From: Bacteroidales bacterium | GTDB taxonomy: Bacteria > Bacteroidota > Bacteroidia > Bacteroidales > M50B96 | Length of the DNA stretch: 37,776 nucleotides | NCBI GenBank assembly: GCA_018401015.1 | Contig: JAGYLP010000018.1 | Coordinates: 1 to 37,776 of the forward strand | Direction of reading: 5' to 3' | Shown: positions 1 to 37,776 of the stretch, piece after piece | How the letters are laid out: every line of letters starts with the position of its first letter | Numbering within the stretch: position 1 is the stretch's first letter | Notes under the pieces: model-generated | Seen by the model: only the letters and a program-made list of their open reading frames with translations | Database searches by the model: none | Told to the model about the DNA's origin: nothing | Translations under genes and position numbers: made by a program

Positions 1-245
1 TCCATTTTTTCTTTGAGGGTACGCCGACGATAATTATCGAAATCGGCCGATAGACGCAAGTATTTGTCCTTCCAGATGCTATCGAATTCTTCCTGATTGA
101 CAGCGAGTTCGGATTCATCTTTCGGTTCGGAATCGGAGGGTGATTCCGACTGAGTTTCGGTTTCGGTTTCCGTGTTTGCGTCTTGTTCTAACTCCGGTTG
201 AATCGGTTCTTGCTCCTCTTGATTCAGATTTTTTTCCTCTGTCAT
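1..245 (-). CDS. grpE: GrpE, nucleotide exchange factor for DnaK (N-terminal part, cut by window edge)
   Basis: Read on the reverse strand from the ATG at 245, the frame stays open to the window edge. It begins MTEEKNLNQEEQ and continues as a low-complexity acidic tail rich in Glu, Gln, Thr and Ser. Then comes the hallmark start of the GrpE coiled coil: WKDKYLRLSADFDNYRRRTL, followed by KEKM. This segment is strongly conserved in Bacteroidota GrpE. GrpE releases ADP from DnaK in the cytoplasmic Hsp70 cycle; an acidic disordered N-terminus before the long helix is normal for the family. The C-terminal four-helix and beta-wing parts, and any dnaJ partner, lie outside the window. A Bacteroidota -7 box sits about 45 bp upstream. 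Confidence 0.9.
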   Translation of the reverse strand, partial: MTEEKNLNQEEQEPIQPELEQDANTETETETQSESPSDSEPKDESELAVNQEEFDSIWKDKYLRLSADFDNYRRRTLKEKM

Positions 246-291
246 ATTGCTTGATGCTTTTCTACTTGGTTGAACACTAAAAATTAGCGTG

Positions 292-299
292 CAAACCTA
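292..299 (-). promoter_or_regulatory. Promoter -7 box for grpE
   Basis: The reverse strand reads TAGGTTTG, an exact match to the Bacteroidota primary-sigma -7 consensus TAnnTTTG. Transcription would start near 285, giving a leader of about 40 nt before the grpE ATG. No convincing -33 TTTG lies at the usual spacing, so the call rests on the -7 box and its position. Confidence 0.4.
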
Positions 300-401
300 A
301 GCAAATAATCTGCCAATGGCTTGGTGCAGACAGTTTGTCAGGTGTCGAAAAACAATATGTTTTTGGATTTGAACCCATTCTGAAAAGAAGAATTCAAGAG
401 G

Positions 402-545
402 ATGGATTTTCAGCCTATGCTATGCGAATATAAAATCGCACATCAGCCCGAATTCAACCGGCTGCAGCTACCTCCCGGATCTTACTTCTATCGTTTGGAA
501 TGTGAATCAGGAACTTATAACCGAAAAATGATCGTCCTTCCTTAA
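402..545 (+). pseudogene. Orphan T9SS type A sorting-domain remnant
   Basis: A 47-codon open frame ends in the tail of a T9SS C-terminal sorting domain: EYKIAHQPEFNRLQLPPGSY, then FYRLECESGTYNRKMIVLP and a stop. It lines up with the end of the neighbouring secreted protein (LPAGTYYYRLES and RKMLIMN). The N-terminal strands of the domain, including the usual YPNP start, the signal peptide and any passenger, are missing. Just upstream, another frame (about 376-410) reads LKRRIQEDGF, which could be the preceding piece after a frameshift. The simplest reading is the 3' stump of a lost secreted-protein gene. The rest of 246-731 holds the grpE promoter box and nothing else recognisable. Confidence 0.7.
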
Positions 546-731
546 GGTAGATTTTAGGAGAAAGAATCCCATCTAATATCAAATTAGTCCAAATTACTCC
601 TAAAAACACAAATCCTGGCGTCAACTTTTAGGAAGAAGACCAAATTACTAATACCTTTAGGTCTCAAATCGATTTTCAACTTATCAAATGAACAACCAGA
701 CCAACCGAAACTAATTAAAATCTTTTCGAAC

Positions 732-3700
732 ATGAGAAATTTTTACCTGCTATTGCTCATTAGCATGATGCTCTTACCAGGTTTCAATGCCTTCGGGCAA
801 GAAGCCAGCCTGTGCACTGAATCAGTGTTAACACAGGAAATGTTCCAACATCAGAAAAACACCCCTTCGCAAAATAATCTTCTCCCCTCAACGGAATCTT
901 CCACTCGCTTTCCATTCATTGAATCGAAGGTGGAGCATTGGAACAAACTCCACCGGATGATAGCCCGAGGGAATAAAACCAATCAAGTTCCCTCGTGGAT
1001 TGAAACAGCCTTGGAAACAGAACCCAGTGGAGGCGATGCTCCTGAAGTGAATTCGCTTACGGCTTCGTTCACCGTTTCGGCTACCAACGTTAGTGTTGGC
1101 GACACCATCCTATTCACGAATACCAGTACCGGCAGTGTGTTGGGTGCCTATTGGGATTTTGGCGATGGAACCAACTCCACCTCAATCAATGCGATGCATG
1201 CCTACGCTGCACCCGGAGTTTATACGGTTGGACTAGGTATAACCGATGGAATAGGTTATGATGTTTACGAAGCGGTCGGTTTAATTACAGTCACTGCAGC
1301 TCAAAGCTCTACCGTGTATTTCGAGGAAGATTTTGGTGGCGGATCGATACCAACAGGATGGAGTGTAACCGACGGTAATTCAATGAACTACAACTGGTAT
1401 TGGTCGGACGATCCACGCCCGGGAATTGCAGGATACTACAGTTCCAACAACGATACCTTTAGAGCAACTACGGCCGACAACGGTTACATGATGATATCGG
1501 GCGACATATACAACGCCGGGGGAAATGCTACCTTAATGGACGCTTGGCTTATAAGTCCTAGTATTGACTTTAGTGGAATAAGCACCGCTAAAATCGAATG
1601 GCAACAATATTTCCGGTATTGCTGTAGTGCAAGCACGGTACAAATTGAATTGGGAGTTAGTACTGATAATGGACTTACCTGGACCTTCTTCGATGCTCGT
1701 CAGGGAGTTCCGGTAAACGTTATTTCCGAGAATCCGGCACATGTTTCCATCAATGTTAGTTCGGTGGTAGCCAACGCACCCTCGGTTAAATTTGCTTGGC
1801 ATAAAGGAGGTGCTTCGCATTATTTCTGGGCCATCGACGATATACAAGTGGTTCAGGCCCCAGCCAACGACCTTGTTTTAACCGATGCGCGCATCCTGGC
1901 ATTTAATCCAACGGCCAGTTACTACCATGGTTTCTACTCGCAAATCCCCTTGAATCAAGTGCAACCGCTCGAATTCAGTGGCAGTATTTACAATGCAGGA
2001 GTAGCAGCACAGACCAATGTAAACTTGTTCGCGAATGTAAGTTCCGGAGGAACTTCGGTATTTAATCAATCGTCGGGCTTGAGCAACTATTCCTTAGCCA
2101 GCGATTCAACCGATGATTTCGTTGTAAGTCAGAATTTCACAGCGAGTGCAATAGGAACCTACGAGTCGGAATTCACGGCAACTGCCTTGGAAACCGACCA
2201 GGTACCTGAAAATAATACCGGAGGATATGCATCCTGGGTTGTTCAGTCGAACCCGATTTATGCTCGCGATATAGCCCGAAACGGAAGTGTGGGAGTGCAT
2301 AATTACACTGCCGGAGCCGATGGCGATTTTATTGGGGTTCGCTACACATTGGCATCCAATCAAAACCTACATTCTTTCTCGGCCTACATCGCTTCTAATT
2401 CGGCTATTGGAGCAACTCTCTATCCACAAGTGTATTCCGACGATGGAGTTGAAATCCTTTTAGAATACGAAGGAACGCCCGTGGTAATCGATTCGCTCGA
2501 TGTAGGGACCTGGGTTCATTTTGAATTTCCCTCTACCGGAGGCGGAACACCCTTGTATGCCGTTAACAACTACATTGTTGGGCTGGAATTTTATTATCAG
2601 TCTACCGGTGGTGTAGTTTCAATTGGAAGAGACTTATCCGACATTCATGAGTTTTCTTATAGCTCAAGTATTCGTTTGGGCGGAGACTATTACTATTTTG
2701 AAGGCTTGCCCATGATTCGACTCAATCTGAGTGGAGCCATCTTGCCTCCCACTTTTACCGAAATCCTTCCCAAAGAGATTTGTGCAAATACCACCGATTC
2801 AATGGTCCACACGTTTACAGTAGCTGCAAGCAGCGCGGGTGCCGGACCGGTTTCCCTTTCGATGGCGAATCCTCCCTCCATAGTTACTTCGTTTACCGAT
2901 AATGGAAATGGAACGGCAACGGTAGTGGTAACCACGCATCCCTATCATATCGGGTCAACCCATTCTTTCTCCATTCTGGCTGATAATGGGACAAATGAAA
3001 ATGAATTCTTTCTGAATGCTCTGGTCGATACCTTCCCCGATTGTCAAAATGTTCCCCTTGCAGTTCCCGATTGGGAATACACTATTACCGGAAATAACCA
3101 CACCATTTTGATTCAAAACACTATTCCGGCCACAATCGACAATGTACCGGTTACCAATGGGGATTACATCGGTGTATTCTTTGAGGATGGAGGTGAGTTA
3201 CATTGTGCAGGTTACGAGCTGTACACAGGAGCAAGCAACATTGCGCTTACCGCCTGGGGCGACGACACCCAAACATCGGTAAAGGATGGGCTCGGTATTG
3301 GTGAAGTCTTTAAGTTCAAGATTTTCCGTGCTTCCGACCAGGAAGTGTTCGATGCTCAGGCTACTTATATTCAACCACCAGCCTTCCCGAATACGGGTGA
3401 GTACCAGATTAATGGCATGAGCGGACTCGCCTCATTAATCGCTCAAACTGTTCAGTATCAAACCATCAACATTCCGGAAGGATGGCGTTTTATTTCAACC
3501 TACATCGATCCGTTTGAACCAAATATCGCCGATGTTCTGAGCGATGTCGTGAGTAATGTTACGATTGTAAAAAATGCCACCGGACAAACGTACTGGCCTA
3601 TTTACAGCATTAACACGATTGGAGCCATGCAGATTGGAAAAGCATATCAGCTTTATAGCACTGCTGTTCTAGAATTAGTAGTGGAAGGTTTAGCCGTGGA

Positions 3701-4574
3701 ACCCGAGAATACGCCCATCAGTCTTCCTGCCGGATGGAGTTACCTTGGATATTTGCGTCAGACCGCAGCACCGGTTAATGTGATGATGTCCGCAATTGAC
3801 AACTACATTAACATTATGAAAAACTCCCTCGGTCAAACCTATTGGCCTCTTTTCAGCATCAATACGATAGGGAATATGAATCCCGGCGAAGGATATCAGG
3901 TCAATATGAGTAGTTCGCATAACTACACCTATCCGGCCAACTCGACTACCTTCCAGAGTGTTTCAGTTACTCATCCTCAACCTGTTTATTTTCCTTCTCT
4001 GGAACCAACCGGGAATAATATGTCGGTGGCTATTCCTTCTGCAAGCTGGGCCCTTGGAAGCGAGTTGGCAGCATATCGAGCTAATGGTGAATTAGTTGGG
4101 TCGGCCTGCATACAGCACCCTTACACTTCCATCAGTATATGGGGAAAGGACGACGTGTTGAACCGAGGAATAGAAGAGGGAGAAGTCTTCTTCCTAAAAC
4201 ATTGGAATGGACAAGAAGAGCAGTGGTTAGAGGTAGTGAGTTGGACTCAGGGCGACGATGCTTATCGGGCCGATAAAATGGCCGTAGCCGGAGAGATACA
4301 GACCAATGGAACCAACTTTTTACTCATGCCGAATGTGCCGAATCCTTTCCAAAGCACCACTCAGTTTCGCTTCTATTTGCCCGAGGCCGGAACTATTCGA
4401 CTAAGTTTATTCAATGTAGCCGGGCAGGAAATTGCAGTTCCGGCTCATGGCAGTTACGATCGAGGCTTACATCAAATCGATTTCGACCGGGCTCAGCTTC
4501 CGGCCGGTACGTATTATTACCGACTGGAAAGCGATCACGGAATTCAAAGTCGAAAAATGCTGATTATGAATTAG
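732..4574 (+). CDS. Large secreted PKD-domain protein with T9SS type A sorting domain
   Basis: A 1280-residue exported protein. Residues 1-23 are a signal peptide (MRNFYLLLLISMMLLPGF, ending NAFGQ). A PKD domain spans about 109-188 with the core WDFGDG. A jelly-roll domain of the MAM / choice-of-anchor J kind follows (about 195-375: EEDFGGGSIPTGW, WLISPSIDFSG, WAIDDIQVV). A CARDB-like stretch comes next. Two related modules near 780-880 and 1095-1170 share GEL..CAGYE and IWGKDD/AWGDD signatures. Between them are two tandem GW...GQTYWP...SINTIG repeats (about 910-1062). The last ~85 residues are the sorting domain (PNVPNPFQSTTQF to RKMLIMN), so the product should cross the outer membrane through the Por machinery and be anchored or released. 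Its ligand is unknown; an adhesin or matrix role is inferred. It ends at a strong hairpin terminator shared with thiL. Confidence 0.85.
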   Translation: MRNFYLLLLISMMLLPGFNAFGQEASLCTESVLTQEMFQHQKNTPSQNNLLPSTESSTRFPFIESKVEHWNKLHRMIARGNKTNQVPSWIETALETEPSGGDAPEVNSLTASFTVSATNVSVGDTILFTNTSTGSVLGAYWDFGDGTNSTSINAMHAYAAPGVYTVGLGITDGIGYDVYEAVGLITVTAAQSSTVYFEEDFGGGSIPTGWSVTDGNSMNYNWYWSDDPRPGIAGYYSSNNDTFRATTADNGYMMISGDIYNAGGNATLMDAWLISPSIDFSGISTAKIEWQQYFRYCCSASTVQIELGVSTDNGLTWTFFDARQGVPVNVISENPAHVSINVSSVVANAPSVKFAWHKGGASHYFWAIDDIQVVQAPANDLVLTDARILAFNPTASYYHGFYSQIPLNQVQPLEFSGSIYNAGVAAQTNVNLFANVSSGGTSVFNQSSGLSNYSLASDSTDDFVVSQNFTASAIGTYESEFTATALETDQVPENNTGGYASWVVQSNPIYARDIARNGSVGVHNYTAGADGDFIGVRYTLASNQNLHSFSAYIASNSAIGATLYPQVYSDDGVEILLEYEGTPVVIDSLDVGTWVHFEFPSTGGGTPLYAVNNYIVGLEFYYQSTGGVVSIGRDLSDIHEFSYSSSIRLGGDYYYFEGLPMIRLNLSGAILPPTFTEILPKEICANTTDSMVHTFTVAASSAGAGPVSLSMANPPSIVTSFTDNGNGTATVVVTTHPYHIGSTHSFSILADNGTNENEFFLNALVDTFPDCQNVPLAVPDWEYTITGNNHTILIQNTIPATIDNVPVTNGDYIGVFFEDGGELHCAGYELYTGASNIALTAWGDDTQTSVKDGLGIGEVFKFKIFRASDQEVFDAQATYIQPPAFPNTGEYQINGMSGLASLIAQTVQYQTINIPEGWRFISTYIDPFEPNIADVLSDVVSNVTIVKNATGQTYWPIYSINTIGAMQIGKAYQLYSTAVLELVVEGLAVEPENTPISLPAGWSYLGYLRQTAAPVNVMMSAIDNYINIMKNSLGQTYWPLFSINTIGNMNPGEGYQVNMSSSHNYTYPANSTTFQSVSVTHPQPVYFPSLEPTGNNMSVAIPSASWALGSELAAYRANGELVGSACIQHPYTSISIWGKDDVLNRGIEEGEVFFLKHWNGQEEQWLEVVSWTQGDDAYRADKMAVAGEIQTNGTNFLLMPNVPNPFQSTTQFRFYLPEAGTIRLSLFNVAGQEIAVPAHGSYDRGLHQIDFDRAQLPAGTYYYRLESDHGIQSRKMLIMN

Positions 4575-4602
4575 GAACCGACTACATCATTTAAAATTTA
4601 AA

Positions 4603-4661
4603 CGTGCCGGTAGTTTGTTGAGAGCTTTCCCTTTGCAACAAGTTTACCGGCATGTTTTTTT
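4603..4661 (+). terminator. Hairpin terminator between convergent genes
   Basis: A long stem forms between CGTGCCGGTAGTTTGTTG (4603-4620) and CAACAAGTTTACCGGCATG (4636-4654), with a small internal mismatch and a 15-nt loop. It is followed by seven T residues on the forward strand (4655-4661). It terminates the PKD/T9SS gene and lies right after the thiL stop on the other strand, where the T-tract is weaker, so it may act in both directions. Confidence 0.8.
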
Positions 4662-5691
4662 ATGCTCCATGGTTCCACCCCTGAGCTTTCAGTTCAACGG
4701 CAGCATCACCTTGGGTTATCAAGTAATATCCTTTTTCCGGATTCGTAATGTGTCCGATTACACTGATTAACTCTTCGTCCTTTATTTTATCATAATCCTC
4801 CGGAGCAATGGTAAAGAGTAGTTCGTAATCCTCGCCGCCGTTCATAACAGCTGTTGTAGAGACCAAGTTCATCTCTTCGGCAAGCTTCATCGACACCATA
4901 TCGATGGGAAGCTTATCCTCATAAATACGGCAACCTACCTGCGATTGTTGGCAAATGTGCAGGATTTCCGACGATAATCCGTCGGAGATGTCGATCATGC
5001 TTGTGGGTTTAATGCCTTTGCTGCGAAGCATTTCAATGAGACCGCGTCCGGCTTCGGGCTTGAGGAATCGTTCAAGAGGATAATCATATCCGGCAAACTG
5101 AGGTTGAACTTGCGGGTTGTTGGCAAAAACGCGTTTTTCCCTTTCCAGGAGTAACAAGCCCAGATAGGCAGCCCCTAAATCGCCGGTAACGCAAATTAAA
5201 TCGTTCTCCCGTGCACCATTTCGATAAACGAGCTGATCGGCGGAAGCATATCCAAGAGCAGTAATCGAAATAGTCATTCCGGTGAGGCTAGTGCTGGTGT
5301 CGCCTCCTATCAAATCGACACCATAGCGGTCGCAGGCCAAACGAATTCCGGCATATAGCTCTTCGATCATTTCGAGAGTAAACTTCGACGAAACAGCCAA
5401 CGCCACCGTAATTTGTTTTGGGATAGCATTCATGGAATACACATCCGACAAATTGACGACCACCGCCTTATACCCCAGGTGTTTGAGCGGCGTATAAATT
5501 AAATCGAAATGGATGCCTTCTGTCAGCAGATCGGTGGTCACAACCACTTGCATACCGGCAGGGGCGATAACAGCCGCATCGTCGCCTACGGCCAGTATTG
5601 TTTCGGCGTTCTTGATGACTAAATTCTCTGTCAGATGACGGATCAATCCGAATTCGCCCAGCGTAGCCAGGTCCTTTGGTTTTTCTTCCAT
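4660..5691 (-). CDS. thiL: Thiamine-monophosphate kinase
   Basis: A 343-residue cytoplasmic protein, full length for ThiL, which phosphorylates thiamine monophosphate to thiamine diphosphate with ATP. ThiL/PurM-superfamily motifs appear in order: GEFGLIRHL at the N-terminus; AVGDDAAVI, the metal-binding Asp pair; TTDLLTEGIHFDL; LSDVYSMNA; GGDTSTSLTG; VTGDLGAAYLGL; the C-terminal MIDISDGLSSEI; and NGGEDYELLFT. All expected metal-binding aspartates are present. The ATG at 5691 gives the typical N-terminus, MEEKPKDLATLGEFGLI. It is transcribed alone, convergent with the upstream secreted-protein gene. No thiamine biosynthesis genes or TPP riboswitch were seen beside it. Confidence 0.95.
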   Translation of the reverse strand: MEEKPKDLATLGEFGLIRHLTENLVIKNAETILAVGDDAAVIAPAGMQVVVTTDLLTEGIHFDLIYTPLKHLGYKAVVVNLSDVYSMNAIPKQITVALAVSSKFTLEMIEELYAGIRLACDRYGVDLIGGDTSTSLTGMTISITALGYASADQLVYRNGARENDLICVTGDLGAAYLGLLLLEREKRVFANNPQVQPQFAGYDYPLERFLKPEAGRGLIEMLRSKGIKPTSMIDISDGLSSEILHICQQSQVGCRIYEDKLPIDMVSMKLAEEMNLVSTTAVMNGGEDYELLFTIAPEDYDKIKDEELISVIGHITNPEKGYYLITQGDAAVELKAQGWNHGA

Positions 5692-5787
5692 GCTATTGAT
5701 TGTTTGAGTGAAAACAGATCCTATTAGCTTAAAACTTTCTTTGAAACAGCCATTTTTCCTTGCTCAACACTCATTTTTTTAAGGCTT

Positions 5788-5795
5788 CAAAATTA
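5788..5795 (-). promoter_or_regulatory. Promoter -7 box for thiL
   Basis: The reverse strand reads TAATTTTG, an exact TAnnTTTG match, about 95 bp upstream of the thiL ATG. The -33 element is not clear. Confidence 0.3.
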
Positions 5796-5836
5796 TCCTT
5801 TTTCCGCCCTCCTCCATCACGAAACGATAAAATGAT

Positions 5837-5844
5837 TATCTTTG
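5837..5844 (+). promoter_or_regulatory. Promoter -7 box for the tRNA gene
   Basis: TATCTTTG is an exact TAnnTTTG match. It ends 19 bp before the mature tRNA 5' end, the spacing expected for a short leader. No clear -33 TTTG is visible. Confidence 0.5.
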
Positions 5845-5863
5845 CCGCCACAAATGAAACTGA

Positions 5864-5940
5864 GGGCCTATAGCTCAGTTGGTTAGAGCAACTGACTCAT
5901 AATCAGGTGGTCCCTGGTTCGAGTCCAGGTGGGCCCACCA
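5864..5940 (+). tRNA. tRNA with CAT anticodon (Ile2 favoured, elongator Met possible)
   Basis: A complete 77-nt cloverleaf with an encoded CCA end. The acceptor stem is GGGCCTA/TGGGCCC (one T-G wobble), the D-arm is GCTC...GAGC, the anticodon loop is CTCATAA, and the T-arm contains GGTTCGAGTCC. The CAT anticodon fits either elongator tRNA-Met or tRNA-Ile2, the latter modified to lysidine by TilS. In E. coli, TilS selects tRNA-Ile2 partly through C4-G69 and C5-G68; both pairs are present here, whereas E. coli elongator tRNA-Met has U-A and A-U there. This favours Ile2 but does not prove it. The outermost anticodon-stem pair (27-43) is A opposite G, a mismatch. The gene stands alone with its own promoter box and terminator. 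Confidence 0.95.
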
Positions 5941-5943
5941 AAC

Positions 5944-5974
5944 AAAAACCGATGCGAAAGCAATCGGTTTTTTT
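5944..5974 (+). terminator. Rho-independent terminator after the tRNA
   Basis: AAAAACCGATGC, a GAAA tetraloop, then GCAATCGGTTTTTTT: a stem with one bulged A and a seven-T tract, directly after the tRNA CCA end. Confidence 0.85.
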
Positions 5975-6343
5975 GTGGCCAGCCTATGAGAAGTTTATCC
6001 CCGATTAGCGAAGCGATATCGGGAAGCAAGGTGGCCCACACAAATTTTCCTCCCCTGAATCTTTCTCCATAATCAAAAGCATGGTATCCATAGGCAACCG
6101 GGATGGTTTGCTTCTTGCATAAGATGAACAGCTAATCGACAAAGTCTCGTCAGTTTCCCTTTCAGGTGGCAGACTAACAGCTTATATCGTTTGATGCGCT
6201 GAATTCTATCGAGAAAGAGGGAGATAAGAAAGTTTGAATCCAAGATTTTGATTGGTTCGATTACTTAGGTTTGCTTGTTTATATCCTAATCAGCTATATC
6301 GACTTCTACTTATCTTTCAATAAAACACTTGGGAAAAATGAAA
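5975..6343. other. Non-coding stretch with a tRNA-end echo
   Basis: No convincing gene was found here. It contains an inverted repeat CCCGAT (6000-6005) / ATCGGG (6018-6023). Just after it, AGGTGGCCCACACAAA (6029-6044) resembles the tRNA 3' end plus downstream bases (AGGTGGGCCCACCAAACAAA) with small deletions. A reverse-strand open frame of 63 codons at 6073-6264 has no plausible start and no recognised similarity. The remainder is featureless. Confidence 0.4.
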
Positions 6344-7285
6344 TTAGCGTTTCAACCAACGCAAAGGAATAGGTAGTCGATTTAGGCGGAGTGTTGGGTA
6401 TTCGGTAGGATGAGCTCCAAATCCGTGAAAGAAATCGGCAATGGAGGGGATGTTCGATCCTTCGAAATCGAAAATGATGTTTCGGCCGGAATGAGTGGCA
6501 ATGATTCGATCGATGAGGTGGCGCATTGCTCCTGTTTTTCGGCCGTCGCTATTACTGGCCGATGCAAGCAAAATGAGCCGTCCGAGGCCATAAAGCACAA
6601 AAGCGGTGGCTACTAGCTGATTCCTTTCGTCGTAAACTCCAAAGAGATTTCCTTTTCGATGTTTTTGTGCGGCCGCAATGAGGCGCAGCAAGAGATATTT
6701 CGTTTCGTGAGGAAGGTCGCCCAATTGTTGCAGCAGGTTTTGTTCGTAGAACTGGATAAATTCCATGTTCGTCAGATCCTTCATGATTGTCAGCTTCGAC
6801 CGACGGGCAATTTTCAGATTTTTTTTGTGGTCCTTGGAATAATTCGACAGGAGTTGTTCGTAAGGTTGAATCAAGTCGAGTTCGTAATTCACATTCCTTT
6901 TGAATGGAAAAATGGTGGGATCCGGCTTATTATGCACATTGAGATTTACTTCTATCCATCGGAAAGATTTCGGGATGCTTTGAACGAAAGCGGTAAGCAG
7001 TTCCGAATCGATTTTATTTTTACTGATGAGGCCCAATTGCTGACAGAAGAATGGCAGATAGATATAACGAATGCCCCATTTCTGTTTTACGGGTAGCGGG
7101 AAAATGCTATCGTAATCGCCTTGAACCAGGGCGTGCCATCCGGGGCTAACAACTTCTAAATACCAGCTATAAGCGTAAACAGTTCCATTAAAAGCCTCGT
7201 TTACACATCGATCCCATCGTACAAAATCGATTTCATCGTGCGTGAGGTAGCGAATGGAAGGATTGGACATTTGAGAAGATATCAT
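6344..7285 (-). CDS. FemAB/GNAT-like acyltransferase-fold protein
   Basis: A 313-residue soluble protein without signal peptide or membrane segment. Its layout resembles the FemAB-like, double-GNAT proteins common in Bacteroidota. The N-terminal half has a substrate-side motif (NGTVYAYSWYLEVVSPGW, then PLPVKQKWG and YLPFFCQQLG). A central KNLKIARRS segment follows. The C-terminal GNAT half has LVATAFVLYG, then ASNSDGRKTGAMRHLIDRII, and ends FDFEGSNIPSIADFFHGFGA. FemAB-like enzymes transfer aminoacyl or acyl groups; the substrate cannot be read from the sequence. The start may be the ATG at 7285 or the one five codons in, at 7270 (MSNPSIRYLTHDEI), which gives a more usual N-terminus. It is a single gene, and no operon partner hints at its pathway. 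Confidence 0.75.
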   Translation of the reverse strand: MISSQMSNPSIRYLTHDEIDFVRWDRCVNEAFNGTVYAYSWYLEVVSPGWHALVQGDYDSIFPLPVKQKWGIRYIYLPFFCQQLGLISKNKIDSELLTAFVQSIPKSFRWIEVNLNVHNKPDPTIFPFKRNVNYELDLIQPYEQLLSNYSKDHKKNLKIARRSKLTIMKDLTNMEFIQFYEQNLLQQLGDLPHETKYLLLRLIAAAQKHRKGNLFGVYDERNQLVATAFVLYGLGRLILLASASNSDGRKTGAMRHLIDRIIATHSGRNIIFDFEGSNIPSIADFFHGFGAHPTEYPTLRLNRLPIPLRWLKR

Positions 7286-7675
7286 CGCTGATTATTGAAG
7301 CGGTTATGAAACGGCAGGCTAAAATAAGTTTTTCCCACTGCATAGTGGTTTTTCACTCTTCTTTTTTCCTTTGAAAAAATAACTAGGAAAAATGGGGCAA
7401 CCTTTCCAGGTTTTTCATGTCTAATGATCGAAGTTAGTTTAGGAATATTTGGTGTGGTTGCGGAGGATGAAGTTCTGTATTGGTTGTAAATTGTTAGCTG
7501 CTAATTTGCAGTCTGTTAAAACAATTTTAATTTAGCTGCCTTTTAGGTTCAATTGGGGGGTTGAGTGCTTAGATTAGTTGACTGATGCAAGTAGTTCTCC
7601 GCAACCTTTTTTAGTTAGAATGGAGTATCCCTAAGCAGGAGACTCATAGAAATAATGTGTAATCGAAATTGTAGT
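7286..7675. other. Intergenic region between divergent genes
   Basis: About 390 bp, AT-rich, with no gene on either strand. It should hold promoters for both flanking genes, but no exact TAnnTTTG box was found for either. A weak 5-bp hairpin followed by T residues lies at 7335-7352, but no gene upstream of it would use it. Confidence 0.4.
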
Positions 7676-8302
7676 ATGATGAAGAAAATTCTATTCCTTT
7701 TAAGCTTGCTATTCTGGCTTAATCCCATGTTTGGACAGCAAATCACCGTTGTAAAAAACATTACGCCACAGGTTTTGGTGGGCGATACACTGGTTTCCGG
7801 ATGTGTGGAAGCGTTGAACATCAACTATACAGGGCATGCCGACGGCATTGGTTACTTCAATTCGATAGGAACCGCCTTCGATACGGTTATCAGCAATGGT
7901 ATTATCCTAGCTTCGGGCGATGTTAATAATGCTATTGGTCCGAATAATTCGGGTAGTATATCTACGCCTTGGGGTTCACCCGGCGATGCCGATTTGGATA
8001 ACCTTATTCCTCAAACTACCAACGACGCAGCGGTGCTTACCTTCGATTTTATTCCATCGTCCGACACCCTTACCTTTAATTATGTGTTTGGTTCCGACGA
8101 ATATTTGGAGTACGTCAACTCTTCCTACAACGATGTGTTTGCCTTTGCTAACCGGTCCGGAATCCGGCCGGAGGCAATTATGTTCTGGAAAACATCGCCG
8201 TTGTGCCGGGAAACAACAACAGCGGTTTCCATTAACAATGTGAATACGACCTCGTGGCCAACCTACTATGTTGTGAACGGAACGGGAGCAGTCCGACAAT
8301 GA
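7676..8302 (+). CDS. Choice-of-anchor L / SprB-repeat T9SS protein, 5' fragment of a frameshifted gene
   Basis: The ATG at 7676 or 7679 begins a signal peptide (MMKKILFLLSLLFWLNPMFG then Q); the open frame extends upstream to 7655 but that adds a non-signal-like leader. The mature part is the choice-of-anchor L domain: VISNGIILASGDVNNAIGPN, YVFGSDEYLEYVNSSYNDVF. After VFAF the reading leaves the expected frame. LTGP lies in the next frame (8148-8159). NPAGGNYVLENIAVVPGNNN lies in the third (8161-8220). TAVSINNVNTTSWP returns to the first frame (8219 on). A fourth shift at about 8291 gives a TGA at 8300. The domain continues in the downstream piece. Either a decaying gene or a local sequence error. 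Confidence 0.75.
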   Translation: MMKKILFLLSLLFWLNPMFGQQITVVKNITPQVLVGDTLVSGCVEALNINYTGHADGIGYFNSIGTAFDTVISNGIILASGDVNNAIGPNNSGSISTPWGSPGDADLDNLIPQTTNDAAVLTFDFIPSSDTLTFNYVFGSDEYLEYVNSSYNDVFAFANRSGIRPEAIMFWKTSPLCRETTTAVSINNVNTTSWPTYYVVNGTGAVRQ

Positions 8303-11246
8303 ACCCATTCAGTACGACGGATTTGCTTACGGATTCTCTTCCGCTACTGGCGGTGCTGGTTACCCTCGTGAAACCTACTACATTAAACTAGCCGTTGCCG
8401 ATGCAGGAGATACGGCACTCGATAGCGGAGTATTTCTCGAGGCCGGTTCTTTTACCGACGGTGGATCGGCTACCCTGAACAACGTGAACCCGGCAGGTAC
8501 CATGAACGACTTGTACGAAGGTTGCGAAAGTTTCTACATCTTCTCTCGTACCGACACTGCCGATACATCTTTCCCGCTTGAAATTCAACTTACCTTTGGA
8601 GGAACAGCGACCAACGGAACAGACATTACCTTGTTTCCCAATGTGATTACAATACCCATTGGGCAAGTATCCGACACCATTTTTTACGAAGTGTTTAGCG
8701 ATAATCAGGTTGAACCAACCGAAACCTTCATCATCAATATTATGTCCGGATGTCCTTGCAATCCAGAACCCGTTAGCGACACCATCACCATTTATGATTA
8801 TGTTGAGTTCAAGGCTTCGATTATCAACACCGATTCCCTTTTCTGCGGAATGGCAGCACCGCCCACCTACGATATTGTAGCTACCTGTGTGAGTCATCCT
8901 GCCTGGTTTATCGATTACACCTGGAATACCGGCTCCACCGACAGCATCATTACCGTTATTCCTCCTGCACCCGGACAACACGATATTTACTGGGTAGAGA
9001 TTGCTGATATTTGCGGTAATTACCTTATCGATTCCATCACGGTTGGAGTCTCGAACCTGGCTGGATTAAACCTTACCACGTCCGATGCACTCTGCTTCGG
9101 GGCTTGCAACGGAGAGGTGAATGTTACCCCAATTACCATTGGCCCAACACCCGGCAAATACTACGATTGGTCCGATCCGGGAACACCCAACACCATTAGC
9201 GGTAACCGCGACGATTTATGCTACGGAACCTACACAGTTACCTTAACCGACAGTTCTTATTGTGCCTACACCGAAACCTTTTCCATTAATCAACCCAGTT
9301 GGCCATTGGATGCATCCTCAGGTTTATTACCCGTAGATACCCTTTATTGTTCCGATCCGGGTATTATCACCCTGCAAGCTCAGGCGAACATTCCGCAGGT
9401 TACCTTCTCCTGGAACGGTGGATCGCCCAGTGGGAACACCCAGGATGTCAATCCAATTATCGGACAAAACACCTATTATGTGGACATTCGCGATTTCTGC
9501 GGGTTCACGATTACCGACACGGTTAATATTTACTATTCGAACATCTCTCAAAGCAACCTAACTGCCTTGCCTACTACATGTTACGGTGTGTGCGACGGAA
9601 CAGTCAGCATTGTATCATCGAGTGGTGTTCCTCCCTTTGAATATTTCTATGGGTCCAACCTGAGTGGTTCATTTACCACCACCGAATCAACGGTCAATAC
9701 CCTTTGTCCGGATATCTACAACGTGAATGTAGTGGATGCTGCCGGATGCATTTTCGAAGAACAGTTTGTTATCGAACAGCCCGATGAATTCATTCCCGAA
9801 GAGGCTTATATTTTAAACTCCAATACCACCTGGTGTGGAACAACTCCTCCCACTAGTTTGCAACTGGAGGCCACCTCGAATCTCGACGATGTAAACTACA
9901 CCTGGAGCAACGGTAGCACGCAAGCTTACTTAGTTGTTACTCCTACTACCGGGTACGAATTATACACCGTGACTATTGCCGATAATTGTGGCAATGAGAA
10001 AATCGACAGCATTGCCGTGATTGTTTCCGATTTCAGCGGAGTGAACCTGCAAACCAGTAACGCGAGTTGCTTTAACAGTTGCGATGGTAGCATTCAACTG
10101 AGCGAAATTGGAGGAATAGCTCCCTTCGAGTATTTATGGGCAGGCGGAATAGGTGGCACAACACAGTCGAGTATCACGAATCTTTGCGAGGGAAGCTATG
10201 CCGTCACGGTAATCGATGCCGGAGGATGCGAATTTGAATATAGTTTTGAAATTGAAGCTCCTGCACCCTTGGGCGAATCGCAAATAAGTAATACGAACAC
10301 AGCCTATTGTGGTGTTACTCCCCCTGCAAGTATTACCATTCAAACCGAGGTCACGACAGCAGTCGATTATCTTTGGAGTACTGGAGCTACCACTTCCAGC
10401 ATCACCTTTGCTCCTCAAACCGGAGCGAATCTGTTTTGGGTAGAATTTACCGATATCTGCGGTAATAGTCATCGCGACAGCATTGTTTTCAGCGTATCGA
10501 ACTTCAGCGGAGCCAATTTATTCACCGAAGGAACCGATTGCTATGGAAGTTGCAATGGTCAGGTTACTGTTTCTCCCTTGTTTGGTATCACTCCTTATTC
10601 TTTTGATTGGTCGATTCCCGGGATTGGAGCTACTACCACTGCTACCTTGAACAATATTTGCTCAGGAACTTACGATGTAACGGTATCCGACGAAGCCGGT
10701 TGTTCGGTGGTTAAACCATTTACCATTACTCAACCCGATTCCATTCAGTGGGTCTGGGTTTCGAGCGACGCCGCCAGTGCTGAAAATTGCAATGGATTTG
10801 CCTCAGCCACCCAAATAAGTGGCGGTGTGCCACCCTTTACTTTCCTATGGAATAATTCACAAGGAAGCACCACCTACAATGTTCAGAACTTGTGCCCCGG
10901 GCTATACACCATAACCGTAACCGATAGTGAATCTTGTTCCGTTACCGATACCATTCGCATTGGTAGTTTGGTTAGCATCGAGGAGAATCTTGGAGAGGAA
11001 GCTCTTTCCATTTATCCGAATCCGAATCATCATGGGACCTTCTTTGTGGAGATGCCTGTTGGAGCCAAGGCGATCGAGGCTAAAGTGTACGATGCTTTGG
11101 GTCGCATCATCCTCCAATTAGATGAGAAAGATCTTCAAGTTGAACTGTTGGAGTTACGGGGAATCCCCGTTGGCTCATCGATTTTATCCATTGAGTTTGA
11201 AAATCGGGCTAGTATTCGTGAGCGATTGATTGTACTGGAACCTTAG
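8292..11246 (+). CDS. Choice-of-anchor L / SprB-repeat T9SS protein, 3' fragment of the same frameshifted gene
   Basis: Homology resumes at 8292 (SDNEPIQYDGFAYGF) and finishes the choice-of-anchor L domain (YYIKLAVADAGDTALDSGVF, LEAGSFTD). There is no proper start: the first usable codons are GTG at 8484 and ATG at 8502. A Calx-beta-like stretch follows (TFGGTATNGTDITLFPNVIT, VEPTETFIINI). Then come five cysteine-rich SprB-like repeats near 9085, 9575, 10060, 10535 and 10775, each with C(F/Y)G.C(N/D)G, a W-containing core and LC.G.Y.VTV.D..GC. Longer spacers with YC/WCG...P, W(S/N).G and D.CG motifs alternate with the first four. The last ~85 residues are a T9SS sorting domain (LSIYPNPNHHGTFFVEMP, VYDALGRII). 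If intact it would be a surface adhesin-like protein; SprB-type repeats are known from gliding motility adhesins. Confidence 0.75.
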   Translation, partial: SDNEPIQYDGFAYGFSSATGGAGYPRETYYIKLAVADAGDTALDSGVFLEAGSFTDGGSATLNNVNPAGTMNDLYEGCESFYIFSRTDTADTSFPLEIQLTFGGTATNGTDITLFPNVITIPIGQVSDTIFYEVFSDNQVEPTETFIINIMSGCPCNPEPVSDTITIYDYVEFKASIINTDSLFCGMAAPPTYDIVATCVSHPAWFIDYTWNTGSTDSIITVIPPAPGQHDIYWVEIADICGNYLIDSITVGVSNLAGLNLTTSDALCFGACNGEVNVTPITIGPTPGKYYDWSDPGTPNTISGNRDDLCYGTYTVTLTDSSYCAYTETFSINQPSWPLDASSGLLPVDTLYCSDPGIITLQAQANIPQVTFSWNGGSPSGNTQDVNPIIGQNTYYVDIRDFCGFTITDTVNIYYSNISQSNLTALPTTCYGVCDGTVSIVSSSGVPPFEYFYGSNLSGSFTTTESTVNTLCPDIYNVNVVDAAGCIFEEQFVIEQPDEFIPEEAYILNSNTTWCGTTPPTSLQLEATSNLDDVNYTWSNGSTQAYLVVTPTTGYELYTVTIADNCGNEKIDSIAVIVSDFSGVNLQTSNASCFNSCDGSIQLSEIGGIAPFEYLWAGGIGGTTQSSITNLCEGSYAVTVIDAGGCEFEYSFEIEAPAPLGESQISNTNTAYCGVTPPASITIQTEVTTAVDYLWSTGATTSSITFAPQTGANLFWVEFTDICGNSHRDSIVFSVSNFSGANLFTEGTDCYGSCNGQVTVSPLFGITPYSFDWSIPGIGATTTATLNNICSGTYDVTVSDEAGCSVVKPFTITQPDSIQWVWVSSDAASAENCNGFASATQISGGVPPFTFLWNNSQGSTTYNVQNLCPGLYTITVTDSESCSVTDTIRIGSLVSIEENLGEEALSIYPNPNHHGTFFVEMPVGAKAIEAKVYDALGRIILQLDEKDLQVELLELRGIPVGSSILSIEFENRASIRERLIVLEP

Positions 11247-11383
11247 AGGTGAAGGGTGAACGGTGAACAGTTAACAGTGAACGACGGGTGAAAAGTTTGC
11301 AAAAACGAACCAGCTAAAAGCAAACCGCTAAAAGCTAAAAGCTAACCGCCAAAAGCCTCTGGGAAGCCAGCACTCGAGGCTGC
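11247..11383. repeat. Low-complexity intergenic repeat element
   Basis: Immediately after the upstream stop, five heptamers of the form (G/A)GT(G/T)AA(G/C) run from 11248 to 11282. AGCTAAAA/AACCGC-type short repeats follow (11310-11352). A 26-nt block at 11296-11321 matches 37552-37577 at 24 of 26 positions, and the heptamer family also recurs at 37342-37369. No hairpin terminator is evident for either flanking gene. Confidence 0.6.
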
Positions 11384-12469
11384 TTACTGGCGGAAAAGCC
11401 AGTCTTCCAATTCCTGCATGTTTTGATAGAAATCGAATTGTTGCAACACTCGCTGGTGGGCTTTGGAGCCAAGCTCCTGAACCAACTGTGGGTTAGAAAT
11501 CAGTTTTTGAGCGTTTTCTGCCAAAGCATCAATTTGATGAATGGGTGATAGCAAGCCTGTTTCCTCGTGGACAACTAGTTCCGGATTGGAAGAAACACGA
11601 TAAGCTAATACAGGCTTTTCAAAATAACCGGCTTCGGCCAATACATAGCCAAACCCTTCCCAACGGGAGGTGAGAACAAAAGCATCGATACTACGATAAA
11701 AAGCATCCATCTCTTTAACAAATCCTAACCACTCAAAACGGTGCTCGAGCTTCCTTTTATGCACTAAAGCTTTCAAATCTTTTTCCAGGTGACCACTCCC
11801 GGCAACCAGCACTTTGAAATTCACCCCTTTTTTCTCCAACTGACTGGCCATGAGAATTAAATCGACTTGGTTCTTTTGATACACCAAACGGCCGGCGTTC
11901 CCGAAAATGAATTCGTTACCTTTACGCTGATACAAAGGACTCGCCTCCTGCCGATAGTCCTCGAACTTCAACCCGTTATAAATCACTTTGATCTGCTCCG
12001 GATTCATTAAAGGTGCTTTCTGATTGATAGTCGATTTGGTCTCCTCCGAATTGGCTAAAATTTCGGTCACCACACTTTTAAATAGGTATCGATTCAGCAC
12101 ATGCTTTTTCAGCGGAATGGCACTTCCTCGACGGTAGATTATTCTTGGCACGCCCGCTTGCTTCGACGCCATTCCGGCTGCTTTAACGTCGCTCGAAAGA
12201 TTCATGATAATGGCTGCCGGATTCACTGCGCGAATTTGACGAGCTAATGCGCTCACCTTAATTGGATTGAGGTAAGTGAACTTCCGAACATCGATGGCTT
12301 CGGTTGGTAAATTACAGTCGCGTGCACGCTTTTCTAATTCACTATCGGGACGACAAAAAATGACCACTTTTCTACCTTGAGCCCGCATGTGCCGGGCTGC
12401 TTCGAGGTGCCATTTCTCACCTCCGCCCCACGACATAACCGAATTAAAAAAGATGACAGGTTGATTCAT
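11384..12469 (-). CDS. Glycosyltransferase family 4 (GT-B fold)
   Basis: A 361-residue cytoplasmic or membrane-associated retaining glycosyltransferase that adds a sugar from a nucleotide-sugar donor to a glycan. It starts with the N-terminal Rossmann signature of the family (VMSWGGGEKWHLEAARHMRA). The linker carries RIIYRRGSAIPLKK and VIYNGL. The C-terminal donor-binding domain has FGNAGRLVYQKNQ, FEWLGFVKEMDAFY and the E-x7-E motif in EGFGYVLAEAGYFEKPVLAY, followed by SSNPELVVHEETGLL. The WGGGEKW start resembles LPS or capsule heptose/hexose transferases, but acceptor and sugar cannot be assigned. The start codon overlaps the stop of the family 2 transferase by 4 bp (ATGA), indicating an operon and translational coupling. 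Confidence 0.9.
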   Translation of the reverse strand: MNQPVIFFNSVMSWGGGEKWHLEAARHMRAQGRKVVIFCRPDSELEKRARDCNLPTEAIDVRKFTYLNPIKVSALARQIRAVNPAAIIMNLSSDVKAAGMASKQAGVPRIIYRRGSAIPLKKHVLNRYLFKSVVTEILANSEETKSTINQKAPLMNPEQIKVIYNGLKFEDYRQEASPLYQRKGNEFIFGNAGRLVYQKNQVDLILMASQLEKKGVNFKVLVAGSGHLEKDLKALVHKRKLEHRFEWLGFVKEMDAFYRSIDAFVLTSRWEGFGYVLAEAGYFEKPVLAYRVSSNPELVVHEETGLLSPIHQIDALAENAQKLISNPQLVQELGSKAHQRVLQQFDFYQNMQELEDWLFRQ

Positions 12470-13239
12470 GGGCTTACAGGTTTGGGTCGAGCTTGATTGC
12501 TCAATGCTTTTAATTTGATATGCCGTAAAAATACAGCAAAACTGCTCATTCGTGCAATAACGAATCCTTCGTGTCCGTCGCGAAAACCACCTTTCAGGAA
12601 ATAATTCTTAACAAAACGAGCAAAGGGCTTGAAAATCATTGCCATTAAGGTAGTCGATTTGCCATTTTTGAAGGCTTCTTCAGCCCATAAAGTGGAAAAC
12701 TTATCAATTTGAATCAGCTGTTCGGAATGATTATTCAGCGTGTAATGCAATAAATCGCCCTGCAGTTGACCTATACTCACTTTTTGTCGGAAAACTAGTT
12801 TCTCATGAACATTCCCTTCCCACTTGGCCAGGCCGGACCGCCACAAGCGCACTTTGCGATCGGGGTACCAGCTTCCGTGTCGAATCCATTTACCCAAATA
12901 GGAATTAAGTCGATTAACACGATACGCATCGTGGGCACCATCCTCTTTTACTCGAAGGATCGATATTCTTAGCTCTTCGGAAAGCGCTTCGTCGGCATCG
13001 AGGCTGAGGATCCAGGGATATTGGCTCAGACTGTTTGCATAATTCTTACTCTCGGAATAGCCGGCCCATTCGCGCTGATACAAGCGGACTCCATAACTGC
13101 GACAAATCGAAACCGTTTGATCGGTCGAGAATGAGTTGAGCACAATTATTTCATCGGCAACACCTTGTAAGGATTCCAGACAACGTCCAATATTGTGTTC
13201 TTCGTTTCCTGCGATTATGACAGCCGATAATTTTTTCAT
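12466..13239 (-). CDS. Glycosyltransferase family 2, WaaE/KdtX-like
   Basis: A 257-residue inverting GT-A transferase. The N-terminal beta strand is LSAVIIAGNEEHNIGRCLES; next come EIIVLNSFSTDQTV, the WAGYSESKNYA motif, and the metal-binding DxD as LSLDADEAL. The acceptor-side segment reads NRLNSYLGKWIRHGSWYPD, then KVRLWRSGLAKWEGNVHEKL, typical of the WaaE/KdtX subgroup that glycosylates LPS inner core in other bacteria. A basic, hydrophobic C-terminal segment (MIFKPFARFVKNYFLKGGF) probably contacts the inner membrane. First gene of a two-gene operon with the family 4 transferase. The ATG at 13239 is preceded by about 100 nt that may be a structured leader. Confidence 0.9.
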   Translation of the reverse strand: MKKLSAVIIAGNEEHNIGRCLESLQGVADEIIVLNSFSTDQTVSICRSYGVRLYQREWAGYSESKNYANSLSQYPWILSLDADEALSEELRISILRVKEDGAHDAYRVNRLNSYLGKWIRHGSWYPDRKVRLWRSGLAKWEGNVHEKLVFRQKVSIGQLQGDLLHYTLNNHSEQLIQIDKFSTLWAEEAFKNGKSTTLMAMIFKPFARFVKNYFLKGGFRDGHEGFVIARMSSFAVFLRHIKLKALSNQARPKPVSP

Positions 13240-13335
13240 TTTTTCATTTTAATTGAGACCGAAAGGGAGCAGGATTTTAAACCTACTCTGCGGAATCGCT
13301 CCTGGTGACAAGGATTTGATCCCTTCATCAGCCCC
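13240..13335 (-). promoter_or_regulatory. Possible structured 5' leader of the glycosyltransferase operon
   Basis: On the reverse strand two hairpins follow the promoter box. The first is AAGG-GATCAAAT-CCTT (13310-13325). The second is GAGTAGG-TTTAAAAT-CCTGCTC (13267-13288), seven pairs with one T-G. Both close an AT-rich eight-base loop with GG/CC pairs. No known riboswitch was recognised. It could equally be degenerate intergenic sequence. Confidence 0.3.
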
Positions 13336-13343
13336 CAAAAGTA
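13336..13343 (-). promoter_or_regulatory. Promoter -7 box for the glycosyltransferase operon
   Basis: The reverse strand reads TACTTTTG, an exact TAnnTTTG match just after the murF-alr stop codon. It would give a leader of about 90 nt and separate the glycosyltransferase genes from murF-alr. No clear -33 box. Confidence 0.4.
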
Positions 13344-13349
13344 GTGCAT

Positions 13350-15803
13350 CTATTCATAAATATACACCCGTTTTACTCGTGTCGAGATACTGGTCATGAT
13401 TTCATAGGGAATGGTTCCGAGGGTTTCGGCCATCTTGGGTAAGGGAAATTCTTTTCCAAATAGGATTACTTCATCGCCAAGCTTAACATCCGAATCGTTC
13501 ACATCGATCATGCACATATCCATGCAAATACTCCCGATGATCGGGTAGAACTTTTGATTAATCCATACCTTTCCAACTCCATTGCTTAACCTCCGGTTTA
13601 ATCCATCGGAATAACCCACCGGGATGATGGCAATTTTAGTTCGTTCTTTTATTTCGCCCCGACGACCATAACCAATGGTTTCGCCCCGATCGACCCATTT
13701 AATTTGAGAAATATGGGTTTTGAAGGTGCTCACGTTCTCCAGCTGATCCTGTCGGTATGAGCTAATGCCGTATAAACCAATCCCTAATCGAACCATTTCA
13801 TATTGATGTTGAGGGAAACGCTCTATTCCGGACGTATTTAATAGGTGTCGGCAAAAAGAATGATTCAAGCTTGCAGCTATTTGCTTCGTCATGGTTTCGA
13901 AGCGTTCGAGTTGAAGTTGGGTGAAAGCATCGTAATTGGAACTATCGGAAGCGGCTAAATGCGAGAAAACCGTGCTAACACGAATCGATTTCATCATGCT
14001 AAGGTTGACCAGTAAGCCATCGAGATCGTCGGGAGTAAATCCGAGCCGGTTCATACCCGTTTCGAGCTTCAAATGGATTGGATAAACATCCAAACTATAG
14101 CGCTTGAGGGTAGCATGAAACTGTTCGAGCATTTCGTTGCTGAATATTTCCGGCTCCAACTGGTACTCCAACATCGACCCGAAACTTTCCGGGTCGGGGT
14201 TCATGACCATGATGGGGATTTTTATTCCGGCTTTCCGAAGCATCACTCCTTCGTCGGCAAAGGCAACTCCGAGGTAATCGACATGATGAAAGGCCAGCAG
14301 GTTAGCTATTTCGTAGGAACCGCTACCGTATGAAAAAGCTTTAACCATGGCCATCACTTTCGTAGTTGGCTTTAATAAACTGCGATAAAACTGCAGGTTA
14401 TGGGTGAGTGCGTTCAGATTAATTTCCAGAATAGTTCGATGAGCTTTGAATTGAAGAGCACGCGAGATTCGTTCAAACTCGAATTTTCGGGATCCTTTTA
14501 AAAGAATCGCTTCATTTTTGAACTGCGATTTCTCCAATTCAATTAAGAAAGCTTCGGTATTGGGGAAAAATGTGGCCGGTAACTTAAAAAAACGTTTCGA
14601 ACGACTAATCACTTCGCCTATACCAATGAGACGATCGATGTGTTTGCTTCGTATTAAGTCCGAAACCTCTTTATAAAGTCCGGTTTCGTCTTTTCCGCTT
14701 TGTGGAATATCCGATAAGATGAGCGTTTTATGCGGATGTTGCTGCTGTTGATTCAAAAAATCGAGCGCAATAGCCAGAGAACTTAAGTCGGAATTATAAC
14801 TGTCGTTGATGAGGGTACACTGATTGATTCCTTCTTTGAGCTCGAGACGCATGGCAACCGGCGACAGTTGAGCAAAGCGCCCATTTATTTGCTCGGGAGG
14901 ATAGGAGATGAGCAAAAGGGCCCAACAATGGATCGCATTCTCGATGCTGGCATCGTCGGTAAACGGGATGCTAATGCTCCAATCTTTCTTTTCAAAACGC
15001 GCCTTAATGTGAGTGCGAGTTTGCTCTTTCTCAATTCCATGAATAAAGAGGCTTGCCGGATATTTGGTCGACCAACTGAACAAATGCGTTTTACGGAACG
15101 CATATCCCGACTCTATTTCGCTGGCCAACAAACTATTATCCTTCGAATAAATGAGCACATCGGCCTGATGGAAGAGTTTTAATTTTTCGGAGATTTTATG
15201 CTTATAATCGATGAAATTGGACTGATGCGCTTCGCCAATATTGGTAAAAATACCAATGTTGGGTTGAATAATCCGGCTTAACTTTTCCATCTCGCCTACC
15301 TGCGAAATGCCCGCTTCGAAGATGGCTAAATCGTGCGTTTCGTTCATATTCCAAACCGATAGAGGCACCCCGATTTGAGAATTGTAGCTTTTAGGAGAGC
15401 GAACAATGTTTTTATCGTTCTCCATGAGTTGAAATAGCCATTCCTTAACGATGGTTTTTCCATTGGAACCCGTAATGGCAATAACCGGATAATGAAATTG
15501 CTTTCGATGATGAGCGGCCAAAAGTTGCAAGGCTTGTAAGCTGGAGGATACCACGATGCATTCGAGGTCGGGCAAATTTTCCGGAATTCGTTCCACAACA
15601 AAATAGCGAACTCCCCGCTGAACCAGTTCGGGGATAAAATCGTGTCCGTCGTGCTTTACCCCTTTGAAAGCGAAGAACAAGGTTTCCGCAGCATCGAAAA
15701 AGCTTCGGCTATCGATGGCCAGGTTCCGGATAACCGGATCGGAAGGACCGTGTCGCTTACCTTGAGTTATGTTGGCTATATCCGATAGGGTGTAGCTAAT
15801 CAT
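13350..15803 (-). CDS. murF-alr: Bifunctional UDP-MurNAc-tripeptide:D-Ala-D-Ala ligase / alanine racemase
   Basis: An 817-residue fusion known in Bacteroidota. Residues ~1-450 are MurF, which adds D-Ala-D-Ala to the UDP-MurNAc tripeptide: the substrate domain (VIRNLAIDSRSFFDAAETLF), the ATP loop AITGSNGKTIVKEWL, NIGEAHQSNF, and the C-terminal LINDSYNSDLSSL. The usual GKT loop is intact. Residues ~455-817 are a PLP-dependent alanine racemase: RTILEINLNALTHNLQFY, the PLP lysine in MAMVKAFSYGSG (about residue 486), RLGIGLYG, the catalytic Tyr in ETIGYGRRG (about 711), and GYSDGLNRRLSNG with CMDMCMIDV. The fusion makes D-Ala at the site of peptide assembly. It follows trkA by 16 bp on the same strand, suggesting co-transcription. 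Confidence 0.95.
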   Translation of the reverse strand: MISYTLSDIANITQGKRHGPSDPVIRNLAIDSRSFFDAAETLFFAFKGVKHDGHDFIPELVQRGVRYFVVERIPENLPDLECIVVSSSLQALQLLAAHHRKQFHYPVIAITGSNGKTIVKEWLFQLMENDKNIVRSPKSYNSQIGVPLSVWNMNETHDLAIFEAGISQVGEMEKLSRIIQPNIGIFTNIGEAHQSNFIDYKHKISEKLKLFHQADVLIYSKDNSLLASEIESGYAFRKTHLFSWSTKYPASLFIHGIEKEQTRTHIKARFEKKDWSISIPFTDDASIENAIHCWALLLISYPPEQINGRFAQLSPVAMRLELKEGINQCTLINDSYNSDLSSLAIALDFLNQQQQHPHKTLILSDIPQSGKDETGLYKEVSDLIRSKHIDRLIGIGEVISRSKRFFKLPATFFPNTEAFLIELEKSQFKNEAILLKGSRKFEFERISRALQFKAHRTILEINLNALTHNLQFYRSLLKPTTKVMAMVKAFSYGSGSYEIANLLAFHHVDYLGVAFADEGVMLRKAGIKIPIMVMNPDPESFGSMLEYQLEPEIFSNEMLEQFHATLKRYSLDVYPIHLKLETGMNRLGFTPDDLDGLLVNLSMMKSIRVSTVFSHLAASDSSNYDAFTQLQLERFETMTKQIAASLNHSFCRHLLNTSGIERFPQHQYEMVRLGIGLYGISSYRQDQLENVSTFKTHISQIKWVDRGETIGYGRRGEIKERTKIAIIPVGYSDGLNRRLSNGVGKVWINQKFYPIIGSICMDMCMIDVNDSDVKLGDEVILFGKEFPLPKMAETLGTIPYEIMTSISTRVKRVYIYE

Positions 15804-15819
15804 GCAGGTTTGATTTTTT

Positions 15820-17160
15820 CTAATCGAAGAATTTTTCCACTTTCTGAACTACAGCCGGTAGCGCGAAAACAACTACCAGGTCGTTATCGTAAATCAAGGA
15901 ATCGCCCTTTACAATAAAGGCTTTGTTATTGCGAATGACCCCACCAATAGTTGCTCCGTCGGGGAAGCCAATATCTTTTACAGCGGCGCGGGTAATTTTA
16001 GCGCCCGGACGCACGCGGAACTCAAGCACATCGGCATCGGTGCCGGTTAAGCACTTGACCGATTCCACTTGCGGACCGAAGGTAAAGGAGAAAATGTGCG
16101 AGGCGGTAATCAGTTTCTTGTTAATAATTGTATCGACATTGATATTTTCGGCTAGTCCGATGTAGTCGATATTTTCGATTTCGGCGATGGTTTTTCGCAC
16201 CCCGTATTCTTTCGCAGCCAGGCAAGAGAGAATATTGGTTTCGGAGCTTTCGGTTACGGCCACTACGGCATCCATCCGATTCACTCCCTCTTCGAGCAGA
16301 AGATCGAGATTCCGTCCATCGCCATGAATAACGAGGGAATGCTGAAGCTCCTCCGACACTTTTAGGCTGCGTTCTCTATTGAATTCGATGAGCCGAATAT
16401 TATGCGTTTTTTGCATTTTTCTAGCCACTCGTCGGCCAATTCGACTTCCTCCAATGATCATGATATTATTGAGTTCGAAGGATTCTTTTCCGGAGAACTG
16501 CATCAGCGTGGGAATTCCTTCCTGGTTGGTGATAACATGAACCAAATCGCCTACCTGAAAGATATCATTACGTTTAGGGATGATGGTTTTACCCCTACGG
16601 TGAATGGCTACTGCACGATAATTAAACCCGGCCGAAGCCATGAGCGCTTCCTCCATGGTATAATTAATGATGGGAGCTCCCTCTTCGAGTTTAATGACGT
16701 AGAGCGAAAGCAGCCCACCGCTGAATTCGACAATTTCGGTGGTTCCGGTTTGAGCCAAGAGGCTAATCACTTCGTTTCCGGCAAGTTTCTCGGGGTAAAT
16801 GAGCGAGTCGATTCCCATATCGACAAAGAACTGTTTGTTCCCGGCAACCATGTATTCCGGATTATCGATCCGAGCAATGGTTTTGCGAGCGCCCAGCTTT
16901 TTAGCCAAAATAGCCGAAATCACATTCATTTCATGATGAGGGCTTACTCCGACAAACAGATCAGCTCGATTCACCTCCGCTTCTTTTAACAACCGAATGG
17001 AATCGGTTTGACCTTCGAGAACTCGCACATCGAAATGACTGTCGATGTATTGCAAACGATCATGGTCGGCGTCGATTACGGTAATTTGATGGTTTTCGTC
17101 GGTTAACATTTTAACCAGTAATAGTCCTACCTCGCCTGTTCCGGCTAGAATTATATTCAC
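15820..17160 (-). CDS. trkA: Trk potassium transporter, NAD-binding regulatory subunit TrkA
   Basis: A 446-residue cytoplasmic protein that gates the TrkH potassium channel. It has the usual two RCK halves. The first Rossmann domain begins MNIILAGTGEVGLLLVKML with acidic VIDAD at the end of strand 2. The first RCK-C domain is around IVEFSGGLLSLYVIKLEEGA. The second Rossmann domain begins IMIIGGSRIGRRVARKMQ. The final RCK-C is around VLEFRVRPGAKITRAAVKDI. Length and domain order are complete. No trkH lies in the window. It precedes murF-alr by 16 bp; whether the pair share a function or only a transcript is unclear. Its promoter region (17161-17482) lacks an obvious reverse-strand box. Confidence 0.93.
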   Translation of the reverse strand: MNIILAGTGEVGLLLVKMLTDENHQITVIDADHDRLQYIDSHFDVRVLEGQTDSIRLLKEAEVNRADLFVGVSPHHEMNVISAILAKKLGARKTIARIDNPEYMVAGNKQFFVDMGIDSLIYPEKLAGNEVISLLAQTGTTEIVEFSGGLLSLYVIKLEEGAPIINYTMEEALMASAGFNYRAVAIHRRGKTIIPKRNDIFQVGDLVHVITNQEGIPTLMQFSGKESFELNNIMIIGGSRIGRRVARKMQKTHNIRLIEFNRERSLKVSEELQHSLVIHGDGRNLDLLLEEGVNRMDAVVAVTESSETNILSCLAAKEYGVRKTIAEIENIDYIGLAENINVDTIINKKLITASHIFSFTFGPQVESVKCLTGTDADVLEFRVRPGAKITRAAVKDIGFPDGATIGGVIRNNKAFIVKGDSLIYDNDLVVVFALPAVVQKVEKFFD

Positions 17161-17352
17161 AGCAATAGATTTTTGTCCAACATCTTACAGAACAGAGCCA
17201 TTCGACCGACCTAGACAGCCAACGGGGTCCTATTCCTACAACAAATAAACTACTTCTGCTCTAAATTTCTAAGCCTTTCTGCTTTAATTCTATAAACTTG
17301 GCATTCAGCAGGAAAAGAAGGATTTGCGCTCATTTTTGCACGAAAAGATTAT

Positions 17353-17360
17353 TAGATTTG
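17353..17360 (+). promoter_or_regulatory. Promoter -7 box for the barrel/PKD gene pair
   Basis: TAGATTTG is an exact TAnnTTTG match in the 322-bp gap between trkA and the forward genes. It would give a leader of about 115 nt to the ATG at 17483. TTTG motifs at 17323 and 17335 are not at the ideal distance. Nothing else is recognised in the gap. Confidence 0.35.
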
Positions 17361-17482
17361 TTTACATCTTTCAGCATGTAGAATCTTCCGAAAAATGGAA
17401 AGTGATGAGTTTGTTTCCCAAAACGACAACGTTTCCTGCTCCGATGAGTCTAATGTGCCGGAAGAAAACGAAACCTTCTTTC

Positions 17483-18877
17483 ATGAAAACACGTATCTTA
17501 AGCTTTTTAGCAACGATGCTTGCAGGAGGAATCCTACTGGCTCAATCGCCTGTAGAAATAGCCAACGCGAGCAATTTGAGTTTGCAGAATCCCAGTCAGA
17601 TTCGGGCCGACTTTGGAATGCTTTTTATCGACGGTCAGGCACACATCGGCATGCGTGTCCAACCGGAATTATCGATCGCTAAGTTCGGATTTGGATTAAA
17701 CATCCCGGTTTTTTATTCGCTTACGGAACAGAAAATCCGAACCGAGGAATATCAAGGCGGTGTCGGCTTGTTGCGTTTAATCGATTACCTGCGCTATGGC
17801 CGTAAGAAGAAAGATCCTCTCTTTATAAGAGCTGGCAGGCTCGATGCTGCTTATCTTGGTTTCGGTATTCTGCTGAACAATTACTCCAACTCCATCAGCT
17901 TTGAAAAACGAGTAATTGGACTGGAGTTCGATGTGCTTTTTGATGAGCGTTTTGGTCTCGAAGGAATGTACAGCAACCTCGATTTCACCTCGTTTAACCT
18001 GCTGGCACTGCGCCCTTACTACAAACCATTTGGAAAAACATTCATCCCCATTCTTAAAACCATGGAGATCGGACTCGGTTTCGTAGCCGATTTCGACCAA
18101 ACCTCCAGCACCCAAACAAACGACAGCCTCACTTCGAGCAATTCTTACCTCCAATCCGGCATGATGGGACTCTCGGCCGATATGGGTTTATTCCTGCTCA
18201 ACACGCGTTTTATCGATATTACAAGCTATGCGCAATACGGACGATTATTTAAAAATGAAGGGCTGGAAGAGGCCCTGATTCCCATTAACATGATGGCAGG
18301 GAATACACCTATTTTATACGACGACGGGCAAGGCGCTTCGGTTGGGCTTGCTGCGAGAATTCGTTTCTTATTGAATATTTTCGAGTTAACTGCCCGAATA
18401 GAGCGCCAATGGTATTCGGCACATTTTATCCCACACTTCTTTGATTACACCTACGAAATCGACAAAAATGCCAAGATCGAACGGCTTGCCTCGGCCCCGG
18501 AAACACGCGGTATTTATGGCTCTTTAACCTTCGATGTGGTGAACAAGATTTTTGTAAGCGGCGGGGTGCTTATGCCCGATGCCGTTAGCGAAGAACAGCC
18601 GGCAACTGCTTTCCTCAATTTGAATGTTCCCGACCTAATCCCGAAAACCTATCTTAATGGCCGCATCATCAAATCGAACGTAACAAGCCTTTCCTCCGTA
18701 ATTGAGCTCGATGAATACACCCAGGCGAACCTGATTGCAGCCTATAAAATTCTCCCCTTTTTCCATGTGGGAGTCGATTACCGCTGGACCTTTATTCCAG
18801 CTGCCAATAACACCCTGAGCATCGACTATCAGGTGATGCCTTATGTTGGACTAAACATACCCTTGAACGAATGGTAA
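17483..18877 (+). CDS. Predicted outer-membrane beta-barrel protein of unknown family
   Basis: The open frame extends upstream to 17324, but the ATG at 17483 is the best start because it directly precedes a signal peptide (MKTRILSFLATMLAGGILLA, cleavage near QSP). The mature protein, about 445 residues, has many short amphipathic strands alternating with turns (FGMLFIDGQAHIGMRVQPEL, FGFGLNIPVFYSL, VGVDYRWTFIPAANNTLSID) and ends with an aromatic-rich strand and a terminal Trp, as many outer-membrane barrels do. It also has an RKKKDP loop and VGLAARIRF. No specific family was recognised; it does not look like PorP/SprF. Its stop overlaps the start of the PKD/T9SS gene by 7 bp, so the two are translationally coupled and may act together at the cell surface. 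Confidence 0.7.
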   Translation: MKTRILSFLATMLAGGILLAQSPVEIANASNLSLQNPSQIRADFGMLFIDGQAHIGMRVQPELSIAKFGFGLNIPVFYSLTEQKIRTEEYQGGVGLLRLIDYLRYGRKKKDPLFIRAGRLDAAYLGFGILLNNYSNSISFEKRVIGLEFDVLFDERFGLEGMYSNLDFTSFNLLALRPYYKPFGKTFIPILKTMEIGLGFVADFDQTSSTQTNDSLTSSNSYLQSGMMGLSADMGLFLLNTRFIDITSYAQYGRLFKNEGLEEALIPINMMAGNTPILYDDGQGASVGLAARIRFLLNIFELTARIERQWYSAHFIPHFFDYTYEIDKNAKIERLASAPETRGIYGSLTFDVVNKIFVSGGVLMPDAVSEEQPATAFLNLNVPDLIPKTYLNGRIIKSNVTSLSSVIELDEYTQANLIAAYKILPFFHVGVDYRWTFIPAANNTLSIDYQVMPYVGLNIPLNEW

Positions 18878-21800
18878 AATCTATACTCAAAAATGCCTCA
18901 ATCGCGGGCATCTTTCTCCTTTTAAATTTGCACTTGCATGCTCAAACACTGGAATTTTTCGACGATTTCGAAACAGGAACAACGCAATGGATTCTTCAAG
19001 GAAACTGGGGCTTAACTTCCAATGCTTTTGCCGGGAATTGGGGCATGTCGGAGAGCCCTGCGGGCAATTATCTCGACATGGAAGAAGCATCTGCCACCAT
19101 GGCTCAATCGGTCGATTTAAGCTTAGCCGTAGATGCCTATGTTGAATTTGCTGCCACCTACAATATTGAATACGCTTTCGACTATTTGCATGTGGAAGTA
19201 AGTGGCGATAATGGCCAAACCTGGCATAATGTGTACTCATTTACAGGCGATTCCATTTGGTGGCGCTACAGCTTTTCCATTGGCGGGTTTGTTGGCAACT
19301 CGCAAGTAAAAGCACGAATGCGGTTTAAAAGCGATCAGGCCTTGAATTACGATGGTTTCAGCGTCGATAATTTTCAAATCGTTAGTTACGATGCCGATAT
19401 TACGCCGCCACTGATTATTCATCAAGGGCCGGAACACTACGAAGGAAGCTTGCAACATTATCATGCTCAGGCCGAAATCATCGACATTAGCGAAGTGGCG
19501 TTTGCCGAACTGCACTATTGGGTCGATACGGTTTTTCAGGGAGTGATTCCCGGAAATAACTTCAGCGGAAACCAGTGGCTATTCACCATTCCACCTCAAA
19601 CTCCCGGAGCCTGGGTCGATTATTACCTCATTGCCGGCGACACGGTTACTCCGTCGAATATCGACACCACCCAACTCTTTCAATATGTAGCAGGCAACAC
19701 CATTAAATACGATAATGCACAGGTCGATTTTGTTCAAAACATCGGTTCGCTGGCTGCCTTCAATTCGGCTGCAGTGCGCATCAGCCTCAATGGGGAAACC
19801 GATATCGTAACCGGACTCATTCGGACTTATACCGATCCCTTTATCGTTAACAACGATTTGGAATTTCATATTTGGCGAAACGATAGCGGAGTTCCGGGTA
19901 CCGACCTCATTGTTCCTTTCATTGTTCAACCCGAAGCGAATAGCGATTATCCGCATCGGATGACTCGCATCGATTTACGTCCGTACGCCGATTCGCTGGC
20001 TGGTGTATCGGGCGACGTCTTTATCGGTTACACCTCGCCCAACGGCTGGGTTTATACTCCTCAAACATCGCCCGGAGTGGGTGGCAGGACCTACCTTAAA
20101 TCCAGTACAGTCTGGAATCAGATTTCGGCCGATTTTCACTTTCGGGTAGTCACTACCGAAATCGATGGAGCACCCGATGCCTCTTTCAGTTTTTCGAACC
20201 AGAACGATCCCCTCATCCTCTTTTCCGATGCCTCGCAAGGAAATCCGACCAGTTGGCTGTGGGATTTCAACGATATGGGAAATGGATCAACCCTGCAAAA
20301 TCCTTCCTACGCATTCAGTAATAATGGAACCTATTTCGTTTGCTTAACCGTCGATAATGGCATATCGAACGATACACATTGTCACTTACTTACCATATCG
20401 AACAGCCAACCGCCCATCGCTGGATTTGAAATCGATTACACCTACTCTCCCGAAATCCTTTTTGCCGATACCTCCCTCCACTTTCCCACCGAATGGCATT
20501 GGACCCTGGGCGAAAATGGAGCCACCTGGAATTTCTTGAACCCAAGCTACACCTACACCACCAACGATACGTTTACCGTTTGTCTTCATGTGAGCAATGC
20601 ACTCGGCGCCGATAGCATTTGTCAGGAAGTTGTCATCGATACCTACACAGCACCCGAAGTATCCTTTTCCTTTAATCCGGGTAATTCACCCACCATTCAG
20701 TTTACCGACGAATCGTCGAATCTGTTCAATAATGCACCCAGTTATTGGTCATGGAATTTTGACGATGGATCGGCTCCTGCCACCCAGCAAAATCCGGCAC
20801 ATATTTTCCCTTCCAACGGAGTGTATCAGGTTTGTTTAACAGCCGGAAACCCATACGGGGAAAATACCTGGTGCAACAATGTTCCGATTACTTCCTACAT
20901 TCGGCCTTTGGCTGATTTTACCTACAACGATAGTCAATCGCCACTTATCCTTTTCACCGATAATTCCAGTTCGGCCATTAACAACACGCCCACTTCGTGG
21001 AGTTGGGATTTTGGCGATGGCACTACCAGTCAATTGCAAGATCCCGAACATCAGTTTTTGGCAAATGGAATCTACATTATTTGTTTGGTTGCCTCGAATG
21101 CTCAGGGAAGCGATACCGTTTGCTACGAGATTGAAATCGACAGCTATGCCGCGCCCACTGCCGACTTCTCTTTTCAAACGACGTCGGAACCCAGCATTGC
21201 TTTTCTCGACGAAAGTATCGGCAGCCCAACAGAGTGGTTTTGGGAGTTTAACGACAATGGTCAAACCAGCACGAACGAACATCCGGTTTACACCTTTTCA
21301 ACCAACGGAGGCTTTGAAGTATGTCTCACCGTTACGAACTACCTGGGAAGCGATACCCATTGCGACAGTGTTTTCATCGATAGTTATTTACCGGCCGAAG
21401 CCCAATTCAGTTACACGGTTTTAGGTGATTCTCTGGTGCAATTCACCGACTTATCGACCCAAAACCCACTTGCCTGGAGCTGGGATTTTGGTTACGATTC
21501 GCAAACCTCCAACGCACAGCATCCTACCTTTGCCTATCCTGTTTCAGGAAGTTATTATGTGTGTTTGAGTGTGGAAAATAATCTGGGATGGAGTGCCCCA
21601 TTTTGCGACAGTATCGCAGTGGAATATTTGAGTACGATTGCGTTTCAATTGGAGGAAGGGATTGTCTTGTATCCAAATCCAGGGAAATCGGAAACTCTGC
21701 TTGAGCTACCAGCTAATCACCGGTTTACTGATGTAAGCATATACAATGCAGACGGGAAAATCCTCTTCACCCAACAAGTGCAGCAGGAGACACAGATTAG

Positions 21801-21891
21801 ACTTTCTTTTGAACAGGAAGCGAGCGGGGTTTATTGGATTCAATTGACCGGGTTCGACAAGCCAGCCTATTTGAAATTCATACGCTTATAA
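18871..21891 (+). CDS. Secreted protein with six PKD domains and T9SS sorting domain
   Basis: A 1006-residue exported protein. The signal peptide ends near LLLNLHLHAQ. Residues ~25-170 form a MAM / immune-inhibitor-A-like jelly roll (FFDDFETGTTQWILQGNWGL, DYLHVEVSGDNGQTW, DGFSVDNFQI). Residues ~175-430 carry an Ig-like stretch and a second beta domain. Six PKD domains start near residues 433, 513, 593, 678, 761 and 842. Most keep a W.WDF.D-type core, the second with WHWTLGENG, and each carries a VCL...C pair likely to form a disulfide. The final ~75 residues are a T9SS sorting domain (VLYPNPGKSETLLELP, SGVYWIQLTG). It is coupled to the preceding barrel gene by a 7-bp overlap. Adhesion or polymer binding is inferred from PKD families, not shown. 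Confidence 0.85.
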   Translation: MVKSILKNASIAGIFLLLNLHLHAQTLEFFDDFETGTTQWILQGNWGLTSNAFAGNWGMSESPAGNYLDMEEASATMAQSVDLSLAVDAYVEFAATYNIEYAFDYLHVEVSGDNGQTWHNVYSFTGDSIWWRYSFSIGGFVGNSQVKARMRFKSDQALNYDGFSVDNFQIVSYDADITPPLIIHQGPEHYEGSLQHYHAQAEIIDISEVAFAELHYWVDTVFQGVIPGNNFSGNQWLFTIPPQTPGAWVDYYLIAGDTVTPSNIDTTQLFQYVAGNTIKYDNAQVDFVQNIGSLAAFNSAAVRISLNGETDIVTGLIRTYTDPFIVNNDLEFHIWRNDSGVPGTDLIVPFIVQPEANSDYPHRMTRIDLRPYADSLAGVSGDVFIGYTSPNGWVYTPQTSPGVGGRTYLKSSTVWNQISADFHFRVVTTEIDGAPDASFSFSNQNDPLILFSDASQGNPTSWLWDFNDMGNGSTLQNPSYAFSNNGTYFVCLTVDNGISNDTHCHLLTISNSQPPIAGFEIDYTYSPEILFADTSLHFPTEWHWTLGENGATWNFLNPSYTYTTNDTFTVCLHVSNALGADSICQEVVIDTYTAPEVSFSFNPGNSPTIQFTDESSNLFNNAPSYWSWNFDDGSAPATQQNPAHIFPSNGVYQVCLTAGNPYGENTWCNNVPITSYIRPLADFTYNDSQSPLILFTDNSSSAINNTPTSWSWDFGDGTTSQLQDPEHQFLANGIYIICLVASNAQGSDTVCYEIEIDSYAAPTADFSFQTTSEPSIAFLDESIGSPTEWFWEFNDNGQTSTNEHPVYTFSTNGGFEVCLTVTNYLGSDTHCDSVFIDSYLPAEAQFSYTVLGDSLVQFTDLSTQNPLAWSWDFGYDSQTSNAQHPTFAYPVSGSYYVCLSVENNLGWSAPFCDSIAVEYLSTIAFQLEEGIVLYPNPGKSETLLELPANHRFTDVSIYNADGKILFTQQVQQETQIRLSFEQEASGVYWIQLTGFDKPAYLKFIRL

Positions 21892-21897
21892 AACTGT

Positions 21898-23364
21898 TTA
21901 GGGAGTAAGCTTCAGTTTTTCAAGCATTTTCTGATTCAAATCGCCACTCGCATGCCATTGTTCGAGCAGGTTATTTTGTGCCCGGTTTTCGAACCGATAC
22001 AAGGTTAACTTTGCTTTCACCAATTGTACTTCGCGTTGATTGATGAGGAAAATAGAGCTTTCACCCTGAATAAACTTGGTTCGCTCTGCCTCCAGCAATG
22101 CTTGCTGATTATCGACCTGTTGACGCTGCAATTCGATCATGGCAGCTAACTGTTCATTCTCCATTTGTAAGTTCGCTAAGCGATTACGAAGCTTCAATCC
22201 CTGTTCATTTTGGTACCATTGCAAGGACTCCAACTCCAGGTTCAAGCGTTCTACTTCGCCTCGTGCTTTTCGCAAAAAGAGCGGAAACTCAAAATCGAAT
22301 CCGATTTGTTCGCCTCGCGGCACAAAACTTTCCGGAACTACCGGCTCATTGAGAGCATAGAATTTCAAATTCAGTTGTGGTTTGAACTGCTCTTTCGACC
22401 ACAATCGCTCCACCTGCAAGGCATTCATTTTATAATCGATAAGCCTGAATTCCGGATTATTTTCCGCACGATTGAGTGGAACACTTCCTTCATTTTGCCA
22501 CACATGGAGAGCCGACTCGCGCAAATCGGGAAACATATCCCGTTCAAAATTCAAGGGCCTACGTTCCTCATCCCATAAAAAATTTTGCACCTCCAATCCA
22601 TTCCGGATGTATTTGAGGTAACTCTCCGACTGAGCCTGCAACCAATCCTGATACTGAATCATGGCTTCGAGGGTGTCGATTCCTGCCCGATCGCCATAGC
22701 GATAGGAAAGCGTGGCCGCTTCCAGTATTTCAGAAGCAATTTCCACCGCTTCGGAATACACCAGGTATTCCCGATAGGACTGTTGCCATTTCCAATAAGT
22801 TGAGCCGGCTTTAAGGAATAGATCGTTCAGTATTTTCAGCTGCTCCATCTGCGATGCTTCCTGCATAATGCGCGCTTGTTTTACCGTAGCTCTCCGCTCG
22901 TCGATGAGCAAGCCTTGCAATACCGGCAAGCTTATCCCTGCTTTGAGTAAGCCCGTTTCCGGGACCACCTGCTCCGGATTCAAATAATCGCCCGCATTAT
23001 TTTCGAAACCGGCAAAGAGATCGGCAGCATACCAGGTTGGCACTTTCAAACCTACCTGCAATAAATCGTAGTAAGCTGCATCCTGGTAGTTCTTCGAGCG
23101 ATAATCCGAAGCCAGCTTCGGATCGAAAGCTCCGCGAGCCTTAAGCAAATCGCTATTGGCCAGTTCAACGGCAATGGCACTTTGTCTTACTTGAGGATGA
23201 AAACGATAGACCATCTCGAAAAACCGCGTCGGACTAAATACCAGGCTGGTATCTTGAGCGTGCAACAAGACGGACGAAAGCACTAAGCCAATGAATAGCA
23301 AGCACTTTTGAAACGAAACAGGTGGATAAAACATCGACAGTTTGATCGAATTGGTTGTTTTCAT
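21898..23364 (-). CDS. TolC-family outer membrane efflux protein
   Basis: A 488-residue outer-membrane channel protein. It has a signal peptide (KCLLFIGLVLSSVLLHAQ) and the OEP repeat pattern of long helices: RFFEMVYRFHPQVRQSAIAV, ELANSDLLKARGAFDPKLAS, a second half starting NRAENNPEFRLIDYKMNAL, and the closing coiled-coil stretch QMENEQLAAMIELQRQQVDN. Known members form trimeric ducts that dock onto an HlyD-type adaptor. It is the last gene of a three-gene operon: only 3 bp separate it from the adaptor gene. It ends 6 bp from the convergent PKD gene with no visible terminator between them. Confidence 0.9.
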   Translation of the reverse strand: MKTTNSIKLSMFYPPVSFQKCLLFIGLVLSSVLLHAQDTSLVFSPTRFFEMVYRFHPQVRQSAIAVELANSDLLKARGAFDPKLASDYRSKNYQDAAYYDLLQVGLKVPTWYAADLFAGFENNAGDYLNPEQVVPETGLLKAGISLPVLQGLLIDERRATVKQARIMQEASQMEQLKILNDLFLKAGSTYWKWQQSYREYLVYSEAVEIASEILEAATLSYRYGDRAGIDTLEAMIQYQDWLQAQSESYLKYIRNGLEVQNFLWDEERRPLNFERDMFPDLRESALHVWQNEGSVPLNRAENNPEFRLIDYKMNALQVERLWSKEQFKPQLNLKFYALNEPVVPESFVPRGEQIGFDFEFPLFLRKARGEVERLNLELESLQWYQNEQGLKLRNRLANLQMENEQLAAMIELQRQQVDNQQALLEAERTKFIQGESSIFLINQREVQLVKAKLTLYRFENRAQNNLLEQWHASGDLNQKMLEKLKLTP

Positions 23365-23367
23365 CGC

Positions 23368-24714
23368 TTATTCTTTGGTGCTTGAACCGTTTTTACCCGG
23401 GAAATAATAATCGGGAGGGAAGCCGCTTAGGATTCGCCAGATTTCATACCAAATGGGAACCTCGTTTAAGAGTGCAATTCCCTGAGCCCCACTACCCACA
23501 CGCAATGCCGAAGGCCAGGAGACATCGTTGGGATCGGGCGACACCAACACACGAAACATCCCATCGGGTGTAGCAAAATTATCGATAACCACCACTTCGC
23601 CACCAAAAGTACCGAACGATAAATCGGGCCATCCGCTAAAGAAAACGGCCGGCCAGCCATCGAAAAGAAAACGGACCTTGTTCCCTGGGTGAATGAGTGG
23701 TAAATCGATGGGGCGAACATACATTTCGACGGCCAGATCGATGCTATCGGGCATGATGCTAAGGATTTCCTCGCCCTCTTTAATAAGCTGACCAATACCG
23801 GTTTTAGCAGCACGAGTAACATAACCCGACTGAGGAGCTAAAATATAGTATAAGCCACTGCGCCAAGTGTAATTTGCCAAGCTATTCTGAAGCTTGTTCA
23901 GTTCCCCTTCGGCCATGTAGAGCGAGGTAAGCGAATTATACAAGTCGGAGCGGGTCTTTGCCAATTTTTCCTGAAATTCATTCTCGATGCTAAAGAGTTC
24001 AATTTCTGCATTAGCAACTTGATTGCGAGAGCTTAAGAGTTGGTTTTCGGCAGAAACGAACCTGGCCTGTGCTTCCTGATAGTTGTTCTTCCTGCGTTCA
24101 AACTCGTTCAAATCCTGCAAGCCTTCCTGCAAAAGCGATTTAGCCCGATTGTACTGATCGAGAGCAATTTGAAGGCGCGTTTGAGCCGCTTCTATCTCGA
24201 TGCTATCGGTTTGCACCTTTAAGCGAACTTGTATGAGTTTGTTTTCGGCCTGAGCCAGTTTATTGACTCGAGTTTTATCGAGTGCCTCAATTTGCCGATT
24301 CAAGGCTTCCACCTTCATGCGGTAGGATGAAATGGCTTCTTCCTTAGCACCCACCTGCGCGGCTGTGCGACTTACCAGCAAGGAATCGAAGTACTCTTCT
24401 TTTACTTCCGAGATATGTAAAATAGTATCCCCGCGCGAAACATAATCACCCTCTTGTACAAACCAATTCTCGATACGCCCGGCAATGACCGAATGTACTG
24501 CTTGCGGACGCTGGTCGGGCTTAAGTCCGGTTAAATAACCTTTGGCCCGAATATTTTGTGTCCAAGGTAAAAACAACGTGATGATACTCAGGATGAAAAA
24601 GAAAAGTAAAACGCGACCAATCTTTTTTCCGGGAGCCAATCCAATGATCCGAAAAGCCTTGTATTTGGATAGACTTATTTTCGTGCCGACTCTGTTATCA
24701 GATAAGTTTAGCAT
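23368..24714 (-). CDS. HlyD-family membrane-fusion adaptor
   Basis: A 448-residue periplasmic adaptor. A cytoplasmic N-terminus (about 33 residues) is followed by one transmembrane helix (VLLFFFILSIITLFLPW). Then come the first half of the lipoyl domain (VHSVIAGRIENWFVQEGDYV), a long coiled-coil hairpin of about 170 residues rich in Gln, Glu and Leu, and the second lipoyl half (YYILAPQSGYVTRAAKTGIG, QLIKEGEEILSIMP). A beta-barrel region follows (VRPIDLPLIHPGNKVRFLFD), then a membrane-proximal C-terminus. It links the inner-membrane ABC protein to the TolC duct. Order in the operon is ABC, HlyD, TolC, with gaps of 15 and 3 bp. The layout resembles type I secretion or peptide exporters; no cargo gene was identified. 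Confidence 0.92.
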   Translation of the reverse strand: MLNLSDNRVGTKISLSKYKAFRIIGLAPGKKIGRVLLFFFILSIITLFLPWTQNIRAKGYLTGLKPDQRPQAVHSVIAGRIENWFVQEGDYVSRGDTILHISEVKEEYFDSLLVSRTAAQVGAKEEAISSYRMKVEALNRQIEALDKTRVNKLAQAENKLIQVRLKVQTDSIEIEAAQTRLQIALDQYNRAKSLLQEGLQDLNEFERRKNNYQEAQARFVSAENQLLSSRNQVANAEIELFSIENEFQEKLAKTRSDLYNSLTSLYMAEGELNKLQNSLANYTWRSGLYYILAPQSGYVTRAAKTGIGQLIKEGEEILSIMPDSIDLAVEMYVRPIDLPLIHPGNKVRFLFDGWPAVFFSGWPDLSFGTFGGEVVVIDNFATPDGMFRVLVSPDPNDVSWPSALRVGSGAQGIALLNEVPIWYEIWRILSGFPPDYYFPGKNGSSTKE

Positions 24715-24729
24715 AATGTGTTCTGAAGG

Positions 24730-26400
24730 TTAAAGATTCGACGCTTGATTAAACTGAATAACCCGATTGCAATTGGCCTGAAGATTTTTATCGTCGGTAA
24801 CTACGAGTAAAGTCCACGGACCATTCAATAAAAGCTCGTTAAAGCTTTCCCTTAGCGAGTCGGGTATCCCGCTATCCTCAACCAGCAATAAACCAGGCGA
24901 TTGAATAATGGCCCGAGCCAGTAAGATGCGTGTCTTTAAGTGAGGCGACAAGCGCTTCCCTTCCGGCAGCATAACAGTATTCAAGCCTTCGGGGAAGGTA
25001 TCTACATAAGCTTCCAGGCCCACTCGCTCGATAGCTTTTTGTAAATCGTCCTTGCTAATATTCCTGCCTACTGTAATGTTATCGAGAATACTTCCATGGA
25101 ATATCGTTTCGGTAGGTAAAAACTCTCCTACCCAACGATGCAAGGTTCCGCGGTTAATGCTCTGCAAACGAATCCCGTTAAACTTGATAAGCCCTGTGTA
25201 ATTCGCATAATAGCCCGCAAGTAGCTTGATAAAGGTACTTTTTCCCCCTCCTTGCTTACCGGTTACCGCAATTCGCTCGCCCGGACGTACCTCCAGGTTA
25301 AAATTCGACAGAACCGGCACCTTCGTCCCCGGATAAGTAAAATCGACCTGATGAATCGAAACAGCAATACCGTCATCGGTCGTGGATTTCTGTAAATTAT
25401 ATTCGCCCTCCGGCTCAAGCGGCAAATCCGTTACCTCTCCAACCTTTTGAAGCGAAGTAAGCAAATCGTAAATCATGTCCATGTTCATGACAATCTTTTC
25501 AACTGAATTTAAAACCAAAAGGATAATGATTTCGGCGGCGACAAACTGACCCAGGTTAATTTGCTGGGATATAACGAGATAAATACCTAAGCTCAGTAAG
25601 CTGGCAGCAATGAACACTTTCAGGAAAATCATGGCTGAAAACTGAGTAACGAGTACCTTAAAGTGCGATTTGCGGCAATCGAGGTAGGAGCTGACGTGTT
25701 CGTCGAGCTTTTTGTTAACATAATCGGTTTCGTCGGACACTTTAAACGTGGTAATAGCTCGCGCTGCTTCCTGCAACCAAAAAGCGATACGGTATTTGTG
25801 CTTCGACTCACTCAAACTGGTTTCCATACCACGCTTACCGGTTGTTTTAAAAAGAAGGTACAGTGCAAGGATAAGCACCGCGCTCAAAGCGATGAATAGC
25901 GGATGATAGACCGATAACAAAATGAGCCCGAAAAACATTTGCAAGGAAGCGATACTGAAATCGAGGAGGACCTTTGCGGTTCCTTTCTGAATTGATTGAA
26001 CATCGAAAAAGCGGTTCATTACTTCCGGCGGATATCGCTCTTGCATCAACTCCAGTTTGATACGAGGAATACGATAGGAAAACTCAAAGGCACCCTTTGT
26101 AAATATTTGCTGCTGAACATATTCCGCAACCCATAATTGCATCACCTGCATGTACCCGCTAATGGCAATTCCTCCTACGACCATCACCGTGAGCAACACC
26201 AGCGAAGTGCTCATTTGTCCGGCCATTACAAATTGAATAATGGCTTGCATACCCAGGGGCAAGGACAAGGAAACAAGCCCAGCCAGCAGCGCATAAAAAT
26301 AGAGGTAGAGAATTTCGGTGCGAAAGCCAGCCAGCAAACGAAAGAATCGTTGGGAGGGCTTGAGAACTGGAGTCATAGTTGGCATTTCATTATATTCCAT
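24730..26400 (-). CDS. ABC exporter with degenerate ATPase domain
   Basis: A 556-residue half-transporter: a type I exporter membrane domain (about 25-330, with helices such as ILYLYFYALLAGLVSLSLPL and AEIIILLVLNSVEKIVMNM) fused to a nucleotide-binding domain (345-556). There is no N-terminal C39 peptidase domain. The Walker A loop is intact (TGKQGGGKST). The other catalytic motifs are not: the Q-loop reads FLPTETIF with Thr where Gln is usual, the signature is RLSPHLKTR instead of LSGGQ, Walker B is LLLVED with Asp and Glu swapped relative to the usual DE, the D-loop is altered (SGIPDS), and the H-loop is VVTDD without His. ATP binding is plausible; normal hydrolysis is doubtful. First gene of the operon with the HlyD adaptor and TolC-like channel. 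Confidence 0.88.
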   Translation of the reverse strand: MEYNEMPTMTPVLKPSQRFFRLLAGFRTEILYLYFYALLAGLVSLSLPLGMQAIIQFVMAGQMSTSLVLLTVMVVGGIAISGYMQVMQLWVAEYVQQQIFTKGAFEFSYRIPRIKLELMQERYPPEVMNRFFDVQSIQKGTAKVLLDFSIASLQMFFGLILLSVYHPLFIALSAVLILALYLLFKTTGKRGMETSLSESKHKYRIAFWLQEAARAITTFKVSDETDYVNKKLDEHVSSYLDCRKSHFKVLVTQFSAMIFLKVFIAASLLSLGIYLVISQQINLGQFVAAEIIILLVLNSVEKIVMNMDMIYDLLTSLQKVGEVTDLPLEPEGEYNLQKSTTDDGIAVSIHQVDFTYPGTKVPVLSNFNLEVRPGERIAVTGKQGGGKSTFIKLLAGYYANYTGLIKFNGIRLQSINRGTLHRWVGEFLPTETIFHGSILDNITVGRNISKDDLQKAIERVGLEAYVDTFPEGLNTVMLPEGKRLSPHLKTRILLARAIIQSPGLLLVEDSGIPDSLRESFNELLLNGPWTLLVVTDDKNLQANCNRVIQFNQASNL

Positions 26401-26702
26401 AAAATTACATCATTCGCTTGGGATGTCAAAACCCACCATCTGTATTTTGAAAACCACTTGATATTGCTGCTTTTAATTTCGATAGCATTACTATCATTTT
26501 GAGCAATCAGGTACAATTAACCTGTCTGTTTCAAAATTGTTTGATTCAATCACGAAAAAAAGCTTAATCCAAGATTTCCCCAATCTTATCATTTCAGTTG
26601 GGTTTTTCAATTTTCCTTAAAAGATTTTTCAGATTGAATTAATGTTCGAAGGGTAGGTTCGCAACTAAAGATTTTGAAAAAAACTATCTAAATCCTTGGC
26701 TA
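26401..26702. other. Divergent promoter region with a small inverted repeat
   Basis: About 300 AT-rich bases between the export operon (reverse) and the TonB receptor (forward). The inverted repeat GATAG-CATTA-CTATC at 26481-26495 could be an operator. No exact TAnnTTTG box was found on either strand, so promoter positions remain open. Confidence 0.3.
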
Positions 26703-29564
26703 ATGTTTCAAGCGTCTGTGCTTGTTAATTCTTCTTCCTTATTAAGAATATTCTGGTTCTTGATTACCGTTTTTGCTACCTTAAGCCTTCAGGCGAATAG
26801 TTTGAAAGGATTAATAAGCGATGTGGAATCAGGAGAGATGCTTACCGGGGTGCACGTTTGGACTCAGTCGAAAGATGGGAAAGCGATCCATGCCATTTCC
26901 GGGCTCGATGGAAGCTATAAGCTAGATTTGCAGGAAGCCGGAAAGTATGAAGTGCATTTCTCTTTTATTTCTTATCGGGAAGAAATCATCCAAATTACCT
27001 TAGAGCCGGGAGTTAAAGAATTGGTTCGGGATATTGCCTTGCAACCCGATTTAGAAACACTCGGACAGGTGGAGGTGGTGGCAGAAATACGCGGTTCCGA
27101 CGTGCAGGCTCGCATGGTAGAAAAGCTATCGCCGAATGTAGTTAGTGTCATATCTTCCAAGCAAATCGAGCTCTCGCCCGACATCACGGTGGCGAACGTT
27201 ATTCAACGGGTATCGGGCTTGTCGATAGAGCGAAATGCGTCGGGCGATCCGCAGTATGCTATTGTTCGCGGAATGGATAAGCGCTACAACAATACTTTAG
27301 TAAATGGAATTAAAATTCCCTCGCCCGACAATGAAAACCGCTACGTTCCGCTGGATATTTTTCCCGCGGTATTCTTAGAGCGGCTTGAGGTTTACAAATC
27401 GCTCACTGCCAATATGGAAGCCGATGCTATTGGTGGAACAGTGAACATGATCATGCGATCGGCGCCAAATGGATTCTTGCTCGATGGCGATTTGCAAATC
27501 GGCTACAATCAAATGAACTTGGCCAGGCCCTTTGGGACCTACGATCGGAGCCAACTGGACCGGCTCTCGCCTAAAGAACGGTTCGGCGAGGAATATCGCG
27601 CCACACCCGATGACTTCCCCACCCAAAACATGACCTTGCAGGAAATCCAACCCCTTCCAGACGTCTTCCTAAACCTTTCGATTGGGAACCGTTACCTGAA
27701 TAATCGGCTCGGTTTAATGGCTGGAGTCAGCTTACAGAATTCCTACCGCCCAGTTTCCAATTATTTCTACGATCCTGCCGTCAACAATGCCGAAGGGAAT
27801 CCGCTAATCATGCGCGAGCTCATTCGTCGGGAAACAAGCTCTCAACTACAACGTATTGCTTTTCACACCAAATTGGATTACACCTCGAATCCGGCACATC
27901 GGTTCAGCCTGTATTTAGGGCATTACATGCTCAATGAGTTTCGGGTTCGCGACCAACTCCGACAGGAAAGCTTCGTAGCAGTGAGCAATTATGCCATCTA
28001 CCCCATAACTCGTTTCAGTAATATTTTTCAAAGCATTTCGACCATCGATTTTAGGGCAGAGCACGACTTATCGGTTCTTTGGAAAGCCGATTGGACGCTG
28101 GTCTTTTCGCGGGCTTCGAACGACCGACCAGACGATGGAGTATTTAGTCGGGCAGGCCAATTCGATGTCGATTCCGGAACGGTCAACAATGAGATTGTCT
28201 ATTTTCAAGGAACCCGTAACTCAAGGGCCTGGGAACGCAATACCGACACCGATGTTTCAGCCTATTTCAATTTCAAGCATCAACCCGGAATCATTAACGA
28301 AAAAACGGAAATTCATCTGGGTGGGGTTCTGCGGAATAAACTCCGCGATAATTACTTCAATTATTACAATTACGCACAGATTTTTGGGCAGTTTCGCGAT
28401 GTTCACTGGTTCGAATTTGGCGATATCAACTTTGTGGGCATGGCTAACCCTCTGGGATCGGGCGATAAGAGTAATCTGGTTTACGATGCCTCGGAGCAAA
28501 TAGCTGCTGCTTATGCTAATTCGATTTGGGAATTTGGAATGGTGCGCATTCAAGCCGGATTACGCATGGAACATACCATACAGGCCTATGAAATAAACGC
28601 CGATGCAGCCTCCAATCAAGACTTGGAATTATCTCAAAAACAAAATTATACGCATTTATTTCCTGCTATAAGTTTGAAACATGGACTCAACCCCAAAGCC
28701 AATCTGAAGGCTACCTATTTTAAAGGAATTAGTCGTCCGGGATTCTATGAAATTGTCCCAACCATCCGCAGTAACGGAGGAGGAGATTCTTTTTACAGCG
28801 AACGAGGAAATGCCGATTTACGCCCAAGCATTGGTCACAGCTTCGACTTACGTTACGAGTATTTCCCGACTGGAGCCGGACAGGTCTTGTTTGGTGTATT
28901 TTACAAATCGATTCTCGATCCTATCGAATATGGATTTCCACAAGTAGAAGAAGGGGAATCGGTTATAACCAACCGAATTTTACCACAGAACTTCGACGAT
29001 GCGATTAATTATGGAGTCGAATTCGACCTTCGTCACTACTGGAATCGTTTGGGTGTGCGGGCAAACTATACCTACACGAAATCGACCATTACTACCAATA
29101 AAATTGTGCTTGAGGACGATGGTTCCGCACAATTAGTGAATCAAAGTCGCTCTTTGCAAGGACAATCGGATCACATTGCCAACCTAAGCTTGCTGTGGAA
29201 AGATGCAAAACATCGTCTCGACGCACAGCTTGTCCTGAATTATACCGGCGAACGAATAGCTGTCGTATCTCCTTATTTAGATGCCGATCACTACATGCTT
29301 CCGATGACTCAGCTCGATTTTTCAATCGAGAAAGGAATATCGAAAGGATGGGTAGTTTTTGTGAAAGTCAATAATATCCTAAATACTCCCTATCAGTTGG
29401 TTATTAAAAAGCCACTTGCTGTACCCGACGATCCTTATCCATTCCAGACCAATCCCTATGAAGAAGCTTATGTGCGACGCGATATTTTTGGTGAATCCAT
29501 TCGATTAGGCATTCGCTACAATTTCGCACTAGCACAATCTCAATCTTTTTTAACTAAACCATAA
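26703..29564 (+). CDS. TonB-dependent outer membrane receptor
   Basis: A 953-residue receptor. A signal peptide (IFWFLITVFATLSLQANS) is followed by a carboxypeptidase-D-like domain (about 33-115: LKGLISDVESGEMLTGVHVW, GLDGSYKLDLQEAGKYEVHF). The plug comes next (about 130-250: VVSVISSKQIELSPDITVAN, VIQRVSGLSIERNASGDP, IVRGMDKRYNNTLVNGIKIP, MEADAIGGTVNMIMRSAP). The rest is a 22-strand barrel with the usual late motifs (FKGISRPGFYEIVPT, YGVEFDLRHYW, FVKVNNILNTPYQL). Such receptors use TonB and proton motive force to import bound nutrients. The substrate is unknown. It is followed after 12 bp by a beta-helix surface lipoprotein, probably its partner, in an arrangement that parallels but is not SusC/SusD. 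Confidence 0.92.
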   Translation: MFQASVLVNSSSLLRIFWFLITVFATLSLQANSLKGLISDVESGEMLTGVHVWTQSKDGKAIHAISGLDGSYKLDLQEAGKYEVHFSFISYREEIIQITLEPGVKELVRDIALQPDLETLGQVEVVAEIRGSDVQARMVEKLSPNVVSVISSKQIELSPDITVANVIQRVSGLSIERNASGDPQYAIVRGMDKRYNNTLVNGIKIPSPDNENRYVPLDIFPAVFLERLEVYKSLTANMEADAIGGTVNMIMRSAPNGFLLDGDLQIGYNQMNLARPFGTYDRSQLDRLSPKERFGEEYRATPDDFPTQNMTLQEIQPLPDVFLNLSIGNRYLNNRLGLMAGVSLQNSYRPVSNYFYDPAVNNAEGNPLIMRELIRRETSSQLQRIAFHTKLDYTSNPAHRFSLYLGHYMLNEFRVRDQLRQESFVAVSNYAIYPITRFSNIFQSISTIDFRAEHDLSVLWKADWTLVFSRASNDRPDDGVFSRAGQFDVDSGTVNNEIVYFQGTRNSRAWERNTDTDVSAYFNFKHQPGIINEKTEIHLGGVLRNKLRDNYFNYYNYAQIFGQFRDVHWFEFGDINFVGMANPLGSGDKSNLVYDASEQIAAAYANSIWEFGMVRIQAGLRMEHTIQAYEINADAASNQDLELSQKQNYTHLFPAISLKHGLNPKANLKATYFKGISRPGFYEIVPTIRSNGGGDSFYSERGNADLRPSIGHSFDLRYEYFPTGAGQVLFGVFYKSILDPIEYGFPQVEEGESVITNRILPQNFDDAINYGVEFDLRHYWNRLGVRANYTYTKSTITTNKIVLEDDGSAQLVNQSRSLQGQSDHIANLSLLWKDAKHRLDAQLVLNYTGERIAVVSPYLDADHYMLPMTQLDFSIEKGISKGWVVFVKVNNILNTPYQLVIKKPLAVPDDPYPFQTNPYEEAYVRRDIFGESIRLGIRYNFALAQSQSFLTKP

Positions 29565-29576
29565 TTAATCATCACG

Positions 29577-30980
29577 ATGAAAAAACCTATCATGCTTACT
29601 TGGGCGCTTGCAGCAGCATTATCCTTTGCAGCTTGCAGCGACGACGACGACAACAACAACAATGGGAATCCCGATCCCGATCCGATTGTACAGGATGGAA
29701 TTTCGGGCGATATGACCCTTATTGAATTTAAAGCCAATACCACTTACGAAGTAACCGGCGATTTATTTGTTCCCGAAGAGCAAACCGTAACGATTCCCGA
29801 AGGAGTTACCTTCGAGTTTCAGGAGGGCGAAAATGGTGAAGCTTGGTTCGTAGAAGTGTACGGATCCCTGAGAGTGATGGGAAGCGAAAACAATCGTTGC
29901 GTTTTTACTGCTTCCGAAGAACTCATCAGTTCTTCGAAGAATCAAGGAATTGGCCAGCTTTGGGGTGGAATTATTGGAACGAATGTAACCGGCGACCTCG
30001 TGTTGCAGCACACCGACATCTGGTATGCTGGCGGAACTGTTCGGGAAGAGAATGCAATGGCTAACCCCGAAACCGGCGGTGGCGGCGAACTAAGTGCCGG
30101 CGATGCCAGTTATGCGCTTTACTTTGTTCGGGAACAAGACTTCCGTCAGGATGGAATTTTTGTACTAACGCATTGTCACATTGCTTTTACCCCCGACGAT
30201 GCCATTCGTGTTAACGGAGGAACAACCTTGATGTCGTACAATACGTTCGAAGTAACCGGTGGAACAGGTGGCGATGCCGTTAACCTGAAAGGAGGATCGA
30301 ATGGCGACTACGGATTTAACCTCTTTTACAACTGCGCTACAAATGGATTAAAAGCAGCCGATTCCGGCCCTGGTGTGCGCGGCATCTGCGAAAATAACTT
30401 TTACAACAACACCCTTGTTTCCTGCGGATACCGTCGCGCTGAGCCAGGTCGCGGAGCTGGATTAAATTATGAATCCAATGCTTTCGGAAATTGCTACAAC
30501 AACCTTCAGGTAAACACACGCTTTGGTTTACGATTAGTTCCCGGTGAAGATGCTCCCAATGTGGCTGAACTTAACTTTGGTTACAACTGGTATTATGGAG
30601 CAGTGCAAACCGTTGTGGATGAGTTTTATCCGAGCGAAGCTACTTCTTCCGTTGGAATGATTGGCAACGATCCTTCTACCCCTATTCCGTCGAGCGATGT
30701 AACAGGTGCTCCTCTCGAAAACAATCCGCTTTTCGTAAACTTCGATCCATCCGGGTTCCAGTTTAGTGGCAACAGTACCATCAGTACCGACCCTCTTGCC
30801 ACGAATATCGAAGGAATTCCATCGAATGCCGATTTTCATCTAACCGCCGACTCTCCTGCAGCGCAAGGAGCGTTTACCGATTTCCAACCAGTGAATGCAA
30901 CCTACACCACGCTCGATGGTGAATATAGCTTTACTCCACCTACTCCGGCCTCATTCTTCGGAGCATTTGGAGTGAATTAA
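29577..30980 (+). CDS. Surface lipoprotein with predicted right-handed beta-helix
   Basis: A 467-residue lipoprotein. The signal ends in a lipobox (LSFAAC) followed by SDDDDNNNN, an acidic stretch that fits the Bacteroidota lipoprotein export signal for surface display. Residues ~45-330 have short repeated turns with Gly, Asn and Val typical of a parallel beta-helix (VTIPEGVTFEFQEGENG, CVFTASEELISSS, LWGGIIGTNVTGDL, DDAIRVNGGTTLMSYNTF, GGDAVNLKGGSNGDYGFNLF). The Cys-Gly-Tyr-Arg-Arg stretch near 280 and a tail ending FFGAFGVN are notable. It resembles polysaccharide-interacting beta-helix proteins only in fold; no lyase active site was recognised. Encoded 12 bp after the TonB receptor and followed by a strong terminator, so the two form a closed operon. 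Confidence 0.8.
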   Translation: MKKPIMLTWALAAALSFAACSDDDDNNNNGNPDPDPIVQDGISGDMTLIEFKANTTYEVTGDLFVPEEQTVTIPEGVTFEFQEGENGEAWFVEVYGSLRVMGSENNRCVFTASEELISSSKNQGIGQLWGGIIGTNVTGDLVLQHTDIWYAGGTVREENAMANPETGGGGELSAGDASYALYFVREQDFRQDGIFVLTHCHIAFTPDDAIRVNGGTTLMSYNTFEVTGGTGGDAVNLKGGSNGDYGFNLFYNCATNGLKAADSGPGVRGICENNFYNNTLVSCGYRRAEPGRGAGLNYESNAFGNCYNNLQVNTRFGLRLVPGEDAPNVAELNFGYNWYYGAVQTVVDEFYPSEATSSVGMIGNDPSTPIPSSDVTGAPLENNPLFVNFDPSGFQFSGNSTISTDPLATNIEGIPSNADFHLTADSPAAQGAFTDFQPVNATYTTLDGEYSFTPPTPASFFGAFGVN

Positions 30981-30996
30981 TCGATAGTCACGATTT

Positions 30997-31023
30997 CCGG
31001 AGCCTCCTGCAGGCTCCGGTTTT
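30997..31023 (+). terminator. Rho-independent terminator after the receptor/lipoprotein operon
   Basis: A perfect 8-bp GC-rich stem CCGGAGCC / GGCTCCGG with a 7-nt loop (TCCTGCA), followed by TTTTC. It lies 17 bp after the lipoprotein stop and separates the TonB operon from the next lipoprotein gene. Confidence 0.85.
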
Positions 31024-31102
31024 CTTCCAACTTCTCCCGTTCTCGTCAGAACATTTTTAAAAAATCAGACTCATAGAACCTTTATATCGAAGCAATACAA
31101 CT

Positions 31103-32083
31103 TTGCTACTAACTCAGCTCCTTATCCTGCTTCTTCTTTTTGCCTGTGAGGAAGAAGATCCCGTTCAACCTGAGAAACATAGCTATTCTTGGGAAAATCA
31201 TCGTGCCTTTACGGTCGATTATTCATTAATGCAACTCCCTGTTTCCGAAGACTATCACTCTTATCCTTCTTCGAAAGGGAAAGTAGCGATGAGCGAAGCC
31301 TCCGGCTTGGCCATAAGCCGAAACTATCCGGGCTGCATTTGGTCGCATAACGATAGTGGAAACGGTAGCAATATCTTCCTAATCGACACCGCCACCGCTA
31401 CCATCAAAGTGCAAGTTAATCTTCGAAATATTCCCAACGTCGATTGGGAAGACATGGCCATTGGGCCGGGTCCTCGCGAAGGGAAATGGCACCTCTACCT
31501 GGCAGATACCGGAGATAACCTGGAACGACGAAAATCATACTCCATTTACCGATTCGAAGAACCAGAGGGCTTTACCCTGAATGAAACGACACAATTAATC
31601 TGGCTTGATAGCCTCGACTTCGACCGAATTCATTTCATTTATCCCGATGGATCGCACGATGTAGAAGCATGCCTGGTTGATCCGGCTACCAGCGATATCT
31701 ACCTGGTCAGTAAACGAGATGTTACCTCGCAAGTGTACGTTCTTCCCTATCCGCAAACAATCACTAACGGATCCTATGCTACGTGCTACCATGTTGGTTC
31801 GCTACCGTTTAAAGAAGTCACTGCCGGCGATATTTCCCCCGACGGTAGCCTTATCGTCCTAAAAACCTACCGGGAAATTCTCGTATGGAAAAGTGTGCCC
31901 CATGAACCTGTCTTTGAAACCTTATCGGGCATTCCGCAAAAACTCCCCTATATCGGCGAATTTCAAGGAGAAGCCATTTGCTTCGACGAGCATCTGAATT
32001 ATTTCACCCTAAGCGAAGCTCAATCGCAAAGTATTAAGCCCAACCTTTATCAATATCACCCTAAAAATTCAAATCATCCTTAA
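31103..32083 (+). CDS. Beta-propeller-like lipoprotein of unknown function
   Basis: A 326-residue frame. Its hydrophobic start (LLLTQLLILLLLFAC then EEEDP) is a lipoprotein signal with an acidic export-like stretch after the Cys. There is no ATG: the frame opens after a TAA at 31058 and the first usual start codon is TTG at 31103, which leaves the signal without a positive charge. A start further up, including the Arg codon at 31088, cannot be excluded. The body carries propeller-like motifs: ASGLAISRNYPGCIWSHNDS, VDWEDMAIGPGP, LYLADTGDNLERRKSYSIYR, GSHDVEACLVDP, DIYLVSKRD and ITAGDISPDGS-type turns, as seen in phytase-like or esterase-like propeller families. Catalysis is not established. 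It lies between the TonB operon and a T9SS gene. Confidence 0.75.
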   Translation: MLLTQLLILLLLFACEEEDPVQPEKHSYSWENHRAFTVDYSLMQLPVSEDYHSYPSSKGKVAMSEASGLAISRNYPGCIWSHNDSGNGSNIFLIDTATATIKVQVNLRNIPNVDWEDMAIGPGPREGKWHLYLADTGDNLERRKSYSIYRFEEPEGFTLNETTQLIWLDSLDFDRIHFIYPDGSHDVEACLVDPATSDIYLVSKRDVTSQVYVLPYPQTITNGSYATCYHVGSLPFKEVTAGDISPDGSLIVLKTYREILVWKSVPHEPVFETLSGIPQKLPYIGEFQGEAICFDEHLNYFTLSEAQSQSIKPNLYQYHPKNSNHP

Positions 32084-32100
32084 GTAATCAATTACCCTCA

Positions 32101-32131
32101 AACTTTCCGAGAAAAGAAAGTTGAATTCAAC
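32101..32131. repeat. Overlapping inverted repeats upstream of the T9SS gene
   Basis: AACTTTC (32101-32107) pairs with GAAAGTT (32116-32122) across an 8-nt loop, and overlaps the perfect 12-bp palindrome GTTGAATTCAAC (32120-32131). There is no T-tract, so it is a poor terminator; an operator is possible. Confidence 0.35.
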
Positions 32132-32164
32132 AAGAAATACACTAACCAATAAACACCTAATCGA

Positions 32165-34051
32165 ATGAAAAACTCGTTACTCGCATTTTTTTTCCTTCTG
32201 AGTATGCATACCTTGCAGGCTCAGGAAGTAGTGCACTACTGGCACTTTAACACGGTTACCACAACGGTTGATTCTGTGGTTGCCGATTTTTCGGTAGAAG
32301 CTCAAGCTCCTTGGTTATACTATCAGGCAGCCTATCCCAACGTAGATCCGGCTAACCTTGGATACATGGATGATGTTTCAGGAACAGAACTAAATATTCG
32401 TATGGGCGAGGTAGATGGAGAAGGAATCCGTCCGCGGAATCCTTCCGATAGCATGGAACTCTACATCCAACTGCCTACAACCGCTTACGACAGTATCCAG
32501 TTCAGTTATGCTACCCACCGCTCCGGCTCTGGCATGTTGAAACAAGTTCTTTCTTACACCACCGACGGACAAACCTATCAGGAGCATCCCGATACTGTTT
32601 TAGTAACAGAAGACTGGGAACTGGTATCTTTCGATTTTGCAGCAATAACCGGAGTATCAAACAATCCGAATTTTGCAGTGAAAATTCGTTTTTACGAGCA
32701 AAATACCGGTGGTAGCGGCAATAATCGGATAGACAACATGGTGCTCGAAGGAAATTCCCTTTCGAACCAAGTTACAGCCGTATTGATCAGTCCGGATTCA
32801 GCTTCTCTATTGGTAACCGAAACCCTACAGCTCAACGCCACTGTAATTCCTGCTTCGGCAACGAATCAAGCAGTGAGCTGGTCGAGTACTCAACCTTCTG
32901 TGGCAACAGTGGATACCAATGGTCTGGTAACTGCCTTAACATCAGGATTTACCGAAATAATCGTTACCACGATCGATGGGGGCTACACCGATACCTGCGA
33001 ACTAAGCGTTCTAAGTCCTGCTATGCTTAGTTTCGAAGTGAAAAGTGCCGAGACCGGGAATGCACTTTCCAACGCCTGGATCATATTAAATAACGATACA
33101 ACTTATACCGATACGGATGGTATGGCAAGCGTTGAATTGATGGCCGGATTGTACAACTACACCGTAGAAGCAAACGGATATTTTAGCACAAGCGATAACG
33201 TTGAACTAACCGCCGATACAAGTATCGTTGTTGAACTCATCGAAAAAACTGCTGTGGTGCACTACTGGCATTTCAATAACCTTACTCCCGATGCCAATGT
33301 TACCGATGCTCCGGCTAACTATACTCTTTTGCCAAATAACACGCCTGTAATTAGCTACTTAGGAGAAGGGAACGGATACATGGACGATTACGAACCAGGT
33401 TCAATGCAAAATGCTCAATTTGGCGAAGCAGAAGGATTTGCGCTCAGGGTGAGAAATCCCTCCTTCGACCGTGCATTATACATTCCGCTTCCTAGCACCG
33501 ATTGTGAAAATATCCGCTTGTCATTCGATGTTCACCGAAGTGGATCGGGCATGCTCCAAAATGTGCTCGAATACACACTCGACGGCGGAACGAGCTTTCA
33601 ACAAACAGGAATGACTCCCGATACCATCGATGTTACCGAAGATTATGTTACCCACATTATTAGTTTCACCGAAGTAGCAGGAGCTAATAATAACCCCGAT
33701 TTTGGAGTTCGGATCACTTGGATTGGTAACACTCAACAAGATAACGGTAATAATCGCTACGATAACCTTACCATGATGGCCGCTACAAACCTTAACAACT
33801 CATTGATTCAGGAGGAAGTGACGGTAAAAGTCTTCCCAAATCCAAGTAAGGGTAGTTTCCGTTTCGAAAATCTTCCTGCCAACAGCCAGGTGAAACTGAT
33901 TAATTCCATGGGACAGATCATTTTACAAGGAAATGCTGCAATGAATTCCAGTCAGTGGGAATTTCCAGCCGACACTCAAAATGGATTGTATTTCATCCTT
34001 ATCGAAACGCAACATCAAGTTTCATCGCATGCCATTCTGCTTCAGCGATAA
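32165..34051 (+). CDS. T9SS secreted protein with a duplicated domain around Ig-like domains
   Basis: A 628-residue exported protein. The signal peptide ends LLSMHTLQAQ. A ~175-residue domain occurs twice (about 22-197 and 363-540), each starting VVHYWHFN and sharing GYMDD, RVRNPS/RPRNPS, HRSGSGML, a NNP.F.V.I stretch and GNNR.DN. Between the copies are a bacterial Ig-like group 2 domain (about 207-288: VTETLQLNATVIPASATNQA, VSWSSTQPSVATVDTNGLVT) and a carboxypeptidase-D-like Ig domain (about 290-360: SNAWIILNNDTTYTDTDGMA). The end is a T9SS sorting domain (VKVFPNPSKGSFRFENLP, NGLYFILIETQHQ). The duplicated domain is not assigned to a family here; a jelly-roll carbohydrate-binding-like fold is a guess. 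It follows the beta-propeller lipoprotein by 81 bp and ends at a strong terminator. Confidence 0.82.
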   Translation: MKNSLLAFFFLLSMHTLQAQEVVHYWHFNTVTTTVDSVVADFSVEAQAPWLYYQAAYPNVDPANLGYMDDVSGTELNIRMGEVDGEGIRPRNPSDSMELYIQLPTTAYDSIQFSYATHRSGSGMLKQVLSYTTDGQTYQEHPDTVLVTEDWELVSFDFAAITGVSNNPNFAVKIRFYEQNTGGSGNNRIDNMVLEGNSLSNQVTAVLISPDSASLLVTETLQLNATVIPASATNQAVSWSSTQPSVATVDTNGLVTALTSGFTEIIVTTIDGGYTDTCELSVLSPAMLSFEVKSAETGNALSNAWIILNNDTTYTDTDGMASVELMAGLYNYTVEANGYFSTSDNVELTADTSIVVELIEKTAVVHYWHFNNLTPDANVTDAPANYTLLPNNTPVISYLGEGNGYMDDYEPGSMQNAQFGEAEGFALRVRNPSFDRALYIPLPSTDCENIRLSFDVHRSGSGMLQNVLEYTLDGGTSFQQTGMTPDTIDVTEDYVTHIISFTEVAGANNNPDFGVRITWIGNTQQDNGNNRYDNLTMMAATNLNNSLIQEEVTVKVFPNPSKGSFRFENLPANSQVKLINSMGQIILQGNAAMNSSQWEFPADTQNGLYFILIETQHQVSSHAILLQR

Positions 34052-34077
34052 TCGTTTACAAAAATTCACCTCCATCC

Positions 34078-34109
34078 AAAGGGCACCCACACTGGGTGTC
34101 CTTTTTTTT
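34078..34109 (+). terminator. Rho-independent terminator after the T9SS gene
   Basis: Stem GGGCACCCA / TGGGTGTCC (one G-T pair) with a CAC loop, preceded by AAA and followed by eight T residues. Confidence 0.9.
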
Positions 34110-34272
34110 GCTTTAACAGATGCCGTTAAACGTTCAGCCTGGAGTGCTCTTCAAGCATTCAATGCCAACTCGGCTGGGTAAAAAAGAACGTTTATCAATT
34201 CACTAAATTACAGGATACTTCACCCTGAGCATTCTTTCCCCAAACCCTCCTGTCTTCACCCACTCTTTTCAC

Positions 34273-34280
34273 TACCTTTG
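34273..34280 (+). promoter_or_regulatory. Promoter -7 box for the mazG-like/lipoprotein operon
   Basis: TACCTTTG is an exact TAnnTTTG match ending 23 bp before the ATG at 34304, giving a short leader of about 17 nt. The -33 element is weak. The remainder of 34110-34303 shows nothing recognisable. Confidence 0.55.
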
Positions 34281-34303
34281 CACGGCAAATTCAAATCATT
34301 ACC

Positions 34304-34636
34304 ATGACAATTGAAGAAGCTCAACAAGCAGTCGATCAGTGGATTAAAAGCGTTGGAGTACGTTACTTCAGCGAACTAACCAACATGGCTATCCTAACCG
34401 AAGAGGTGGGAGAACTGGCGCGCATCATGGCGCGAACCTACGGCGATCAATCGTTTAAAAAAGATGAAAAACACGATTTGGCCGACGAAATGGCCGATGT
34501 ACTCTGGGTGCTGATTTGCCTGGCAAACCAAACCGGAGTGGATCTTACCACTGCCCTCCGGAAAAACTTCGAAAAGAAGAATATCCGCGATGCCAGCCGG
34601 CATGTGAATAATCCCAAACTCCGAAGCAATGAATAA
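34304..34636 (+). CDS. MazG-like nucleotide pyrophosphohydrolase
   Basis: A 110-residue cytoplasmic, all-alpha NTP pyrophosphatase. It shows the metal-binding ExxxE as EEVGE and the downstream acidic helix DLADEMADVLWVL, with a short C-terminal helical tail, as in single-domain MazG-like enzymes. These hydrolyse (d)NTPs to monophosphate and pyrophosphate, cleaning up abnormal nucleotides. The exact substrate is unknown. The stop overlaps the start of the next gene by 8 bp, showing translational coupling to an unrelated-looking envelope lipoprotein. Confidence 0.9.
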   Translation: MTIEEAQQAVDQWIKSVGVRYFSELTNMAILTEEVGELARIMARTYGDQSFKKDEKHDLADEMADVLWVLICLANQTGVDLTTALRKNFEKKNIRDASRHVNNPKLRSNE

Positions 34637-36554
34637 GCTTGAAAGCCATACCAATCAGCGACTAAGCTACCGCCTATGGGGCCATTACGCTTTGCTCCTG
34701 TTATCGGTTTTTCTGCTCATTCGCTGTGCCAATATTGGCATGCCCGATGGAGGACCCAAAGACGAAACTCCCCCGCAATTCCTCCAATCCGACCCACCCA
34801 ATTTTTCCGTCAACTTCGAAGCATCGCGCATAACCCTTGAATTCGATGAGTTCATCGTTCAAAAAGATTTGAACAAACAATTGCTCATTTCTCCCCCAAT
34901 GACCGAGAAACCACTCATTCAGTTCAAAGGGAAAAAAATTCAAATTGACCTGATTTCCGAACTAGCCGAAAATACTACCTACACCATCAATTTCGGTAGC
35001 GGAATAGCCGATAATAACGAAGGAAATCTACTCGTCGATTTTCAGTACGTTTTTGCCACCGGACCCATCATCGATTCCCTACAAATTAAGGGACAACTGC
35101 GCGATGCATTTACCCTCGAACCCATCGAAGGAGCAGTGGTAATGCTTTACAAGAATCTCCACGACTCAGTAGTCAAATCGACTATTCCCTATTACGTAGC
35201 CCGCAGTCTGAAAGATGGATCCTACACCATCCGAAACCTTGCCGATACAAGCTATCAGCTGGTCGCCTTAGTCGATCAAAATCAAAACTACTTTTTCGAT
35301 TTACCCGACGAATCGATTGCCTTCCTCGATAGCTTCATCCAACCCAAAGCCTACCGCGATATTCAAATCGATACCCTCCGTATTCCAATCGAAACCGATA
35401 GCCTTTCCCTTTCCGATAGTACCGCAGTGCAAGAAAACCATAAGGAGAGTCAACACGAACACCTCCACGAGCACGCCGAAAACGAGGACCATCAGCATGA
35501 GCAGGCCGAAGGAGAATTGCCTGCCTTGGCCGATTCCCTCAACCTTCGGCCAGACTCCCTTTACCGCGACAGCATCCGCATTCAGGAAGTAACTCGCTTT
35601 GAGCCCGACAGCGTTGATTTACTGCTCTTTATCCCTTCGCCCAACGAACGAAAACTACTATCCAAATCGCGCATCGATGCCATGCTCCTCGAATGGGTCT
35701 TTAACCAGCCCCACCCGGAAGAATTCAAGCTGGAATTCCCAGGCTTCGGGCCCGAAAGTTTTTTAAGCGAAGTGAATTTGCAACGCGACACCCTCCGTGC
35801 CTGGCTCGTCGATTCCATGCTTTATCGGCAAGACAGTATTTTAAGCATCCTACAACATGTTTTTACCGACAGCACCGGAAATACTAAAGCCCAACCCGAC
35901 AGCATTTGGTTCATTTACCGTTCGAAAGAGAAAAAAGACCTACCCCCACTCCAACCACAGTTTAACGTGAGAAATGCCGGGTTCCTCGAATTGAACCAGA
36001 ACCTGAGCATAACGGCCGAACGTCCTCTCCTCCATTTCGACAGTACTTACCTGTCGTTCAAACGATTAGAAGACAGCCTCTGGGTCGATTATCCCTATGC
36101 GCTTGAACAGGACAGTTTGCTCAAACGGAAGTATGCTATTCAATTTGAATTTCAACCCGGCGAACAATACGAAATGCTTCTCGACAGCCTCGCCTGGGCT
36201 GATTATTACGGCATTACGAACGATAGCACCGGCATTCGGTTCTCCATCCGGGCAGCCGACTATTATGGCAACCTGCAGGTTCTTTTATCGAAAGATAAGT
36301 TCCCGTATATCATCCAATTACTGAACGATAAATCGAAAATGATCCGAGAACAAATAGCGACTGAAAACGGAACATACAACTTCCAATATTTGCAACCCGG
36401 TAAATATTCCCTACGGCTAATCGAAGATCAAAACGCAAACGGTAAATGGGATACCGGCGACTTTTGGAAAAAGATTAAACCGGAGCCAGTATTTTATCCA
36501 CAAACACCCATCGAAGTGAAATCGAATTGGGATTTAGAGGTCGAAGTGAAATAA
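34629..36554 (+). CDS. Ig-like domain lipoprotein with a histidine-rich insert
   Basis: A 641-residue envelope lipoprotein: hydrophobic signal ending LLSVFLLIRC (lipobox), then NIGMPDGGPKDETPPQFLQS, a start common to a widespread Bacteroidota family. An SbsA-like Ig domain follows (about 48-145: FEASRITLEFDEFIVQKDLN, TTYTINFGSGIADNNEGNLL), then a carboxypeptidase-D-like Ig module (LRDAFTLEPIEGAVVMLYKN). Residues ~268-294 are a His/Glu-rich stretch with seven His (QHEHLHEHAENEDHQHEQ). A second CnaB-like module near the end reads YLQPGKYSLRLIEDQNANGK. The family's role is unknown; the His-rich insert could bind metal. Encoded with an 8-bp overlap after the MazG-like gene. Confidence 0.83.
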   Translation: MNKLESHTNQRLSYRLWGHYALLLLSVFLLIRCANIGMPDGGPKDETPPQFLQSDPPNFSVNFEASRITLEFDEFIVQKDLNKQLLISPPMTEKPLIQFKGKKIQIDLISELAENTTYTINFGSGIADNNEGNLLVDFQYVFATGPIIDSLQIKGQLRDAFTLEPIEGAVVMLYKNLHDSVVKSTIPYYVARSLKDGSYTIRNLADTSYQLVALVDQNQNYFFDLPDESIAFLDSFIQPKAYRDIQIDTLRIPIETDSLSLSDSTAVQENHKESQHEHLHEHAENEDHQHEQAEGELPALADSLNLRPDSLYRDSIRIQEVTRFEPDSVDLLLFIPSPNERKLLSKSRIDAMLLEWVFNQPHPEEFKLEFPGFGPESFLSEVNLQRDTLRAWLVDSMLYRQDSILSILQHVFTDSTGNTKAQPDSIWFIYRSKEKKDLPPLQPQFNVRNAGFLELNQNLSITAERPLLHFDSTYLSFKRLEDSLWVDYPYALEQDSLLKRKYAIQFEFQPGEQYEMLLDSLAWADYYGITNDSTGIRFSIRAADYYGNLQVLLSKDKFPYIIQLLNDKSKMIREQIATENGTYNFQYLQPGKYSLRLIEDQNANGKWDTGDFWKKIKPEPVFYPQTPIEVKSNWDLEVEVK

Positions 36555-36572
36555 AAATCACTATTAAGGAAT

Positions 36573-36594
36573 TTTTGCATCCGGAATTGCAAAA
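36573..36594 (+). terminator. Weak hairpin terminator
   Basis: TTTTGCA / TGCAAAA, a perfect 7-bp AT-rich stem with an 8-nt loop, 18 bp after the lipoprotein stop. The following T-tract is interrupted (TTATTTT), so termination is likely weak. Confidence 0.4.
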
Positions 36595-36620
36595 TTATTT
36601 TCCTGCCACAGATTAAAAAT

Positions 36621-36628
36621 TATTTTTG
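36621..36628 (+). promoter_or_regulatory. Promoter -7 box for the TlpA-like gene
   Basis: TATTTTTG is an exact TAnnTTTG match, giving a leader of about 130 nt. The -33 region carries only TTTT. The leader shows no recognised riboswitch. Confidence 0.4.
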
Positions 36629-36764
36629 CAAGGTTTCGGGAACGTTCATTCAGAATGGAGAGTAGCATCGATTAAGCAAGCAATTCACACTCCAATTGCG
36701 AACAAATTTCCCAACAAATAACCAGTTTTAGTCAGCAGCGTTTAACCGTATTAAAGTAAGGAAA

Positions 36765-37334
36765 ATGAATAAAGTAAAGCTTATTGCCATTTTTGTGGTT
36801 TTTGGATTCATTGCATTAGGATTCATTAATAAATCCGATGGAATCGAAGGAGGATTAATTGCACCGGAAAGCTCCGAGGTAGTTGAAGGATTACAGGTTG
36901 GGAATCGTGCTCCCGAATTAGCTTTCCCCGACGTAAGTGGTAAGATTATCAAGTTATCCGATTTACGCGGACAAATGGTCTTAATCGATTTTTGGGCTAG
37001 TTGGTGTGGTCCTTGTCGTCGGGAAAACCCGAATGTAGTCGAGGCCTACAACGAGTACCACAAAAAATCCTTTAAGAATGGTAAAGGCTTTACCATTTTT
37101 GGTGTTTCACTCGATCGCGATCAGGCACGTTGGGAGCAAGCTATTCAGGCCGACGGATTGGTTTGGCCCTATCATGTTTCCGACTTAAAGCATTGGCGTT
37201 CCGAAGCTGCTGCCATTTATCAGGTAAGCAGTATTCCCAGCAACGTTCTCATCGATGGCGATGGCATCATCGTAGCTCGCAATCTGCGAGGTAAGAACCT
37301 GCACGTAACCCTCGAAAGTTTGGTGAAGAAGTAA
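36765..37334 (+). CDS. TlpA-family thiol-disulfide oxidoreductase
   Basis: A 189-residue membrane-anchored thioredoxin. An N-terminal hydrophobic segment (LIAIFVVFGFIALGFI) precedes RAPELAFPDVSGKIIKLSDL and the redox centre FWASWCGPCRRENP (WCGPC). FGVSLDRDQARWEQAI and the cis-proline loop SSIPSNVLIDGDG follow. It is likely periplasmic, reducing disulfides or supporting cytochrome c or envelope protein maturation; the partner is unknown. It is preceded by its own promoter box and followed by a repeat-rich non-coding region with no clear terminator. Length and motifs are complete. Confidence 0.9.
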   Translation: MNKVKLIAIFVVFGFIALGFINKSDGIEGGLIAPESSEVVEGLQVGNRAPELAFPDVSGKIIKLSDLRGQMVLIDFWASWCGPCRRENPNVVEAYNEYHKKSFKNGKGFTIFGVSLDRDQARWEQAIQADGLVWPYHVSDLKHWRSEAAAIYQVSSIPSNVLIDGDGIIVARNLRGKNLHVTLESLVKK

Positions 37335-37341
37335 TTTTTGA

Positions 37342-37369
37342 AGTGAAAAGTGAAGAGTGAAGAGTGAAA
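37342..37369 (+). repeat. Four tandem AGTGAA(A/G) heptamers
   Basis: AGTGAAA, AGTGAAG, AGTGAAG, AGTGAAA in perfect register right after the TlpA-like gene. The same heptamer family follows another gene at 11248-11282. The rest of 37370-37448 is GC-rich with repeated GCGACT-like words and no gene. Confidence 0.7.
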
Positions 37370-37448
37370 ATCCGAGCGCAGCGGCGACTGGCCGACTTTA
37401 GCGACTTCAGCGAAGAGGCGACTAGGCGAGGGGGCGAAAGCCGGCAAC

Positions 37449-37548
37449 AACGAACTGCCACACGACTCCGGGCATGTGGCTTCATTCCAGTTCAAGGGAA
37501 CGAACTGCCGCGCGACTCTTGGCGCGTGGCATCTTTCTAGTTCAAGGG
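37449..37548. repeat. Two 50-bp tandem units with hairpin cores
   Basis: Unit 1 starts at 37449 and unit 2 at 37499, exactly 50 bp apart; both run from AACGAACTGCC to TTCAAGGG. Each core folds: GCCACA/TGTGGC (37457-37462 with 37475-37480) and GCCGCGCG/CGCGTGGC (37507-37514 with 37523-37530). Differences between the arms mostly keep pairing. Confidence 0.75.
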
Positions 37549-37551
37549 AAA

Positions 37552-37594
37552 TTTGCAACAACGAACCAGCCAAAAGCCTCCCGAAAGCTTTAGG
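37552..37594. repeat. Dispersed repeat block shared with 11296-11369
   Basis: 37552-37577 matches 11296-11321 at 24 of 26 positions. It is followed by AAAGCCTC and GGGAAGCCA words that also occur at 11351-11369 with an intervening inverted repeat CCCGAAAGCTTTAGGG here. A related CCTCCCGAAAAATTTTGG occurs at 37756-37773. Confidence 0.6.
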
Positions 37595-37620
37595 GAAGCC
37601 AACAGCCAACAGCCAACAAC

Positions 37621-37663
37621 AACGAACTGCCGCGCGGCTCCCGGCGCGTGGCTACATTCCGGG
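37621..37663. repeat. Third copy of the hairpin repeat
   Basis: Begins AACGAACTGCC like the 50-bp units. The core pairs GCCGCGCG (37629-37636) with CGCGTGGC (37645-37652). It is separated from unit 2 by the dispersed block and AACAGCC repeats. Downstream, TCCCGAT/ATCGGGA (37710-37725) is another perfect inverted repeat. No gene was found in 37335-37776. Confidence 0.65.
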
Positions 37664-37776
37664 ACACAGAGAAGCTGGAGAAGAGTACAATTCTGAAGCG
37701 CAGCGAAAGTCCCGATTCATCGGGATTGAATTTTGAATATCAAATATTGAACAACCTCCCGAAAAATTTTGGAAAT

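Follow-up and report, generated by a model that had tools for sequence, protein, structure and literature searches.

Uncorrected indel errors of long noisy reads give rise to frameshifts in metagenome assemblies, as described in the accessible part of one study (PMC8021871). The gene considered here resembles such draft-assembly errors in that local small indels break a conserved open reading frame (ORF) for which relatives have open orthologues; it differs in that the indels form one short patch, with few others in the sampled part of the assembly. Genes with multiple shifts are also known from the mitochondria of Perkinsus, where, according to the available part of the report (PMC9550989), the sites are conserved between species, carry consensus sequences, and occur in all genes. 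Several shifts in one coding sequence are common to both systems, whereas the conserved consensus sites given in that part of the report contrast with the present locus, where the tested relatives lack the shifts and no shared site was seen. With regard to its product, the gene belongs with the choice-of-anchor L proteins that carry a type IX secretion (T9SS) signal (NF038133 and TIGR04183). Both domains are present, as in the open orthologue of another genome (G003), but here the choice-of-anchor L domain is split by frame changes. In a literature search around choice-of-anchor L and Bacteroidetes, none of the papers listed carries the domain name.

The gene and its frame changes

The window (the whole stretch of DNA that was analysed, 37,776 nt) is an entire contig (C10) of a draft genome with 84 contigs, 2.88 Mb, and a completeness of 99.05%. 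Positions 7676-11246 on its forward strand hold a surface-protein gene whose product combines a choice-of-anchor L domain with a SprB repeat and, at the C-terminus, a sorting domain for type IX secretion. The gene comes in two pieces, an ORF at 7655-8302 (frame p mod 3 = 2) and a downstream frame that runs to 11246 (frame 0). These are halves of one protein, whose conserved segments are read successively in frames 2, 0, 1, 2, and 0 in a three-frame view. Both pieces exceed the curated cut-off of NF038133 (27 bits), with 145.7 bits over profile positions 5-162 for the piece 7676-8299 and 41.9 bits over positions 169-219 for the downstream piece. The gene start and the first part of the choice-of-anchor L domain occupy 7676-8146 (frame p mod 3 = 2), and the open remainder at 8367-11246 (frame p mod 3 = 0) contains the end of that domain, the SprB repeat (PF13573, 61 bits against a cut-off of 28), and the T9SS sorting domain (TIGR04183, 27.7 bits against 23; PF18962, 32.2 bits against 27). 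Pfam gave no match at E 0.001 for the piece 7676-8299, and a 26-residue piece from the window was likewise without a match; three of the four neighbouring proteins scanned have Pfam matches. On the reverse strand, 13353-15803 encodes a Mur ligase fused to an alanine racemase, as judged from Pfam matches, a fusion that is common in Bacteroidota. Three imperfect 50-nt direct repeats lie at 37439-37660, near the contig end.

The frame changes were located by aligning the window DNA to a profile of relatives over the N-terminal ~330 residues with an aligner that permits frame changes, for which the frameshift penalty was varied. The profile comprises 19 relatives, namely 18 loci of other genomes and a paralogue on contig C84 of the same genome; of 20 N-terminal loci, the window's own (L023) and L034 were kept out. 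With penalties of -7, -8, -10, and -12, shifts are placed at 8147, 8160, 8212, and 8288; three are left at -15 and -20, and a single net shift at -25 and stiffer. The third site moves to 8209 when the same-genus protein serves as reference, and the fourth change is one net shift within 8288-8297. In each of the three longer segments, codon usage independently favours the shifted frame: frame 1 scores +9.4 bits at 8161-8211, frame 2 +2.1 bits at 8213-8287, and frame 0 +5.7 bits at 8292-8330, in each case with negative values for the other frames. The 12-nt segment 8148-8159 is uninformative by this measure (frame 0 +0.1, frame 2 -0.7). An earlier note on this DNA had described four frame changes in the choice-of-anchor L domain; the profile alignment places four as well, with the third nearer 8212 than 8218.

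Frameshift-aware profile alignment, the three-frame view, and codon usage thus delimit a core lesion patch at 8147-8297 on the forward strand, with frame changes at 8147, 8160, 8212, and 8288-8297 (net +1). The patch may extend to ~8362. The case for this extension is weak because the extra shifts, at 8328-8362 on the same strand, appear only at penalties of -6 and milder (six shifts in total at -6, seven at -5), because the same stretch in an in-frame reading amounts to two extra, poorly conserved residues, and because it adjoins a 12-nt imperfect tandem repeat (repeat D2, 8317-8340). It may consist of mutually compensating shifts or of a poorly conserved two-residue insertion. The lesion as a whole is a patch of ~150-215 nt with mixed small indels, and the remainder of the gene is open.

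Compared with the full profile, the window is two bases short at site 1 (8147), where the profile has one residue more, and one base long at sites 2 and 3 (8160 and 8212). Site 2 is two bases short when compared with the C84 paralogue. Site 4 (8288-8297) is +1 against the full profile, the same-genus genome (G001), a second full-length orthologue (G002), and C84. Against G003, which is the best-matching full-length orthologue, it is read as -2 or as two separate losses of one base, depending on the penalty. When single, more distant proteins are used as reference (G002, C84), some sites move and the best path contains three to six shifts. By these alignments, the shifts differ in sign and size and agree only modulo 3. 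The earlier claim that all of them have the same sense accordingly stands modulo 3 but not physically, as the best alignments give -2, +1, +1, and an ambiguous fourth.

The lesion clustering exceeds chance: four independent lesions in 3571 nt would fall within 150 nt with a probability of ~0.00026. In the rest of the gene, where the earlier note saw no lesion, residues 3-983 of the 984 downstream residues align to G003 without an internal stop.

Relatives and the remainder of the assembly

None of the 19 relatives needs a shift in a leave-one-out alignment at penalty -8. At -6 and over a longer stretch, 18 of the 19 are shift-free and the C84 paralogue has one shift near the 3' end of the stretch; over a 600-nt core, shifts occur in no relative at -5, -6, and -7 and in three at -4. 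The 19 are the best-scoring matches and so biased to intact copies, and two loci in the same match list (G049:C209 and G056:C38) contain stops. Within this set leaning to intact copies, lesions common to relatives were not found. A pseudogene shared with the tested relatives, which the earlier note had envisaged as the same four shifts recurring in relatives, is ruled out by the absence of a shared lesion in all 19, whereas a strain-specific one would be compatible with it.

The frames of the family-level orthologues G003 and G002 comprise 1195 and 1209 codons, respectively, and stay open through the domain. The family thus has an intact form, and the two orthologues suggest that the intact state is the older one. 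Such an open frame in relatives had been expected to mark the shifts as an error; it was found in these two orthologues and fits an error or a very recent mutation alike. The genome itself has two further matches to the N-terminal part, both on C84, where the paralogue is open for 1136 codons. At the DNA level, the C84 copy and the gene share 67% identity over ~330 nt in a match that starts at ~8357, downstream of the core patch. The same-genus genome G001 (60% complete) is the only other one of the genus that was found, and no second strain was found. Its presumed orthologue has both parts open at the ends of two contigs (L025, contig C70, and L005, contig C42); the break corresponds to window ~8405-8432, in the same domain, and the ends have no exact overlap. 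This single case could be a sign that assembly is difficult here. A scan of genome contigs, from which records of this or very near genomes were possibly omitted, gave one weak Anaerolineae match (L043) only.

To look for other frame changes, a coding-frame model was applied to 837,776 b of the 2.88-Mb assembly, made up of the window and 40 stretches. The scan yielded 22 switch points, 17 of which are gene junctions or overlaps by eye, and four of which lie in three genes with a mid-gene frame change: the present gene, L049 (contig C6), and L053 (contig C11). One switch point, at ~1453 of L068 (C1:101453 of its own contig), is near an ORF end and was assigned by eye to neither group. In the rest of the window, the final scan found no other switch; an earlier version had flagged 12534, which is the junction of two genes.

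The gene in L049 encodes a sensor histidine kinase and has opposite shifts at ~2350 and ~2467, ~117 nt apart. Its open frames continue on both sides of the shifts, 7TMR-DISMED2 and HisKA_3 are above cut-off, and the middle frame gave nothing above cut-off in Pfam (one weak CxC6 match, E 0.08). The pair, which was missed by the first scan and emerged only when the scan was repeated on more training data, could be a further patch of indels or two natural shifts that compensate each other. In L053, one shift at ~8650 separates two long open frames that seemingly belong to one protein; this shift could also be natural in origin. Relatives of the L049 gene are distant (10 of 20 other genomes match, with at most 35% identity among the matches listed), and the L053 gene has no match in any of 20 other genomes.

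The sensitivity of the approach was gauged by simulation with a simplified one-strand model, in which none of 120 unaltered genes was flagged near a randomly chosen point. Single deletions were flagged in 88 of 120 cases, and compensated pairs in 32 of 120 at a distance of 120 nt and in 83 of 120 at 200 nt. More lesions may be hidden because the scan misses many simulated ones. Indel pairs or groups packed in ~100-200 nt, with few others in the draft, are what is expected from a locally poor consensus, although they are not proof of it.

Origin of the indel patch

The best-supported reading, with a probability of roughly three in four, is that the patch is a locally poor consensus in the draft assembly. 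The true gene would probably be intact and ordinary, and its product a surface protein that is exported by type IX secretion and carries a choice-of-anchor L domain and a SprB repeat. The ~150-215 nt of the patch would have been rebuilt from inadequate data, such as a handful of reads (or just one) of low quality or low coverage, or a gap that was filled, and the draft would thereby have acquired several indels of one or two bases and of mixed sign. A consensus error is consistent with at least four small indels that fall in ~150 nt while the 3.57-kb gene is open and conserved elsewhere, with their mixed signs and sizes, and with orthologues (G003 and G002) that are open through the domain. 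It also suits an 84-contig draft with further in-gene shifts in L049 and L053, even if both of these might have a natural origin. The position of the patch, 8 kb inside the contig, argues against it, and a noisy assembly would give more lesions than the three such genes encountered in 838 kb, albeit with a scan that misses many. The earlier note had likewise favoured a local assembly or consensus error, but on the main ground of a single direction, which was not upheld. Together, the shifts with their clustering and mixed size, their absence in the tested relatives, and the few further in-gene shifts in the sampled assembly most likely reflect a technical cause rather than a mutation in the cell.

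A genuine inactivation of very recent date is an unlikely but serious competitor. The gene would then be a young strain pseudogene that arose through a clustered indel burst (e.g., one error-prone repair event) and is tolerated through the intact paralogue, and the 1136 open codons of the C84 copy are in keeping with such tolerance. Because the conserved protein is still readable across the patch and codon usage holds up there as well, any mutation would have to be recent. However, several indels in 150 nt in a gene whose rest is stop-free are unlike ordinary decay, and no lesion is common to any of the 19 tested relatives. A single mutational event in the cell that created all of these clustered indels at once, inactivating an adhesin-like surface gene while its paralogue stayed intact, is improbable. 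A repeat- or hairpin-driven cause was sought in the sequence, which gave only five short direct-repeat families (9-13 nt) and a single inverted repeat of 9 nt, whose arms are separated by 266 nt; DNA folding was unremarkable.

Programmed recoding, in which several ribosomal frame shifts would restore the full protein or the shifts would serve as an on/off switch, is very improbable. The net reading does give a complete domain, and the agreement of the shifts modulo 3 is suggestive at first sight, but no common sequence was recognized by eye at the sites and the tested relatives are without shifts. Seven codon pairs located at the sites or next to them were counted in frame 137, 201, 117, 142, 130, 25, and 25 times among 340 stop-free ORFs with a minimum length of 900 nt, and their use elsewhere is thus ordinary. 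When 8130-8310 was folded as single-stranded DNA, the z-score was -1.20 and 30 of 200 shuffles folded as well, which is unremarkable. On the features tested, programmed frameshifting was rejected, as the shifts are not conserved (0 of 19 relatives at -8, in a set leaning to intact copies), no shared slippery or stimulatory sequence was seen at the sites, and DNA folding is ordinary; nothing tested supports the deliberate switch that the earlier note had named as a less likely option.

A chimera, in which two strains or paralogues were joined inside the domain, has hardly any plausibility: the domain is multi-copy, with the two further N-terminal matches on C84, and the same-genus assembly is also broken at the equivalent of ~8405-8432, but open paralogues would be expected to differ from each other in frame, the C84 match has only 67% DNA identity and starts at ~8357, downstream of the core patch, which makes a junction with the known paralogue unlikely, and only short direct repeats, none of 20 nt or more, were found in the gene.

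The patch thus most likely has an ordinary explanation that involves no new biological mechanism. If the indels were real, the gene would illustrate how a burst of clustered indels can strike a gene for a surface protein. In either case, caution is warranted, as clustered indel patches in draft genomes can mimic recoding or phase switching, and a frameshift-aware comparison with a few orthologues, combined with a survey of the remaining assembly, is of help in exposing such patches.
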